From a bacterium (GTDB lineage Bacteria > Desulfobacterota > Binatia > HRBIN30 > CADEER01), in NCBI GenBank assembly GCA_019637795.1, contig JAHBUY010000003.1, forward strand, positions 257,409 to 321,408: a DNA stretch of 64,000 bases, given 5' to 3'. The position numbers and the translations under genes are program-made. This document shows, piece after piece, positions 1 through 64,000 of this stretch. The notes under the pieces were generated by a model. That model was not told the origin of the DNA. It worked only from the letters and a program-made list of their open reading frames with translations, and searched no databases. Each line of letters begins with the position of its first letter. Position 1 is the first letter of the stretch.

Positions 1-2
1 GC

Positions 3-1499
3 ACCGTCGAGGTGCTGGAGGAGCCGACCCTCGATGCGAACGCGCCGGTGGTGCGCTTCCGCGTCGTCGACACCAATCTCTACGGCACGGACGGCAAGAA
101 GCGGATCACCGGCACCGTCTGGGACTGGGTGAAGCAGTACGTCCACCCGCGCTTCGAGGCGGTGACCATCGACCTGGCGCAGCCGCTCGCCGAGCTGCGC
201 GACTTCCTGCCCAGCGTGCTGCCCGATGGCGGCGAGCGGGCGCAGCGTCTGATCGACTCGCTGCGCCTGGTCGGGGCGGCGGTGACCGACGCCGGCCTGC
301 GCCTCGACGTCCGCTTCGAGGTCGAGGAGGCGACGCTGGTCGAGGAGCCGCTGGCGCCCGGCCCCGAGCCGACGCTCAGCGCGCAGGAGATCGCGGCCTG
401 GAACGCCGCCTGGGAGCAGTGGGACGCCTTCGTCACCTTCGTCGCCAAGAACGCCGCCGGCGACGCCCTCGCGGCGCAGCGGCAGGCGCTCTTCGACGTG
501 CTGATCGAAGCCCGCTACGACCTGCTCGACGCGCTCGCGCCGGCCCATCCCGGGGCCCCGGATCCGGTGCGCCCCCTCTTCGTCAAGACCTGGGGGCGCC
601 TGGCGCCGGTGCTGCGCGACATTAGCCTCGGCCTGCCCGGCGAGGGCGCGCTGCGTTACCTCACCTTCATCACCGCCGCCGACGCGCTGCGCGCCATCGA
701 TGCGCTCGGGCCGTCGAGCGGCCTCGACATCTCCGCCGACGGCCTGCGCCGCCTGGCGCGCATGATCGCGCCGAGCGCGCCCGGGGATCCGCTGACCTAC
801 GACGAGGCCGTCGATCCGCTGCTGCGGGAGCGCTTCGGGTTCGGCCCGCCGCCGCCCGCGCCGGCGCCGAATCCCGACGTCGACCTGAGCTGGCTGTGGC
901 CCGCCGCCGCCTGGGCCGCCGAGCCGGCGGCGCGGCTCAACCACTGGGTGCCGTCGCGGGACGACCTCGACCAGTACCTGCCGCTGGTGCGCGAGCTGCT
1001 CGGCCAGACCGCCGACGCGACGCTGGACAGCAAGGAGCTGAAGAGCGAATTCCACCAGCTCTACCGCTGGCTGGTGCTCGCCACCGCCTGGAAGGAGAGC
1101 TGCTGGCGCCAGTTCGTCCGCGTCAACGGCCGCATCCGGCCGATGCTCTCGGGAGCCGGCGCCGTCGGCATCATGCAGGTGCTGCCCCGCGTCTGGCGCG
1201 GCTTCTACGAGGTCGGCGGCCTGCAGCAGGACATCGCCTACAACGCTCGCGCCGGCGCCGAGATCCTCCTCCACTACCTGCGCGATTACGCCGTCGCCAA
1301 GGGCGAGCACACCGCCACCGGCAGCATCGACAACCTCGCTCGTTCCACCTACGCGATGTACAACGGCGGCCCCGGCCAGGTGCGCCGCTACCGCGCCGAC
1401 AAGGTCAAACGCAGCCTGCGCGACATCGACGACGGCTTCTGGGACAAGTACCGCAAGGTCAAAGCGGGCAACGAGCTCGCCGTCGCGGAGTGTTACTAG
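3..1499 (+). CDS. Lytic transglycosylase, SLT domain (5' partial)
   Basis: The reading frame is open to the left edge of the window, so the true start lies outside; the first in-window start codon is GTG at 12. The C-terminal 150 residues carry a soluble-lytic-transglycosylase domain: the catalytic Glu lies in WKESCW (about residue 362 counted from that GTG), followed by GAVGIMQVLP, an IAYNARAGAEILL segment and STYAMYNGGPGQV, the usual E-S / GxMQ / N / YN order. Such enzymes cleave the MurNAc-GlcNAc bond of peptidoglycan to give 1,6-anhydro products in the periplasm. The roughly 300 residues before the domain are alpha-helical, Pro/Ala-rich and not recognised. The next gene is convergent, 36 bp away. 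Confidence 0.85.
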   Translation, partial: TVEVLEEPTLDANAPVVRFRVVDTNLYGTDGKKRITGTVWDWVKQYVHPRFEAVTIDLAQPLAELRDFLPSVLPDGGERAQRLIDSLRLVGAAVTDAGLRLDVRFEVEEATLVEEPLAPGPEPTLSAQEIAAWNAAWEQWDAFVTFVAKNAAGDALAAQRQALFDVLIEARYDLLDALAPAHPGAPDPVRPLFVKTWGRLAPVLRDISLGLPGEGALRYLTFITAADALRAIDALGPSSGLDISADGLRRLARMIAPSAPGDPLTYDEAVDPLLRERFGFGPPPPAPAPNPDVDLSWLWPAAAWAAEPAARLNHWVPSRDDLDQYLPLVRELLGQTADATLDSKELKSEFHQLYRWLVLATAWKESCWRQFVRVNGRIRPMLSGAGAVGIMQVLPRVWRGFYEVGGLQQDIAYNARAGAEILLHYLRDYAVAKGEHTATGSIDNLARSTYAMYNGGPGQVRRYRADKVKRSLRDIDDGFWDKYRKVKAGNELAVAECY

Positions 1500-1535
1500 C
1501 CCGGATCCGGCACGGCGAACCCGCGCCGGCCGCCG

Positions 1536-3452
1536 TCAGCTATGCAGCAGCAGATGGCAGCTCGGCGGCAACTGCCGGACCAAGCCGTTGATCACGTGGC
1601 CGCGCAGGAGGTGGTAGATGGCGCCGCGCCGGCTGACGCCCATCATCACCGTGTCCACCCCCAGCTCGCGGGCGGCGCGCGCGATGCCCTCGGCGGCGCT
1701 GTAGGAGATGGTCCAGACCGGCAGGAGATTCGCGCCCTCGCTCTGTGCCACGCGGGCGGCGAAGAGCAGCGTATCGCGCCCCTCGGGGTCCGGCTCGCTG
1801 GCGGCGCTGCCGACGAACAGACCGGGCCGCTCCTCGACGTAGAGCGCGTAGATGGTGGTGCCGCCGCGGCCGCGCTCGCGGCGCACCGCTTCGCTCACCA
1901 GCAGGGCGTTCGGGCCGCGCAGCGCCACCAGCGTGGTCGACGGGTAGAGCTGGCGCAGGTCCTGCGCGTCGCTCAGGCTGATCAGCTCCGGCACCTCCTC
2001 GGTGACGCCGTGCGCCCGGATGATGCGCTCGGCGGTGCGACGGCGGACGAACGGCAGGCGGTAGAGGACGTCGTGGAAGCGCTTCTGCTGCGCGCCGATG
2101 GCGACCGCCATGCCCACCGCGGTCAGGCCGCCGCCGAAGAAGGTGGCGAGCGGCTTGGTCACCAGGTTCACGCACCACGACACCAGCACCATGGCGGTGG
2201 TGAACACGCCGACCCAGAAGTAGGCGCTGCGCTGCCCGTCGCGCCAGCGCAGGACGTCGAGCCCGAGCGAGCTGAGGACGAAGGCGCCGAGGAGGCCGAA
2301 GGCGTACATCTCGCCGAGGATGGTGAGATTGCCGGCGGTGCCGAGCACCACCAGCACCGGCACGACGGTGGCGATGGCGATCGCCCAGTGCGGCGTGCCG
2401 AAGCGACGGTTGCGGGCGGTGATGAAGCCGGGGAAGAAACCCTGGCGCGCCAGCGCCAGGAACACGTGGTAGCCGCCGATGATCGCCGTGTTGGCGGCGA
2501 ACAGCAGCAGCACCGACGCGGTCGTCACCACCGCGATCTTCACCGGCAGCCCGCCCCACATCGCGCCGAGCTCGGAGATGAAGCGTTCGGTCTCGTGCGC
2601 CTTCAGCGCCTCGGGCAGGAGCGCGACCGAGAACAGGGTGAGCAGCGGCGAGGTGACCAGGATCGAGGCGATGACCAGGTACATGCCGCGGCTGGCGGTG
2701 CCGCGCAGCGGCTCGCGCATCGCCGGGCTCAACTGGCTGATGCTCTCCAGGCCCGAGAAGGCGAGCCAGGCGCCGGCGAACCCGACCAGGAAGGTGGTCG
2801 GGGTCAGCGTCGAGCCGAGCGTCAGGTGATGCCAGATGAGCTCCCAGTGCGGCGGGCCGATGTGCCACCAGGTGACGCCGACCACCACCAGGTCCACGGT
2901 CAGCGCCGCCACCGCCATCACCAGCGAGATGATCGCGCTCTCGCGGATGCCGATCAGGTTGATGGCGGCGAGGAAGAGGAGCGCGCCGACGCTCAGCCCG
3001 ATGATGTGCGGGTCGAGGCTCGCGAACAGGCTCGCCAGGTAGTTCATCCCCGACACCGACGAGATCGCCGAGGTGAGGAAGTAGTCGACGGTGATCAGCA
3101 TACCGCCGAAGCACCCCCAGCGCGGGTTGAAGGCCTTGGTGGCGACGGTGACCACGCCACCGCCCTCCGGGTTGCGCCAGCAGATCTCGACGTACTTCGC
3201 CGCCAGCAGCAGGAACCCGGCGGTGGTGCCGAGCACGAACAGCGGCGCCAGCGGGCCGACCTGGCTGTAGAGGATGCCGGGGACGTAATAGACGGAGGTG
3301 CCGATGTCGCAGAACACCACCGCCCACACGAGCAGCGGCGACAGCAGCTTCGGCTGCGACTCGTGATGCGCCGGCGCCTGTGACGGCGCCGCGTCGATGG
3401 GCGCGCCGGGCGCGCCGGGAAGTGGAGAGGCGGTCGCCTCGGCAGAGCTCAT
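1536..3452 (-). CDS. APC-family amino acid permease with C-terminal universal-stress domain
   Basis: About twelve hydrophobic segments span residues 35-450, beginning with a LLVWAVVFCDIGTSVYYVPG helix and a KYVEICWRNPEGGG loop typical of APC transporters. These are inner-membrane proton- or antiport-driven amino acid carriers. After the membrane part, about residues 490-638 form a soluble domain with TLVALRGPNALL, a conserved ARELGVDTVMMGVSRRG stretch and a final RQLPPSCHLLL strand, as in universal stress (UspA-like) domains, which may bind nucleotide. Start chosen at ATG 3452; ATG 3488 and TTG 3512 are in frame and no site has a clear ribosome-binding sequence. Substrate not predictable. Confidence 0.85.
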   Translation of the reverse strand: MSSAEATASPLPGAPGAPIDAAPSQAPAHHESQPKLLSPLLVWAVVFCDIGTSVYYVPGILYSQVGPLAPLFVLGTTAGFLLLAAKYVEICWRNPEGGGVVTVATKAFNPRWGCFGGMLITVDYFLTSAISSVSGMNYLASLFASLDPHIIGLSVGALLFLAAINLIGIRESAIISLVMAVAALTVDLVVVGVTWWHIGPPHWELIWHHLTLGSTLTPTTFLVGFAGAWLAFSGLESISQLSPAMREPLRGTASRGMYLVIASILVTSPLLTLFSVALLPEALKAHETERFISELGAMWGGLPVKIAVVTTASVLLLFAANTAIIGGYHVFLALARQGFFPGFITARNRRFGTPHWAIAIATVVPVLVVLGTAGNLTILGEMYAFGLLGAFVLSSLGLDVLRWRDGQRSAYFWVGVFTTAMVLVSWCVNLVTKPLATFFGGGLTAVGMAVAIGAQQKRFHDVLYRLPFVRRRTAERIIRAHGVTEEVPELISLSDAQDLRQLYPSTTLVALRGPNALLVSEAVRRERGRGGTTIYALYVEERPGLFVGSAASEPDPEGRDTLLFAARVAQSEGANLLPVWTISYSAAEGIARAARELGVDTVMMGVSRRGAIYHLLRGHVINGLVRQLPPSCHLLLHS

Positions 3453-3584
3453 CTGGGGGCTGGTGGCGGCGTGAAGCAGCGGCAGCATGGCGCACGGTCG
3501 GGCGCCGGTCAATCGCGCCGCGCCGCCGCGCCGACGGATCGCGACGGTCAGGGCGGCGGCGGCCGGAACGGGCGCTGATCGCGC

Positions 3585-3737
3585 CTATTCGAGCCGCTCA
3601 TCGGTCTCGATCTCGAGCGGGGCGTGCAGATGGCCCTTGGTGGTCGGCGTCGTCAGCACGCGCCAGAAGCAGTAGACGGTCAGCGTCACCACCGACCCCA
3701 CTGAGACGATCATGAGGAACCAGCCCATGGCGGTCAT
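3585..3737 (-). CDS. MetS-like small subunit of NSS transporter (50 aa, one TM)
   Basis: A 50-residue ORF 24 bp downstream of the NSS symporter gene on the same strand. It begins MTAMGWFLMIVSVG, has one transmembrane helix (about residues 4-27) and a polar tail ending in EIETDERLE. Bacterial NSS transporters of the MetP type are often followed by such a one-helix partner (MetS) needed for transport. Position, size and topology fit; no sequence search was possible, so the assignment rests on context. Confidence 0.7.
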   Translation of the reverse strand: MTAMGWFLMIVSVGSVVTLTVYCFWRVLTTPTTKGHLHAPLEIETDERLE

Positions 3738-3761
3738 CGCATGCGCTCCCTTCCCGCCCGC

Positions 3762-5366
3762 TCAGCGCGGCGCGCCGGCGCGGCCCTCGCGGTCCCAGCG
3801 CCGCTCCGCCAGCCGCACCAGGACCAGCAGCAGCGCCAGCACGGCGAGCATGTAGACGGCGGTGAGCATCGCCTCCGGGCGCTCGAGGATCGAACGGGCC
3901 TGCGCGCCGAGGTTCTGGTAGGCGAAGCTGCCGAGGATCAGCGCCAGGTAGACCGGGCAGACGTAGCGGATGATCGGCGCGAAGATCCCGGGAATGCGCA
4001 GGTCGCTGCCGCGGTTGGCCTCGCGCAACCCGCGCTCGGCGCCCATCGCCCAGCCGAACAGCAGCACCTCGAAGAACGCCAGCACCACCATCGCCAGGCT
4101 GCCGATCCAGAAATCCATGACGTCGAGCGCCACGCCGTCGCGCGTGAACCACGCCACCAGCAGCGTGCCGGGCAGGGTGATCAGCGCCAGCGCCGTCATC
4201 GCCGGGCGGCGGCCGAAGCCGAACCCCTCCTCGAGGAAGGCGATCGCCGGTTGCAGCATCGAGATCGAGCTGGTGACGGCGGCGAGGAAGAGCAGCCCGA
4301 ACCACAGGAAGCCGAAGAAGGCGCCGAGCGGCAGATACTGGAAGGTCACCGGCACGGCGTGGAAGCCGAGCCCGAAGGTCGAGCCCGCCACCGCCGCCAG
4401 CGGCGCGGCGCCGAGAAAGATGAACGCCGCCGGAATGGTGATCAGACCGCCGAGGCAGACCTCGCAGAACTCGTTGGCCGACGACGCGGTGAGCGCCGAC
4501 AGCGCCACGTCGTCGGTCGGCTTCAGGTAGCTGGCGTAGGTGATGATGATCCCGAAGCCCACCGACAGGGTGAAGAAGATCTGCCCCGCCGCCTCGAGCC
4601 AGACGCGCGAGTCGGCGAGGGCGGAGAACATGCCGGCGCCGGGCGCGATCGGCTTCGGGTTCCACATGAAGCCGAGGCCGTTGATGACGTTCTGCTCCGG
4701 CAGCGCCGGATTCGGCGTGCCGAGCGTCAGCACCCGCGCCAGCACGATCAGCGCCGCGATCACCAGGGCGGGCATGGCCCACTGGCAGAACTTCTCGATG
4801 CCGCCGGCGAGGCCGCGATAGATCAGGAAGAAGTTGAACGCGACGCAGGCGACCAGCGCCAGCAGCGCCGGGCTGGCGCCGCGGAACAGCGCGCCGTCGG
4901 CGGCGACGCCGATGAAGTCGTTGAAGAAGGAGGAGAAGTAGGCCTGGTAGGCCGCCGGATCGCCGCCCGGGGCGATGGCGCCGGTGAGATAGAACCAGGC
5001 GTAGGCCAGACACCACGCCTCGATGAAGACGTAGTACATGTAGATCCCCACCGGCACGAACACGGCGAGCGCGCCGAAGCCGCTCGACGACCGCGACCGC
5101 CAGATGACGCGGAAGATCCCCGGCGCCGAGTTGAAGCCGTGCCGCCCGCCGTGACGGCCGATGGTCCACTCCACCCAACAGATGGGAATGCCGATCACCA
5201 GCAGCGAGATGAAGTAGGGGATCAGGAAGGCGCCGCCGCCGTACAGCGCGGCGCGGCCGGGGAAGCGGAGGAAGTTGCCGAGGCCCACCGCGGAGCCGGC
5301 GACGGCGAGGATCACCCCCACCTTCGTCGACCACGCCTCCACCCGTCGCTTGCTTGCCTCCGCCAT
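3762..5366 (-). CDS. Sodium-dependent neurotransmitter-type (NSS/SNF) symporter
   Basis: 534 residues with about twelve membrane helices. The N-terminus has the NSS signature in TM1, VAGSAVGLGNFLRFP, the unwound region that binds sodium and substrate, followed by GGGAFLIPYF in TM2. The family imports amino acids or related amines with Na+. ATG 5366 is preceded by a good GGGAGGG ribosome-binding site. It is probably co-transcribed with the upstream 45-aa ORF and the downstream MetS-like ORF. Substrate is not predictable, though MetP-type homologues take Met/Ala. Confidence 0.9.
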   Translation of the reverse strand: MAEASKRRVEAWSTKVGVILAVAGSAVGLGNFLRFPGRAALYGGGAFLIPYFISLLVIGIPICWVEWTIGRHGGRHGFNSAPGIFRVIWRSRSSSGFGALAVFVPVGIYMYYVFIEAWCLAYAWFYLTGAIAPGGDPAAYQAYFSSFFNDFIGVAADGALFRGASPALLALVACVAFNFFLIYRGLAGGIEKFCQWAMPALVIAALIVLARVLTLGTPNPALPEQNVINGLGFMWNPKPIAPGAGMFSALADSRVWLEAAGQIFFTLSVGFGIIITYASYLKPTDDVALSALTASSANEFCEVCLGGLITIPAAFIFLGAAPLAAVAGSTFGLGFHAVPVTFQYLPLGAFFGFLWFGLLFLAAVTSSISMLQPAIAFLEEGFGFGRRPAMTALALITLPGTLLVAWFTRDGVALDVMDFWIGSLAMVVLAFFEVLLFGWAMGAERGLREANRGSDLRIPGIFAPIIRYVCPVYLALILGSFAYQNLGAQARSILERPEAMLTAVYMLAVLALLLVLVRLAERRWDREGRAGAPR

Positions 5367-5393
5367 GCGCCCTCCCGCCTCGTCGGCTCCGCT

Positions 5394-5426
5394 CGCCGGG
5401 CGCCGCGCCGCGCGCGGCGCCCGGCG
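5394..5426. repeat. Perfect 14-bp hairpin between small ORF and NSS gene
   Basis: Positions 5394-5407 and 5413-5426 are exact reverse complements around a 5-nt loop. The all-GC stem lies in the 75-nt gap between the 45-aa ORF and the NSS start on the minus strand. There is no U-run on either side, so it is not a classical terminator; it could stabilise or process the mRNA. Confidence 0.55.
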
Positions 5427-5441
5427 GCGAACCTGGTCACG

Positions 5442-5579
5442 TCAGAAGAGATAGTGTGCCACCACCATGATCGCGACCGGTATGGCCACGAACATGATGG
5501 CGATGCGGACCAGTATCACCAGACCCGCGCGCGTCCCAGCCGCGGCGGGCTCGCTGTCGGCCTGCTGTTCGTCGCTCAT
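5442..5579 (-). CDS. Small single-helix membrane protein (45 aa)
   Basis: An ATG at 5579 follows a perfect AGGAGG ribosome-binding site with good spacing. The 45-residue product has a polar, acidic N-terminus (MSDEQQADSEPAAAG) and one hydrophobic helix (LVILVRIAIMFVAIPVAIMVV) ending in AHYLF. It lies 75 bp upstream of the NSS symporter gene and probably shares its transcript. I do not recognise the family. The ribosome-binding site and the clear helix argue that it is real; a role as a second accessory subunit of the symporter is only a guess from position. Confidence 0.6.
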   Translation of the reverse strand: MSDEQQADSEPAAAGTRAGLVILVRIAIMFVAIPVAIMVVAHYLF

Positions 5580-5655
5580 CGCAACCTCCTGAAGATGTGG
5601 ATCGGACGGCGCGAGGCGATCGCGCCGCTGCCCCAGGACGTCGAGGAGCGGACGG

Positions 5656-5994
5656 TCAGGAGGATTCGTCGGGCGCGCGGCTCAGGCGGCGCGCCGGCAC
5701 ACGCCGGCGGCGCCGGAACGGGATCGGCGGGGCGGCGCTGGCGCCGATCGCCGCCAGGACGCGACCGGCTCGCACCGCCGCATCGCGCGGCACCGCGTCG
5801 CCGGTCGGCTGCGGTCGGGAGAGCTGCGCCACCTGCTCGCCCGCGACGGGCGAACGCAGCGCCAGCGTATCCGCCGGCTGCTCGCTCGCCGCCAGCACCG
5901 CGCCCGCCGCGCCGATCGCGCGGCTCGGCCACCAGGCACCGCTGCCGCACCAGGCGACGGCGAGCAGGACCATGAGGACGCGCCAGCGATGCAC
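5656..5994 (-). CDS. Hypothetical secreted or membrane-anchored small protein
   Basis: 112 residues from a GTG at 5994. The N-terminus is hydrophobic with a basic start (HRWRVLMVLLAVAWCGSG), compatible with a signal peptide or lipoprotein-like anchor with Cys near residue 16. The rest is Ala/Arg-rich with no recognised motif and a very basic tail (FRRRRR). Divergent from the dehydrogenase gene at 6147. Low confidence: similar ORFs arise by chance at this GC content. Confidence 0.3.
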   Translation of the reverse strand: MHRWRVLMVLLAVAWCGSGAWWPSRAIGAAGAVLAASEQPADTLALRSPVAGEQVAQLSRPQPTGDAVPRDAAVRAGRVLAAIGASAAPPIPFRRRRRVPARRLSRAPDESS

Positions 5995-6146
5995 CGGGCG
6001 ACTAGAGCAGCCGCCCGGCGACCGGGCAAGCCCGCCAGCACGGCGGCCCCACGGCGAGCGGGCGACGGCGCGATGCGCGCGCCAGCGTCGCGCTCCGGGC
6101 GCGGTTCGAAGCGGCGCCCGGCGGCGAATTGGTGTATTCCCGGGCC

Positions 6147-7583
6147 ATGACCGACCCGTACACCGAGCTCGCCATCGCCGGGGCGTGGCGCGCCGCCGCG
6201 GATGGCGCGCGTTTCGCCGTGCGCGAGCCGGCGACCGGCGCCGAGCTGGCCAGCGTCGCCGACGCGACCGTCGACGATGCGCTCGCCGCGGTCGCCGCGG
6301 CGCACGCCGCCGGTCCGGGCTGGGCGACGGCACCGCCGCGGCAGCGCAGCGACGTGCTGCGCCGCGCCTTCGAGCTCATGCTAACGCGCGCCGATCGGCT
6401 CGCCGAGCTGATCGTGCGCGAGAACGGCAAGCCGATCGCCGAAGCGCGCGGCGAGGTCGCCTACGCCGCCGAATTCTTCCGCTGGTTCTCGGAAGAGGCG
6501 GTGCGCCTCGACGGTCGATTCGCCACGGCGCCGGGCGGCGGCAACCGCATGCTCGTCCTGCGGCAGCCGATCGGCGTCGCGTTGCTGATCACGCCGTGGA
6601 ACTTCCCGGCCGCGATGGCGACGCGCAAGATCGGCCCGGCGCTCGCCGCCGGCTGCACGGTCGTCCTGAAGCCGGCGACCGAGACGCCGCTCACCGCGCT
6701 CGCCGTCGCCGCCATCCTCGCCGAGGCCGGAGCGCCGCCGGGCGTGGTCAACGTCGTGCCGACGACGCGCAACGCCGCGGTGGCCGCCGCCATGCTCGCC
6801 GACCCGCGGGTGCGCAAGCTGTCGTTCACCGGTTCGACGGAGGTCGGCCGGCTCCTGCTCGCCCAGGCGGCGCAGCGGGTGGTGAAGTGCTCGATGGAGC
6901 TCGGCGGCAACGCGCCGTTCATCGTCTTCGCCGACGCCGACCTCGACGCCGCGATCGCCGGCGCCATGATCGCCAAGATGCGCCACAACGGCGAGGCCTG
7001 CACGGCGGCGAACCGCTTCTACGTCGAACGCGCCGTCGCCGACGAATTCAGCGACCGGCTGGCGCGCGCCATGGGCGGGCTCGCGATGGGCAACGGCCTC
7101 GACCCGGCGGTGCGCGTCGGCCCGCTGGTCAACGCCGAAACGCGCGCCAAGGTGGCGCGCCTGGTCGACGCGGCGCGCGGCGCCGGGGCGCGCGTGCGCG
7201 TCGGCGGCACGGCGCCGAGCGGCCCGGGCTTCTTCTATCCGCCGACGGTGCTGGATCGGGTGGCGCCCGACTCGCCGATCCTCGCCGAGGAGATCTTCGG
7301 CCCGGTGGCGCCGGTGGTCGCCTTCGACGCCGAGGAGGAAGCGATCCGCCTCGCCAACGCCACCGAGTACGGACTGGTGTCGTACGTCTACACCCGCGAC
7401 CTCGGGCGCGCGCTGCGCGTCGCCGAGGCGCTCGAGGCGGGGATGGTGGCGCTCAACCGCGGCATCGTCTCCGACCCCGCGGCGCCCTTCGGCGGCATCA
7501 AGCAGAGCGGACTCGGGCGCGAGGGCGGCCCGGAAGGGATCCTCGAGTACACGGAGACGAAGTACGTCGCGGTGAGCTGGTAG
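6147..7583 (+). CDS. Succinate-semialdehyde-type aldehyde dehydrogenase
   Basis: 478 residues covering the whole aldehyde dehydrogenase fold. Visible motifs are LLITPWNFPAAM (cofactor site), VVLKPATETP, SFTGSTEVGR, catalytic Glu in MELGGNAPFIVF and catalytic Cys in HNGEACTAANR. The C-terminus (NRGIVSDPAAPFGGIKQSG, then EGILEYTETKYV) is the pattern of succinate-semialdehyde dehydrogenases (GabD), which oxidise the semialdehyde to succinate with NAD(P)+. ATG 6147 (MTDPYTEL) is preferred over an in-frame GTG at 6129. The gene stands alone, so the physiological substrate is unproven. Confidence 0.88.
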   Translation: MTDPYTELAIAGAWRAAADGARFAVREPATGAELASVADATVDDALAAVAAAHAAGPGWATAPPRQRSDVLRRAFELMLTRADRLAELIVRENGKPIAEARGEVAYAAEFFRWFSEEAVRLDGRFATAPGGGNRMLVLRQPIGVALLITPWNFPAAMATRKIGPALAAGCTVVLKPATETPLTALAVAAILAEAGAPPGVVNVVPTTRNAAVAAAMLADPRVRKLSFTGSTEVGRLLLAQAAQRVVKCSMELGGNAPFIVFADADLDAAIAGAMIAKMRHNGEACTAANRFYVERAVADEFSDRLARAMGGLAMGNGLDPAVRVGPLVNAETRAKVARLVDAARGAGARVRVGGTAPSGPGFFYPPTVLDRVAPDSPILAEEIFGPVAPVVAFDAEEEAIRLANATEYGLVSYVYTRDLGRALRVAEALEAGMVALNRGIVSDPAAPFGGIKQSGLGREGGPEGILEYTETKYVAVSW

Positions 7584-7592
7584 CGCCTCCGC

Positions 7593-7611
7593 CGCGCGCC
7601 AGGCGCGCGGG
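7593..7611 (+). terminator. Weak hairpin after the dehydrogenase gene
   Basis: A 7-bp all-GC stem (7593-7599 with 7605-7611, 5-nt loop) starts 10 nt after the dehydrogenase stop codon. No T-tract follows, so termination here is uncertain. Confidence 0.3.
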
Positions 7612-7642
7612 CCGCCATCCCGCGCCCCTGCCGCGACCGTGT

Positions 7643-7669
7643 TCGACGAAATCCCATGTGCTCGACGAA
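7643..7669 (+). promoter_or_regulatory. Direct repeat upstream of the sulfate operon promoter
   Basis: TCGACGAA occurs at 7643-7650 and again at 7662-7669, 19 nt apart, just upstream of the candidate -35 box at 7675. The spacing (near two helical turns) would suit an activator of the CysB/LysR kind. This is pattern only. Confidence 0.35.
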
Positions 7670-7674
7670 TACCA

Positions 7675-7703
7675 TTGACTCTCACCAACCGCGCCGGTAA
7701 CTC
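7675..7703 (+). promoter_or_regulatory. Candidate promoter of the cysteine leader and sulfate operon
   Basis: TTGACT (7675-7680), a 17-bp spacer and TAACTC (7698-7703). The -10 match is weak but the position is telling: transcription would begin around 7710-7712, at or next to the ATG of the Cys-rich leader ORF, giving a leaderless or nearly leaderless message. Confidence 0.45.
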
Positions 7704-7711
7704 CACCGGCA

Positions 7712-7810
7712 ATGCAGTCGTTCCGCCACATCGCGATGTGTTGTTGTCCGCAGGCCTGGGAGGCCTCTCGCGCCGGTGGTTACGCTGCGCCTGCTGCCGT
7801 CTGTCGCTGA
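7712..7810 (+). CDS. Cysteine-rich leader peptide (32 aa) of the sulfate operon
   Basis: A 32-codon ORF whose codons 10-12 (7739-7747) are three consecutive TGT cysteine codons directly after an internal ATG (AMCCCPQAW). A further Cys is the penultimate sense codon before the TGA at 7808-7810. There is no Shine-Dalgarno; the promoter placement suggests leaderless start at 7712, or initiation at the internal ATG 7736 to give MCCCPQAWEASRAG. It lies in the leader of a sulfate uptake/cysteine operon, and the Cys run sits 5 nt before an antiterminator segment. I infer a sensor peptide whose translation stalls when Cys-tRNA is scarce. Polycysteine leaderless leader ORFs acting this way are known in mycobacteria; this one is predicted only. 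Confidence 0.65.
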   Translation: MQSFRHIAMCCCPQAWEASRAGGYAAPAAVCR

Positions 7811-7868
7811 CGACGGCGCTACAACGCTGAACTGACCAAAGGCCCGGGAGGACGAATCCTCCCGGGCC
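7752..7868 (+). promoter_or_regulatory. Attenuator: mutually exclusive antiterminator and terminator
   Basis: Three alternatives are visible. (1) 7752-7757 AGGCCT pairs with 7761-7766 AGGCCT (loop GGG). (2) 7753-7763 can pair with 7858-7868 over 11 positions, ten Watson-Crick and one G-U. (3) 7841-7852 pairs with 7857-7868 to make the intrinsic terminator. Structure 2 destroys structure 3, and structure 1 hides the strand needed for structure 2. An intermediate hairpin (7796-7801 with 7812-7817) overlaps the leader ORF stop. The Cys codons at 7739-7747 lie immediately before 7752, so a ribosome stalled there would disturb structure 1 and favour readthrough into the sulfate genes. Confidence 0.65.
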
Positions 7869-7877
7869 TTTTCTTTT
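7838..7877 (+). terminator. Strong intrinsic terminator in the sulfate operon leader
   Basis: A perfect 12-bp stem (7841-7852 with 7857-7868), tetraloop CGAA, followed by TTTTCTTTT. It ends 80 bp before the sulfate-binding protein start, so it interrupts the leader rather than merely ending the dehydrogenase gene 258 bp upstream. It is the terminator half of the proposed attenuator. Confidence 0.9.
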
Positions 7878-7956
7878 CGCGCCCCCGGCGCGGCTGGAGC
7901 GGCACTCGCCGCCCCCCGCGTCCGGCAACCACCAACCCATTCGGAGGAGAACACCC

Positions 7957-8934
7957 ATGAAGACCTTTCTCGCTGCCCTGCTGTTGTTCGCCGCGCCCGC
8001 CTTCGCCGGCGATCAGCTCCTCAACGTCTCGTACGACCCGACGCGCGAGCTGTGGAAGGCGGTGAACGCCAGATTCATCCCCGCCTGGCAGCAGCAGACG
8101 GGTCAGACGTTCGAAATCAAGCAGTCGCACGGCGGCTCCGGCTCGCAGGCGCGCGCCGTCGTCGACGGCCTAGAGGCCGACGTCGTGACCCTGGCGATGT
8201 GGCCGGACACCGAGGCCATCCGCAAGGTCGGCCTGATCAGCGACGGTTGGGAGAGCCGGTTCCCGAACAACTCGACGCCCTACACCAGCACGATCGTCTT
8301 CCTGGTGCGCAAGGGAAATCCAAAGGGGATCAAGGACTGGAAGGACATCGTCAAGCCGGGTGTCGAGATCGTCACCCCGAACCCGAAGACATCGGGCAAC
8401 GGCAAACTGAGCTTTCTGGCCGCCTGGGGCGCGGTGCTGGCCGGCGGCGGCAGCGAGGCCGACGCGAAGGAGTTCGTGACCAAGCTCTACCAGCAGGCCC
8501 CGGTGCTCGACGCCGCGGCGCGCGGCGCCAGCGTCACCTTCGCGCAGAAGGGCATCGGCGACGTGCAGCTCACGTGGGAGAACGAAGCCCACCTGCAGCT
8601 CAAGGAGACGCCGGGCGAGTTCGAGATCATCTACCCGTCGGTCAGCTTCCTGGCCGAGCCGCCCGTGGCGGTCGTCGACGTCAACGCGCGGCGGCACGGC
8701 ACCACCGACGCGGCCACTGCCTACCTCAACTTCCTCTACACCCCGGAAGGCCAGGAGCTGATCGCGCAGAACTTCTATCGGCCGATCGATCAGACGGTGG
8801 CGGCGAAGTACCAGTCCACCTTCCCCGCCATCAGGTTCTTCACGGTCGATGCGGTCGCAAAGGGTTGGAACGATGCCTACGCAAAGTTCTTTGGCGACGG
8901 ACAAGTCTTCGACGCCATCTACCAGCAGAAGTGA
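7957..8934 (+). CDS. sbp: Sulfate ABC transporter substrate-binding protein
   Basis: 325 residues with a Sec signal peptide ([17 protein letters not shown], cleavage near residue 17). The mature protein begins with [13 protein letters not shown] and has [14 protein letters not shown] and [14 protein letters not shown], the sulfate/thiosulfate-binding protein signatures in which SGGS-like loops and backbone amides hold the anion. It delivers periplasmic sulfate to the CysT/CysW channel. A GGAGGAG ribosome-binding site lies 8 nt before ATG 7957. First structural gene after the attenuator. Confidence 0.93.
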
Positions 8935-8938
8935 CGTC

Positions 8939-9097
8939 ATGCGGCCGACGTACGAGGAGCTGACCATGTTCATCGCCGACCGCGACCGTCCCGATCGCGC
9001 GCCGCAGATGCCGCTGCTCGGGCTCCTCTCCGGGCTGACCCTGGCGCTGGTCCTGTGGAGTGGCATCGCCTGGTTGGTGCTGGGCGTCCTGCGCTGA
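8939..9097 (+). CDS. Small one-helix protein inserted in the sulfate operon (52 aa)
   Basis: Starts 5 nt after the sulfate-binding protein stop and ends 9 bp before cysT. The product has a charged N-terminus (MRPTYEELTMFIADRDRPDR) and one hydrophobic helix (about residues 26-51, LLGLLSGLTLALVLW). ATG 8966 is an alternative start. Tight packing between two transport genes argues that it is translated. I do not recognise the family; a membrane subunit or assembly factor of the sulfate transporter is possible but unproven. Confidence 0.65.
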   Translation: MRPTYEELTMFIADRDRPDRAPQMPLLGLLSGLTLALVLWSGIAWLVLGVLR

Positions 9098-9105
9098 GCG
9101 TGGCC

Positions 9106-9933
9106 ATGTCGGACGTCAACCGCCGCGTGCTGCCGGGGTTCGGCCTCAGTCTCGGCTACGCCTCCACGTACATGGGCCTGCTCATCATGCTCCCCATCGC
9201 CGCGGTGCTGGTGAAGTCCTCGAGCCTCGGCTGGGAGGAGTTCGTCAGCGCGGCGTGGTCGTCGCGGGCGCAGGCCGCCTACGCGCTCACCCTCGGCGCC
9301 TCCTTCGTCGCCGCGTTGGTCAACATCCCCTTCGGCATCCTCATCGCGTGGGTGCTGGTGCGCTACGAGTTCCCCGGCCGGCGGGTGCTCGACGCCATCA
9401 TCGACCTCCCCTTCGCGCTGCCGACCGCCGTCGCCGGCCTGGTCTATTCGAGCCTGTACGTGGCGAAGGGCTGGTTCGGCCGCTTCCTCGTGCCGCTCGG
9501 CATCCAGGGCGCGTACTCGCGCCTGGCGATCGTCCTGGTGCTGACCTTCATCGGCCTGCCCTTCATCGTCCGCGCCGTCCAGCCCGTCCTCGCCGACCTG
9601 GAGGCCGAGGTGGAGGAGGCGGCGGCCTGCCTCGGCGCGACCCGGCTGCAGACGTTCTGGCGCGTCCTGCTGCCGATCCTGCTGCCCGCCACCGTGACCG
9701 GCTTCGCGCTCGCCTTCGCGCGGGGCATCGGCGAGTACGGCTCGGTCGTCTTCGTCTCCGGCAACATGCCCTTCAAGACCGAGATCGCGCCCGTGCTGGT
9801 GGTGGCTTCGTTGGAATCGTTCCACTACGCCGACGCCGCCGCCATCGCCGTCGTCATGCTGGCGATGTCGTTCTCGCTGCTGTTCGCCATCAACATCCTC
9901 GAAAGGTGGACCAAGCGCCATGGCTACGCCTGA
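9106..9933 (+). CDS. cysT: Sulfate ABC transporter permease CysT
   Basis: 275 residues with six membrane helices. Recognisable blocks are the [20 protein letters not shown] first helix region, [15 protein letters not shown] and the cytoplasmic EAA loop [21 protein letters not shown], which docks the ATPase subunit. It forms half of the sulfate channel with CysW. ATG 9106 ([11 protein letters not shown]) is taken as the start; upstream in-frame codons overlap the preceding ORF. It overlaps the next gene by 14 bp, implying translational coupling. Confidence 0.92.
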
Positions 9934-11962
9934 TTCCACGGCCGTCCGCCGCGCTCAGGAGGATCCGCAGTTCGTCCAGGGAGTGCTGATCGCCCTCTCC
10001 GTCGCGGTCGTCGGCGTCCTGATCGTGGCGCCGATCGTCAACGTCTTCTACGAAGCCCTCGGCAAGGGCCTCACCGCCTACTGGAACGCGCTGGTCAACG
10101 ACGCCGATACGCTGGCGGCGATCCGCCTGACGCTGATCGTCGCCCCGACGGCGGTGGTCCTCAACGTCGTCTTCGGCGTCGCGGCGGCGTGGGCGATCTC
10201 GCGCTTCCGCTTCCGCGGTCGGACCCTGTTCACCGCCTGCATCGACCTGCCGTTCGCGGTGTCGCCGGTGGTCGCCGGCCTGGCGCTGATGCTGATCTTC
10301 GGCCTCCAGGGCCTGCTCGGCGAGTGGCTGCGCGCGAACGACCTCAAGGTCGTCTTCGCGACCCCCGGCCTCATCCTCGCCACCGCATTCGTCACCTTTC
10401 CGTTCGTCGCCCGCGAGCTGGTGCCGGTGATGGAAGCGATCGGCGCCGAGGAGGAGATCGCCGGCGTGAGCCTCGGGGCGCGCGGCTGGCAGATCTTCCG
10501 CCGCATCACGCTCCCGAACATCAAGTACGGCCTGCTCTACGGCGTCATCCTCTGCAACGCACGCGCCATGGGCGAGTTCGGCGCCGTCTACGTGGTCTCC
10601 GGCCGCATCACCGGCCAGACCGACACCCTGCCGCTGCGGGTCGAGAAACTGTTCCAGGAGTACAACATGCCGGGCGCCTTCGCCGCCGCCTCGCTGCTGT
10701 CGTCGCTCGCCCTGGTGACGCTGGCGGTGAAGACCGGCCTCGAGTGGAAGACCCGGCGCGATCTCGCGGCGCGGGTGCGCGAGGCCACCGACGACGGCGC
10801 CGGCGAGCTGGCGACGCCCGGTCAGTCACGACAACTACGGCTCGTGCAACGCGACAACGCGAGCGACGCCACCGGCGCACCGCGCCGAGAGGAGGGAGCC
10901 GGCGTGGGCATCTCGGTTCGCAACATCACGAAGAGGTTCGGCGACTTCGTCGCCGTCGACGACGTCAGTCTCGACATTCCGCACGGCTCGCTGGTGGCCC
11001 TGCTCGGGCCGTCGGGCTCGGGCAAGACGACGCTGCTGCGGATCATCGCCGGTCTCGAGAGCCCCGACGGGGGAGAGATCCACTACGAGGACGGCGACGC
11101 GACCAACCGTTCGCCACGCGATCGCAACGTCGGCTTCGTCTTCCAGCACTACGCGCTGTTCCGCCACATGACGGTGTTCGAGAACATCGCCTTCGGGCTG
11201 CGGGTGCGGAAGTGGCCGCGGGAGAAGGTCGAGGCGCGCGTGCACGAGCTGCTGCGCCTGATCCAGCTCGACGGCATCGGCCAGCAGGTGCCGTCGCAGC
11301 TCTCCGGCGGCCAGCGGCAGCGCGTCGCGCTGGCCCGCGCCCTCGCCGCCTCGCCGCGCGTGCTGCTGCTCGACGAGCCCTTCGGCGCCCTCGACGCCAA
11401 GGTCCGCACCGAGCTGCGGCAGTGGCTGCGCCGACTGCACGACGAGATCCACGTCACCAGCGTCTTCGTCACCCACGACCAGGAGGAGGCCTTCGAGGTC
11501 GCCGACCGCGTCGTGGTGATGAACCGCGGCCGCATCGAGCAGGTCGGCACGCCGGAGGAGGTCTTCGAGCGGCCGGCCAACGCCTTCGTCATGGACTTCC
11601 TCGGCAACGTCAACGTGTTCCACGGCCGCGTCGAGGGCGGCCGCGCGGTCGCCGGCGGGCTCGAGCTCGCCTTCCCCGAGTACCCGCACGGCGAAGCCAA
11701 GCCCGCCACGGTCTACGTGCGGCCGAACGAGCTCGAGATCGACCGCTATGCCAACGGGCCGTCGAGCCTGCGCGCCGAGGTGCTGCGCATCAATCCCGCC
11801 GGCATCGGCGTCAAGGTCGAGCTGCTGGTGCGCGACTTCGGCGTGCCGATCAACGTCGTGCTCACCCCGGATCGCCACAGCGAGCTGCGGCTGAGCACCG
11901 GCGAATCCGTGTACGTGTTCCCCAAGCGGGTGCGCGTCTTCGTCCAGGACTATTCGATCTGA
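9920..11962 (+). CDS. cysWA: Fused sulfate permease CysW and ATPase CysA
   Basis: One uninterrupted 680-residue frame. Residues 1-285 are a CysW permease: six helices, [15 protein letters not shown] and the EAA loop [20 protein letters not shown]. Residues about 290-328 are a low-complexity linker ([18 protein letters not shown], then PRREEGAG). Residues 329-680 are Cys[17 protein letters not shown], Walker [13 protein letters not shown], signature [16 protein letters not shown], Walker [15 protein letters not shown] and a C-terminal TOBE-like regulatory region. In most bacteria cysW and cysA are separate. An AGGAGGGAG motif 7 nt before an in-frame GTG at 10904, exactly at the CysA beginning, looks like a former intergenic start site that could still give free CysA. 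Confidence 0.9.
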
Positions 11963-11974
11963 GGAGGAGGAGAG

Positions 11975-12145
11975 ATGACCAACGCGGTCCGAACGCCACA
12001 GGAGGATCCACGCGCCGCGCAGGCGCTCGACAGGGTGCGGGACGCGCTCGCCGAGTTGCGCTACGGCACCGTCACCGTCGTCGTCCAGGACGGCGTCGTG
12101 GTGCAGGTCGAGCGCACCGAGAAGGTCCGCCTCGCGCGCCCCTGA
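11975..12145 (+). CDS. yezD: YezD-family (DUF2292) small protein
   Basis: 56 residues starting 12 nt after the CysWA stop with a GGAGGAGGAG ribosome-binding region. The core ALAELRYGTVTVVVQDGVVV followed by QVERTEKVRL is the DUF2292 pattern (helix, YGxV strand, QDGxVVQ strand, EKxR end). The family often lies in sulfur-assimilation operons; its biochemical role is not known to me. Placement directly after the sulfate transporter agrees with that. Confidence 0.8.
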   Translation: MTNAVRTPQEDPRAAQALDRVRDALAELRYGTVTVVVQDGVVVQVERTEKVRLARP

Positions 12146-12249
12146 CGCGACGTGTTTCGTTTCGCCAACCCGACGACGGGAGGCCCCATGCCACCCCTCG
12201 CCACTGACCGGATCACCGGAGGTGCGCGCATGACGACCAGGAGAACACC

Positions 12250-13677
12250 ATGCGACTCACCCGGTATCTCGTCATCCTGGCCGCCCTGGCCCTCGCCGGC
12301 GCGGCTGGCGCCGCCGGTCCGGCGGCGGAGGAGACGACCCAACAGCGCATCGACCGCCTCGAACGCGAGCTGAAGGAGCTCAAGACCGACACCCAGAAGC
12401 TCGACGCCACCAACAAGCAGCTCCGGACCGACACCCGCAAGCTCGAGGTCGCCAACGAGGAGGCGGCCAAGCTCAAGCCGATCGCCGGCTGGGACAAGGG
12501 ATTCTTCCTCCAGTCGCCTGACGGCGCCAACAAGATGACCGTCGGCGGCTACGTGCACTTCGACGGGCGGTACTTCATCAACGGCAGCAACTCCGGCGTC
12601 TCGCAGTTCCTCCTCCGCCGCGCCCGTCTCGACCTGCGGGGCAAGTTCCTCAAGTACTACGAGTTCCGTTTCATGCCCGACTTCGCCGGCGGGCAGGTGG
12701 TGATCCAGGACGCGTACCTGAACGTCAACTACGTGCCCTACGCCCGGATCCAGGCCGGCAAGTACAAGACGCCGTTCGGCATCGAGCGCCTGCAGTCCGC
12801 CAACGCCCTCGTCTTCATCGAGCGCGGATTGCCCAACAACCTGGTCCCCAACCGCGACCTCGGCTTCATGCTCTGGGGCGTGCCGTTCTACGGCGCCATG
12901 GAGTACGAGCTGGCGCTCCTCAACGGCACCGCCGACGGCGGCAGCAACAACGGCGACGTCGGCTTCGGCGACGACAAGACGTTCGCCGGCCGCCTCTTCT
13001 TCCAGCCGCTCAAGGACGGGCAGTGGGAGTGGGCGCGCGGCCTGGGCGCCGGCATCGCCGGCACCATCGGCATCCGCAAGGGATCGCTCTCCACCCCCGG
13101 CCTGCCGCAGTACAAAACCGACGGCCAGCAGAACTTCTTCACCTACGTGACCAACAGCCCGCCGACCGCCGCCGGCACGGCATACGCCAATGGCTACCAG
13201 TGGCGCATCTCGCCGCAGGCGACCTACTACTGGGGACCCTTCGGCTTCCTCGGCGAGTGGGTGCAGTCGAACAACGACATCACCCTCAACAACAACACCG
13301 CGAACATCCGCGCCAATTCCTGGCAGACCCAGATCTCGTGGGTGCTGACCGGCGAGGACAACAGCTACAAACCGATCGTCCCCGCCCACAACTTCGATCC
13401 GTGGACGTTCCTCGACGGCAACTGGGGCGCGCTCCAGATCGCCTTCCGCTATGCCGCGCTGAGCGTCGAGAACAAGGTCTACACGCTCGGGTTCGCCGAC
13501 CGGAACAAGGCGGCGCGCGAGGCGGACTCGTGGGCCCTGGCCCTCAACTGGTCGCTCAATCCGATGGTGCGCCTGATGCTCGACTACGACCAGAGCACGT
13601 TCACCGGCGGCGCCAAGAACGGCGGCGACCGGCCGGATGAGGACGTGATCATGAGCCGAGTGCAGTTCGTGTTCTGA
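12250..13677 (+). CDS. OprO/OprP-type outer-membrane porin
   Basis: 475 residues. A signal peptide (MRLTRYLVILAALALAGAAGA) is followed by a heptad-rich coiled coil at about residues 30-75 (RIDRLERELKELKTDTQKLD), as in trimeric OprP-like porins, then alternating beta-strands such as FLLRRARLDLRGKFLKYYEF and QAGKYKTPFGIERLQ, ending in RVQFVF with the C-terminal Phe of outer-membrane beta-barrels. The family includes phosphate- and polyphosphate-selective channels; placement after sulfate uptake genes suggests an anion channel for sulfate or sulfonates. Separated from yezD by 104 bp. Confidence 0.85.
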   Translation: MRLTRYLVILAALALAGAAGAAGPAAEETTQQRIDRLERELKELKTDTQKLDATNKQLRTDTRKLEVANEEAAKLKPIAGWDKGFFLQSPDGANKMTVGGYVHFDGRYFINGSNSGVSQFLLRRARLDLRGKFLKYYEFRFMPDFAGGQVVIQDAYLNVNYVPYARIQAGKYKTPFGIERLQSANALVFIERGLPNNLVPNRDLGFMLWGVPFYGAMEYELALLNGTADGGSNNGDVGFGDDKTFAGRLFFQPLKDGQWEWARGLGAGIAGTIGIRKGSLSTPGLPQYKTDGQQNFFTYVTNSPPTAAGTAYANGYQWRISPQATYYWGPFGFLGEWVQSNNDITLNNNTANIRANSWQTQISWVLTGEDNSYKPIVPAHNFDPWTFLDGNWGALQIAFRYAALSVENKVYTLGFADRNKAAREADSWALALNWSLNPMVRLMLDYDQSTFTGGAKNGGDRPDEDVIMSRVQFVF

Positions 13678-13678
13678 A

Positions 13679-13762
13679 CAGGCTGTGACGCCGGTGGGCG
13701 GTCGGGCTGCTCGGCACCCTCCCCCCTCCCGGGCCACCGATCGCCCACCAGCGGCCAGCCTG
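13679..13762. repeat. Long imperfect inverted repeat between porin and cysK
   Basis: 13679-13705 and 13737-13762 are complementary apart from a short internal mismatch: CAGGCTG pairs with CAGCCTG, then GGTGGGCG with CGCCCACC and TCGG with CCGA. The loop is C-rich. There is no T-tract, so it may be a Rho-type end, an mRNA-stabilising stem for the porin message or a regulatory structure for cysK. Confidence 0.6.
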
Positions 13763-13800
13763 GCTCACATGCGAACCGCACGTCGCGGACACGGATCGAG

Positions 13801-14843
<1,043 letters not shown>

Positions 14844-14847
<4 letters not shown>

Positions 14848-15104
14848 ACGCCATGGCGCCATCCCCGACCCTCGTGCGCGCGGAGCTGGATGCCGCCGTC
14901 GCGCGCTACCTGTCGCTGGCGCTCGACGGCGCGGAAGCCGCCGTCCTGCGCCTCACCTTCGGTCTCGATGGCCCGCCCTGCTCGCTCGCCGCCGCGGCGC
15001 GCCGCCTCGGCCTGCGCCCGGCCGCGGCGCTGCGCCTGCAGCGACGGGCGATGCGCGCCCTGCGCCGGGCCGCGCTCGACGACCCGGAGTCTCCGACGAT
15101 CTGA
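14844..15104 (+). CDS. Sigma-70 region 4-like helix-turn-helix protein (86 aa)
   Basis: Starts inside the cysK stop codon (ATGA overlap), so translation is probably coupled. The product contains [20 protein letters not shown], then ARRLGL and [10 protein letters not shown], matching sigma-70 region 4 (R/E-x-VLxLRFGLD, then HTH, then RALRxLR). It lacks regions 1-3, so it cannot be a complete sigma factor; it could be a DNA-binding regulator or a remnant. Its coupling to cysK suggests a role in sulfur gene control, which is inference. Confidence 0.65.
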
Positions 15105-15114
15105 ACCGGCCCCA

Positions 15115-15204
15115 TCGCCCGCCCTGGTGAGCTCCGTCCGTGCCCCCCTCACGCGACGGCGAGACCACTCCCCCGGTCTCGGCCCGACTCACCGGGGCGG
15201 GCGA
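15115..15204. repeat. Nested inverted repeats before the copper ATPase gene
   Basis: An outer pair (15115-15130 with 15189-15204, 16 positions with one mismatch) encloses an inner 7-bp stem (15160-15166 with 15175-15181). The structure begins 11 nt after the sigma-like gene and ends 131 bp before copA, so it could end the sulfur operon or structure the copA leader. Confidence 0.5.
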
Positions 15205-15335
15205 CCCATCCACGACCGCGGTCAGGACGACGCCCCAGCCCGACCGGCCCGCGCCTGATCACCGTGGGGCGCCGTGGCCCCTGCGGTTCGGTCCGCCTTG
15301 CGCCGCGCCAGCCCTGCCGTATCCTGGCGCCCCCG

Positions 15336-17750
<2,415 letters not shown>

Positions 17751-17814
17751 TCCGGCCGCGCGGCGGACATCGCCGCCGCGGCACGGGGCTGTTCCGTTCG
17801 CGCCCGTCGACGGC

Positions 17815-18153
17815 TCACGCGCGTTCGAGGCGGATGGCGTCCTCGGGGCATGCGACGACGCAGAGGCCGCACGCCTGGCAGCGGTCGGCGCGCGGCGTGT
17901 AGGCGGTCTGCCAGCGATGCGCCGTCGACTTGAGGCGGGCGAGCCAGGAGAGCTGGCGGTAGTCGGCGTCGTCGATGACCCGCACCTCGAACACGTCGTA
18001 GGGGCAGACCTCGAGGCAGTCGCGCTTGCCTTCGCAGCGGGCGTGGTCGACCTGCGGCCGCCAGGTTCCCGGCGCCGCCTTGCAGTCCTCGCCCGGCCGG
18101 TCGGGCTGTGCCGCCGCCCAACGCGCCCGCTCCGCCCCCTGTCGTCGTGCCAT
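17815..18153 (-). CDS. Ferredoxin-type iron-sulfur protein
   Basis: 112 residues. Cys clusters are CEGKRDCLEVCP (C-x5-C-x3-CP) and CQACGLCVVACP (C-x2-C-x2-C-x3-CP), the bacterial two-cluster ferredoxin pattern; seven Cys are in the usual places, suggesting one 3Fe-4S and one 4Fe-4S cluster. Between the clusters is an insertion of about 40 residues (RQLSWLARLKSTAHRWQTAY). It acts as a cytoplasmic one-electron carrier; partner unknown. Convergent with copA. Confidence 0.82.
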   Translation of the reverse strand: MARRQGAERARWAAAQPDRPGEDCKAAPGTWRPQVDHARCEGKRDCLEVCPYDVFEVRVIDDADYRQLSWLARLKSTAHRWQTAYTPRADRCQACGLCVVACPEDAIRLERA

Positions 18154-18600
18154 GCCCGCTCCCCGTCCGGTCACCTGTAGTCCGGAGCGCGCCCGCGTCG
18201 CAATCTGCGTCATGCCATGCGCGATGCCGCGAGCGGGAGTCGTCACCGCGACGACTGCAGACCGCTTGGTGCCACTTTGCTGACGATGATCGATCAGGTG
18301 ACGCACCCGATGATGGGGCATCGGCAGTTGTATGACGGCCTTTCCCATCCGCCCCGGCTGGCACGCCCAGTGCTTTGACAGGAATCGCCCGTGGTGATGA
18401 TGCGACGGGAGGTGTGGCGCGGTGGTTGGGTCCGGGTGGTGGATCGTGATGGGCGGTGGATCACCGGATCGCATCGGGCGGAGTTGGCGTAGGGGATCGG
18501 GCACGGTTCGAGCGGAGAGCCGGCGGCGTATCGCCGCCGCCGGCATCCCCCGCCGGGCGCGTTGACAGCGGCCCGCGGTGGCGATAGCCGAGCCCACCGC
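18154..18600. other. 447-bp intergenic region between ferredoxin and thiolase-like genes
   Basis: No convincing gene. Parts at 18280-18440 are less GC-rich than the surroundings and contain short ORF fragments without a ribosome-binding site (for example one from 18311). A 10-bp perfect stem lies at 18519-18528 with 18535-18544. TTGACA at 18562-18567 may be a -35 box for the thiolase-like gene, with no good -10. Confidence 0.4.
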
Positions 18601-19791
18601 ATGTCGCCCGCGCCTCTCTCGATTCGCGATCGCGCCGCCATCGTCGGCATCGGTCGCACCCCGTACAGCAAGCGCAGCGGGGTCACCGAGCAGCACCAGG
18701 CGGCGGCGGCCATCCTGGCGGCACTGGACGACGCCGGGCTGTCGATCGCCGAGGTCGACGGCATCGCCCGCTTCGACATCGAGAACGTCAACGAGCTGCA
18801 GCTCGTGTACGGCATGGGCATCCCGCACCTGCGCTTCTTCGCCGGCGTCCCCTCCGGCGGCGGCGCGGTCGCCGGGACGCTGGTGCTGGCGGCGATGGCC
18901 ATCGCCACCGGACAGGCCAGCGTCGTCGTCTGCTACCGGGCGCGCAACCGCGGCAGGCAGTCGTCGCACGGCGCCAAGCCGCTGCAGGGCGGCCGGCCCT
19001 GGGCGAAGCACGCGGCGGCGCTCACCGACTTCTACCAGTACCACGTGCCCTTCGGGCTCATCACTCCGGCGCAGGAGATGGCGCTGATCTACCGCCGGCA
19101 CATGCACGAATTCGGCACCACCACGGAGCACTTCGGCGCCGTCGCGGTGGCGCAGCGGGCGCACGCGGCGCGCAACCCCGAGGCGGTGATGCGCGAGCCG
19201 ATCACGCTCGCCGACCACCAGGCGTCGCGCTGGATCGCCGAGCCGCTGCGCCTGCTCGACTGCTGCCTCGAGACCGACGGTGCCTGCGCGGTGGTGATGA
19301 CCTCGGCGGAGCGGGCCCGCGACTGCCGCCAGCCGCCCGCCTACCTCCTCGCCGGCGCCCAGGCCGAGGGGCCGATTCACATCCAGATGGCGGACTACCT
19401 GGCGCACTGGCAGGAGAAGACCGCCGGCGCCGCCGTCGCCGAGCAGCTCTACGGCATGGCGGGCGTGACGGCGCGCGACGTCGACGCGGCGATGTTCTTC
19501 GATCACTTCAGCCCGGCGGTGATCCTCAGCCTCGAGGACTACGGCTTCTGCGCCCGCGGCGAGGGCGGCCCGTTCGTCGCCGCCGGCGAGCACGCCTGGC
19601 CGCACGGCTCGATCCCGGTGAACACGCACGGCGGCAGCCTGTCCGAGGCGTACATCCACGGCTACAACCACATCCTCGAAGGCGTGCGGCAGATCCGCGG
19701 CACCTCCCATTGCCAGGTGCCGGACTGCGAGCTGGTGCTGGTGACCAGCTCGAACACCGACCCGACCGGCGCCGTGCTGCTGCGACGATGA
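18601..19791 (+). CDS. Thiolase-superfamily lipid-transfer protein/aldolase-like
   Basis: 396 residues with the thiolase fold: AAIVGIGRTPYSKRSG at the start, ALDDAGLSIAEVDGI, and NTHGGSLSEAYIHGYNH near the C-terminus. The position of the nucleophilic Cys reads GVPSGGGAVAG, so the classical thiolase Cys is absent. Homologues of this kind (Ltp2-like) work with a DUF35 partner as retro-aldolases on CoA side chains of steroids or similar acids. The DUF35 gene follows 72 bp downstream. ATG 18601 is preferred over TTG 18562. Confidence 0.82.
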   Translation: MSPAPLSIRDRAAIVGIGRTPYSKRSGVTEQHQAAAAILAALDDAGLSIAEVDGIARFDIENVNELQLVYGMGIPHLRFFAGVPSGGGAVAGTLVLAAMAIATGQASVVVCYRARNRGRQSSHGAKPLQGGRPWAKHAAALTDFYQYHVPFGLITPAQEMALIYRRHMHEFGTTTEHFGAVAVAQRAHAARNPEAVMREPITLADHQASRWIAEPLRLLDCCLETDGACAVVMTSAERARDCRQPPAYLLAGAQAEGPIHIQMADYLAHWQEKTAGAAVAEQLYGMAGVTARDVDAAMFFDHFSPAVILSLEDYGFCARGEGGPFVAAGEHAWPHGSIPVNTHGGSLSEAYIHGYNHILEGVRQIRGTSHCQVPDCELVLVTSSNTDPTGAVLLRR

Positions 19792-19863
19792 CGACCACAG
19801 GAGCGCCGAGCGGCACACCGAGGATCACCGCGCACCGCTGCGCGCCTCCGTGGTGAGTGACCG

Positions 19864-20280
19864 ATGGCTGAGATCCCCGTTCCCGTTCCTGTTCCCGACG
19901 CCGACAACCAGGGATTCTGGGATGGCTGCCGGCGCGGCGAGCTGCGGCTGCAGCGCTGTCTCGGCTGCGGCGCGTGGCGGCATCATCCGCGGCCGATCTG
20001 CCCGCGCTGCCAGAGCTTCGCCTGCGAGTGGGCGCTGGCGAGCGGGCGCGGCGTGGTGCACACCTTCACCATCGTCCACCGGCCGACCCTGCCGGCGTTC
20101 GAGGATCGGCTGCCGTACAACGTGATCGTGGTGCGGCTGGAGGAAGGACCCTTCATGGTCAGCAACCTGGTCGGCGGCAGCGCCGAGGACCTGCGCATCG
20201 GCGCGGCGGTCGAGGTGGTGTTCGAACCGCTCGACGACGCCATCTCCCTGCCGAAGTTCCGGCCGAGGCGCGCGCGGTGA
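19864..20280 (+). CDS. DUF35 zinc-ribbon/OB-fold partner protein
   Basis: 138 residues. An N-terminal helix (FWDGCRRGELRLQRC) leads into a rubredoxin-like zinc ribbon, C-x2-C ... C-x2-C (CLGCGAWRHHPRPICPRC), followed by an OB-fold (GVVHTFTIVHRPTLPAF, RLEEGPFMVSNLVG). Such proteins pair with thiolase-like enzymes and deliver or position acyl-CoA substrates. It shares one base with the next gene (TGATG). Confidence 0.88.
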   Translation: MAEIPVPVPVPDADNQGFWDGCRRGELRLQRCLGCGAWRHHPRPICPRCQSFACEWALASGRGVVHTFTIVHRPTLPAFEDRLPYNVIVVRLEEGPFMVSNLVGGSAEDLRIGAAVEVVFEPLDDAISLPKFRPRRAR

Positions 20281-20939
20281 TGCTGCCGGCGATCCTGGTC
20301 GCCCTGCTGGTCGCCGCCACGGCGGCCGACGACACCGTGGTGGCGCGGGTCAACGGCGTGCCGATCACCGAGGACATGGTGAACGCGGTGGTCAAGAACG
20401 CGATCAGCGGCCGCGCCCACGAGCCGTCGAGCGAGGAGATCGCGAAGCTGAGCGATGCCGCGCTCGCGTCGCTGATCGACCTGGAGCTGCTCTACGGCGC
20501 GGCGCAGAAGCAGGGCATCACCATCAGCGAGGCGCAGATCGACGCCGAGGTGGCGCGCAGCCGCAAGCGGTTCGCCAAGCCCTCGGACTACGACGCCGCC
20601 CTGGCGCGCAGCGGCCTGACCATGGCCGAGCTGCGCGCCGACACCCGCAAGACGCTGATGGTCGACGCCTTCCTCACCCAGGTGGTGTGGAAGGACGTGC
20701 GCCTGCCGCCCGACGCGGCGCAGCAGTACTACGATCAGCACCGCGCCGAGCTGGGCGGCAAGCCGTTCGCGACCCTCAAGCCGGCGATCGAACGCTCGCT
20801 GCTCGACGATCTGCGCGCCCAGGCGCAGCGCGCCTACCTGCTCGAGCTCAAGAAGACGGCGCTGATCCAGCGCGGACCGCCGCCGACGGCGGCGCCGACC
20901 GCGCGGCCGACGCCGATCCCGCCGTCGCAGCCGTCGTGA
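20280..20939 (+). CDS. SurA N-terminal-domain protein lacking a PPIase domain
   Basis: 219 residues. A short hydrophobic N-terminus (MLPAILVALLVAATAA) may be a signal peptide. Then DDTVVARVNGVPITEDMVN and the helical segments LSDAALASLIDLELLYGAAQ and GITISEAQIDAEVARSRKRF match SurA/PrsA-type chaperone N-domains. No parvulin domain follows; the chain ends in a Pro-rich tail after LELKKTALIQRG. It is likely a periplasmic or envelope chaperone. The start codon overlaps the DUF35 stop (TGATG), which couples translation. Confidence 0.75.
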   Translation: MLPAILVALLVAATAADDTVVARVNGVPITEDMVNAVVKNAISGRAHEPSSEEIAKLSDAALASLIDLELLYGAAQKQGITISEAQIDAEVARSRKRFAKPSDYDAALARSGLTMAELRADTRKTLMVDAFLTQVVWKDVRLPPDAAQQYYDQHRAELGGKPFATLKPAIERSLLDDLRAQAQRAYLLELKKTALIQRGPPPTAAPTARPTPIPPSQPS

Positions 20940-20945
20940 GGCCGC

Positions 20946-22112
20946 TCACACGCGCTGCAGGATGTGGATCACGCAGACGCTGCCGCCGCCCATCATGTGG
21001 CACATGCCGAGGCGCGGCAGGTCGCCGCTCTTGCGCCGCACCTGGCGCCGGTCGGCTTCGCCGCGGAGCTGCAGCGTCGTCTCCCAGATCTGCGCCAGCC
21101 CGGTCGGACCGCCCGGGTGCCCGCGGGCGATGAGCCCGCCGTCGGTGGACACCGCGCACAGCGAGCCGCCGATCTCGAACGCCCCCTCCTCGATGTGCTT
21201 CTCCGCCTCGCCCGGCCGGCACAGGCCGACGAGCTCGTAGTACTCGAGCTCCTCGATGGCGAAGGCGTCGTGCACCTGCAGCAGGTCGAGATCCCGTGGA
21301 CCGACGCCCGCCTGCTCGTAGACGGCGTTGGAGCTGTCGATGCTCATGCGCGCCGGGCCGACCACCGGGCCCTGGAAGATGTGCCCGCGCTCGTAGCGCT
21401 CGCTCTGCAGGGTGGAGGCGGCGATCTTCACCACCGGCCGACCGGGGCGCAGCTTCTTCGCCATCTCGACCGTGCCGACGATGGCGCAGGCGGCGCCGTC
21501 GCCGATCGGGCACGACATCATCTTGGTCAACGGCCACGCCACCATGCCGGAGCTCAACACCTTCTCCGCCGTGATGCGCTCCTTCGCCTGCCGCTGCGCC
21601 ATCGGGTTCAGCGCCCCGTTGTTGAAGTTCTTGGCGGCGATGCGCGCCAGGTGCTCGGGCTTGGTGCCCCGCTCGTGCATGCGGCGGGTCGCCCACATGG
21701 CGAAGAAGGCGGCCGGGAGGATCGCGTCCTCCAGGTTCTCCGGCGCGGTGCCGGCGGTGCCGCTCTGGATCATGCTCGTCATCTTGTCGAAGCCGAGCAC
21801 CATGGCGACGTCGTAGTGGCCGGCGGAGACCGACAGGTACGCCTCGCGCAACGCCGCCGACCCGGTCGCCGAGGCGTTCTCGATGCGCTGCACCGGGATG
21901 CCGGTGAGGCCGAACTCCTTGAGGATGCGGGTGCCGCTCATCACCTGGGCGAAGATGTGGCCCATGTAGGCGGCGTTGACGTCGGCGAACGTGAGCCCGG
22001 CGTCGTCGAGCGCGGCGAGCCCGGCGACCAACGACATCTCGGCGTTGGTCTTGCCGCTGTAGTAGGCCCCGAAGGGGTGCATCCCCACCCCGAGGATCGC
22101 GACCTCTCTCAT
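20946..22112 (-). CDS. SCP2/thiolase-like acetyl-CoA acetyltransferase homologue
   Basis: 388 residues. REVAILGVGMHPFGAYY at the N-terminus, the ENASATGSAALREAYL helix and GLIARGHPGGPTGLAQIWE with a C-terminal GGGSVCVIHILQ are SCP2-thiolase features. In true SCP-x thiolases the active-site block reads NCATGS; here it is ASATGS, so Ser81 replaces the catalytic Cys. It may act as a retro-aldolase or lipid-transfer enzyme with its DUF35 partner. Overlaps the upstream DUF35 gene by 4 bp and converges on the SurA-like gene with a 6-bp gap. Confidence 0.85.
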   Translation of the reverse strand: MREVAILGVGMHPFGAYYSGKTNAEMSLVAGLAALDDAGLTFADVNAAYMGHIFAQVMSGTRILKEFGLTGIPVQRIENASATGSAALREAYLSVSAGHYDVAMVLGFDKMTSMIQSGTAGTAPENLEDAILPAAFFAMWATRRMHERGTKPEHLARIAAKNFNNGALNPMAQRQAKERITAEKVLSSGMVAWPLTKMMSCPIGDGAACAIVGTVEMAKKLRPGRPVVKIAASTLQSERYERGHIFQGPVVGPARMSIDSSNAVYEQAGVGPRDLDLLQVHDAFAIEELEYYELVGLCRPGEAEKHIEEGAFEIGGSLCAVSTDGGLIARGHPGGPTGLAQIWETTLQLRGEADRRQVRRKSGDLPRLGMCHMMGGGSVCVIHILQRV

Positions 22113-22549
22113 GGACGAGCCTCCCCCAGCGGACGGAATCGGATGATCATGATGTCGGTGCCGCCGTCGTCGCGCAGCACGTCGAGCTCGCCCTGCACCG
22201 TCTGGCCCACCTGGAATTCAGGCTGCTTGCCGGCCAGCGGCGCCTGCACCCGCGGCCCCTCCGGCAGATCGATCTGGCCGACGCCATAGCCGTCGGCGTG
22301 CTCCATGTTGGTCGAACCGAACAGCGGCAGGTGCACGAAGGTGTAGCTGTAGAGCGTGCCGCGGGCGTCGAGCTCCACCTCGACGGTTCGACGCGACATG
22401 CACTTTCCGCACAGCGCGCGGCGCGGGTAGAAGAACTCGCCGCAGTCCTCGCAGCGGGTGCCGAGGAGCTTCGGCGGCTGCGCCGGATCGTCGGGAACGG
22501 TGAAGAACCCCGGCTTGATCGGCTGCCGGGGCCGTGGCGTCTCGGGCAT
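22109..22549 (-). CDS. DUF35 zinc-ribbon/OB-fold partner protein (second copy)
   Basis: 146 residues. The zinc ribbon is CEDCGEFFYPRRALCGKC (C-x2-C ... C-x2-C) preceded by KPGFFTVPDDP, then an OB-fold with TLYSYTFVHLPLFGS and GVGQIDLPEGPRV. Its stop overlaps the ATG of the thiolase-like gene (ATGA), the same pairing as at 18.6-20.3 kb. Function as above: binding partner of an acyl-CoA enzyme. Confidence 0.87.
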   Translation of the reverse strand: MPETPRPRQPIKPGFFTVPDDPAQPPKLLGTRCEDCGEFFYPRRALCGKCMSRRTVEVELDARGTLYSYTFVHLPLFGSTNMEHADGYGVGQIDLPEGPRVQAPLAGKQPEFQVGQTVQGELDVLRDDGGTDIMIIRFRPLGEARP

Positions 22550-22612
22550 GGATACCTCGCTGGTGATGTCAGCGCCGCGGCGGCGGCGCCGCGAATGGGC
22601 GGGCGGGACGGC

Positions 22613-23086
22613 TCATTGACGGCGCTCGGGCGGCTTGTCGAGCACCCTGACGAGCTCGACGTCGAAGATCAGGCGGGCGTTGGGCGGCACGATCGGCGGC
22701 ACGCCCTTCTCGCCGTAGCCGAGCGCCGGCGGCACCACCAGGCGGCGCTTGCCGCCGACGCGCATGCCGCGCACACCCTCGTCCCAGCCGCGGATCACCT
22801 GTCCGGAGCCGAGCGGAAAGCCGAACGGCTTGCCGCGGTCGCGGGTGCTGTCGAACTTGGTGCCGTCGTCGAGCCAGCCGACGAAGTGGACGACGACGAT
22901 CTGCCCGTCATTGGGCGTCGGCCCGTTGCCGAGCGCCGTGTCGGCGTACTGCAGCCCGGACGGCGTCGCGTGCCACTGCACCACCGACGGCAGCGGTGGG
23001 ATGCCCTCCGCTCCCGGCGTCGGGTCGGCGCAGACGGGTCGCCCCCATAGCAACAGGGCGAAGACGAACAGGAGACGCGCGCGCAT
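22613..23086 (-). CDS. FKBP-type peptidyl-prolyl isomerase, exported
   Basis: 157 residues with signal peptide MRARLLFVFALLLWGRPVCA. The FKBP core is visible in order: VVVHFVGWLDDGTKFDSTRD, FPLGSGQVIRGWDEGVRGM, VGGKRRLVVPPALGYG and a last strand RLIFDVELVRVL. The enzyme speeds proline isomerisation in periplasmic protein folding. The sequence before the core resembles the short FKBPs that follow SPSGLQY-like motifs (ATPSGLQYADTA). It lies 63 bp upstream of the DUF35 gene. Confidence 0.9.
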   Translation of the reverse strand: MRARLLFVFALLLWGRPVCADPTPGAEGIPPLPSVVQWHATPSGLQYADTALGNGPTPNDGQIVVVHFVGWLDDGTKFDSTRDRGKPFGFPLGSGQVIRGWDEGVRGMRVGGKRRLVVPPALGYGEKGVPPIVPPNARLIFDVELVRVLDKPPERRQ

Positions 23087-23208
23087 GTCGGGACTCGGAT
23101 CGGTGCGGAGAGCGCGACTCTCCTAGCCGGGCCGCAGGCCGCGGTCAAACAGCCGTTTGGCGATCGGCGGCGCCTCGCCGCCGGCCCCCCGGGGGTGCGT
23201 GGGGGGGA

Positions 23209-23247
23209 AGGGAGCCGACGGCGCCGCTGACGCGGACCGCCGGCTCC
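23209..23247 (-). terminator. Hairpin downstream of the small 49-aa gene
   Basis: 23209-23220 and 23236-23247 form a 12-bp stem with one mismatch that becomes a G-U pair in minus-strand RNA. A run rich in C with two T follows in that direction, so it is only a partial match to an intrinsic terminator. Confidence 0.45.
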
Positions 23248-23304
23248 CGGTGGGGGAAAGAGGGGGGAAACTACGCGGAACCGAGAAGCGGGGAGGGAAA
23301 CGCC

Positions 23305-23454
23305 TTACGCAGCTTCGGGAAGCTGGAGCGACCGATGGAGGCGAACGGTGCGCAGAAGGTGCGTGAGCACTGCCACCGCCTCCTCGTCGGAACGCGCGGT
23401 GTCCTGCACGGCCGCGATCAACTCCAGCAGCGTCACTTGTCTCGTCTTGCCCAT
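23305..23454 (-). CDS. Small conserved-looking protein (49 aa)
   Basis: ATG 23454 has an AGGGGG ribosome-binding site 7 nt upstream; a second ATG at 23460 lies too close to it. The product begins MGKTRQVTLLELIAAVQDTA, then RSDEEAVAVLTHLLRTVRL, a short amphipathic helix pair, and ends QLPEAA. It resembles small proteins of the form MGK-x-R-x-VTL-x-ELI-x-x-VQD that I have seen in GC-rich genomes, but I cannot name a family. Gap of 305 bp to the acyl-CoA synthetase gene upstream. Confidence 0.6.
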   Translation of the reverse strand: MGKTRQVTLLELIAAVQDTARSDEEAVAVLTHLLRTVRLHRSLQLPEAA

Positions 23455-23759
23455 GAGCATACCCCCTGTCCGGTAATGGGTCGCGCGAACCCCAGACGCG
23501 CGCGCAACCCCTCCGAAGCGGCCGACCTCAGCCCCGCGCCTCGTCCTCTATCCGCCGCTCCAGCAGCTTGCCGTGATCTCATCATCGACGGCCAAACGCT
23601 GGAGCAGCATGCATGCCAACATGCTGCCGCCGCTGCTGGAACGCCTCGCGCATCGTGCGCCTTGCGCTGTGTCAAAAAATGACCCAGCCGCGGCGTCGCG
23701 GGAATGACATTTTTGGCCGTTTGCTGCGATCCGATGTCGGCGGATCCCGGGGGCGGGCC
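23455..23759. other. 305-bp intergenic region with local AT-rich motifs
   Basis: Likely promoter region of the minus-strand 49-aa gene. It holds an 8-bp stem (23604-23611 with 23620-23627), GTCA-AAAAA-TGAC at 23671-23683 and a related AATGACATTTTT about 25 bp further on, all much richer in A/T than the neighbours. These could be operator half-sites. No ORF with a ribosome-binding site is seen. Confidence 0.4.
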
Positions 23760-25364
23760 CTACCTCTGCGCCTGTTCGCGCAACAGGTACTTCTGGATCT
23801 TGCCGCTGCCGGTCATCGGGAAGGAGTCGACGAAGAACACCCGCCGCGGGCATTTGAAGCCGGCGATGGTGCCGCGGCAGAGGGCGATGACGTCCTCCTC
23901 GCTGAGTTGCGCGCCGGGCTCGCGGATGACGAATGCCACCGGAATCTCCGACAGGCGCGGGTCGGGGACGCCGACCACGGCGACGTGATTGATGCGCGGA
24001 TCGGCGAGGAGCAGGCTCTCGACCTCGGTGGGGTCGACGTTCTCGCCCCCCACCTTGAGCAGGTCCTTGTAGCGGCCGAGGAAGCGCATGCAGCCGTCCG
24101 CGCGCAGCAGGCCCGAGTCGCCGGTATGCAGCCAGCCGTCGGCGTCGATCGTCTGCGCCGTCTCCTGCGGTTTTTTGTAATAGCCCTGCATCACCTGGTA
24201 GCCGCGGACGCAGATCTCGCCCACCTGCCCGGCCGGCAGCGTCGCGCCGCTCGCCGGGTCGATGATCTTGATCTCGTAGCCGGGGAGCGGCCAGCCGCTC
24301 ATCGTCACCCGCGTCTCCTCGTCGGTATCGAGAAACGAGCCGGTGACGCCGACGCCGATCTCGGTCATGCCGTAGCCGGTCATGGTGCGCATCAGCGCCT
24401 GGGCGCGGCGGGCGATCGGCTCGCTCGACAGCATGCCGGCGGCGCAGACGCCGGTGCGCAGGCTGGAGGTGTCGCGCGACGGCCGCGACGGGTGTTCGAG
24501 CAGATCCTTGTAGTGGGTGTCGAAGCCGTTGATCATCGTCGCCCGCTGCTCCTCGATCAGGCGCAGCGCCTCGCCGGCGTCGAAGCTCGCCATCAGCACG
24601 TGGCGGGCGCCGGTGGCGGGCGACATCAGCAGCGCCTTGTACACCGCGAAGGCGTGGAACAGCGGCAGGTAGTCGAGGATGACGTCGGCGCAGGTGACGC
24701 CGAGGCGGTTGGCGTTGTCGAGGATGTTGCGGACGACGTTGTGCCCCTGCATCACGCCCTTGGGAAATCCCGTGGTGCCGGAGGTGTACATGATGTAGGC
24801 GGTGCCATCAGGATCGACGGCGGCGTGGCGCCGCGCCAGCTCGCCATCGCTCACCGCCGCGCCGGCGCGCAGCAGCGCGTCCCAGCCGGTCGTGCCGGCG
24901 ATCGCCTCGCCGAGCACGATGACCCGGCGCAGCGCCGGTGCGGCATCCACCGTCAGCGCGCCGGGGCGCTGGTCGCGCAGGCCGGGCAGCAGCTCCTCGA
25001 CCATGCCGAGGTAGTCGACGCCGTGCGCGCGGTCGGCGGTGATCAGCGTCGTCGCGTCGGATTGGGTGACCACGTAGGCCATGTCGCGGGTGCGGAAGCG
25101 GGTGTTGATCGGCACCAACACGGCGCCGATCCTGGCGATGGCGAAGAAGAGGAAGACGAACTCCGGCCGGTTGCCGAGCCACAGGCAGACGTGATCGCCG
25201 TGTTCGACGCCGGCCGCGATCAGGGCCTTCGCCGCGCGATCGACCTCGTCGCGCTGCGCGGCGAACGTCCAGCCCCGCCCCTCGAACCACAGCGCCTCGC
25301 GCTGTGGCCAGCGCTCGGCGGCGCGGTCGATCAGGTCCCCGAAACGCAGCTTCTCAATCCACAT
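23760..25364 (-). CDS. AMP-forming acyl-CoA synthetase/ligase
   Basis: 534 residues of the ANL superfamily. P-loop-like motif YIMYTSGTTGFPKGVM, adenine-binding MTGYGMTE, the WLHTGDSG hinge region with GRYKDLLKVGGENVDP, and the catalytic C-terminal Lys in PMTGSGKIQKYLL. It activates a carboxylic acid to an acyl-adenylate and then to acyl-CoA. Length and lack of extra domains suit medium- or long-chain fatty or aryl acids; the exact acid is open. It sits in a minus-strand run with thiolase-like genes, consistent with acyl-CoA catabolism. Confidence 0.92.
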   Translation of the reverse strand: MWIEKLRFGDLIDRAAERWPQREALWFEGRGWTFAAQRDEVDRAAKALIAAGVEHGDHVCLWLGNRPEFVFLFFAIARIGAVLVPINTRFRTRDMAYVVTQSDATTLITADRAHGVDYLGMVEELLPGLRDQRPGALTVDAAPALRRVIVLGEAIAGTTGWDALLRAGAAVSDGELARRHAAVDPDGTAYIMYTSGTTGFPKGVMQGHNVVRNILDNANRLGVTCADVILDYLPLFHAFAVYKALLMSPATGARHVLMASFDAGEALRLIEEQRATMINGFDTHYKDLLEHPSRPSRDTSSLRTGVCAAGMLSSEPIARRAQALMRTMTGYGMTEIGVGVTGSFLDTDEETRVTMSGWPLPGYEIKIIDPASGATLPAGQVGEICVRGYQVMQGYYKKPQETAQTIDADGWLHTGDSGLLRADGCMRFLGRYKDLLKVGGENVDPTEVESLLLADPRINHVAVVGVPDPRLSEIPVAFVIREPGAQLSEEDVIALCRGTIAGFKCPRRVFFVDSFPMTGSGKIQKYLLREQAQR

Positions 25365-25370
25365 CGATCA

Positions 25371-25418
25371 CCACGGAGGTCACGGCGGCGCGCTGAGGGC
25401 CTCGCTGCCCCTCCGTGG
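25371..25418. repeat. Inverted repeat CCACGGAGG ... CCTCCGTGG
   Basis: A 9-bp perfect inverted repeat (25371-25379 with 25410-25418) in the gap between the secernin-like and acyl-CoA synthetase genes. CACGGAGG-type palindromes resemble dispersed intergenic repeats; a CTCCGTGGTGA copy of one arm occurs near 19845. Confidence 0.45.
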
Positions 25419-25431
25419 CCGCCGCGGTCGT

Positions 25432-26766
25432 TCAGCTCGCCAACTCCCCGATCAGCCGCTCGAGGCGTTCGAGCGCCAGCGCGACGTTGGCGTCCATGAA
25501 GCGGGTCAGCAGGCGCGCCGCGCTGTCGACCTGTCCGGCCCGGCGCAGGCGCACCGCCTTGTGCTCCACCTCCGCCGCCTCGCCGTCGAGCATCCGCTCG
25601 AACTCGTCCCAGAAGGCGCGCGCGTGCGGGGCGCGGCGCGGGACGTCCTGCTCGACCAACGTCAGGAGATGCTTGAACCGCCACCACGGCGCGTCCGGGG
25701 TCGGCTCGGCGCCGCCGCGCGCCAGCGCCGCCGGCAGCTCGCCGTCGACGTAGTAGGGCAGGAAGACGCCGGCGCACGGCGAGCCGAGGCTGCCCCAGTA
25801 GCGCAGCAGGTCGTCGCGGTCTTCGGGCAGGCGGGCGATCATGCTGGCGGTGGTGGTGCCGACCGGATCGGCGTGCATGCAGACGCCGAAGTAGCGCTCG
25901 TCGTCCGGGGCGTCCGCCGCGCGGTGCGCGGTGGCGCCGTAGTGGTCGCGCAGCGCGGCGCGCAGCGCCGCCGGCGTCAGCCGGCCGCGGCCGGCGGCGA
26001 GCAGCTCGCAGGTGCGGCGATGACGGCCGTTCGAGACCACCGCGGGCGCGGTCGCGGTGTCGCGGTAGGCGGCGGCGAAGTCGAAGCGGCCGCCAGCGTC
26101 CTCCGGCCACCAGCCGTTGGCGATCGCGTGCTCGATGGTGTCGTCGGCGAGCCCGTCCCAGTCGGCGCCGATCGCGAGGTGGTTGCTGGCGCTGTCGACC
26201 TCGCGCGCCCGCCGCACCGCCCAGCGGCGGTCGGAGGTCTCCACCAGGTAGGCCTCGCGGCGATCGGCGACGAGGAACGAGTTGTGGTACGGCCAGTCCT
26301 TGTCGGCGTAGCCGGACCCGCCCTGCCCGTACGCCGCCGCCAGGTCGGTGATCACCTCCACCGCCCGTGCCGCGCTCGCCGCCCGCTCGAGGCCGAGGCG
26401 CACCAGGTCCATGCCGATCAGGCCCGGCGCGCCCAGGGGATCGCGGGTGAAGACGGTATGGTTGCCGATCGCCACCCCGTGCTCGTTCAGCCCGTGCTCG
26501 AACCCCCAGCACCAGTACGGCCGCGAGCCGATGAGCCGGGCGGTCGCCGCCACCTGCGGAATCTCGATGTAGGTGCAGCGCAGCCGCGCCCCGGGCGGGT
26601 GCCGGCGCGCCGGCCGCTGCAGCAGCGGCTGCGGCTCGGCGGCCGGCCGGTCGCTGTTCTTGGCGAACAGCACCGCGCCGTCCGCCGTGGCGGCGCCGAG
26701 GGCGACGAGCGAATCGCAGGCCACGCGCGGGGTCTCGACCATCGCCGCGATGCGTTGCATACGCAT
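25432..26766 (-). CDS. Secernin/C69-family Ntn-hydrolase-like protein
   Basis: 444 residues. The N-terminus has the C69/secernin signature TPRVACDSLVALGAATADGA with the presumptive nucleophile Cys18 followed by VLFAKNSDRP. Further conserved blocks are GFEHGLNEHGVAIGNHTVF and SASNHLAIGADWDG. Members are dipeptidases or related amide hydrolases; secernin biochemistry is poorly defined. An in-frame ATG at 26742 would place the Cys about ten residues from the start. Divergent from the enoyl-CoA hydratase gene. Confidence 0.8.
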   Translation of the reverse strand: MRMQRIAAMVETPRVACDSLVALGAATADGAVLFAKNSDRPAAEPQPLLQRPARRHPPGARLRCTYIEIPQVAATARLIGSRPYWCWGFEHGLNEHGVAIGNHTVFTRDPLGAPGLIGMDLVRLGLERAASAARAVEVITDLAAAYGQGGSGYADKDWPYHNSFLVADRREAYLVETSDRRWAVRRAREVDSASNHLAIGADWDGLADDTIEHAIANGWWPEDAGGRFDFAAAYRDTATAPAVVSNGRHRRTCELLAAGRGRLTPAALRAALRDHYGATAHRAADAPDDERYFGVCMHADPVGTTTASMIARLPEDRDDLLRYWGSLGSPCAGVFLPYYVDGELPAALARGGAEPTPDAPWWRFKHLLTLVEQDVPRRAPHARAFWDEFERMLDGEAAEVEHKAVRLRRAGQVDSAARLLTRFMDANVALALERLERLIGELAS

Positions 26767-26802
26767 CGGGTTATCTCAATCGCGCCGCGGACGGAGGACG
26801 TC

Positions 26803-27609
26803 GTGACCTACCAGCAGATCACCTACGAGGTGTCCGAGGGCATCGCCACCGTCACCCTCAACCGCCCCGACAAGCTCAACGCCTGGACGCCGATCATGGG
26901 CGGCGAGCTGGTCGACGCCTTCCGCGCTGCCGACCGCGACCCCGGCGTGCGCGCCGTGCTGTTCACCGGCAGCGGCGAGCGCGCCTTCTGCGCCGGCGCC
27001 GACATGGGCTTCTTCGCCGAACAGATCGCCGCCGGCGGCGGCACCGGGTCGAGCGGCGGCAGCGGCGGCGGGCCGTCGCGGGTCGAGGACTTCCCGCAGC
27101 TCATGCGCAAGCTGGCGAAGCCGACCATCGCCGTCCTCAACGGCTACGCGCTCGGCATCGGCGCCACCATGCCGCTGCTCTGCGACCTGCGTCTGGCCTG
27201 TCCCGAGGCGCAGATCGGTTTTCTCTTCTCGCGCATGGGCGTCATGGCCGAGCTCGGCTCGACCTACCTGCTGCCGCGCATCGTCGGCACCGCCCGCGCC
27301 TGCGAGCTGATGCTGACCGGCCGTCGCTTCAGCGCCGCCGAGTGCGAGCGCATGGGCCTGGTCAATCACGTCGTGCCGCGCGCCGAGCTGCTCGACGCCG
27401 CGCGCGCCATCGCCCGCGAGGTCGGCCAGTGCGCGCCGCTGTCGATCGCGATGACCCGCCAGGCGATCTATCAGGGGCTGGAGAACAGCTTCGAGTCCCA
27501 GGTCCGCTTCGAGGGCTACGTCCTCGACCACCTCTATCGCACCGCCGACCACGCCGAGGCCGTCGCCGCCTTCCGCGAGAAGCGCGCCCCGCGATTTTCC
27601 GGACGATGA
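26803..27609 (+). CDS. Enoyl-CoA hydratase/isomerase family protein
   Basis: 268 residues from GTG 26803, which has GGAGG 5 nt upstream. Crotonase motifs: ATVTLNRPDKLNAWTP, the oxyanion-hole segment GERAFCAGADMGFF and the second oxyanion segment NGYALGIGATMPLLCDLRLA with GVMAELGSTYLLPRI. A Gly/Ser-rich loop (GGGTGSSGGSGGGP) is inserted after the first oxyanion segment. It hydrates or isomerises enoyl-CoA in beta-oxidation-like routes. It is the first gene of the plus-strand run that leads into the operon at 27.7 kb. Confidence 0.9.
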   Translation: MTYQQITYEVSEGIATVTLNRPDKLNAWTPIMGGELVDAFRAADRDPGVRAVLFTGSGERAFCAGADMGFFAEQIAAGGGTGSSGGSGGGPSRVEDFPQLMRKLAKPTIAVLNGYALGIGATMPLLCDLRLACPEAQIGFLFSRMGVMAELGSTYLLPRIVGTARACELMLTGRRFSAAECERMGLVNHVVPRAELLDAARAIAREVGQCAPLSIAMTRQAIYQGLENSFESQVRFEGYVLDHLYRTADHAEAVAAFREKRAPRFSGR

Positions 27610-27649
27610 CCGCGATCGACGAGCGCCGGCGCAGGCGCCACCCGCGATG

Positions 27650-27677
27650 TTGACCCCGTCGACCAGCCTGGCATAAG
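27650..27677 (+). promoter_or_regulatory. Candidate promoter of the dehydrogenase-Rieske operon
   Basis: TTGACC (27650-27655), 16-bp spacer, CATAAG (27672-27677), 17 nt before the GTG start at 27695. Four of six bases match the consensus -10. Confidence 0.4.
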
Positions 27678-27694
27678 GCGCCGCAGGAATCGCC

Positions 27695-28840
27695 GTGGCT
27701 GATCGTGTCGCCTCGCCGCGTGGCGCAACGCGGTGCCTGACGCAGAGCCTGCCCGGGTGGCAGCCCCGCTCGCCGCACGATCCCTGCATCGTCGGGGTGC
27801 TCCCCGGCGAGGGCATCGGCCCCGAGGTCGTCGAGGCCGCGCTGCTCGTCCTCGATGCGGTGACCCAGGCGAGGCGGCTGCCGATCACCATCCTGCGCGC
27901 CGCGGCGCCGGCCGGCGGCCGCCAACGGAGCTGGCTCAGGGGCGAGGGCTTCGACTTCTGCGAGCGCGTGTTCGCCGGCGCCGGTGCGCTGTTCTGCGGC
28001 CCGCTGGGCGGCCGCGCCGTCTACGAGCTGCGCGCCCGTTTCGATCTCTACTGCAAGCTGGTGCCGCTGCGTCCGACGGCGGTGCTGGCCGACGCGGCGA
28101 TCGTCCGCCCCGAACGGCTGACGGACGTCGACGTGTTGATCGTGCGCGAGAACCTCGGCGGCGTGTACGCGGGCGAGTTCGGCCGTCGCGATGGCGGGCG
28201 CGTCGCCTACCAGACCTTCGCCTACCACAGCGACCAGATCGAACGGATCGTGCAGGTCGCGGCGCGGCTCGCGGTGGCGCGCCGCGGGCGGTTGACGGTC
28301 GCCGGCAAGGCGGGCGGCGTCCCCGAGGTGAGCGCGCTGTGGCGCGAGACGGCGGAGGCGGTGGCGTCCGAGCACGGCCTGGCGGCCGAGTTCCTGGAGA
28401 TCGACAACGCCAGCTACCAGCTCATCGCCGATCCGCGACGCTTCGACGTCATCCTGGCGCCGAACTTCCTCGGCGACATCCTCGCCGACTCGGCGACCGT
28501 GCTGCTCGGCTCGCGCGGCATGTCGTACTCCGCCAACTACGGGCCGGACGGCCGCGCCGCGTACCAGACAGGCCATGGCGCGGCCCACGATCTGGCATCC
28601 CTCGACCGCGCCAACCCGGTGGCCCAGATCCGGTCCGCCGCCCTGATGCTGCACGAGACCTTCGGCCTGGAAGACGCCGCGTGCTGCATCACGGACGCCG
28701 TCGAGACCGTGCTCGCCGCCGGCTGGCGTACCCCGGACATCGCCGGCCCGGCGAGCCGCGTCGTCGGCACGCGCGAGCTCGCCGAGCGCATCGCGCGCGC
28801 AGCCGAGGATCTGGCGAGCGGCACCAGGAAGATCGCGTGA
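27695..28840 (+). CDS. Isocitrate/isopropylmalate dehydrogenase-family protein
   Basis: 381 residues. After an unusual 30-residue leader, GVLPGEGIGPEVVEAALLVL is the N-terminal signature of beta-decarboxylating dehydrogenases. Conserved blocks follow: LRARFDLYCKLVPLRP (substrate arginines), VRENLGGVYAGEFG, catalytic Lys in VAGKAGGVPEVSALW, metal-binding Asp in NFLGDILADSATVL, and TGHGAAHDLAS with ANPVAQIRSAALML. It should oxidise a 2-hydroxy-3-carboxy acid with NAD(P)+ and decarboxylate it. The substrate loop differs from LeuB and Icd, so tartrate- or homoisocitrate-like acids are possible. Overlaps the next gene by 4 bp. Confidence 0.83.
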   Translation: MADRVASPRGATRCLTQSLPGWQPRSPHDPCIVGVLPGEGIGPEVVEAALLVLDAVTQARRLPITILRAAAPAGGRQRSWLRGEGFDFCERVFAGAGALFCGPLGGRAVYELRARFDLYCKLVPLRPTAVLADAAIVRPERLTDVDVLIVRENLGGVYAGEFGRRDGGRVAYQTFAYHSDQIERIVQVAARLAVARRGRLTVAGKAGGVPEVSALWRETAEAVASEHGLAAEFLEIDNASYQLIADPRRFDVILAPNFLGDILADSATVLLGSRGMSYSANYGPDGRAAYQTGHGAAHDLASLDRANPVAQIRSAALMLHETFGLEDAACCITDAVETVLAAGWRTPDIAGPASRVVGTRELAERIARAAEDLASGTRKIA

Positions 28841-30864
28841 GCGCGCCGGGCCCGCGCACCGCCCTCCTGCTGGTCGACCTGCAGCACGACTTCCTCGAAC
28901 GCCCCGGGCTGGTCCCATCCGCCGACGCGCTGTGCGCGCGCGCCGCCGCCCTGCTCGCCGCGGCGCGGCGGCAATCGATCCCGGTCGCGCACGCGCACAC
29001 GCTGATCGGCGCCGACGGCGCCGACGCCATGCCGCACTGGCGGCGGCTGGGCCGTCTCGCCTGCGTCGAGGGAACACGCGGCGCCCTGGCGCCGCCGTCG
29101 CTCGCGCCGGCCGACGGCGAGCTGGTACTGCGCAAGCGCTTCTTCAGCGCCTTCGCCGATCCGCGGCTCGAGCCCTGGCTGCGCCAGCACCGGGTCCAGC
29201 GCCTGCTCGTCGCCGGCGTCTATCTGCACGGCTGCGTGCGCTCGACGGCGCTCGACGCTTACGAGCGCGGCTACGCGGTGGCGGTCGCCGACGATGCGGT
29301 CGGCAGCACCGAACCGCTGCACGCGGAGTTGACCCGCGCCTGGCTCGGCGAACGCGCCGCCACCTTCGCGCGCACCGACGCCCTGCTCGCCGAGCTCGCG
29401 CCCGCCGCCGCGCCGGACGCCGCGGCGACGCGTCTGCCGGCCGCGGTGATCGACGCCCGGCCGCGCCCCGCCGGCCCGGCGCACGCCAGCGTCCGCCACC
29501 GCAATCCCTGCCGCACCGCCGAGGTCCTGGCCGAGGTGCCGCTGGCCGGAGCGCCGGAGATCGCGGCCGCCGCCGCGTCGTGCGCCGCGGCGCAGGCGGA
29601 CTGGGCGCACGTCGCCCCCGCCGTCCGCGCCGATCTCCTCGAGCGCTGGGCGGACGACCTCGCGGCGCAGCGCGAGCGGCTCACAGCGCTCGTCGTGCGC
29701 GAGGTCGGCAAGCCGCGGCGCGCCGCCGCGGAGGAGGTGGAACGCGCGGTGGCGCACGCGCGCGTCGCCGCCGAGGTGACGCGCGCCACCGCGGATGCGT
29801 CCCGCCTCGCCGCCGGCGTCGCGGCGCGCCAGCGGCCGCTCGGCGTGGTCGGCGTCATCACGCCGTGGAACAACCCGCTGGCGATTCCGGTCGGCAAGCT
29901 CGCGCCGGCCCTCGGGCTCGGCAACGCCGTCGTGCTCAAGCCCGCGCCCCAGGCGTCGGCGACCGCCCTGGCCCTGCTCGAGAGCCTGCACCGGGTCGGC
30001 CTGGCGGCCGGGCTGGTGAACGTCGTGCTCGGCAACGGCGCGACGGCGCGCGCCCTGTGCGGCGAGTCGCGCATCGCCGCGGTCTCGGTCACCGGCTCGA
30101 TCGCCACCGGCCGCGTCGTCGCCGGCCTCTGCGCCCTCGGCATGAAGCCGCTGCAGGCGGAGCTGGGCGGCAACAACGCGGCGATCGTCCTCGCCGATGC
30201 CGACCTCGAACGCGCCGCCCACGATCTGGCGCGCGCCGCCTTCGCCTTCGCCGGACAGCGCTGCACCGCGATCCGCCGCATCGTCGTCGAGGCATCGGTC
30301 TCGACGCGCTTCACCGAGCTGCTGCGCGACGCCGTGGCGGGGCTGGTGAACGGCGAGCCGGACGACCCGGCGACCGAGGTCGGACCGCTCATCTCGGTCG
30401 AGAAGCGGGCGGCGGTGATGGCGGCGATCGAGCAGGCGATGGCGCGCGGCGCGCGGCGGCTGATCGGCGGCGACGTGCCGCCCGCCCTGGCGCACGGCGC
30501 CTGGCTGGCGCCGGCGCTGCTCGCGGGCGTCGACCCGCGCGATCGCATCGCCCAGGAGGAGACCTTCGCCCCGCTGGCGCTCATCCTGCCCGCCGCCGAT
30601 CTCGAAGCCGCCTTGGCGATCGCCAACGGGGTGCCGCACGGCCTGGTGATGAGCGTGCACACGCGCGACCCGCGCCGGCGGGCGCGCGTCCGCGACGCCG
30701 CCGAGGCCGGCATCCTGCAGTTGGGCGGCGGCCCGCTCGCCGTGCATCCGCGGGCGCCGTTCTCGGGCTGGAAGGCGTCCGGCATCGGCCCGCCCGAGCA
30801 CGGCATCTGGGACGCGGCCTTCTACTCGCGCGCGCAGGCGGTGTACGGGGACGATCCGTGCTGA
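28837..30864 (+). CDS. Isochorismatase-family hydrolase fused to aldehyde dehydrogenase
   Basis: 675 residues starting at GTG 28837 inside the previous stop. Residues 1-190 are a cysteine-hydrolase domain with the Asp-Lys-Cys triad intact: D14 in LLLVDLQHDF, K100 in VLRKRFFSAF, C133 in GVYLHGCVRSTALDAYE. Residues about 215-675 are an aldehyde dehydrogenase with GVITPWNNPLAIPVGK, VVLKPAPQAS, E442 in QAELGGNNAAIVL and C476 in FAGQRCTAIRR. Both active sites look functional. A natural reading is hydrolysis of an amide or ester followed by aldehyde oxidation in one chain, but the order and substrate are unknown. The next gene overlaps by 7 bp. Confidence 0.88.
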   Translation: MSAPGPRTALLLVDLQHDFLERPGLVPSADALCARAAALLAAARRQSIPVAHAHTLIGADGADAMPHWRRLGRLACVEGTRGALAPPSLAPADGELVLRKRFFSAFADPRLEPWLRQHRVQRLLVAGVYLHGCVRSTALDAYERGYAVAVADDAVGSTEPLHAELTRAWLGERAATFARTDALLAELAPAAAPDAAATRLPAAVIDARPRPAGPAHASVRHRNPCRTAEVLAEVPLAGAPEIAAAAASCAAAQADWAHVAPAVRADLLERWADDLAAQRERLTALVVREVGKPRRAAAEEVERAVAHARVAAEVTRATADASRLAAGVAARQRPLGVVGVITPWNNPLAIPVGKLAPALGLGNAVVLKPAPQASATALALLESLHRVGLAAGLVNVVLGNGATARALCGESRIAAVSVTGSIATGRVVAGLCALGMKPLQAELGGNNAAIVLADADLERAAHDLARAAFAFAGQRCTAIRRIVVEASVSTRFTELLRDAVAGLVNGEPDDPATEVGPLISVEKRAAVMAAIEQAMARGARRLIGGDVPPALAHGAWLAPALLAGVDPRDRIAQEETFAPLALILPAADLEAALAIANGVPHGLVMSVHTRDPRRRARVRDAAEAGILQLGGGPLAVHPRAPFSGWKASGIGPPEHGIWDAAFYSRAQAVYGDDPC

Positions 30865-32105
30865 CCCGCGAGCAGCAGGAGACCCTCACCCGCGTCGGCG
30901 CCGGGACGCCGGCCGGCGAGCTGCTGCGGCGCTACTGGCATCCGGTGGCGGCGAGCGTCGAGCTGCGCGCCGGAACCGCCCTGCCGGTGCGCCTCCTCGG
31001 CGAGGATCTGGCGCTCTTCCGCGCCGGCGACGGCGCGCTCGGCCTGCTCGACGCGCGCTGTCCGCACCGCGGCGCCTCGCTCGCCCACGGCGTCGTCGAC
31101 GACTGTTCGCTGCGCTGCGCCTACCACGGCTGGCGCTTCGACGCCGCCGGCGCCTGCCTCGAGGTGCCGACGCTGCGCGGCGACGCGGCGGGCCTGCGCG
31201 AGCGCGCCCGCACCCGCGCCTACCCGACGCAGGAGCTGGGCGGGCTGATCTTCGCCTACCTCGGCCCGCACCCCGCGCCGCTGCTGCCGCGCTACGACCT
31301 CTTCGTGTGGGAGGGCGTGCTGCGCGACATCGGACGCGCGCTGCTGCCGTGCAACTGGCTGCAGATCATGGAGAACAGCGTCGACCCGACGCACCTCGAG
31401 TGGTTGCACGGGCATCACCTCGGCGCCGCCCGCGCCGCCGCCGGGCTGCCGGCGCCGAGCCGCTACGGCCGGCGCCACGAGGAGATCGGCTTCGACCTGT
31501 TCGCGCACGGCATCATCAAGCGGCGCCGGCTCGCCGGCGGCAGCCGCGACGACGACGACTGGCGCGTCGGTCATCCGCTGGTCTTCCCCTGCATGGTGCG
31601 GGTCGGCGCGCAGCGCCAGCATCGCTTCCAGATCCGCGTGCCGGTGGACGACACCCACACGCTGCACTTCTGGTACTCCTGCTACCGGCCGCGCGATGGC
31701 GCGACGGCGCCGCCGCAGGAGGCGGTGCCGGTCTACGAGGTCCCGTTCCGCGACCAGCGCGGCGCCTTCCTGCTCGACTTCGTCGACGGCGGCGACATCA
31801 TGACCTGGCTGACCCAGGGCGCGATCGCCGACCGCACGCGCGAGATGCTGGTCGACACCGACAGCGGCATCGTCCTCCTCCGCCGCCTGCTGTTCGAGCA
31901 GATCGAGCGCGTGCGCGCCGGCGAGGATCCGCTCGGCACGGTGCGCGCGCCGGCGGAGAACCACATCATCGAGCTGCCGCAGGAGCGCGACAAGTACGGC
32001 GCCGGCGACACCTTCCTCGCCGAATCGATCGCCATGAGCCACGTCCGCTACAGCCCGCTGCGGCGCGAGATCCTGGCGCTGCTCGGCCTCGCGGCGGAGG
32101 GCTGA
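30858..32105 (+). CDS. Rieske non-heme iron oxygenase, alpha subunit type
   Basis: 415 residues from GTG 30858. The Rieske 2Fe-2S site is CPHRGASLAHG (CxH) and CSLRCAYHGWRFD (CxxH). The mononuclear iron ligands are in NSVDPTHLEWLHGHHLG, with a later acidic ligand expected in the C-terminal half. The single-subunit layout matches phthalate-type (VanA-like) demethylases and hydroxylases, which insert oxygen or remove O/N-methyl groups using electrons from a separate reductase. No reductase gene is seen nearby. It overlaps the fusion gene by 7 bp, so the enzymes are made together. Confidence 0.9.
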   Translation: MLTREQQETLTRVGAGTPAGELLRRYWHPVAASVELRAGTALPVRLLGEDLALFRAGDGALGLLDARCPHRGASLAHGVVDDCSLRCAYHGWRFDAAGACLEVPTLRGDAAGLRERARTRAYPTQELGGLIFAYLGPHPAPLLPRYDLFVWEGVLRDIGRALLPCNWLQIMENSVDPTHLEWLHGHHLGAARAAAGLPAPSRYGRRHEEIGFDLFAHGIIKRRRLAGGSRDDDDWRVGHPLVFPCMVRVGAQRQHRFQIRVPVDDTHTLHFWYSCYRPRDGATAPPQEAVPVYEVPFRDQRGAFLLDFVDGGDIMTWLTQGAIADRTREMLVDTDSGIVLLRRLLFEQIERVRAGEDPLGTVRAPAENHIIELPQERDKYGAGDTFLAESIAMSHVRYSPLRREILALLGLAAEG

Positions 32106-32109
32106 CGGT

Positions 32110-33249
32110 CTGCGCATCCTCTGCTACGCGCAGCACCTGTCGGGCGTCGGGCATTTCGTCCGCATGCACGCCCTCGCCTGCGGCCTGAGCCGGGAGCACG
32201 AGGTCGAGCTGGTCGACGGCGGCCGCCCGGTGCCGCGCGCCCCCGATCCGCCCGCGCTGCGGCTGCTGTCGCTGCCACGGCTGGCGCGGGCGGGAGGCCG
32301 ACTGGTCGCGCTCGACGGCGGCGCGCCGGTCGCCGCCATGCTGGCGGAGCGCGCCGACATCCTGGCGCGCGCCATCGCGGCGCGGCCGCCCGACGCGGTC
32401 CTCATCGACCACTTTCCGTTCAGCAAGTGGGAGCTGGCGGCGGAGATCGCCGCCGCGATCGCCGCGGCGCGGCGCGGCAATCCGGCGGCGCGGATCTTCT
32501 GCTCGCTGCGCGACGTCGCGCCGCGGACGCGCCACGAGCCGGCCGACGCCGCGGCCTACGCGGCGCGCGTGCGCGACGAGCTGCGCGCCGGCTTCGACGG
32601 CGTCCTGGTGCACGCCGATCCCGCCTTCACCCGCCTGGAGGAGCACTTCGCGCCCGCCGCCGCGCTGCCGGTGCGCGTCGCGTACACCGGCTTCGTCACC
32701 CCGCCCCCGCCGCCCCTCGCGGCGCCGCCCTCGCCGCCGGCGGCGGTGCTGAGCTGCGGCGGCGGCGCCGGCGCCCTGCCCTTCCTGCTCGCGGCCAGCG
32801 CGGCGTTCGCGCGCCTCGCCGCCGACGGCACGACCGCGGCGATGCCGCTGCTCGTCTTCGCCGGCGGCTTCGCCACGCCCGCCGATCTCGCCCGACTCGC
32901 GGCCGTGGAGCGCGAGCCGATCCGCCTGCGCGGCTTCGGACCGGAATTCGCCGCCGCCCTCGCCGGCAGCCCCCTGTCGATCAGCCGCGCCGGCTACAAC
33001 ACCTGCGCCGCGCTGCTGCGCGCCCGCACGCGCGCCGTGCTGGTGCCGGATCCGGCCATGTCCGACCAGACCTACCGGGCGCGGCGCTTCGCCCAGCTCG
33101 GGCTCGCCCAGGTGGTCGAAGGCGACCCGCCCGCGGTGGACGCATTGGCCGCGGCGATGCGCGCCGCGCTCGCCGCGCCGCCGCCGCGGCACGCCTTCGA
33201 TCTCGACGGCGTCGCCCACACCGAGACGGCGATCGCCGCTTGGCGCTGA
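32110..33249 (+). CDS. MurG/COG4671-like glycosyltransferase, probable CTG start
   Basis: The obvious ATG at 32164 would cut off a conserved N-terminus. Reading back in frame from it gives LRILCYAQHLSGVGHFVRMH, the typical GT-B opening with a Gly-rich loop and His (SGVGH). The only start-like codon is CTG at 32110, 9 nt after GGAGG (32096-32100) and 5 nt after the Rieske stop. The product (379 residues) contains CSLRDVAPRTRHEP, LSCGGGAGALPFLLA and the C-terminal SRAGYNTCAALLRARTRAVL, a donor-nucleotide site resembling MurG. It transfers a sugar from a nucleotide donor; acceptor unknown. The downstream flank holds a 7-bp stem at 33344-33360. Confidence 0.75.
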   Translation: MRILCYAQHLSGVGHFVRMHALACGLSREHEVELVDGGRPVPRAPDPPALRLLSLPRLARAGGRLVALDGGAPVAAMLAERADILARAIAARPPDAVLIDHFPFSKWELAAEIAAAIAAARRGNPAARIFCSLRDVAPRTRHEPADAAAYAARVRDELRAGFDGVLVHADPAFTRLEEHFAPAAALPVRVAYTGFVTPPPPPLAAPPSPPAAVLSCGGGAGALPFLLAASAAFARLAADGTTAAMPLLVFAGGFATPADLARLAAVEREPIRLRGFGPEFAAALAGSPLSISRAGYNTCAALLRARTRAVLVPDPAMSDQTYRARRFAQLGLAQVVEGDPPAVDALAAAMRAALAAPPPRHAFDLDGVAHTETAIAAWR

Positions 33250-33343
33250 ACACGCCGCCGGCCCTCCCGGCACGGCGGCCCCGTGCCCGCGCGCCGCTCG
33301 GGTCGAATCCGGCGAGCCCTTCGAGAAGCAGCCCGCATCCACC

Positions 33344-33360
33344 GCATCCCGAAGGGATGC
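33344..33360. terminator. Short hairpin between convergent glycosyltransferase genes
   Basis: GCATCCC, loop GAA, GGGATGC. The stem is perfect but has no T-tract; it could serve both converging transcripts. Confidence 0.35.
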
Positions 33361-33382
33361 CAGACGCGGGCGCCGCTCCGGA

Positions 33383-34324
33383 TCACGAAAGCGGACCGGA
33401 GGGATGCGGCGGGCTCGCCCCCGCGGACGCCACGGAAGGATCGGCCGCCGGTCCTCGTCCCAGGTGCGGGAGATAGCGCGACAGGATCGGATCGAAGACC
33501 TCGTTGCGATCGTGGTAGGCGAAGTAGTCGACGCCGTCGTAGCGCCCCTTCCCCTCCATCTTGCGCGCCTTGCGTTCGAACTCTTGGCGCGATTTGACGG
33601 GGTAGTGGTTGATCCGCAGGTGATCGACCGACACGTGCCGGCTGGTGATGTCCGTCGCCGCCCACGGATCGACGTAGCGCAGCGCCGGGCCGAGCAGGCG
33701 GTAGAAGCGCCGCAGCCGCTTCTTGAACCGGGCGCGCGCCACCAGATCGACGGACGCACCGGTCTCGTCGACCGCCAGGCCGCCGCCGGCGTAGCGGAAG
33801 CAGTGCGGATTCACCGGCTCCAGCGTCCGCGCCGGGTCGACGATCGACTTGACGCGGCGGTTGCGGATCCACTGCGTCGGAGCGCGCCGGTCGAAGCGGG
33901 CGATGACCGGCTCGTCGCTGGCGTGCTGATGGCCGCTGGAACCGTAGACCTGCCAGCGGACGACGACGCCCGGCGCCCGCTCGAAGCGCCGCAGCACCGG
34001 CGGCAGCGTCGGCTCCTGGGGCGCGAAGAGGAACTCGTCGATGTCGATGCAGGTCAGCCAGCGGGTGCGGCCGCGCACCCGGGTCAGGCAGTCGGCATAG
34101 GCCAGGCGCGCGGCGGGCAGGCGGAAGGGCATCGGCCACGGCTGCACGCTGACGCAGCCGGCGGCGATGTAGGGAGCGAGCACGGCCAGCGACGCGTCGT
34201 CACTGCCGTTGTCGTAGAGGAAGAAGCGCTCGACGCCGACCAGGCGATGGAAGTCGATCCACTCCGCCAGGTAGGGCGCCTCGTTGCGGAAGATGGCGCA
34301 GGCGGCGAGATAGCATTCCGGCAT
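33383..34324 (-). CDS. Glycosyltransferase family 2/92-like
   Basis: 313 residues. CAIFRNEAPYLAEWIDFHRLVG followed by FLYDNGSDDASL is the GT92/DUF23-type entry, and WLTCIDIDEFLF holds the DxD motif that binds the metal and nucleotide sugar. IRNRRVKSIVDPARTLEPVN and DHLRINHYPVKSRQEFERK are also family-like. No membrane helix. It lies 7 bp after the next glycosyltransferase gene on the same strand, so they are probably one operon with the radical SAM gene. Confidence 0.82.
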   Translation of the reverse strand: MPECYLAACAIFRNEAPYLAEWIDFHRLVGVERFFLYDNGSDDASLAVLAPYIAAGCVSVQPWPMPFRLPAARLAYADCLTRVRGRTRWLTCIDIDEFLFAPQEPTLPPVLRRFERAPGVVVRWQVYGSSGHQHASDEPVIARFDRRAPTQWIRNRRVKSIVDPARTLEPVNPHCFRYAGGGLAVDETGASVDLVARARFKKRLRRFYRLLGPALRYVDPWAATDITSRHVSVDHLRINHYPVKSRQEFERKARKMEGKGRYDGVDYFAYHDRNEVFDPILSRYLPHLGRGPAADPSVASAGASPPHPSGPLS

Positions 34325-34331
34325 CGCCGGC

Positions 34332-35396
34332 TCAGACCCGGAAGCGGCGCCCCATCGCCTCGGGGCTCAGGTGCGTCAGCACGCCGCCCAGCGCCGAGAG
34401 GCCGTAGTAGCCGCCGCAGATCGCCAGCATGACCGGCAGCTCCCACGCCCGGAGACCGACGCGCCGCCCGTGGCGCGCCGCGCGGTGGACGACCCGCCCC
34501 AGGCGCCGCAGCGCCTCCGCCTGGCTGTGCGCGAGGCCGGCGAGGGTTCGCGCGTCATCGTCGGCGCGCGCCAGGTAGGTATCGCGCCCCTCGGCGAGGG
34601 CGCGGATGACGAAGTGGCGGAGATTCGCCGGCGGAGGATGCGCGACGGAGGCGCGGGGATTCTGCCAGACGCAGGTGCCGTGCTGCGCCAACGTCCGCCT
34701 CATGATGGTTCCCGCGCCGCGGCTGCGCCGCCCCAACGAGGCGAACCCCGCCGCCGGAAAGGCGGCGGCGCGGAAGGCGATCGAGTTGAAGTAGAACGTC
34801 CGCACCGTGCGCAGCGCGTCCGCGTCGTCGCGCGGCGGATAACGCCAGCCGAGCGCGAAGGCGCGGGCGAAGACGCCGGTCGGCGCGATGTAGGTCTGGG
34901 CGCAGGCGACGTCGACCTCGCGGCGCGCGAAGGCGCCGACCAGGTGCGGCAGCCAGTCGTCGTCGGGCCACACGTCGCTGTCCAGGAACAGCAGCAGGTC
35001 GCCGCCGGCGCGGCGCGCGCCCAGGTTCTTGAGCGGGTAGTACTCCAGCCCCTCGGCGACGTGGACCGCGACGTCGACGCCGTCGCCGAGACGGGCGCGG
35101 ATCTCCGCCTCCAGCGCGGCGCCGAGCACCTCGCCCGAGACGACCAGCACCTCGGCGCGCGGCGCGAGCCCGGCGAGGAAGCCGGCGGCGTCCGCCGGCA
35201 GCGAGGCCGGGAAGCGTCGATCGACGATCTGCCGCCATTGGACGCGCACGACGTCGAGCAGGCGCCAGGCGCGCGGCACGCCGTTCAGGCGCGTGTTCGC
35301 CCACTCGATGATGATGGAGAGCCGCGGCCGGCGGTCCGCGTCCCTGGCGGTCAGGCCCTGCTCCGCCGCCGACCGATCGGGGAGCGCGGCGGCCAT
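34332..35396 (-). CDS. Glycosyltransferase family 2 with a C-terminal hydrophobic helix
   Basis: 354 residues. LSIIIEWANTRLNG opens the GT-A fold, AEVLVVSGEVLG and LEYYPLKNLGARRAGGDLL follow, and LLFLDSDVWPDDDWL carries the DxD. GTIMRRTLAQHGTCVWQNP is the acceptor-side region. A hydrophobic stretch near the end (LPVMLAICGGYYGLSALGG) may anchor the protein to the membrane. ATG 35396 overlaps the stop of the radical SAM gene (ATGA). Confidence 0.82.
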   Translation of the reverse strand: MAAALPDRSAAEQGLTARDADRRPRLSIIIEWANTRLNGVPRAWRLLDVVRVQWRQIVDRRFPASLPADAAGFLAGLAPRAEVLVVSGEVLGAALEAEIRARLGDGVDVAVHVAEGLEYYPLKNLGARRAGGDLLLFLDSDVWPDDDWLPHLVGAFARREVDVACAQTYIAPTGVFARAFALGWRYPPRDDADALRTVRTFYFNSIAFRAAAFPAAGFASLGRRSRGAGTIMRRTLAQHGTCVWQNPRASVAHPPPANLRHFVIRALAEGRDTYLARADDDARTLAGLAHSQAEALRRLGRVVHRAARHGRRVGLRAWELPVMLAICGGYYGLSALGGVLTHLSPEAMGRRFRV

Positions 35397-36820
35397 CAGC
35401 TCGCCGCTGCGCTCGGCTCGATCGGCGGTCGCACGAGCGCGGACTGCCGCGCCCGCAGCCAGTCCTGCGCCCGCGGCGGATAGAAGCAGAGCGCCACCAG
35501 ATCGTAGACCAACGTGCCGAGCTCGCTCATCGTCAGGTGCTCGCCGTCGTCGACGATCAGATCCGCGTCCCTGAGCCGAGCCAGCACCGGGGCGAAATCG
35601 TCCTCGATCGGCTGTCCGAAGGCGCGCGCGTAGAGGGCGCGGCTGAGCGGCTTGCCGTCGCCGAGGCTGCGGCCGATGAACTGCGTCTTGCGGTCCTCGT
35701 CCGCCAGCGGCAGGGCCCCCTCGACCGGGCTGCGGCCGCTCTCGACGCGCTCGAGGTATGTCTCGAGCCGCGAGGCGTTGCGATACGCCGTGCCGCCGAG
35801 ATGCGAGCGGGCGCTCATGCCGACGCCGAGTTGGTACCCCCAACCGTTGGGCTGGAAGTGCTCCAGGCGCTCGTGCCGCGCGCCGATCGAGTCGAGGCGC
35901 TTGAAGGTGTGCATGCGCGTCTGCGCGAAGCCGAGCTCGCGAGCCTTGCGCTTCACCGCGCCGCGCCAGCGGATCAGCCGCGCCAGGGCGAGGCGTTCCG
36001 TCTCGTGCAGGGCCTTGGCGACCGGCGTCCGGTCGTTGAGATGGAGACTGTAGATCGTCAGCGAGTGCACGCCGGTGGCCGCCACCGTCTCCATGTCGGC
36101 GAGGAAGCTCGCCTCGGTCTGCCGGGGCAGGCCGTAGATGAGGTCGGTGTTGGTGATCAGCCCGGCGTCGACCAGGCGTTCGCAGGCGGCGAGGGCGTCG
36201 GCCGCGCCGTGGCGGCGGTGGACGCCCTCGAGCACGGCGTCGTCGAGGCTCTGGATCCCCATGCTGACGCGCCCGATGCCGTGCCGGCGCAGGACGTCGA
36301 TGTGTGCCGCGGTGAGGGTCTCGGGCGAGGCCTCGACGGTGTGGACGCCATCGCCGAAGCGCGTCGTGCGCGCGAAGATCGCGCCCAGCAGCTCGTCGAG
36401 CAACGGCGGCGGCAGCGCCGTCGGCGTGCCGCCGCCGATGAACAGTTGCGCCAGCGGCGTCCCCGGCTCGATCCACTCCAGCTCGCGCTGCAGGGCGCGC
36501 ACGTAGCGCGCCATGGTGCCGTCCGCGACGCCAGTGCGCACCGCGAAGCAGCAGAAGGTGCAGTGGTAGCGGCAGAACGGAACGTGGGCGTAGAGGCGCA
36601 AGCGGTCGCCGTCGAGCGGCGGCCGCTCCGCCATCGGCTCCGGCCTGAACGCCGGCGCCGCGCCGGGATACTCGTGCGGGACGCAGTAGGCAGCGCCGGG
36701 AACGCCGGCCAGCGCCCGCATCACCCGTTCGAGCGTCTCGGCGCTCGGCTCCTCGACGGCAGGCATCCCCGGCAACCCGTCGGCCTCATATCCGCTGTCA
36801 CCAGGCCGAGCAAGGAGCAC
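35396..36820 (-). CDS. HemN/HemW-like radical SAM protein
   Basis: 474 residues. The SAM-binding cluster motif is CRYHCTFC (C-x3-C-x2-C) followed by a further Cys, with LYAHVPF before it, FIGGGTPTALPP after it and VSMGIQSLDDAVLEGVHRRH, all as in coproporphyrinogen-oxidase-like enzymes. HemN-type enzymes decarboxylate coproporphyrinogen III; HemW-type chaperones move heme. The C-terminal HemN domain (FQPNGWGYQLGVGMSARSHL) is present. Its coupling to glycosyltransferases by an ATGA overlap argues against a housekeeping heme role. Confidence 0.85.
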   Translation of the reverse strand: MLLARPGDSGYEADGLPGMPAVEEPSAETLERVMRALAGVPGAAYCVPHEYPGAAPAFRPEPMAERPPLDGDRLRLYAHVPFCRYHCTFCCFAVRTGVADGTMARYVRALQRELEWIEPGTPLAQLFIGGGTPTALPPPLLDELLGAIFARTTRFGDGVHTVEASPETLTAAHIDVLRRHGIGRVSMGIQSLDDAVLEGVHRRHGAADALAACERLVDAGLITNTDLIYGLPRQTEASFLADMETVAATGVHSLTIYSLHLNDRTPVAKALHETERLALARLIRWRGAVKRKARELGFAQTRMHTFKRLDSIGARHERLEHFQPNGWGYQLGVGMSARSHLGGTAYRNASRLETYLERVESGRSPVEGALPLADEDRKTQFIGRSLGDGKPLSRALYARAFGQPIEDDFAPVLARLRDADLIVDDGEHLTMSELGTLVYDLVALCFYPPRAQDWLRARQSALVRPPIEPSAAAS

Positions 36821-36884
36821 CGCGACCGATCGACGGCTTTACCGCGCCCGCGGCGGCGCGTAGAGCGAGGCGGGTTGAGCGGCG

Positions 36885-37862
36885 ATGAACGGCGCGGCAC
36901 GGGGAAACGCCCCGCAACGCCTGTGGGCGATCAGCAGCTACTTCAATCCCCTGGGCTGGACCCGCCGCCTCGCCAACTATCGTCACTTCCGCCGCCACCT
37001 GCCGCTGCCGCTGCTGACCGTCGAGCTGGCGCGCGACCCGGCGCGATTCCAGCTCGGACCGGGCGACGCCGACCGCCTGCTCCAGCGCACCGGCGAGGAT
37101 CGGCTGTGGCAGAAAGAGCGCCTGCTCAACGTGGCGCTGCGGGCGCTGCCGGCGGAGTGCGACGCCGTCGTCTGGCTCGACTGCGACGTCGTGCTCGACG
37201 CCCCCGACTGGCCGCGCCGGGTCGCCGAGGCGCTGACCCGCCACACGCTCATCCAGCCCTTCGCCCGCTTCCGCGAAGCGCCGCCAGACGCCGCGGCGTG
37301 GGACGGCGGGGCGAGCGCGGGCTGGCCTGGCGGCGAGGCGCTCGGACGACGGCTCGCCGCCGGCGCGCCGGTCGACGAGCTGTTCCGGCGCGGCGTCGGC
37401 CATCGCCTGGCGCGCGGCCACGCGGTGGGATTCGCCTGGGCGGCGCGCCGCGCCCTGCTCGACCGGCACGGACTGTACGACGGCTGCATCCTCGGCAGCG
37501 GCGACAAGGCGATGGCGATCGCCGCCCTCGGCCGCTTCGACCTCCTCGACCGGCTGGCGATGAATGCGCGCCAGACGATGCACTTCCGCGCCTGGGCCGA
37601 TCCGTTCTTCGCCGACGTCGGCGGCGACATCGGCTGCGCCGACGCCACCCTCGTCCATCTCTGGCACGGCGACCTGAAGGCGCGCCGCTACCGCCGCCGC
37701 CACGAGGAGTTCAGTCGCTTCGGCTTCGATCCCTTCGCCGACATCGCCGTCGACCCGCAGGGCGCCTGGCGCTGGACGACGACCAACGCGGAGATGCGCG
37801 CCTACGTCGCCGACTACTTCGCCGCCCGCAACGAGGACGGCGAGCCGGCCGACGCCGACTGA
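36885..37862 (+). CDS. Glycosyltransferase-like protein
   Basis: 325 residues. AISSYFNPLGWTRRLANYRH opens the protein, LWQKERLLNVALRALP and VVWLDCDVVLDAPDW give a DxD-like core, and ARGHAVGFAWAARRALLDRH and GLYDGCILGSGDKAMAIAAL resemble the acceptor half of GT-A enzymes. HLWHGDLKARRYRRRHEEF holds a conserved His. The family resembles proteins annotated as glycosyltransferase-like or DUF, so the precise donor is unknown. Divergent from the radical SAM gene and probably part of the same glycan locus. Confidence 0.7.
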   Translation: MNGAARGNAPQRLWAISSYFNPLGWTRRLANYRHFRRHLPLPLLTVELARDPARFQLGPGDADRLLQRTGEDRLWQKERLLNVALRALPAECDAVVWLDCDVVLDAPDWPRRVAEALTRHTLIQPFARFREAPPDAAAWDGGASAGWPGGEALGRRLAAGAPVDELFRRGVGHRLARGHAVGFAWAARRALLDRHGLYDGCILGSGDKAMAIAALGRFDLLDRLAMNARQTMHFRAWADPFFADVGGDIGCADATLVHLWHGDLKARRYRRRHEEFSRFGFDPFADIAVDPQGAWRWTTTNAEMRAYVADYFAARNEDGEPADAD

Positions 37863-37919
37863 CGCAGGAAAGCTTCATTTCGGCATGGAGGGCCGCGCTC
37901 CCGCGCGGCCGTCGCCGCG

Positions 37920-39014
37920 TCAGGGGAGCAGGCAGGAGTGGATGCTCGCCGGTCCTTCGACCTCGCCCGCGAGGGTGCGGATCGCCAGCTCGGCCTGCGC
38001 CAGCGGGAAGTCGTGGGTGTGCATCCTCGCCAGCGGCACGCGCCCCGATTCGATCAGCGCGATCGCCTGCTCGTAGGCGCGCGCGGTGACGCCGAACGCG
38101 CCTGTGATGGTGATCTCCTTCACCACGATGAAGTCGCTGACGAAGTCGGGCACCGGCTTGAAGCCCTTCACGCCCGCCAGCACGACGGTGCCGCCGGGCC
38201 TGACGTAGCGCAGCGCCTCGGCGACCGGCTCGGTGGCGTTCGCCGACACCTCGACGACGATGTCGACGCCGCGCCCGCCGGTCGCCTCGCGCACCCGGGC
38301 GCCGACGTCCTCCTGCTCGACGTCGATCACGTGGTCGGCGCCGAGCTCGCGCGCCAGCGCCAGCTTCGGCGCGTCGCGCGTCAGGCCCGTCACCAGGATC
38401 GTGCCGGCGCCGGCGGCGCGCGCGGCGATGACGCTGGTCAGGCCGCGCTGGCCGGGACCGAGGATCAGCAGCGAGTCGCCCGGCCGGGTGTTCGGGATCT
38501 CCACCGCCCAGCGGAAGCCGGCGCCGAGCGGGTTGTACATCACCGCGATGCTCGCCGGGACGTCGCGCCGGACCGGGTGCACGATCGAGCCGGCGTCGAG
38601 GTGCATGTAGTCGGCGTAGCCGCCCCACAGGCCGGGCGGCGTGGCGAGCGGCACGTAACCGTGCCCGAACAGGCCGCCGCGCCCGCGGCACAACTGATAG
38701 GCGCCGGCGCGGCAGTCGCGGCAGGCGCCGCACGGGATCAGCGACTCGACCGCCACCCGATCGCCGACGTCCACCTGCCACCGCCGCGCGGCGCGATCGC
38801 CGATGCGCTCGATGATCCCCAGCGGCTCGTGGCCGGGAATCACCGGCAGCCGCACCGGCAGCACGCCGGCGTACTGCTCGGCATCGCTGCCGCAGATGCC
38901 GCACGCCTCGACGCGCAGCAGCGCCGTATCGTCGGTGAGCTCGGGCAGCGGCAGCTCCCGCATCTCGAGCTGGCGCGGCCCGGTCTGCACGACGGCGCGG
39001 CTGGTCCTCGGCAT
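37920..39014 (-). CDS. Zinc-dependent medium-chain alcohol dehydrogenase
   Basis: 364 residues from ATG 39014 (MPRTSRAVVQTG). The catalytic zinc ligands are in EACGICGSDAEQY and PGHEPLG; the structural zinc site is CGACRDCRAGAYQLC. LLILGPGQRGLTSVIAARAA is the nucleotide-binding Rossmann loop and GADHVIDVEQED follows. It oxidises or reduces an alcohol or polyol with NAD(P). In-frame upstream codons reach 39371, but homologues start near here. Divergent from the HxlR-SCP2 gene and possibly its target. Confidence 0.9.
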   Translation of the reverse strand: MPRTSRAVVQTGPRQLEMRELPLPELTDDTALLRVEACGICGSDAEQYAGVLPVRLPVIPGHEPLGIIERIGDRAARRWQVDVGDRVAVESLIPCGACRDCRAGAYQLCRGRGGLFGHGYVPLATPPGLWGGYADYMHLDAGSIVHPVRRDVPASIAVMYNPLGAGFRWAVEIPNTRPGDSLLILGPGQRGLTSVIAARAAGAGTILVTGLTRDAPKLALARELGADHVIDVEQEDVGARVREATGGRGVDIVVEVSANATEPVAEALRYVRPGGTVVLAGVKGFKPVPDFVSDFIVVKEITITGAFGVTARAYEQAIALIESGRVPLARMHTHDFPLAQAELAIRTLAGEVEGPASIHSCLLP

Positions 39015-39118
39015 GCCCCGAGGTGAAAGCACAGCCGATGGCGCAAAGACCACCCCGGGGCGCGGCACCCACTGGGCGCCGGGACCGGGCAGCAGACAGG
39101 CACGCAGCCCCGAGATAT

Positions 39119-39150
39119 CACTTGAATACTGATCGAGTGCTGCGATAGGT
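39119..39150 (+). promoter_or_regulatory. Candidate operator and promoter of the HxlR-SCP2 gene
   Basis: CACTTGA (39119-39125) and TCGAGTG (39133-39139) form a 7-bp inverted repeat with one mismatch and a 7-nt spacer. TTGAAT (39122-39127) overlaps its left arm and could be a -35 box, with ATAGGT (39145-39150) as -10. A dimeric winged-helix protein binding here would block its own promoter. Confidence 0.45.
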
Positions 39151-39159
39151 ATTCGTGCC

Positions 39160-39930
39160 ATGCCCAAGCGGGAAGTCGCGACGCGGGGGTCGATCCTGGC
39201 CCCGGGCCAGATCTTCTGCCCGGTCGGGCGGGCGCTGGACGTGATCGGCGACCGCTGGACGCTGGGGCTGATCCGCCATCTGCTCGGCGGGCCGCTCGGC
39301 TTCCAGGAGCTGCGGGCGCGCACCGGCATCGCGCCGCGGGTCCTGGCGATGCGGCTGCGGGCCCTGGCCAAGCGCGGCTTCGTCAGCCGCGCCGATGGCG
39401 CCCGGGCGCCCTACGTCCTCACCGAACGCGGCCGCACCCTCGAGCCGGTGATCACGGCGATGGCGCGCTGGTACCTGCGCGACGGCCTCGACGAGCTGCA
39501 GGTCGATGCCAACCGCTTCAGTGGCACCTCGGCGCGCTCGGTGTTGGAATCGCTGCCGTTCCTGCTGCGCGAGGAGCGCGCCGCCGGCGTCGACCTCACC
39601 TTCGAGATCCGCCTCACCGGGCTCGGCGGCGGCGTCTGGACGGTGCGCATCCACGACGGCGCCTGCACGGTGCGCGAGGGCTTCGCCGAGCGGGCCGACG
39701 TCCGCTACACCGCCGAGGCGCGCGTCTGGTGCGGCGTCGCCCTCGGCCTCAGCGACGCCAAGGCCGTGCACCGCGACGGCCTGATGAGCAAGGACGGCGG
39801 CCGCGAGGCGCTCGACTTCTACTTCCATCAGATCAACCGCCGCCGCGACGGCGCGGCGTCATCCCCAGCAGCGCAGCGCCAGTCCCGCGCCCGTGGCGCG
39901 GCCGCGCCGCGACGAGGAGTCCCTGCATGA
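39160..39930 (+). CDS. HxlR-type regulator fused to an SCP2 sterol-binding-like domain
   Basis: 256 residues. Residues 15-105 form an HxlR winged helix: VIGDRWTLGLIRHLLGG, FQELRARTGIAPRVLAMRLR and RAPYVLTERG. Residues about 125-230 resemble SCP2-type lipid-binding domains (WTVRIHDGACTVREGF, ADVRYTAEARVWCGVALG). Such chimeras may sense an acyl or sterol ligand and control neighbouring genes. The stop overlaps the next gene (ATGA), linking it to acyl-CoA dehydrogenase expression. The C-terminal tail is Ala/Arg-rich. Confidence 0.8.
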   Translation: MPKREVATRGSILAPGQIFCPVGRALDVIGDRWTLGLIRHLLGGPLGFQELRARTGIAPRVLAMRLRALAKRGFVSRADGARAPYVLTERGRTLEPVITAMARWYLRDGLDELQVDANRFSGTSARSVLESLPFLLREERAAGVDLTFEIRLTGLGGGVWTVRIHDGACTVREGFAERADVRYTAEARVWCGVALGLSDAKAVHRDGLMSKDGGREALDFYFHQINRRRDGAASSPAAQRQSRARGAAAPRRGVPA

Positions 39931-41021
39931 TCTCGTTCGCCATGAGCGATGAACAGGAGGCAGCGCGCGACAGCATGCGCGGCTTCGCCGCCGCGGCGCT
40001 GCGCCCCCACGCGCGCGCCTGCGACGAGGCGTCGGCCATTCCCGAGGCGTTCTACGCCCAGGCCTGGGAGCTCGGGCTCACCGCGACGCAGTTGCCGGAA
40101 GCCGCCGGTGGCTACGGCGCGCCGCGCTCGCCGGTGAGCAACGCCATCGTGCTCGAGGAGCTCGCCTACGGCGACGCGACGCTCGCCCTCGCGGCGGTGG
40201 CGCCGTCCCTGTTCGCCTATGCCATCGCCGACCAGGGCAGCGCGGCGCAGCGCCAGCGCTACCTGCCGGCGTTCTGCGGCACGCGCTACCAGGCGGCCTC
40301 GCTGGCGGTGAACGAGCCGCACCCGGCGTCGACCGCCTGGCAGCCGCGCACCCGCGCCGAGCGCGACGGCGCCGGCTGGGTGCTGCGCGGCCGCAAGTGC
40401 TTCGTGCCGCTCGGCGACCGCGCCAGCCACTTCCTGGTCGTGGCGCGCGCCGGCGACGCGCTCGACGCCTTCATCGTGCCGCGCGACGCCGCCGGGCTGG
40501 CGATCGGCGACATCGAGAAGAACCTCGGCCTCAAGGCGCTGCCGACCGTGAGCCTCGAGCTCGACGGCGTGCGCGTGCCGCAGGAGGACCGCCTCGGCGA
40601 ACAGGACGGCTGCGACGTGACGCGGCTGCTCAATCAGTCGCGGGTGGCGGTGGCGGCGATCCTCAACGGCCTCTCGCGCGCCGTCCTCGACTACTGCGTG
40701 CCCTACGCCAAGGAGCGCGTCGCCTTCGACGAGCCGATCGCGCGCAAGCAGTCGATCGCCTTCCGCCTCGCCGAGATGCAGATGGAGGTCGAGTCGATGC
40801 GCTGGCTGATCTGGAAGGCGGCGAGCCAGCTCGAGCGCGGACTCGACGCCACCCGCAGCGCCCACCTCGCCCGCGCCTACGCGGCGGAGAAGGCGATGTG
40901 GATCTCCGACAACGGCATCCAGGTGCTCGGCGGCCACGGATTCATCCGCGAGCACCCGGTCGAGATGTGGTACCGCAACGCCCGCACCCTCGGCGTGCTG
41001 GAGGGGCTCGCGGCGGTGTGA
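39927..41021 (+). CDS. Acyl-CoA dehydrogenase
   Basis: 364 residues. The FAD enzyme signatures run from FAMSDEQEAARDSMRGFAAA through LEELAYGDATLAL, AASLAVNEPHPASTA, LNQSRVAVAAILNGLSRA and QVLGGHGFIREHPVEMWYRN. The C-terminus ends VLEGLAAV, so the likely base Glu is in LEG, and the usual extra helix is short. It desaturates acyl-CoA at the alpha-beta bond, passing electrons to ETF. ATG 39927 overlaps the regulator stop. Confidence 0.9.
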   Translation: MISFAMSDEQEAARDSMRGFAAAALRPHARACDEASAIPEAFYAQAWELGLTATQLPEAAGGYGAPRSPVSNAIVLEELAYGDATLALAAVAPSLFAYAIADQGSAAQRQRYLPAFCGTRYQAASLAVNEPHPASTAWQPRTRAERDGAGWVLRGRKCFVPLGDRASHFLVVARAGDALDAFIVPRDAAGLAIGDIEKNLGLKALPTVSLELDGVRVPQEDRLGEQDGCDVTRLLNQSRVAVAAILNGLSRAVLDYCVPYAKERVAFDEPIARKQSIAFRLAEMQMEVESMRWLIWKAASQLERGLDATRSAHLARAYAAEKAMWISDNGIQVLGGHGFIREHPVEMWYRNARTLGVLEGLAAV

Positions 41022-41035
41022 AACCGGAGCACAGA

Positions 41036-41280
41036 TGAACGCGGACGCCCCCTGATGAACACCGATCCCCACCCCACCCCTATCTCTTCGCGGAGCGGCA
41101 GGCGGGGTTCGTGTTCACCGTTGGCGCTCGCTGAATCAGAGAACACCGATGGACACGGACCCCACTCGCCGCCCCCCGATGAACACTGAACCCCACCCCA
41201 GCCATTTTCTTCTCGGGGCAGTGGCGGGGCTGGGTTCGTGGTCATCGGGGGGCGGGGTGTGGGGTTCGTGTTCATCGGTG
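41036..41280. repeat. Intergenic palindromic repeat element
   Basis: The 285-bp gap between the acyl-CoA dehydrogenase genes is filled with repeats of ATGAACAC and GGGGTGGGG-like units. 41144-41208 and 41224-41280 form a long imperfect palindrome centred near 41212, and CACCGATGGACAC pairs with GTGTTCATCGGTG. A smaller imperfect palindrome precedes it at 41036-41125. It shares the CACCGATG(A/G)ACAC core with the element at 58.5 kb. It is probably not coding. Confidence 0.7.
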
Positions 41281-41306
41281 GCTCTGCACATGATCGGAGG
41301 ATCCAG

Positions 41307-42479
41307 ATGATCGATCTCACCCTCTCCCCCAACGACGAACAGGTGCTGCGCGCGGTGCGCGAGGAGGCCCTGATCGCCCGCCGCTACGCCCGCTACTACG
41401 ACGAGAACGAGCACGAGTTTCCGCCCGATCAGTTGCCGGAGGCGAAGGATCACCCGAGCTTCATGACCCGCATGGGCCACCGCGGCGACGGCGACGCCGG
41501 CATGGCGGTGTTGTCGATGCTGATCGCCATGGGCCAGACCTGGGGCGACTACTCGGTGCGCCTGCGCCGTCAGGAGCGCGGCCTCGGCAACTCGGCGCTG
41601 CAGGCCGCCGGGACCGACGAGCAGAAGGCGAAATGGGGCCACCTCACGCTGGCGATGGCGATCACCGAGCCGGGCTGCGGCTCCGATCCCTCGCTGGTGC
41701 GCACCAGCGCGCGCCTCGACGGCGATCACTGGGTGCTGAACGGCGAGAAGATCTTCGTCACCACCGGCTGCCGCGCCGAGGGCGTCGTCGTCTGGGCGAC
41801 CGTCGACAAGGCGGCCGGCCGCGGCGGCATCAAATCCTTCCTCGTCCTCAAGGGCACGCCCGGCTTCATCGTCGCCCACAAGGAGAAGAAGCTCGGCATC
41901 CGCGCCGACGACACCGCCGCCTACGTCTTCCAGGACTGCCGCATCCCGCGCGACCAGTTGCTGGGCGGCGACGAGCAGGTGCACCGCGAGAGCTCGGGCG
42001 GTTTCAAGGGCGTGATGAAGACCTTCAACATGACGCGCCCGGCGGTGGCCGCGATCGGCCTCGGCATGGCCGAGGCGGCGATCGACTTCACCCGCGACGC
42101 GCTGCGCGAGGCGGGCTTCGCCATCACCTATGGCCCGACCCTGGCGGCACAGCCGGCGCCGGTGGAGCGGCTGATGCGCCTCGAGGCGCTGCTCGAAGCG
42201 GCGCAACTGGCGACCATCCGCGCCGCCTGGCTCGCCGACCAGGGCCAGCCGAACAACATGGAGGCGTCGATCGCCAAGGCCAAGGCGGGCGGCGCGGTGC
42301 GCGAGATCACCCAGGGCTGCATCGAGATCCTCGGCCCGATGGGCGTCTCCCGCGACCACCTGCTGGAGAAGTGGTTCCGCGACGTGCGCATCACCGACAT
42401 CTACGAGGGCACGGGCGAGATCCAGCGCCTGATCATCGCCCGCACCCTGCTCGGCTACTCGCGCAAGGAGCTGAAGTGA
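41307..42479 (+). CDS. Acyl-CoA dehydrogenase (second)
   Basis: 390 residues from ATG 41307 with GGAGGA upstream. FAD/substrate motifs: AMAITEPGCGSDPSLVRTSA, WVLNGEKIFVTTGCRAEG, TRPAVAAIGLGMAEAAIDF and RITDIYEGTGEIQRLIIART, where Glu in YEGTGE is the proton-abstracting residue. The N-terminal 60 residues (YDENEHEFPPDQLP, HPSFMTRMGHRGDG) are characteristic of a subgroup of the family. Separated from the first dehydrogenase by the repeat element. Confidence 0.92.
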   Translation: MIDLTLSPNDEQVLRAVREEALIARRYARYYDENEHEFPPDQLPEAKDHPSFMTRMGHRGDGDAGMAVLSMLIAMGQTWGDYSVRLRRQERGLGNSALQAAGTDEQKAKWGHLTLAMAITEPGCGSDPSLVRTSARLDGDHWVLNGEKIFVTTGCRAEGVVVWATVDKAAGRGGIKSFLVLKGTPGFIVAHKEKKLGIRADDTAAYVFQDCRIPRDQLLGGDEQVHRESSGGFKGVMKTFNMTRPAVAAIGLGMAEAAIDFTRDALREAGFAITYGPTLAAQPAPVERLMRLEALLEAAQLATIRAAWLADQGQPNNMEASIAKAKAGGAVREITQGCIEILGPMGVSRDHLLEKWFRDVRITDIYEGTGEIQRLIIARTLLGYSRKELK

Positions 42480-42540
42480 GGCGCGCGCCCGCCGGTCCGT
42501 GCGGCCTGCCACCCGGCCCGTGGGCGGGCGCGGCGCCGAC

Positions 42541-43035
42541 TCACGCCGGCGTCCTCTCGGGCGGCGCGGCCGCCTCGAGGGTCACCACGTAGGCCTTCGT
42601 CTTGCCCTCGGCGACGCGGCTGCTGCGCGGCTTGAAGAAGCCCGCCCAGGCGATCCAGTACTTCTCGGCATAGGCCGCGCCCATCTGGTCGATGAGCGCG
42701 GCGTCGGTCGTCGGCTGCGCCCGGCCCTGGACGAAAGGCCCGTCCTCGGCCCCCACCCAGATGTAGAGCGGGCTGCCGGCGGCGATGCGCTTCGCCTTCC
42801 AGGCGGTGGGCGAGGTGGTGAAGAACAGCGTGCCGTCGCCGCGATAGTAGAACCAGATCGGCGCCACCGCGCTGAGCGAGCCGTCGCGCCGGCGGGTCGC
42901 GACGTAGATCAGATCCGACGCCCGCAGCGCCGCCTCGGTCGCCGGCGGCAACGCCGCGCCGCGGCCCGCGCGCGGCCACAGCAGCCAGGCGACGGCGCCG
43001 GCCGCGATCTTCAGCATGTCACGTCGGTCCATCAT
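42541..43035 (-). CDS. Pyridoxamine-phosphate-oxidase-fold protein with Tat signal
   Basis: 164 residues. MMDRRDMLKIAAGAVAWLLW is a twin-arginine signal (RR-D-M-L-K), implying export after folding with a cofactor. The mature part has DLIYVATRRRDGSLSAVAPI and FFTTSPTAWKAKRIAAGSPL, the split-barrel flavin-binding pattern of general-stress or pyridoxamine-oxidase-like proteins. Enzyme activity unknown. Convergent with the dehydrogenase gene, 61 bp away. The tatA/tatC genes at 58.7 kb would serve its export. Confidence 0.72.
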   Translation of the reverse strand: MMDRRDMLKIAAGAVAWLLWPRAGRGAALPPATEAALRASDLIYVATRRRDGSLSAVAPIWFYYRGDGTLFFTTSPTAWKAKRIAAGSPLYIWVGAEDGPFVQGRAQPTTDAALIDQMGAAYAEKYWIAWAGFFKPRSSRVAEGKTKAYVVTLEAAAPPERTPA

Positions 43036-43154
43036 GGACGCCCCTCCCGGTGCCGCGCATAGCAGACGGCGGTGGCGGCACGAACCGCGATGACGCGCGG
43101 CACTTCCGCCGCGCCGCCGCCGGTGCTAACGCCTCGCGCCAGGGAGGATCGCCG

Positions 43155-43757
43155 ATGATCACGCTCTACCACTCGCCGCGCTCGCGCTCGGTGCGGCCGC
43201 GCTGGCTGCTCGAGGAAATCGGCGCCGACTACGAGTTGGTCACCGTCGACCTCGGCGGAACGCGCTCGGAGGCGCACCGGCGCGCGCACCCGCACGGCCA
43301 GGTGCCGGCGCTGGTCGACGGCGACCTGGCGTTGATCGAATCGGCGGCGATCTGCCTCCATCTCGCCGACAAGTTCCCCGCCGCCAACCTGGCGCCGCCG
43401 GTCGGGACGGCGGAGCGCGCGCGCTACTACCAGTGGGTGGTGTACGCGATCGCCACGCTCGAGCCGCCGGTGCTGCAGGTCTTCATGCACACGCTTCAGC
43501 TTCCGGAGGCGGAGCGGTCGGCGGCGCAGGCCGCGGCCGGCCGGGCCCGCTTCGCCGAGGTCGGCCAGGTGATCGCCGATGCCCTGGCCGGCGGCCCCTA
43601 CCTGCTTGGCGAGCACTTCACCGCCGCCGACGTGATGATCGGCTCGACGCTCGCCTGGGCGTCGTTGATGGGATTGCTGGACGAGCAGCCGGCGCTCGGC
43701 GCGTACGTCGAGCGCCTCGTGCAACGGCCGGGGTACCAGCGCGCCCAGGCCGATTGA
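43155..43757 (+). CDS. Glutathione S-transferase family protein
   Basis: 200 residues. ITLYHSPRSRSVRPRWLLEEIG is the thioredoxin-fold N-domain with Ser in the place of the activating residue, GQVPALVDGDLALIESAAICL is the conserved cis-Pro/ES segment, and GGPYLLGEHFTAADVMIGST the C-domain. Bacterial GSTs conjugate or isomerise electrophiles or reduce disulfides. ATG 43155 has GGAGGATC upstream. Convergent with ispH, 4 bp apart. Confidence 0.9.
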   Translation: MITLYHSPRSRSVRPRWLLEEIGADYELVTVDLGGTRSEAHRRAHPHGQVPALVDGDLALIESAAICLHLADKFPAANLAPPVGTAERARYYQWVVYAIATLEPPVLQVFMHTLQLPEAERSAAQAAAGRARFAEVGQVIADALAGGPYLLGEHFTAADVMIGSTLAWASLMGLLDEQPALGAYVERLVQRPGYQRAQAD

Positions 43758-43761
43758 GGGC

Positions 43762-44724
43762 TCAGGCGGGCGGGCGCGAGGCGGTGGGCAGGATGCCCTC
43801 GCGCAGCCCGCGCGGCAGCGGAAACACGACGTGCTCGACGGCGGTGGTGACGTCGCGCAGGCGCCCGAAGCCGAGGCCGCGCAGGTGGTCGATCGCCGCC
43901 GACACCAGCTCCTCAGGCGTCGACGCGCCGGCCGTCAGCCCGACGGCGCGGGCCGGCGCCAACCAGGCGGGATCGATCGCGGCGGGATCCTCGATCAGGT
44001 GCGCCGTCGTGCCGGCGTTGCGCGCCACCTCGACCAGGCGGTTGGCGTTGCTCGAGGTCGGCGAGCCGATGACCAACACCAGATCGGTCTGGCGCGCCAA
44101 CTCCTTCACCGCCGTCTGCCGGTTCTGCGTCGCGTAGCAGATGTCGTCCTTGGCCGGCAGGCACACCGCCGGGAAGCGGGCGCGGATGGCCTCGACGATG
44201 TCGCGCGTGTCGTCCACCGACAGCGTGGTCTGGGTGACCACGGCGACCCGCCGCGGGTCCGTCACCGCGACGGTCGCGACGTCGGCGGCGGTCTCGACCA
44301 GGTGCATGCGCTGCGGCGCGTGGCCGAGGGTGCCGATCACCTCGACGTGTCCGCGATGCCCGACGACGAGGATGTCGTATCCCTCGCGCGCGTAGCGCAG
44401 GGCCTCGACGTGCACCTTGGTCACCAACGGACAGGTCGCGTCGATGACCCGCAACCGCCGCGCCGCCGCCTCGGCGCGCACTGCCGGCGACACCCCGTGG
44501 GCGCTGAAGATCAGCACGCTGCCCTCCGGGACCTCGGCGAGATCGTCGACGAACACCGCGCCGCGCCCGCGCAGGCGCTCGACGACGTGCCGGTTGTGCA
44601 CGATCTCGTGCCGCACGTAGATCGGCGGCGCCTGCTGGTCGAGCACCAGGTCGACGATCTCGATGGCGTGCGAGACGCCGGCGCAGAAGCCGCGCGGGCT
44701 GGCGACCACGATCTCGCGCTCCAT
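43762..44724 (-). CDS. ispH: 4-hydroxy-3-methylbut-2-enyl diphosphate reductase
   Basis: 320 residues from ATG 44724 (MEREIVVASPRGFCAGV). The three 4Fe-4S cysteines are visible: SPRGFCAGV, DATCPLVTK and KDDICYATQNR. VRHEIVHN and SAHGVSPAV supply substrate-binding His/Glu. It performs the last step of the MEP isoprenoid pathway, making IPP and DMAPP. An insertion sequence ends 36 bp upstream of the ATG, so its native promoter has probably been displaced. Confidence 0.95.
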   Translation of the reverse strand: MEREIVVASPRGFCAGVSHAIEIVDLVLDQQAPPIYVRHEIVHNRHVVERLRGRGAVFVDDLAEVPEGSVLIFSAHGVSPAVRAEAAARRLRVIDATCPLVTKVHVEALRYAREGYDILVVGHRGHVEVIGTLGHAPQRMHLVETAADVATVAVTDPRRVAVVTQTTLSVDDTRDIVEAIRARFPAVCLPAKDDICYATQNRQTAVKELARQTDLVLVIGSPTSSNANRLVEVARNAGTTAHLIEDPAAIDPAWLAPARAVGLTAGASTPEELVSAAIDHLRGLGFGRLRDVTTAVEHVVFPLPRGLREGILPTASRPPA

Positions 44725-44759
44725 GGCGCGACGCTGCCACGTCGCCGTCCGGCTCACAA

Positions 44760-44775
44760 GTAGGCCGGCGGCGCG
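44760..44775 (+). repeat. Target-site duplication, left copy
   Basis: GTAGGCCGGCGGCGCG, identical to 46201-46216. The duplication flanks the insertion sequence exactly and shows a completed transposition event. Confidence 0.9.
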
Positions 44776-46200
44776 TGTAGGCAGCACTCAAGATGTCCGG
44801 GGGTATAAGCACTCAAGAATGTCCGCCTTAACCGGCTACCGGCTCGGGGATGGTGTCCCTGGAGCGAGCGGTGGCGAGAGAGGTGAAGGCGATGACCAGA
44901 CGCGAAGTGATCCTGCGAGCGATCGCGCGGGAGCTCACGTGGGTGCAAGCAGCCGATATCTGCGGCATGAGCGCGCGCCAGATGCGGCGGCTCAAGCGCG
45001 AGGTGGAGCGCCGGGGATTCGATGCGGTGCTCGACCAGCGCGGGCGCACGCCGCGGCGGCAGCGCATTGCAGTGGCCACGCTGGAGGAGATCTGTCGGCT
45101 CAAGCGCGAGGAATACCCGGACTACAGCGTCCAGCACTTCTGGGAGCAGCTGAGCGCGAGGCACGGCGTGGCGGTGTCGTACACGTGGACGAAGCTGACG
45201 TTGCAGGCCGCCGGGTTGGCCCCGACAGGGGGGGCGCGGGGGAGGTATCGGCGGCGCCGTGAGCGGCGGGCGCTGCGCGGGCAGATGGTGCACTTGGATG
45301 CGTCGCGGCACGACTGGCTGCCCGGGCTGCCGCCGCAGGATCTGGTGGTGGCGCTCGACGATGCCGACAGCCGGATGCTCTACGCCGCGTTCGTGCCCGA
45401 AGAGGGGACCGCATCCACCTTCGCGGCCGTGGCGCACATCCTGCGCACCTATGGCCGCTTCGCCGAGCTCTACACCGACCGCGGCAGCCACTTCTGCCAT
45501 ACGCCCACGGCCGGGGGCGGCGCCACCACGGAGCATCAGGGCGAGGTGAGCCGGGCCCTGAAGGTGCTCGGCATTCGGCAGATTCTCGCCTACTCCCCGC
45601 AAGCGCGCGGCCGCAGTGAGCGCGCCTTCGGGACGGTGCAGGGCCGCTTGCCGGCCGAGCTCCGCCACGCCGGCATCACCAGCTATGCGGCGGCCAATCG
45701 CTATCTGGCCGAGGTGTTCGTCCCCGACTTCAACGCCCGCTTCACCGTCGCCCCGGCGCAGACCGGCAGTGCCTTCATTCCGGTGGTCGGAGTCGATCTC
45801 GAGTTGCTGCTGTCCGTACAGCATGCGCGCACGGTGCAAAACGACAGCACCGTGTCGTTCCGGCGCCTCGCCCTCCAACTCCCGCGCACCGGCGACCGAG
45901 CGCACTACGTCCGCTGCCCGGTGCTGGTGCACGAGTTTCCCGATGGGCGCTTCGGGGTGAGTTACCAAGGCCGGCTCCTCGCGCGCTACGAACCCGACGG
46001 CACCGCGCTCGCCACCCCGCCGCCGCGCGCCGCCACCCCCCGCCGCGGTGCCCGGCTCGGTTCCGGCCCGCACCGCCCACCCCGGCGCACCCCCACCGCC
46101 CCAGGCCGCCCCGCGTCCCTTCCGCGGGCCTGAATGGCATCCACGAACAGCGGACATTCTTCAAAGCTAATGACCCGGACTTTTCAAAGTGTCAGCGACA
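44776..46200 (+). mobile_element. Insertion sequence (IS1202/ISNCY-like), 1425 bp
   Basis: Begins TGT and ends ACA, flanked by a 16-bp direct repeat. Each end carries two related subterminal sites: AGCACTCAAGATGTCCG (44783-44799) and AGCACTCAAGAATGTCCG (44808-44825) on the left; on the right, inverted forms at 46151-46168 and 46176-46192. One intact transposase gene fills the middle. Long target duplications and the transposase type agree with ISNCY/IS1202-like elements; the exact group is inferred. Confidence 0.88.
44892..46133 (+). CDS. DDE-type transposase
   Basis: 413 residues from ATG 44892 (TRREVILRAIARELTW); an ATG at 44850 would add 14. The N-terminus has a helix-turn-helix (WVQAADICGMSARQMRRL) and an HTH_29-like second segment (RLKREEYPDYSVQHFWEQ). 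The integrase core shows D136 in VHLDASRHDW, D196 in YTDRGSHF and E243 in GRSERAFGTVQ. The last 60 residues are Pro/Arg-rich. It should bind the subterminal repeats and move the element. Confidence 0.88.
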   Translation: MTRREVILRAIARELTWVQAADICGMSARQMRRLKREVERRGFDAVLDQRGRTPRRQRIAVATLEEICRLKREEYPDYSVQHFWEQLSARHGVAVSYTWTKLTLQAAGLAPTGGARGRYRRRRERRALRGQMVHLDASRHDWLPGLPPQDLVVALDDADSRMLYAAFVPEEGTASTFAAVAHILRTYGRFAELYTDRGSHFCHTPTAGGGATTEHQGEVSRALKVLGIRQILAYSPQARGRSERAFGTVQGRLPAELRHAGITSYAAANRYLAEVFVPDFNARFTVAPAQTGSAFIPVVGVDLELLLSVQHARTVQNDSTVSFRRLALQLPRTGDRAHYVRCPVLVHEFPDGRFGVSYQGRLLARYEPDGTALATPPPRAATPRRGARLGSGPHRPPRRTPTAPGRPASLPRA

Positions 46201-46216
46201 GTAGGCCGGCGGCGCG
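46201..46216 (+). repeat. Target-site duplication, right copy
   Basis: Identical to 44760-44775. Together they reconstruct an uninterrupted intergenic region between ispH and the acetyltransferase gene. Confidence 0.9.
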
Positions 46217-46311
46217 GCCTTGACCCGCTCGCCGCGCGGCCGTAGTGCGCGGCCATGAACGCGCGCGCGCCGCGGCGGCCCGCCCCCGCCGTCGGGTTGT
46301 GAGGAGCCGGG

Positions 46312-46827
46312 GTGCGTCTCGACCTCGGCGACTACTGCGTGCGCCCGTTCACCGCCGACGACGCGGCGGCGATCGCCCGCTACGCCAACAATCGGGCCGT
46401 GTGGATCACCCTGCGCGATCGCTTTCCGCACCCCTACACGCTGGCCGACGCGGCGGCGTTTCTCGCCGCCGCCACCGCCCAGCAACCGGCGGCCGACTTC
46501 GCCATCGCCAGCCAACGGGAGGCGATCGGCGGCATCGGCCTGCAGCGGCAGAGCGACGTCCACCGCCTGAGCGCCGAGATCGGCTACTGGCTCGGCGAGC
46601 CGTACTGGGGCCGCGGCATCGCGACCCGGGCGGTGCGCGCCGTCACCGAGTGGGCGTTCGCCACCAGCGCGCTCGAGCGGGTGTTCGCCTGCGTCTTCGC
46701 CACCAACCCGGCCTCGGCGCGCGTCCTGACCAACGCCGGCTACCAGTTCGAGGGGCGGCTGCGGCGCGCCGTGGTCAAGGACGGGCGGATCCTCGATCAG
46801 TTGGTCTACGCGGCGCTGCGGCCCTGA
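46312..46827 (+). CDS. GNAT-family (RimJ/RimL-like) N-acetyltransferase
   Basis: 171 residues from GTG 46312, 6 nt after a GAGGAG site. VRPFTADDAAAIARYANN, the acetyl-CoA pyrophosphate loop EIGYWLGEPYWGRGIATRAV and FATNPASARVLTNAGYQFEG are the classical GNAT blocks. It acetylates a protein N-terminus or small amine. Before the insertion it was probably divergently expressed from ispH; now the element lies upstream. Followed by an antiporter gene 4 bp on. Confidence 0.9.
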   Translation: MRLDLGDYCVRPFTADDAAAIARYANNRAVWITLRDRFPHPYTLADAAAFLAAATAQQPAADFAIASQREAIGGIGLQRQSDVHRLSAEIGYWLGEPYWGRGIATRAVRAVTEWAFATSALERVFACVFATNPASARVLTNAGYQFEGRLRRAVVKDGRILDQLVYAALRP

Positions 46828-46831
46828 TCGC

Positions 46832-48304
46832 ATGCGGGTCATCGACTTCATCGGCATCGCGCTGGCGATGGGCGGCGTGCTGCTGCTCGTCAGCTCGCTG
46901 CTGAGCCGGATCGGCAACCGGATCGGATTGCCCGTCAGCCTGCTGTTTCTCGCCATCGGCATGGTGGCCGGCTCCGACGGGCCGGGCGGCATCTGGTTCG
47001 ACCGCTTCGACATCGCCTATGCCTGCGGCACCGCGGCCCTGGTGATGATCCTGTTCGCCGGCGGTCTCAACACCCGCGTCCGCGACGTGCGGCTGGCCGT
47101 CGCGCCGGCGGCGGTCCTCGCCACGGTCGGCGTCGTCGGCATCGCGGCGCTGACCGCGGCCGGCGCCCACTGGCTCGGGCTCACCTGGCCGGAGGCGCTG
47201 TTGATCGGCGCCATCGTCTCCTCGACCGACGCGGCCGCGGTGTTCGCGGTGCTCGAGGGGGTGCCGCTGCGGCGGCGGGTCGCCCGCACCATCGAGTTGG
47301 AGAGCGGCCTCAACGATCCGGTGGCGGTGATCCTCACCACCGCGGCGACCCTGAACCTCGCCGGCGAAGCGCCGGCGGCGTGGACGCTCGCCACCGGCAT
47401 CGTGCTGCAGCTCATCCTCGGTCTCGCGCTCGGCGTGTCGGTCGGCGCGCTCGGCCGCTGGTTGTTGCGCCACGTCCGCCTGTCCACGCCGGCGCTGCTG
47501 CCGACGGTGACCGTGGCGGTGGCGATGATCGCCTACGGGGTCGCCACCGAGCTCGGGGGCAGCGGCTTCCTCGCCGTCTACGTCGCCGGCATCGCGATCG
47601 GCAATGGGGACCTGCCGCACCAGGTGACGCTGCAGCGCTTCCACGAGTCCTTCGCCTGGCTCGCCCAGGTGGCGATGTTCCTCATGCTCGGTCTGCTGGT
47701 GTTTCCTTCCGAGCTGCCAACGGTCGCCGGCCTCGGGCTGCTGCTGGCCCTCTTCCTGGCGATCGTCGCCCGGCCGGTCGTCGTCGCCGTCTGCCTGCTG
47801 CCATTTCGCTTCCAGTGGCGCGAGATCCTCTGCATCGCCTGGTTGGGACTGCGCGGCGCGGTGCCCATCATCCTCGCCACGGTGCCGGTGCTGATGCTCG
47901 GCACGCCGCACGCCCCGGAGCGCGACCTGCTGGACGAGTTCGACCTGGTGTTCTTCGTCGTCGTCATCGGCTCGTTCATTCCCGGCATGACGGTGCGCTG
48001 GTTGCCGCGTCTGTTGCGCCTCGAGGAGCCGGTCGCGCCCGAGCCGGCGGCGTCGATCGACATCACCACCAGCGCCCCGATGCGCGAGGCGCAGCGGACG
48101 TTCTTCATCGCGCCGTCGTCGCCGGCGGCCGATCGCACCCTGAGCGAGCTGCCGCTGCCGCAGGACGTCACCGTCATGCTGATCGTCCGCGGCAGCGAGC
48201 TGATCGCGCCGCGCGGCACCACCCGCCTGAACGTCGGCGACCATGCCTTCGTCCTCTGCGCCCCGCACCGCCTCGCCGCGGTGGCGCGCATCTTCGAAGC
48301 CTAG
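46832..48304 (+). CDS. CvrA/NhaP2-type cation:proton antiporter
   Basis: 490 residues. About twelve helices: GVLLLVSSLLSRIGNRIGLP, VMILFAGGLNT, LIGAIVSSTDAAAVFAVLEG (the ion-binding SSTDAAAV motif) and IELESGLNDPVAVILT. The last 90 residues form a TrkA-C-like domain (LPLPQDVTVMLIVRGSELIA, GTTRLNVGDHAFVLC). These proteins exchange K+ or Na+ for protons in osmotic and pH control. Starts 4 nt after the acetyltransferase stop and is probably co-transcribed. Confidence 0.9.
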   Translation: MRVIDFIGIALAMGGVLLLVSSLLSRIGNRIGLPVSLLFLAIGMVAGSDGPGGIWFDRFDIAYACGTAALVMILFAGGLNTRVRDVRLAVAPAAVLATVGVVGIAALTAAGAHWLGLTWPEALLIGAIVSSTDAAAVFAVLEGVPLRRRVARTIELESGLNDPVAVILTTAATLNLAGEAPAAWTLATGIVLQLILGLALGVSVGALGRWLLRHVRLSTPALLPTVTVAVAMIAYGVATELGGSGFLAVYVAGIAIGNGDLPHQVTLQRFHESFAWLAQVAMFLMLGLLVFPSELPTVAGLGLLLALFLAIVARPVVVAVCLLPFRFQWREILCIAWLGLRGAVPIILATVPVLMLGTPHAPERDLLDEFDLVFFVVVIGSFIPGMTVRWLPRLLRLEEPVAPEPAASIDITTSAPMREAQRTFFIAPSSPAADRTLSELPLPQDVTVMLIVRGSELIAPRGTTRLNVGDHAFVLCAPHRLAAVARIFEA

Positions 48305-48334
48305 GCCAGTCCAGCCGGGCGCGACGCGCGGGCC

Positions 48335-51300
48335 TCAGAACGTCCAGCGCACCGGCACCCGGGGATCCGGGTGGTAGGCGCAGAAGGCGCCGGTGCGGAT
48401 GGTGGTATCGAAATAGAGGCCGAGGTCGCGATTGGCGGCGGCGATGCGGCGGATGGCGGAGCGGATCGCCCGCGTCACGTTGAGACGGGCGCGCTCGGCG
48501 CGGGTCGATCCCGGCCGCGCCCGGCCGTGCAGCCCGACGGCGCGCGCCAGCTCGCGCGACAGGAAGTCGATCTCGCGCCGCACCGCCTCGGCGCGCGCCG
48601 GATCGTTGAAGCGCTCCGCCTCGGCGAGCTGCTCGCGCAGGTCGCCGAGTTGGCTGCGATAGGCGGCGCGCGCCTGCTCGTCGAGCAGCGCGTGCGCGCC
48701 GGCCGCCTCGTCGACGGCGAGCCCCGCCTGCCGCGCCGCGGCCTCCTCCGTGCCGCCGGTTTCGACCGCCACGCCCTGCTCGGCGCCGGCGAGGAGCAGG
48801 GCGTGCACTTCGGCGCTCGGCTGTTGGAGGAGCGCGGCGAGGTAGCGCAGGCCGCTGGTGTCGCGCAGGCGGACGACGTCGCCGCCGATGCCGACGGTCC
48901 AGTACTCGCCCTCGCGGCGGAACTGGCCGTCCTGCGGCCCCGGCGGGCGGGCGGCGGGGCGCGCCCCGGCCTTGACCGGGAAGCGGAGCACGCGGCCGTT
49001 GGACCCATCACGCCCGGACGCCGGCCCGCCGCGGCCGCTCTCGGCCGCGGCGGCAACGGCGCCGCTGAGCGCCTCGCGCTGCGGCACCTCCAGGCGTTCG
49101 AGCGCCGTCAGGCGGCGGCTGATCAGCTCCATGCCCAGGCGCTCGGCGGCGGCGCGGGCGCGGCGCAGCAGCGGGTCGGCACGCGCCGTCTCGCCGCGCG
49201 CCCACAGGGCGGCGCCGTAGTCGCACTCGATGGCCGCCAGCCAGGCCGGCCCCTGGGCCCGCGTCGCCTCCTCGATGGCGTGGCGGAAGTGGCGCTCGGC
49301 GTCGTCCCACTGACCGAGGTGGGCGGCGAGGGTGCCGAGCGGGTGGGAGGCGGGACCGAAGATGACGTGCGGCCCGAGGCCCATGTTGCGGCCGGCGAAC
49401 GGCAGCAACCCGCGGTAGAGGATGGCGGCGCGGCGGCCGTCGGCGAGCGCCAGCGCCAGCTCGGCGAGGTAGGGCAACAGCGGGTGCCAGACGTTGCGCC
49501 GCTGCAGGGCGACGAAATCGTCCGCCGCCAGCAGCTCGTACTCGCGGCGCGCGTCGGCCGCGCGCCCCAGATCGGCGTAGAGCACCGCCAGCAGGCAGCG
49601 CGCCGCCGGGATCGTCGGCGCCTGCTCGGCCCACAGGCGCGCCGTCGGCTCGATCTCCGCCAGGCGGCCCTGGGCGCGGCGGGCGACGAACACCTGGATG
49701 CCGGCGCTCATGAACGCGGCGCGATCGCCGATGCGCTGCCCGAACGCGAGCACCCGTTCGCTGTGGCTCACCACCTCCTCGAACTTGCCGGCCCAGAGCA
49801 GGCGCAGGCCGCGCAGGGCGCTGGCGAAACCGAGGAACTTGGGCGCTTGGCGCGCCTCGGCGAGGCGCGCGTAGGTCTCGTACTCGCGGTCGAAGCCGGT
49901 GACGTCGCCGACCTCCCACAGATCCATCAGCCGCCACGTGCGGCCCTGCAAGGCCGTCTCGGGCTCGCCGATCCGATCGGCGAGCCGCACCGCCTCGTCG
50001 GCCAGGGCCAGCCGTTCCTCCACTTCGGCGGAGTCCCAGGCGGCGAAGTGGCGGGCGTTGAGAACGTACGCCAGCGTCGCCAGGTCGGGGAGCCGGCGGG
50101 CCGCCGCGACCGCCGCCTGGCTGAGCGTCTCGCGGCGTTCGGCATCGGCGGAGAAGTGCAGTTCGACCGCCAGGCGGACGGCGACGCGCGGCCACAGTGG
50201 ATCGGACTCCGGCAGTCCGCGCAGCGCCTCCTCGAGCAGAGCGACGTTCTCCGCGTCGACGACGCCGCGCGGCAGCCCGAAACCGAGCCCGGCGACGCCG
50301 AGGGCGGCGCGCGCCACCTCCTGCGCGCGGCCGAGCCGGCGCGCCTGCTCGGCGGCGGCGTGGAACGTCGCCCTGGCGCTGTCGTTGGCCCACGCCGCGG
50401 CCTGCATTTCCCCGAGCTGCAGTCGCAGCTCGAGCGCCGCCCCGGCATCGGGCGCGGCGAGCAGGGCGTGCGCCTGCAGCGCCCGCTCGAGATGGCGCAC
50501 CGCGGCCTCGTAGGCGAGCATGTCGCCGGCGCGCGCGGCGGCGCGCACGTCGTAGGCGATCGCCTTCGCCGCCGCCTCGCTGGAGGCGGCGTGGGCGAAG
50601 TGATGGGCGAGCTCGTCGAGGTGCGGACCCAGGTCGGCGGCGTGCAGCCGTTCCAGCGCCTCGCCGACCCGTTGGTGCCAGGTCATGCGGGCGTCGCTCG
50701 ACATCGCCTCGTAGAGCGCTTCGCGGGTGAGCGCGTGGGCGAAGCCGTAGCGCGGCACGGCGCCGCGCCGGCGGACGATCACCGCGGCGGCCTCGGCGGC
50801 GGCGAGCGCCTCGACGACGGCGCCGCCCTCGTCCTCGAGCGTCGCCCGCAGGGTGGCGAGATCGAACTCGCGGCCGATCACCGCCGCCGCTTCCAGGACG
50901 CGGACGCAGGCCGGCGGCAACGGCCGCAGGCGTTCGTGGATGGTGGCGCGGATGCTGCCCGGCAGGCGCAGGGTCAGCGTCGCCGGCAGGCGGCCGCCGC
51001 CCTCCGCCAGCAACAGGCGGACGATCTCGTCGACGAAGAACGGATTGCCGTCGGTCAGCGCGTGCAGGTGCTCGACCAGGCCGGGCGCCGGCTCGACGCC
51101 GGCGGCGGCGCGCACGAAGCGCGCCGTCTCGTCGCGAGCCCAACCGGCGAGGGGCAGGCGCACGCCGGCGCGGCCGATGCCGCCCAGCAGCCGGCTGTGG
51201 TCGGACTCCGGCGCGCCGCCGCCCTCGCGGCAGGTGCCGATGACGAGCAGGCGCGCGCCGTCCAGATCGCGAGCGACGAAGCTGAGCAGCCGCAGCGACG

Positions 51301-51823
51301 CGTCGTCCGCCGCCTGCAGGTCGTCGAGCAGCAGGACCAGCGGCATCGTCTCCGCCACCTGGCGGAGGAAGCGGGCGATGGCGTCGAAGAGCGGAAAGCG
51401 CGCGTGCTCGCTGTCGAGCCCCGGGGCCGCCGCCGGGCACGGCACCTCGGGCAGGCGCTCGCGCAGCTCCGGCAGCAGATGCGCGATCAGATCGGCGCGG
51501 GCGCCGAGCGCAGCGCGCAGGCGCGCGTCGTCGAGGCCGCGGGTGACGTGGCGCAGCAGCACGGTCCAGGGCCAGAACGCCGGCGCGCCCTCCCCCTCCC
51601 AGCAGCGCGCCCAGGAAACGCGCGCCGCGCCGGGATCGGTGCCGATCTGCAACTCGGTCGCCAGGCGCGTCTTGCCGATGCCGGCCTCGCCGACGATGAG
51701 GAACAGGCGGCCCCGCCCCTCGATCGCGTCGCGCAGACCGGCCTGCAATTCCGCCAACTCCCGCTCACGGCCGACGAACGCGCGACCCGAGGCGCCCGGC
51801 GTGGGCTCCAGATGACTGTTCAC
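48335..51823 (-). CDS. Large STAND-type AAA ATPase (1162 aa)
   Basis: N-terminal NTPase: AFVGRERELAELQAGL, Walker A LIVGEAGIGKTRLA, Walker B PLVLLLDDLQAADDAS, as in MalT/AfsR-like and cyclase-associated STAND proteins. The middle (about 400-900) is TPR-like helical repeats. Residues about 980-1160 form a second conserved module (EGEYWTVGIGGDVVRLRDTS, GLRYLAALLQQPSAEV, VTRAIRSAIRRIAAANRDLG, then TGAFCAYHPDP). No cyclase or LuxR domain is present, so it is a predicted ATP-switched scaffold or sensor. The start is taken at GTG 51823, which has GGAGGG upstream; GTG 51841 is an alternative. Confidence 0.82.
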   Translation of the reverse strand: MNSHLEPTPGASGRAFVGRERELAELQAGLRDAIEGRGRLFLIVGEAGIGKTRLATELQIGTDPGAARVSWARCWEGEGAPAFWPWTVLLRHVTRGLDDARLRAALGARADLIAHLLPELRERLPEVPCPAAAPGLDSEHARFPLFDAIARFLRQVAETMPLVLLLDDLQAADDASLRLLSFVARDLDGARLLVIGTCREGGGAPESDHSRLLGGIGRAGVRLPLAGWARDETARFVRAAAGVEPAPGLVEHLHALTDGNPFFVDEIVRLLLAEGGGRLPATLTLRLPGSIRATIHERLRPLPPACVRVLEAAAVIGREFDLATLRATLEDEGGAVVEALAAAEAAAVIVRRRGAVPRYGFAHALTREALYEAMSSDARMTWHQRVGEALERLHAADLGPHLDELAHHFAHAASSEAAAKAIAYDVRAAARAGDMLAYEAAVRHLERALQAHALLAAPDAGAALELRLQLGEMQAAAWANDSARATFHAAAEQARRLGRAQEVARAALGVAGLGFGLPRGVVDAENVALLEEALRGLPESDPLWPRVAVRLAVELHFSADAERRETLSQAAVAAARRLPDLATLAYVLNARHFAAWDSAEVEERLALADEAVRLADRIGEPETALQGRTWRLMDLWEVGDVTGFDREYETYARLAEARQAPKFLGFASALRGLRLLWAGKFEEVVSHSERVLAFGQRIGDRAAFMSAGIQVFVARRAQGRLAEIEPTARLWAEQAPTIPAARCLLAVLYADLGRAADARREYELLAADDFVALQRRNVWHPLLPYLAELALALADGRRAAILYRGLLPFAGRNMGLGPHVIFGPASHPLGTLAAHLGQWDDAERHFRHAIEEATRAQGPAWLAAIECDYGAALWARGETARADPLLRRARAAAERLGMELISRRLTALERLEVPQREALSGAVAAAAESGRGGPASGRDGSNGRVLRFPVKAGARPAARPPGPQDGQFRREGEYWTVGIGGDVVRLRDTSGLRYLAALLQQPSAEVHALLLAGAEQGVAVETGGTEEAAARQAGLAVDEAAGAHALLDEQARAAYRSQLGDLREQLAEAERFNDPARAEAVRREIDFLSRELARAVGLHGRARPGSTRAERARLNVTRAIRSAIRRIAAANRDLGLYFDTTIRTGAFCAYHPDPRVPVRWTF

Positions 51824-51946
51824 GCCGCCCGCGCCCTCCACCTGGCGATCCGCGTGCCGACGTTCCGCGCGCGGCCTCCCTCTCGCATCGTCCGAGCCCT
51901 ACCGCAGCGAAACATTGAAGGCTACTCTACGGGCGTGGCCCTCGAC

Positions 51947-52717
51947 ATGACGGACGTCACATCGATTCCCGCTCCCTCGCGCCGGCTGTTGCTGCTCGAG
52001 GGGCGAGCGCTGCTCGAGCTGGCGGCGCTGCTGCCGGCCTACCCGGTGCTGCGCCGCGCCCCGGCCGGCGACGGCCATGCGGTGCTCGTCCTGCCCGGCC
52101 TGATGGCGAGCGACTTCTCCACCCGCGCGTTGCGCCGCTTCCTGCGCGACAAGGGGTACCAGGCGCACGGCTGGAAGCAGGGCCGCAACCTGGGGCCATC
52201 AGAGGCGCTGATCGCGGCCATGGTCCAGCGGCTGACGGACGTCCACCGCCGCAGCGGCCGCCGCGTCAGTCTCATCGGCTGGAGCCTGGGCGGCATCTAC
52301 GCCCGCGAGCTGGCGCGCGCCATGCCGGACCTGGTGCGGCAGGTGATCACCCTCGCCAGCCCCTTCCGCGACCTCGACGCGGTGAACGTGCCGCGCTTTC
52401 TCCAGGGCCGGGCGCGCCGCCGCAACCCGGTGGGCGACGATGCCCTGGTGCGCGCCCGCCTGCGGGCGCCGCTGCCGGTGCCGACGACGGCGATCTTCAG
52501 CCACAGCGACGGCATCACCGCCGGCGAGAGCTGTCGCGCCGACGCCGCGCCGCGCACCGAGAACCTCGAGGTCGAGAGCAGCCATCTCGGCATCGGCCAC
52601 CACCCGGTGGTGCTGCTGACCATCGCCGACCGGCTGGCGCAGCCGGAAGGGTCCTGGCGCCCCTTCGTACCGCCGCGCGGCTGGCGCTTCCCGCTGGTGC
52701 CGCGGGTCGTCGCGTAG
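51947..52717 (+). CDS. Alpha/beta-hydrolase (lipase/esterase type)
   Basis: 256 residues. VLVLPGLMASDFSTRALRRF opens the fold, VSLIGWSLGGIYARELARAM holds the nucleophile elbow G-W-S-L-G-G, followed by QVITLASPFRDLDAVNVP. Acid and His are expected in FSHSDGITAGESC and VESSHLGIGHHP. Activity on lipids or polyesters is possible. GTG 51935 is an alternative start, 6 nt after TACTCT, a possible -10 box. Confidence 0.85.
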   Translation: MTDVTSIPAPSRRLLLLEGRALLELAALLPAYPVLRRAPAGDGHAVLVLPGLMASDFSTRALRRFLRDKGYQAHGWKQGRNLGPSEALIAAMVQRLTDVHRRSGRRVSLIGWSLGGIYARELARAMPDLVRQVITLASPFRDLDAVNVPRFLQGRARRRNPVGDDALVRARLRAPLPVPTTAIFSHSDGITAGESCRADAAPRTENLEVESSHLGIGHHPVVLLTIADRLAQPEGSWRPFVPPRGWRFPLVPRVVA

Positions 52718-52730
52718 CCCCGCCGTCGCG

Positions 52731-53558
52731 TCAGCGGACGCGCCGCAGGTGCTCCGTGATCGCCTGCAGCCAGGCGGCGGGGTTCTCGATCTGCGGGCTG
52801 TGCGCCGCGTCGGGGATGCGCACCAGGCGGGCGCCGGGGATGCCGGCCGCCAGCTCGTGCGCCGGCGCCAGGAACCCGGCGTCCTGCTCGCCGACGAGGA
52901 CCGTCGTCGGGCAGTCGATCTCGCCGAGGCGATCGGTGAGGGGCTGCTGATCCAGCAGTTCCAGGGTGAGCACCGCGAACGCCTCGGGATCCATCGCCGT
53001 GAAGCGGCGGTGGCGGCGCTCCCAGTAGGCCTCGCCCCACTCGGCTGCGAGCCGGCGCTCGGCGGCTGGGCGGTCGGGCTCGTCGCCGGCGCGGGCGCGC
53101 AGCAGGGCCGCCAGGGTCGCCATGCCGTCCGAACGCGCGATCGCGCCGGCGGCGGCGAACGCGGCCCGCGGCATGCGGTCGGGGGCGCGCGCCGCGGTAT
53201 CCATCAGCACCAGCGAGGCGACCCGCTGCGGATGGGCGAGCGCGAAGCGCAGGGCGATCATGCCGCCCATCGAGTGTCCGAGCAGATCGCAGCGGCCGAT
53301 GCCGCGCGCCGCGAGCAGGCCGGCGAGGTCGTCGACGAGCTGCGCGAACGAGTAGCCCCCCGGATCGCCGGTGTTGGTCGAATCGCCGTGGCCGCGATGG
53401 TCGTAGATGACGGTGCGCCCGAGCGCGACCAGCGCCGGCAGACGCTCGCGGAAGTCGTCGCGGAATCCGGTCAGACCGTGCACGAGCACCAGCGGGCGAT
53501 CGCCGGCGCCGAGGTCCTCGTAGGCGAGCTCGACTCCATTGACGGTGACGGCGGGCAT
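52731..53558 (-). CDS. Alpha/beta-hydrolase (lactonase/esterase type)
   Basis: 275 residues from ATG 53558 (MPAVTVNGVELAY); an upstream ATG at 53594 is less likely. LVLVHGLTGFRDDFRERLPA supplies the oxyanion loop, LLGHSMGGMIALRFALAHPQ the nucleophile Ser, VLVGEQDAGFLAPAHELAAG the acid region, RIPDAAHSPQIENPAAWLQ the His. The layout resembles 3-oxoadipate enol-lactonase (PcaD)-like hydrolases. Convergent with the other hydrolase. Confidence 0.87.
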   Translation of the reverse strand: MPAVTVNGVELAYEDLGAGDRPLVLVHGLTGFRDDFRERLPALVALGRTVIYDHRGHGDSTNTGDPGGYSFAQLVDDLAGLLAARGIGRCDLLGHSMGGMIALRFALAHPQRVASLVLMDTAARAPDRMPRAAFAAAGAIARSDGMATLAALLRARAGDEPDRPAAERRLAAEWGEAYWERRHRRFTAMDPEAFAVLTLELLDQQPLTDRLGEIDCPTTVLVGEQDAGFLAPAHELAAGIPGARLVRIPDAAHSPQIENPAAWLQAITEHLRRVR

Positions 53559-53641
53559 GGGCGCACTGTACCGGGCCCCACCCGCGGCCGCCATCGCATC
53601 TTGCCTCGCGCCCGGCCGACTGCGAGGGTCGGCGCGCGGCG

Positions 53642-54220
53642 ATGGCGATCTTCCTCATCCGACACGGCGAGACGGCGCTGAACGCGGCGCGCGTCGTGCA
53701 GACGCCGGAGACGCCGTTGAGCGCGCGCGGGCTGGCGCAGGCCGACGCGCTGGCGCGGCGGCTGGCCGGCGAGGGCGTGACGGCCATCCTGTCGAGCGAT
53801 CTGCCGCGCGCGGTGATGACGGCGGAGAAGATCCGCCAGGCCTGCGGCGCGCCGCTCACCCTCGATGCGAGCCTGCAGGAGCGGAACTTCGGCGACGCCC
53901 GCGGCCAGCCCTACAGCGCGCTGGGCGTGGACATCCTCTCCTCGACCTACGAGCCGCCGGGCGGCGAGTCGTGGACGGCGTTTCGCGCCCGGGTCGAGAC
54001 CGCCTGGACGCGCATCGTCGCCGCGCACGCGGCGACCGGCGGCAACCTGGCGGTCGTCACCCACGGCCTCGTCTGCCACGTGCTCGCCGACCGTCACCTG
54101 CAGCTCGCCGCCGAGACGCCGCGCGGCGCCTGGCACAACGCCTCGTTGACCGTCGTCGACGCCGCGCCGCCGTGGACCGTCCGCGTGCTCAACTGCACGC
54201 GCCATCTCGATCAGCCCTGA
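53642..54220 (+). CDS. Histidine phosphatase (phosphoglycerate-mutase-like)
   Basis: 192 residues. FLIRHGETALNAARVVQT carries the phosphorylated His (RHGET), AILSSDLPRAVMTAEKI the second Arg, and VVTHGLVCHVLADRHL the second His. Cobalamin, phosphosugar or small-molecule phosphatases share this layout. The 3' end overlaps the convergent endonuclease III gene by 10 bp. Confidence 0.88.
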   Translation: MAIFLIRHGETALNAARVVQTPETPLSARGLAQADALARRLAGEGVTAILSSDLPRAVMTAEKIRQACGAPLTLDASLQERNFGDARGQPYSALGVDILSSTYEPPGGESWTAFRARVETAWTRIVAAHAATGGNLAVVTHGLVCHVLADRHLQLAAETPRGAWHNASLTVVDAAPPWTVRVLNCTRHLDQP

Positions 54221-54885
54221 GGGGCGCGGGCGGCGCGCCGCCGGCGCTCGCGCTGGGCGCGCGCCCGGCTGGCGGCCCAGGAGCAGATCGGGCAGCGGGA
54301 GAAGTCGTGGCCGCGCGCCGGACAGTGCTGGCGCCCGAAGTAGATCATCTGCAGGTGCAGGCGATTCCACGCGGCGGGCGGGAAGAGACGGGTGAGGTCG
54401 CGCTCGGTGCGCTCGACGCTGCTGCCGTTCGACAGCCCCCAGCGCGCCGCCAGGCGGTGGATGTGGGTGTCGACCGGGAACGCCGGCTGGCCGAACGCCT
54501 GCGACATCACGACGCTGGCGGTCTTGTGGCCGACGCCCGGCAGCGCTTCGAGGGCGGCGAAATCCTGCGGCACGCGGCCGCCGTGTCGCGCCACCAGTTG
54601 CTCCGCCAGGGCCTTCAGATTCTTCGCCTTCGACGGCGCCAGGCCGCAGGAACGGATCAGGCCGAGGATCTCGTCCACCGACAGCCGCGCCATGGCGCGC
54701 GGCGTCGGCGCCCGCGCGAACAGCGCCGGCGTGACCAGATTGACCCGGGCGTCCGTGCACTGCGCCGACAGCACCACCGCCACCAGCAGGGTGAAGGCGT
54801 CCCGGTGGTCGAGCGGGATCGGCACCTCCGGATAGAGCTGGTCGAGGATGGCGCTGATGCGTCGGGCCTTGTCGGCGCGGGTCAT
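54211..54885 (-). CDS. nth: Endonuclease III-like DNA glycosylase with reduced Fe-S motif
   Basis: 224 residues from ATG 54885 (MTRADKARRI). The helix-hairpin-helix LEALPGVGHKTASVVMSQAF contains the catalytic Lys and VDTHIHRLAARWG the Asp; both are intact, so glycosylase/lyase chemistry on oxidised pyrimidines is expected. The 4Fe-4S loop, normally C-x6-C-x2-C-x5-C, reads CPARGHDFSRCPIC with no fourth Cys before the basic tail. The cluster may be lost or use another ligand. Confidence 0.88.
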   Translation of the reverse strand: MTRADKARRISAILDQLYPEVPIPLDHRDAFTLLVAVVLSAQCTDARVNLVTPALFARAPTPRAMARLSVDEILGLIRSCGLAPSKAKNLKALAEQLVARHGGRVPQDFAALEALPGVGHKTASVVMSQAFGQPAFPVDTHIHRLAARWGLSNGSSVERTERDLTRLFPPAAWNRLHLQMIYFGRQHCPARGHDFSRCPICSWAASRARAQRERRRRAARAPQG

Positions 54886-54973
54886 CTCGACGGCCACTAC
54901 CACGTTGGGAGAGGGCGGCGCAGCGTGCCCGCCGCGCACCGTTGCGACGATCAGGGCGCGGCCCGACGCTTGC

Positions 54974-55001
54974 TTGACATCATCGGGACCCCCGCTATCG
55001 T
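54974..55001 (+). promoter_or_regulatory. Candidate promoter of the penicillin-binding protein gene
   Basis: TTGACA (54974-54979), 16-bp spacer, TATCGT (54996-55001). Only 9 nt separate the -10 box from ATG 55011, so the message could be leaderless or the start may be further downstream. Confidence 0.55.
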
Positions 55002-55010
55002 CGAGGCGCC

Positions 55011-57359
55011 ATGGCGGTGACACGCACCCGGCGACGCCGGTTTCTCGCGGTGCGCCGCCTCCTGCTCGGCGCGATCGCGGTCGCCGGGTTCGTCGCGGTG
55101 GCGGTGGGGGTGTTCGTCTACCGGCAGTTCATGGAGACCCTGCCGCCGATCCAGGCGGCGGTCGACTACCAGCCGCCGACGACCACCCAGATCTTCGCCG
55201 CCGACGGGTCGCTGATCGGCGAGTTCTACTCGCAGAAGCGCTACCTCGTCCCGCTCGACCGCATCCCGCTCTACGTCCGTCAGGCCTTCATCTCGGCCGA
55301 GGACGATTCCTTCTACGAGCACCGCGGCGTCGACGCCAACGGCATCCTGCGCGCCTTCGTCAACAACCTCGTCGCCGGCGGCAAGGTGCAGGGCGGCAGC
55401 ACCATCACCCAGCAGGTGGTGAAGACGGTGTTGCTGACGCCGCAGAAGAGCTACGAGCGCAAGCTGAAGGAGATGATCCTCTCGACCCGCCTCGAGCGCG
55501 AGGTGTCGAAGGACGACATCCTCGCCCTCTACCTGAACCACATCTACCTCGGCAGCGGCGCCTACGGCGTCGCCGCCGCCGCCGACGAGTACTTCGGCAA
55601 GGACATCGGCGACGTCACGCTGGCCGAGGCGGCGCTGCTCGCCGGCCTGCCGCAGGCGCCCAGCCGCTACTCCCCGTACCGCCACTGGCCGGACGCCAAG
55701 GCGCGCCAGCGCTACGTGCTCAACCGCATGTACGAGGAGGGCTACATCGATCGCGAGACGCGCGACGCGGCGATCATCGAGCCGATCGCGCTGTCGAGTC
55801 GCAAGGGCAGCTTCCAGGCCGCGCCGTACTTCGTCGAGCACATCCGCCGCCTGCTCGAGGAGCAATACGGGCGGACGGTGCTCTACGAGCTCGGGCTGCG
55901 GGTGAAGACGACGCTCGACCTGCGCATGCAGAACGAGGCGGAGGGCGCGCTGCGGCGCGGCATCGAGCGGCTGACCGCCGAGCACGACAGCTATCACGGC
56001 GCCTACCGCGCGATGTCGCACGAGGAGCGCAACACCTACCTGCGCCTGCAGACGGCGGCGTTCCGCGGCATGGAACGCCCGGAGGCGGGCTTCAGCTACG
56101 AGGCGCTGGTCTCCAGCGTGCGCGGCAGCAGCGCCCGGGTGCAGGTCGGACCGTTCGCCGGGGATCTCGTGCTGCCGACCTCGCCCACCGGCAAGCAGGC
56201 GAAGCTGGGGTTGATGGACCTCGTGCGCGCCCGGCCGATCGAGGAGGACGACGGCGGCGACGGCAAGCTGCGCTTCGAGTACGATGCGAGCCCGCTGCTC
56301 GAGGGCGCGTTGATCGCCATGGAGCCGGGCACCGGGTACGTGCGCGCCCTGGTGGGCGGCTACGATTTCGATCGCAGCCACTTCAACCGCGCCATCCAGG
56401 CGCGTCGGCAGCCGGGCTCGGCGTTCAAGCCGCTGGTCTACGCGGCGGCGCTCGATCGCAACTTCACCCCGGCGTCGGTGATCGTCGACGAGCCGATCTC
56501 CTACAAGGACAACGGCCGGATCTGGTCACCGCAGAACTTCGACCGGAAGTACTACGGGCCGACGTCGCTGCGCGAGGCGCTGACCAAGTCGCGCAACGTC
56601 GTCACCGTGCGCCTCGCCGAACGCATCGGGCTCAACTACCTCACCGGCTATCTGCCGCGTTTCGGCCTGCCGGGACCGATTCCGCGCAACTTGTCGATCT
56701 CCCTCGGCACGCTCGAGGTGACCCCGCTGCAGTTGGCGGTCGCCTACAGCACCTTCGCCAACCAGGGGCAGCGGCCCGTCCCGATCATGATCAGCGAGAT
56801 CACCGACGCCGAGGGCCAGGTGTTGGCGCGCAACGAGCCGGACCTGACGCAGGTGCTGCCGCCGACCACCGCCTACCAGATGACCAGCATGCTGCAGGAC
56901 GTGGTGCGCCGCGGCACCGGCACCGCGGCCCAGGGGCTGAGCCAACCGACGGCCGGCAAGACCGGCACCACCAACGATCTCGAGGACGCGTGGTTCGTCG
57001 GCTACACGCCGCAGTTGCTCGCCGTGGTCTGGATCGGCTTCGACAACAAGCGGCCGCTCGGCCCCAAGTCCACCGGCGGCCACGTCTCGGCGCCGATCTG
57101 GAAGGACTTCATGGCGGCCGCCCTGAAGGACGTCCCAGAGGGCCAGTTCCCGGTGCCGAACGGGCTGAAGTGCGTGAACATCGATCCGCAGACCGGCACC
57201 CGTGCCGGTGCCGGCGGCGCGCCGTACCTGGAGTGCTTCCGCGAGGGCAGCGAGCCGCAGCCGGGTGCCGTGCCGGCGGTGCCGCCGGTGCAGATGGCGA
57301 ACGACGGCGGAGCCACCCGCCAACCGTCGACGCTCGAGTTCATGCGGAAGGACTACTGA
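55011..57359 (+). CDS. mrcA: Class A penicillin-binding protein 1A
   Basis: 782 residues. After a basic cytoplasmic start (TRTRRRRFLAVRRLL) and one membrane anchor comes a GT51 glycosyltransferase domain (AEDDSFYEHRGVDANGI, GGSTITQQVVKTV). The transpeptidase has the S-x-x-K motif in PGSAFKPLVYAAALD (Ser near residue 470), S-x-N in LTKSRNVV and K-T-G in TAGKTGTTND. It polymerises and crosslinks peptidoglycan on the outer face of the inner membrane. The C-terminus has a Pro-rich tail ending FMRKDY. Confidence 0.95.
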   Translation: MAVTRTRRRRFLAVRRLLLGAIAVAGFVAVAVGVFVYRQFMETLPPIQAAVDYQPPTTTQIFAADGSLIGEFYSQKRYLVPLDRIPLYVRQAFISAEDDSFYEHRGVDANGILRAFVNNLVAGGKVQGGSTITQQVVKTVLLTPQKSYERKLKEMILSTRLEREVSKDDILALYLNHIYLGSGAYGVAAAADEYFGKDIGDVTLAEAALLAGLPQAPSRYSPYRHWPDAKARQRYVLNRMYEEGYIDRETRDAAIIEPIALSSRKGSFQAAPYFVEHIRRLLEEQYGRTVLYELGLRVKTTLDLRMQNEAEGALRRGIERLTAEHDSYHGAYRAMSHEERNTYLRLQTAAFRGMERPEAGFSYEALVSSVRGSSARVQVGPFAGDLVLPTSPTGKQAKLGLMDLVRARPIEEDDGGDGKLRFEYDASPLLEGALIAMEPGTGYVRALVGGYDFDRSHFNRAIQARRQPGSAFKPLVYAAALDRNFTPASVIVDEPISYKDNGRIWSPQNFDRKYYGPTSLREALTKSRNVVTVRLAERIGLNYLTGYLPRFGLPGPIPRNLSISLGTLEVTPLQLAVAYSTFANQGQRPVPIMISEITDAEGQVLARNEPDLTQVLPPTTAYQMTSMLQDVVRRGTGTAAQGLSQPTAGKTGTTNDLEDAWFVGYTPQLLAVVWIGFDNKRPLGPKSTGGHVSAPIWKDFMAAALKDVPEGQFPVPNGLKCVNIDPQTGTRAGAGGAPYLECFREGSEPQPGAVPAVPPVQMANDGGATRQPSTLEFMRKDY

Positions 57360-57391
57360 GCGCCCGGACCGCGCCGGCGCGCGGTCCACGC

Positions 57392-58414
57392 CTACAGCGC
57401 GCGCCAGTGGTCGCCGTGCTGGCGCTTGACGGCGGCCAGGAGCGGGCCGGCGTGGCTGGGCGGAAGGGGCGGCGGCGGCGGCAGGGCGCGGCCGCAGAAG
57501 ACGTCGAGCACCGCCTCCACCGAGTCGCGGGTGCCGCGCAGGTCGTAGCCGCCCTCGAGCACGGCGACCAGGCGGCCGCCGCAGACCCGATCGGCGACCT
57601 GGCGCAACGCGCCGGCCATGCCGGCGAAGCCGTGCTCGGTGACCGCCATGCCGCCGAGGGGATCGCGGCGGTGCGCATCGAAGCCGGCGGAGACGAGGAT
57701 GAGCTGCGGCTCGTATTCGAGCGCCAGCGGCACCACCACCGCGTGGAAGGTTTCGAGGTACTCGGCATCGCCGAAGCCGCCGGGAAACGGCAGGTTGACG
57801 GTGAAGCCCCTGCCCTCGCCGCTGCCCACCTCGTCGATGCCGCCGGTGCCGGGATAGAAGGGCCAGCGGTGGGTCGAGACGAACAGCACCTCGGGCTGGC
57901 GGGCGAAGGCCTGTTGGGTCCCGTTGCCGTGGTGCACGTCCCAGTCGATCACCATCACCCGGTCCAGGTGATGGCGGGCGCGCAGATGGGCGGCGCCGAT
58001 GGCGACGTTGTTGAACAGACAGAAGCCCATGGCGCGCTCGCGCTCGGCGTGATGGCCGGGCGGCCGCACCAGGGCGAAGCCGTTGCGCAGGCGGCCCGCC
58101 ATGACCTCGTCGAGCAGCGCCAGGAGGCCGCCGGCGGCGAGGCAGGCGGTCGCGAACGACTGCGCCGACACCGGCGTGTCGGCGTCGAAGGCGTCGTGGG
58201 CGTGGCGGGCGGTGCGCGCCACGCGCTCGAAGTGGCCCTCGCCGTGCACCAGCACGATGTCGTCGCCGGTCGCCGGCCGCGGCGGCACGTGGACCACGTC
58301 GGGACGCTCGCCGATCGCCGGCAGCAGGGCGGCGATGCGCTCCGCCCGCTCGGGATGCCCGTGACCGGTGTCGTGCGCCATGTAGCGCGCATCGAGGACG
58401 ACGCCGGTCTGCAT
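57392..58414 (-). CDS. Histone-deacetylase-family amidohydrolase
   Basis: 340 residues from ATG 58414 (MQTGVVLDARYM). HDTGHGHPERAERIAALL opens the class; RPPGHHAERERAMGFCLFNN carries the catalytic HH pair and VMVIDWDVHHGNGTQQAF the zinc ligands, with SAGFDAHRRDPLGGM the third Asp. GGYDLRGT gives the C-terminal Tyr of active enzymes. Bacterial members deacetylate polyamines or acetoin-type substrates. Convergent with the penicillin-binding protein gene. Confidence 0.9.
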   Translation of the reverse strand: MQTGVVLDARYMAHDTGHGHPERAERIAALLPAIGERPDVVHVPPRPATGDDIVLVHGEGHFERVARTARHAHDAFDADTPVSAQSFATACLAAGGLLALLDEVMAGRLRNGFALVRPPGHHAERERAMGFCLFNNVAIGAAHLRARHHLDRVMVIDWDVHHGNGTQQAFARQPEVLFVSTHRWPFYPGTGGIDEVGSGEGRGFTVNLPFPGGFGDAEYLETFHAVVVPLALEYEPQLILVSAGFDAHRRDPLGGMAVTEHGFAGMAGALRQVADRVCGGRLVAVLEGGYDLRGTRDSVEAVLDVFCGRALPPPPPLPPSHAGPLLAAVKRQHGDHWRAL

Positions 58415-58453
58415 GTCCCGTGAAAACCACAGACGGACGCGGATGGAAACACG

Positions 58454-58593
58454 GGAACACGGATGGACACCGACCCCGCCCCCCGCCCGCCGATGGACAC
58501 CGAAGCCCAGGCCACCCAGGGGCCGCCGGCGTGGATGGGGATCTCCGTGTTCATCGGCGGGTGGGGGGCGGGGTCGGTGTCCATCCGTGTTCC
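58454..58593. repeat. Intergenic palindrome with 47-bp arms
   Basis: 58454-58500 and 58547-58593 are complementary at 45 of 47 positions and begin GGAACACGGATGGACACC. The spacer is 46 bp. The core sequence recurs in the 41.1 kb element. It lies between the HDAC-like and tat genes and does not code. It may be a dispersed mobile or REP-like element. Confidence 0.8.
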
Positions 58594-58643
58594 GACGGCG
58601 CCGGCGCCGCGCTCGCATGATCCCCGTTGACGATCTCCGTTGA

Positions 58644-58672
58644 TTGACTCCACCCGCCGGCGGCTCTAGTCT
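58644..58672 (+). promoter_or_regulatory. Candidate promoter of the tat operon
   Basis: TTGACT (58644-58649), 17-bp spacer, TAGTCT (58667-58672), 11 nt before the TatA/B ATG. The -10 match is weak. Confidence 0.3.
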
Positions 58673-58683
58673 CCGAGAGCGTC

Positions 58684-59019
58684 ATGTTTGGCATCGGTAT
58701 GCCGGAGCTGCTCGTCATCCTCGTGGTGGCGTTGGTCGTGCTCGGTCCCAAGCGGCTGCCCGAGGTCGCCAAGGCCCTGGGCAAGGGCCTGGCGGAGTTC
58801 CGCAAGGCGACCGCCGACCTGACCGAGGAATTGCGCGGCGCGCAGACCATGATCGAGCGCGAGGCGCGCGAAACCGATCGCGCCACCCGGCCGCCCGCGG
58901 CCAGTCGACCGATGCCGGCCGGCGTCGAGCAGCGCGTCGAGCCGGCGCCCGCGGCCGCGCCGGCGAGCGAGGCCGTCGAGCCGGTGGTCGCGCCGGTCGG
59001 TGACCCTCCGCGCGACTGA
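58684..59019 (+). CDS. tatA: Twin-arginine translocase subunit TatA/TatB
   Basis: 111 residues. One N-terminal helix ([20 protein letters not shown]) is followed by the amphipathic helix [20 protein letters not shown] and a Pro/Ala-rich tail. The layout is that of TatA/B, which form the pore and receptor for folded, RR-signal proteins. A TatB role is favoured by LGPKRLP and by the lone copy beside tatC. tatC follows 27 bp downstream. Confidence 0.9.
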
Positions 59020-59046
59020 ACGCCGGCCCCCCACGCAGCGGCACCG

Positions 59047-59808
59047 ATGTCCGACGTCCAGATGCCGCTCACGGCGCATCTCGAGGAGTTGCGCTGGCGG
59101 CTCATCAAGGCGCTGCTGGCGATCACCGTCGCCTTCATCGCCGTCTACAACTTCTCGGACCTGCTCTTCGAAGTCCTGACGCGGCCGTTGATCGGCTTGC
59201 ACGACGGCTCGGTGCAGTTGATCGGCACCGGCGTCACCGAGGCGTTCTTCACCAAGCTCAAGGTCTCGGCGATCGCCGCGCTCTTCGTCGCCAGTCCGGT
59301 GATCTTCTACCAACTCTGGATGTTCGTCGCGCCGGGTCTGTACGATGCCGAGAAGAAGTACGCCCGGCCGTTCGTGTTCTTCGCCACCGTCTTCTTCGCG
59401 CTCGGCGCCGCCTTCTGCTACGTGGTCGTCTTCCCGGTCGGCTACCGCTTTTTTCTCGCCGAGTACGCGACGATCGGGGTGTCGCCGTCGATCCGCATCA
59501 GCGAGTACCTGTCGTTCACGGCGCGCATGCTGCTCGCCTTCGGCGTCACGTTCGAGCTGCCGGTCGTGACGTTCTTCCTCGCCCGCCTCGGGATGGTGAC
59601 GCACCGGAGCATGCTGCGCTACTTCCGCTATGCCGTGCTGGTGATCGTCATCGTCGCGGCGGTGCTCACGCCGGGCCCCGACGTCGCGTCGCAGATGCTG
59701 ATGGCCGGACCCCTGCTGGTGCTGTACGTGCTCAGCATCGGCGTCGCGTACGTCTTCGCGCGCGCTCCGGCTCCCGCCGCCGAGGCCGCCGATGACAGCG
59801 CGGAGTGA
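59047..59808 (+). CDS. tatC: Sec-independent translocase TatC
   Basis: 253 residues with six membrane helices. MPLTAHLEELRWRLIKALLA is the TatC start, containing the conserved Glu (HLEELR) needed for signal-peptide binding, and SPVIFYQLWMFVAPGLYDAE and FGVTFELPVVTFFLARLGMV are further signatures. It recognises RR signals such as the one at 42.5-43.0 kb. The stop overlaps the next gene by 17 bp. Confidence 0.95.
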   Translation: MSDVQMPLTAHLEELRWRLIKALLAITVAFIAVYNFSDLLFEVLTRPLIGLHDGSVQLIGTGVTEAFFTKLKVSAIAALFVASPVIFYQLWMFVAPGLYDAEKKYARPFVFFATVFFALGAAFCYVVVFPVGYRFFLAEYATIGVSPSIRISEYLSFTARMLLAFGVTFELPVVTFFLARLGMVTHRSMLRYFRYAVLVIVIVAAVLTPGPDVASQMLMAGPLLVLYVLSIGVAYVFARAPAPAAEAADDSAE

Positions 59809-61387
59809 AACCGTCCCGCGCTGGACCCTGCTCGCCATCGTCATCGCCCTCGGCGCCAACACCCTGGCGTCGGCGATGACCCGCATCACCATCGACCTGA
59901 TGCGCAGCCGGACGCCGTTCGCCGAGGCGGTGCGGCTGCAGGACCTGCGGATCCTGCCCTACTATCAGGCGATCGCGTACGCCGTCGCGACGACGGCCGT
60001 GCTCGCCTACCTGTGGCCGATCTTCGCGTTCTTCCGCTGCGACGCGGCGCAGACGGCCCCGCCGGTGGTGCAGCGGCGGGCGCTCAACGCCCCGGCGGTG
60101 GTCGCCGGCATCGGCCTGCTGCCGTGGCTGCTGAACATCGTCGTCTATCCGACCGCCACCCTCCTCACGTTCGGCGCCTGGAAGCCGGAGCTGGCCTCGC
60201 AGCAGATGCTGTCGCCGGTGGTGAACGGCTTCCTGGCGGCGACCACGACCTACCTGCTGCTCGACTGGCTGTTCCGCGCCATGGTGCTGCCACGCGTGTT
60301 CCCCGCCGGGCGCCTGGTGGAGGTCCCGGGCTCCTGGGCGCTCGGCGTCCGCGCCCGGCTGCTGATCTTCCTCATCGCCGTCGCCTTCGTCCCCCTGTTC
60401 ACCATGCTCGGGCTGATCCGCGCCGCGGCGACGCGGATCGGCGCCGGCGGCGACATCGCGACCGTCGTGCCGGCGCTGACCCACGCCGGGGAGGTGACGT
60501 TTCTCGTCTTCGTCGCCCTCGGCATGGCGTTCACCGTCATCCTGGCGCGCACCTTCACCCTGCCGCTGACCGAGATCGCGCAGGCGCTGCGCCGTCTGCG
60601 CCGCGGCGACCTGACGACGCGCCTGCAGTCGACCGCGAGCGACGAGCTCGGCGTCCTGCAGGACGGCGTCAACGCGATGGCGGAGGGTCTGCAGGAACGG
60701 GAGCGCATCCTGCAGACCTTCGGCCGCGTCGTCGAACCGGCGGTGCGCGATCGGCTGCTCGCCGGCGACCTGCGGCGCGGCGGCGAGGAGCGCTTCGTCA
60801 CCGTGCTGTTCGCCGACCTGCGCGGGTTCACGGCCCTCGGCGAACGGCTGCCGCCGGGCGAGGTGGTGGCGATCCTGAACGAGTACTTCTCCGCCGTCGC
60901 GAGCTGGGTGCGGGTCGAGGGCGGCCACGTCGACAAGTTCATCGGCGACGGCATCCTCGCCGTCTTCGGCCTGTTCGGCGACGGCGACCTACCGGCGCGG
61001 CGCGAATCGGCGGCGGCGGCGCTGCGCTGCGCCCTCGGCCTGCCCGCCCGCCTGGCGGCGCTGAACGCGGCGCGCGCGGCGAGCGGCGCGCCGCCGCTCG
61101 CCCTCAGCATCGGCCTGGCCAGCGGCGTCGTCATCGCCGGCACCATCGGCGCCGAGGACCGCTACGAGTACACCGTGATCGGCGACGCGGTGAACGTCGC
61201 CGCGCGCCTGCAGGAGGCAGCCAAGCAGCGCGCCCACCCGCTCCTCGCCACCACGGTGACCCGCCAGCTCGCCGCGGACGGCGGCTTCGCCAGCGCGCTG
61301 CAGGAGCTGGAACCGGTCGCGGTGCGGGGGCGGAGCGAGCCGGTGGACGTGGTGGGGATTCAGAACAGGGGCGCGGCGGAGGGCTGA
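59792..61387 (+). CDS. Membrane adenylate/guanylate cyclase with HAMP domain
   Basis: 531 residues. An N-terminal membrane region of about six helices is followed by a HAMP segment (ILARTFTLPLTEIAQALRRL, then STASDELGVLQDGVNAMAEG) and a class III cyclase domain (FADLRGFTALGERLPPGEVV, HVDKFIGDGILAVFG, RYEYTVIGDAVNVAARLQEA). The metal-binding Asp pair is in FADLRG and GDGILA. It makes cAMP or cGMP in response to a membrane signal. Starts inside tatC, so translation is coupled. Confidence 0.9.
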   Translation: MTARSETVPRWTLLAIVIALGANTLASAMTRITIDLMRSRTPFAEAVRLQDLRILPYYQAIAYAVATTAVLAYLWPIFAFFRCDAAQTAPPVVQRRALNAPAVVAGIGLLPWLLNIVVYPTATLLTFGAWKPELASQQMLSPVVNGFLAATTTYLLLDWLFRAMVLPRVFPAGRLVEVPGSWALGVRARLLIFLIAVAFVPLFTMLGLIRAAATRIGAGGDIATVVPALTHAGEVTFLVFVALGMAFTVILARTFTLPLTEIAQALRRLRRGDLTTRLQSTASDELGVLQDGVNAMAEGLQERERILQTFGRVVEPAVRDRLLAGDLRRGGEERFVTVLFADLRGFTALGERLPPGEVVAILNEYFSAVASWVRVEGGHVDKFIGDGILAVFGLFGDGDLPARRESAAAALRCALGLPARLAALNAARAASGAPPLALSIGLASGVVIAGTIGAEDRYEYTVIGDAVNVAARLQEAAKQRAHPLLATTVTRQLAADGGFASALQELEPVAVRGRSEPVDVVGIQNRGAAEG

Positions 61388-61414
61388 CGACCGCGCGCGT
61401 TCGCGCGGCGGCCC

Positions 61415-61708
61415 TCACTCGCCGGAGGAATCCTCCATCAGCGCCAGCAGCCAGTCGTCGCCGGCGCCGGGCGGCGGGGGGATCACCTCGCAGCCGATGC
61501 GGCCCTGCAGGTCGGCGACGATGCCGCGGGCGTCGGCGAGGAAGTCGCGACTGATGAGGGCGACGATGACCGCGGCGCGGCGATCGAGGGTACGGACGAT
61601 GCCGACGCCTTCGTAGGATTCGAAGATGAACTTCACCAGCGCGATGTCGATCGGCGCGACGCGCAGGAAGATCGGCTCGAGACCGCCGACGTCCGCCATC
61701 GCGTTCAT
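61415..61708 (-). CDS. DUF4911-family protein
   Basis: 97 residues from ATG 61708; ATG 61699 is possible. EPIFLRVAPIDIALVKFIFE and SYEGVGIVRTLDRRAAVIV match the DUF4911 pattern seen mostly in Deltaproteobacteria. No membrane segment or motif of known chemistry. It is the last gene of a four-gene unit joined by 4-bp overlaps. Confidence 0.7.
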   Translation of the reverse strand: MNAMADVGGLEPIFLRVAPIDIALVKFIFESYEGVGIVRTLDRRAAVIVALISRDFLADARGIVADLQGRIGCEVIPPPPGAGDDWLLALMEDSSGE

Positions 61709-62376
61709 GCCGGCGTCGGCGCCGGGGTCGCGGCGTCGGGGACGGGCGCCATCTTCCAGCGATCGAGGAGGAGAAAGGTGAGCAGCTTCTGGTACTCGAT
61801 CACCACCCGGCGCGTGCTCGGACGGTCGCGCCACCACCCGGCGGGTTGGAAGTCGTCGTCGCGCGCCCCGCGAACGATGATCTCCAGCCGTCCGGCGGCG
61901 AGATGCCGATAGATCCGCGCCGCCCGGGTCGAATGGTACTTCGAGGTGACGATGAGGATCGAGCGGTAGCCGTGGGCGATGGCGTCGCCGAGCACGACCT
62001 CGGCTTCGCTGTAGGTGCTGCCCGCCGGTCGATCGAGCACGGTGATGGCGTCGGCCGGCACGCCGAGCTGCTCGGCGACCGAGCGGTTGAGCTCGAACAG
62101 CCGCGGCACCGTCACCCCGAGTGACCGCAGCCGCGCGAAGCCGGCATTCTCCGGTTCGCGGCAGAGGATGATGCGCGGCGCCCAGCCCTCGCGGTAGAGC
62201 GTCGCCGCCTCGATGATGCGATCGGGGTACGAGCCGGTGAGGACGACGATGGCGTCGGTCCGCCGCAGCGGGTCGTCCTCGACCAGGAAGCGGCCGGCGG
62301 CGGCGAGCAGCGGCAGCGCCGCGACCGCCAGCGCGAGCAGCGCCAGGCCGACGACCGCGAGCGCCCGCCAGCGCAT
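61705..62376 (-). CDS. YdcF/DUF218-family membrane-anchored protein
   Basis: 223 residues. One N-terminal helix (ALAVVGLALLALAVAALPLL) then a periplasmic YdcF domain: TDAIVVLTGSYPDRIIEAAT, LYREGWAPRIILCREP and SILIVTSKYHSTRAARIYRH. YdcF-type proteins bind nucleotides or act in cell-envelope steps; precise function is unsettled. ATG 62376 overlaps the SDR stop (ATGA). Confidence 0.85.
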   Translation of the reverse strand: MRWRALAVVGLALLALAVAALPLLAAAGRFLVEDDPLRRTDAIVVLTGSYPDRIIEAATLYREGWAPRIILCREPENAGFARLRSLGVTVPRLFELNRSVAEQLGVPADAITVLDRPAGSTYSEAEVVLGDAIAHGYRSILIVTSKYHSTRAARIYRHLAAGRLEIIVRGARDDDFQPAGWWRDRPSTRRVVIEYQKLLTFLLLDRWKMAPVPDAATPAPTPA

Positions 62377-63086
62377 CACCCCGCGCACCGGGCCAGCGCC
62401 CGCTCGAGCGCGGCCAGGATGACCCCGGCGGAGTCGGCAGGAGTGGTGACGCCGCGGTTCCACGGGATGCCGAGCGCGGTCCAGGCGCGCGCCGCGGCCG
62501 GCAGGTGGATCGGGTCGGAGCGGCTGCCGAAGTCCGTCCCCTGGGTGGGACCGATCTCGACGTGCAGCACGCGCACGCCGCGCTCCGCGTATTCGCGGTC
62601 GAGCGCGATGCTGGCGGCGTGCAGCGCCGCCTTCGACGCCGCGTAGAGCGTCAGATACGGCCACCCGGCGGCGCTGGCCGAGCCGACGTTGAGGACGACG
62701 CCGCGCCCGGCGTCGAGCATCGCCGGCAGCGCGGCGCGGGTCACCAGCAGCGCGCCGATCAGATTGGTGTCGAGGGTCGCCTGCCAGACCGCGGGGTCCG
62801 ACTCGAGGAACGGTTCGACCTGACCGATCCCGGCATTGTTGATCACGGCATCGACGCGGCCGGCGGCGGCGATCAGCCGCTGCGCGGCGGCGGCACTGGC
62901 GACGTCGGCCACCACCGGGATGAGCGCCGAACCGAGCTCCTCGGCGAGCGCCGCGAGACGATCGGCGGAGCGCGCTGCCGCGACCACGCGCGCGCCACGG
63001 GCGACGAGCGCAGTCGCCAGCGCCCGGCCGATGCCGCTCGAGGCGCCGGTGACTACGACGACCGCGCCCGCCAGTGGATGGCTCAT
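62376..63086 (-). CDS. Short-chain dehydrogenase/reductase
   Basis: 236 residues. VVVTGASSGIGRALATALVA is the Rossmann TGxxxGIG motif, DAVINNAGIGQVEPFLES carries the NNAG motif, and LYAASKAALHAASIAL contains the catalytic Tyr and Lys; Ser is in NVGSASAAG. It reduces or oxidises a ketone or alcohol with NAD(P). Chained by ATGA overlaps to both neighbours. Confidence 0.92.
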   Translation of the reverse strand: MSHPLAGAVVVVTGASSGIGRALATALVARGARVVAAARSADRLAALAEELGSALIPVVADVASAAAAQRLIAAAGRVDAVINNAGIGQVEPFLESDPAVWQATLDTNLIGALLVTRAALPAMLDAGRGVVLNVGSASAAGWPYLTLYAASKAALHAASIALDREYAERGVRVLHVEIGPTQGTDFGSRSDPIHLPAAARAWTALGIPWNRGVTTPADSAGVILAALERALARCAG

Positions 63087-63712
63087 ACGGACGCCGCCTG
63101 CAGCGCGGCGAGCACGGCGGTGGACGAGGTCACCGTCGACAGCAGCGGCAGGATGTTGGTCACCGAGAAATCGTGCCAGGCATCGGGAAAGCCAGCGCAG
63201 CAGTCCTCGATGACGAACATCTCGAAGCCGCGGTTCACCGAGGCGCGCACCAACCCCTCGACCGCGAGGTTGGTCGACACGCCGCAGACCAGCAGGGCGT
63301 CGCGGCCGAGCATGCGCATCACCGGGTAGAGCTGCGTGCCGTAGGAGCCGTCGATGCCGATGGAGCGGGTGAAGACGAAATCGCGCTCGTCGGGCGTGAC
63401 CGCGGCGTGCGTCTGCGCCCCCCAGGTGCCCTCGATGAGGGTCGGCGTCGCGCCGGTGCGGCGATGCAGCAGGGTGCGCGGGCGCGGGAAGTCCGGCTTG
63501 CGCGCGTAGTTGACGTAGCCGACGGGGACCGCGGCGGCGCGCGCTGCCGCGGCCAGCGCCTGCGCCTTGCCGAGCACGCCGCGCTTCTGCACCTGGGCGG
63601 CGAGGATGCCGCGGAAGCCGGGGGCGCCGACGTTCGATTCGTGGACGATGTCGTTCTGCAGCTCGACCAGCAGCAGCGCGGCGCGACGCACGGGCAGTTC
63701 GAGCTCGCTCAT
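63083..63712 (-). CDS. Isochorismatase-family protein with altered active site
   Basis: 209 residues of the cysteine-hydrolase fold. The expected Asp-Lys-Cys triad is changed: E17 replaces Asp in LLLVELQNDIVHE, the Lys position reads FTRSIG, and GVSTNLAVEG has A150 where the nucleophilic Cys (as in ATNVCVE) belongs. Such a protein is probably catalytically silent or has new chemistry. First gene of the SDR-YdcF-DUF4911 operon. Confidence 0.82.
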   Translation of the reverse strand: MSELELPVRRAALLLVELQNDIVHESNVGAPGFRGILAAQVQKRGVLGKAQALAAAARAAAVPVGYVNYARKPDFPRPRTLLHRRTGATPTLIEGTWGAQTHAAVTPDERDFVFTRSIGIDGSYGTQLYPVMRMLGRDALLVCGVSTNLAVEGLVRASVNRGFEMFVIEDCCAGFPDAWHDFSVTNILPLLSTVTSSTAVLAALQAASV

Positions 63713-63756
63713 GATGCTTCCCGGCCTCGGCTAGCAAATGGTACTGCTGCGGCGCA

Positions 63757-64000
63757 ATGCGGCGCGCGCTCTCCTTCGGCATTGGCCTCCCGGTGGTGCA
63801 GCAGGTGCCGACGCAGACCCAGGCGTGGGAGGGCGACGCCGGGCCGGAGGAGATCGTCGCCGTGGCCCGCGCCGCCGACCGCCTCGGCTACGCCTGGGTG
63901 ACGTGCAGCGATCACGTCGCCGTCCCCGCCGCCTATGCCGCCAGCATGGGCGCCACCTGGTACGAGCCGGCGACGACGCTGGCCTTCGTCGCCGCGGCGA
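63757..64000 (+). CDS. Luciferase-like F420/flavin oxidoreductase (3' partial)
   Basis: At least 81 residues, cut by the window edge. RRALSFGIGLPVVQQVPTQT then EEIVAVARAADRLGYAWVTC and SDHVAVP are the start of a bacterial luciferase-fold (LLM) oxidoreductase. Members use FMN or F420. Divergent from the isochorismatase-like gene. Confidence 0.75.
   Translation, partial: MRRALSFGIGLPVVQQVPTQTQAWEGDAGPEEIVAVARAADRLGYAWVTCSDHVAVPAAYAASMGATWYEPATTLAFVAAA

Follow-up and report, generated by a model that had tools for sequence, protein, structure and literature searches.

The proteins studied here have their closest described relatives in separate enzyme families. Cys-type isochorismatase-like hydrolases such as NicF maleamate amidase, biuret hydrolase, N-carbamoylsarcosine amidase and RutB are amide hydrolases with an Asp-Lys-Cys triad, whereas isochorismatases of the EntB/PhzD type lack the cysteine. 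The semialdehyde dehydrogenases HpcC, PnpE, aminomuconate semialdehyde dehydrogenase and 2,5-dioxovalerate dehydrogenase share a fold with active-site Cys and Glu; the remaining relatives belong to the LeuB/isocitrate dehydrogenase family (PF00180) and to the phthalate 4,5-dioxygenase-type Rieske oxygenases. In the window, i.e. the whole analysed stretch of 64,000 nucleotides, such enzymes are encoded side by side on the plus strand in the order IDH, FUS, Rieske oxygenase and GT28-type glycosyltransferase (Table 1). This unit, which probably represents a transferable, biosynthetic cassette inside a larger cluster, is real and conserved and apparently undescribed; the result listings of a literature search contained no description of the fusion or the cassette. 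The earlier note knew of no standard pathway with this gene set, and we found none in the literature; among the hits listed, none of the four proteins reached an NCBIfam equivalog cut-off.

Table 1. Genes of the cassette and of the surrounding cluster (positions in the window).
Feature	Position	Strand	Remarks
IDH-like beta-decarboxylating dehydrogenase (P0001)	27695..28840	+	GTG start; PF00180, 234.9 bits
FUS (P0002), isochorismatase-like + aldehyde dehydrogenase	28837..30864	+	GTG start; PF00857, PF00171
Rieske oxygenase (P0003), phthalate-dioxygenase-like	30858..32105	+	GTG start; PF00355, PF19301
GT28/MurG-C-type glycosyltransferase (P0004)	32110..33249	+	probable CTG start; PF04101
GT92-type glycosyltransferase	33383..34324	-	PF01697, 87.9 bits; convergent with cassette
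GT2 glycosyltransferase	34332..35396	-	PF00535; start overlaps HemN-like stop by 1 base
HemN-like radical SAM protein	35396..36820	-	PF04055
Probable GT-A glycosyltransferase	36885..37862	+	no Pfam model; 40% to L031:15291-16217

The tight coupling of the four genes described in the earlier note is borne out by their overlaps and by the recurrence of the set in distant bacteria. IDH and FUS overlap by 4 bp and FUS and the Rieske gene by 7 bp, exactly as it had stated; its third value, a gap of 4 nt before the GT28-type gene, presupposes a CTG start at 32110. The earliest ATG, GTG or TTG codon of this gene is an ATG at 32164, and translation from about 32110 is likely because homologues start with identical residues. 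With 75-77% GC, the cassette is near the window in composition, so that a transfer, if any, either lies further back in time or involved a donor with a similar genome.

FUS comprises 675 amino acids in one frame and matches the Pfam models Isochorismatase (120.9 bits) and Aldedh (411.3 bits) above their cut-offs. A hydrolase domain (aa 8-162) is connected by a linker (about 190-214) to an aldehyde dehydrogenase (ALDH) domain (aa 219-669); the AlphaFold model has a pLDDT of 77, with values below 50 in the linker. The hydrolase triad D14, K100 and C133 and the ALDH residues E442 and C476, which the earlier note had read as intact, are all present and invariant in seven of seven aligned fusions. 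The triad, common to the Cys-type isochorismatases, whose solved members were matched, places the hydrolase in this superfamily and predicts an amide-hydrolase type unlike EntB/PhzD. FUS differs from the other members in being fused to an ALDH and in its own invariant residues H52, M-P-H-W (65-68) and R135. The ALDH part belongs to PF00171 by its score, E442 and C476, and shares fold and active-site residues with the semialdehyde dehydrogenases named above, from which it differs in its fusion, its cassette-specific clade and its low NCBIfam score: no equivalog cut-off for a named semialdehyde dehydrogenase was reached among the best 25 of 46 families (298.7 at best vs 750 required). Its best fold matches are carboxylated semialdehyde dehydrogenases, including the muconate-semialdehyde type, ALDH folds being generally alike. 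FUS is not an assembly artefact, because its reading frame is uninterrupted and the same fusion recurs in five relatives with both domains intact in a single frame; one further fusion (L069) is truncated by a contig end within the ALDH domain. A stand-alone aldehyde dehydrogenase (6129-7583, plus strand; 39% to the ALDH domain of FUS) and, judged by sequence, a stand-alone isochorismatase-like protein (63083-63712, minus strand) are also encoded in the window, both distant from the cassette.

The IDH exceeds the Iso_dh gathering cut-off of 27 bits by far and matches solved LeuB structures with E-values down to 1.6e-63. It shares with the LeuB/isocitrate dehydrogenase family the fold and the residues Y158, K205, D237, D261 and D265, which we take to be catalytic and which are invariant in the alignment of the seven cassette IDHs. 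Assignments as LeuB, isocitrate, tartrate or homoisocitrate dehydrogenase were rejected, as the scores lie well under the curated cut-offs (222.6 vs 353.2 bits for the 3-isopropylmalate dehydrogenase model TIGR00169). Two of the three LeuB substrate arginines, presumably R94, R104 and R132 in Thermus numbering, are kept in the cassette IDHs (R113 and R151), whereas the R104 position is occupied by V, T or N (n=7); in all seven proteins the neighbouring Asn is replaced by Lys and Arg107 is an additional invariant residue. These differences from the LeuB family, which extend to a separate clade (seven cassette IDHs vs four LeuB-type rows, support 100/100), make it likely that the cassette IDH uses a substrate other than the classical one; the multicarboxylate suggested in the earlier note is one candidate.

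The fusion is rare. Scanning 84,980 species genomes with the fusion yielded 20 relatives, four of them with a full-length match: a Planctomycetales MAG (L031, 49% identity), a Gammaproteobacteria MAG (L032, 48%), a Deltaproteobacteria MAG (L034, 46%) and Smaragdicoccus niigatensis (L033, 42%). Two more fusions (L068 in G960, L069 in G852) were found in the order of the L031 genome, where three of 170 genomes carry one, and the total thus amounts to seven including the window, the other six coming from Gammaproteobacteria, Planctomycetes, Deltaproteobacteria and Actinobacteria. It was detected exclusively in the query genome in searches of its own class (1/148), its own phylum (1/395, absent from the other 394), the order of Smaragdicoccus (1/249) and two further genome sets (1/17 and 1/241). 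These sets partly overlap, and the large searches scored the best few candidates per genome at thresholds of 1e-80 to 1e-130, so that divergent copies may escape. A match in G546, from the order of Smaragdicoccus, covers the ALDH part only and was excluded; none of 57 relatives besides the own genome matched beyond the ALDH part among the matches listed, and the plasmids searched carried no fusion.

The neighborhood search proposed in the earlier note revealed an IDH of the same type adjoining the fusion in all seven loci, compared with none of 29 ordinary ALDH loci (tblastn, about 1.5 kb on either side) and none of the 16 non-fusion loci of the genome scan. The genes are not scattered among relatives, as that note had considered: the fusion is missing from the 147 other genomes of the class, and the set stands together in distant bacteria. 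Five loci have the order IDH-FUS, L033 has FUS-IDH, and in L032 the two genes diverge; a 4-bp overlap of the pair occurs in the window, L031, L034 and, in reversed order, L033. Adjacency across phyla together with a 4-bp overlap despite the swapped order argues strongly for a single pathway.

The remaining genes are less constant. A Rieske gene accompanies the fusion in four of the seven loci, directly after it in the window and L031, at a contig end in L032 and two genes on in L068; a cassette-type Rieske was found neither in the whole genome of L033 (best match 59.9 bits) nor in that of L034 (none), G852 having been left out of this search. The complete four-gene set was found again in a Gammaproteobacteria MAG. 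In G528 the Rieske gene is distributed over contigs C163 (model positions 3-46) and C5 (83-410), which we infer to adjoin, and is directly followed by GT28 with a 4-bp overlap. Among the seven fusion genomes searched, GT28 is present in G000, G528 and G960, always inside the cassette, and absent from four. L068 exhibits the single-strand order IDH-FUS-HemN-like-Rieske-GT28-GT2-NRPS. The NRPS domains are A-PCP-TE in L033 and A-PCP-C-A-PCP-TE in L068/L074, thereby suggesting that an acid is activated; read by hand against the Stachelhaus code, the first adenylation domain of L033 and L068 presumably lacks the amino-group-binding Asp, and the second module of L068 presumably resembles valine codes. 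The L034 pair lies among sulfotransferase and GT2 genes and a gene that we take to be flippase-like, and a sulfotransferase follows GT28 in L070. No NRPS is located near the window, and the best own-genome matches to the L033 NRPS are AMP-ligases with at most 35% identity.

The Rieske oxygenase resembles the phthalate 4,5-dioxygenase type in its similarity to 7fjl (phmmer, 2.2e-49) and its LigXa_C domain (55.7 bits; Rieske domain 73.7 bits, both above cut-offs), and it contains the Rieske motif and D176/H179/H184. The closest catabolic Rieskes outside the cassette (49-53% identity) occur in phthalate-type contexts, with class II aldolase, MocA, ferredoxin and UbiD in Peribacillus and, by our own reading, a dihydroxyphthalate-decarboxylase-like gene in Caballeronia. 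These contexts, as well as the muconate-semialdehyde dehydrogenases among the ALDH fold matches, fit a catabolic operon of the kind suggested in the earlier note. In such an operon, ring opening or demethylation of an aromatic or N-heterocycle by the Rieske enzyme would be combined with removal of an amide by the hydrolase, and ALDH and IDH would feed central metabolism. However, the four cassette Rieskes form a clade of their own (100/98) apart from the catabolic ones, on which placement we rejected P0003 as a phthalate-type catabolic enzyme, and no reductase or decarboxylase partner is found in the cassette. Moreover, G529 and G530 carry IDH-FUS without a Rieske gene and with NRPS or glycosyltransferase/sulfotransferase neighbors, and neither a ring-cleavage gene nor an obvious transporter was seen in 27.7-37.9 kb. 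We therefore regard catabolism as unlikely. Own-class Rieske matches occur in 20 other genomes (up to 497 bits); the five of them taken into the tree fall in other clades. Three stretches around plasmid relatives of the Rieske gene showed no second cassette gene adjoining. Within the class, family f5 shows a marked expansion of the Rieske oxygenases, with nine to twelve matches in each of five genomes (G029, G049, G132, G134, G135).

The cassette sits within a larger cluster of about 27.7-37.9 kb on both strands, whose extent is based on homologues of three further genes at the cassettes of relatives. Two of them, the GT2 and HemN-like genes, are located on the opposite strand beyond the segment of the earlier note. 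GT2 shows 48% identity to the GT2 inside the L068 cassette, and the HemN-like gene 56% to the L068 gene that separates FUS from Rieske and 29% to a gene of L034; the HemN-like protein scores 201 bits against the STM4012 radical SAM family, for which 380 are required. The homologue of 36885-37862 adjoins the L031 cassette, and this gene, the probable right edge of the cluster, encodes a probable GT-A glycosyltransferase; its best fold matches are mostly glycosyltransferases, which is weak evidence given the low confidence of the model. Homologues with 34-36% identity, annotated as hypothetical, are present on plasmids of Cupriavidus (L090) and Burkholderia contaminans (L091) in quite different neighborhoods. 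P0004 matches Glyco_tran_28_C with 33.7 bits (cut-off 22) and has homologues in L070 and L068; a second, shorter own-genome match to the cassette glycosyltransferase covers 112 positions (L095, G000:C2:734662-735003). The GT92-type gene, without homologue at 1e-10 across six relative loci, is assigned to the cluster by position only. No linkage to the fusion in relatives was found for the upstream enoyl-CoA hydratase or for an AMP-dependent ligase and the Peptidase_C69 protein adjoining it (23760-26766, minus strand); the only matches, weak ones, were between AMP domains and the NRPS genes of the relatives. Readings of P0015 as adenylating, of P0016 as Asn-synthase-like (both without Pfam or useful PDB support) and of L031:4420-5517 as an ATP-grasp protein (no Pfam match) were discarded as motif readings alone.

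Four glycosyltransferase-type genes within 32.1-37.9 kb, together with the sulfotransferase, GT2 and presumed flippase-like genes around the L034 pair and the sulfotransferase in L070, could also reflect decoration of a cell-surface glycan, with the IDH-FUS acid joined to an exopolysaccharide or lipid-linked sugar. We consider this improbable, as no Wzx/Wzy-type gene was identified near the window and the thioesterase-bearing NRPS of L033 and L068 speaks for a small molecule that is released. A chance neighborhood of unrelated housekeeping enzymes, each family being common alone (11 other ALDH matches in the own genome), is hardly credible, since it is already contradicted by the relatives, the clades and the linkage, with IDH adjacency in 7/7 vs 0/45 control loci across phyla and despite order changes.

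The ALDH domains of the seven fusions likewise form one clade vs 12 ALDHs, in which FUS of the window groups with L032 (98/96; one outgroup row, L007, has only 280 aa). The cassette-only clades of IDH, ALDH and Rieske in the trees, together with the lack of the fusion in the other class genomes searched, are indicative of horizontal spread, and the linked recurrence with NRPS and glycosyltransferase neighbors suggests that the cassette is transferable and probably biosynthetic. Based on the neighboring genes we favor the biosynthetic direction, and we give roughly even chances that the four genes represent the left arm of a probably biosynthetic cluster that has spread horizontally and whose IDH-FUS core makes an unusual carboxylic acid. 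Against it stand the lack of an NRPS by the window and of an identified carboxylate-activating step within it, the absence of Rieske from two and of GT28 from four of the seven fusion genomes, and the catabolic appearance of the nearest outside Rieskes.

For this biosynthetic cluster we propose, from the enzyme families present, the order oxidative decarboxylation, C-N hydrolysis and acid formation; step order, substrates, product and direction are all inferred. The IDH would oxidize a 2-hydroxy acid with release of CO2. The Cys-hydrolase domain of FUS would cleave a C-N bond of the amide, ureido or enamide type, as RutB does in ureidoacrylate, and expose an aldehyde, which the ALDH domain would convert to the acid without letting it escape. 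Oxygenation may fall to the Rieske enzyme, carbon modification probably to the radical SAM enzyme and sugar attachment to the glycosyltransferases, and in relatives an NRPS adenylation domain may load the acid.

More tentatively, and with the odds somewhat against it, IDH-FUS may be an undescribed two-protein, three-reaction module for a new acid building block that moves between phyla and serves different assembly lines, namely NRPS in Smaragdicoccus and the planctomycete-order genome, and glycosyltransferases in the window and the Gammaproteobacteria. The cassette provides a sequence handle on an unknown metabolite family, and the coupled chemistry of the fused hydrolase-ALDH is directly testable. 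If the module reading is true, natural-product gene clusters would gain a new class.
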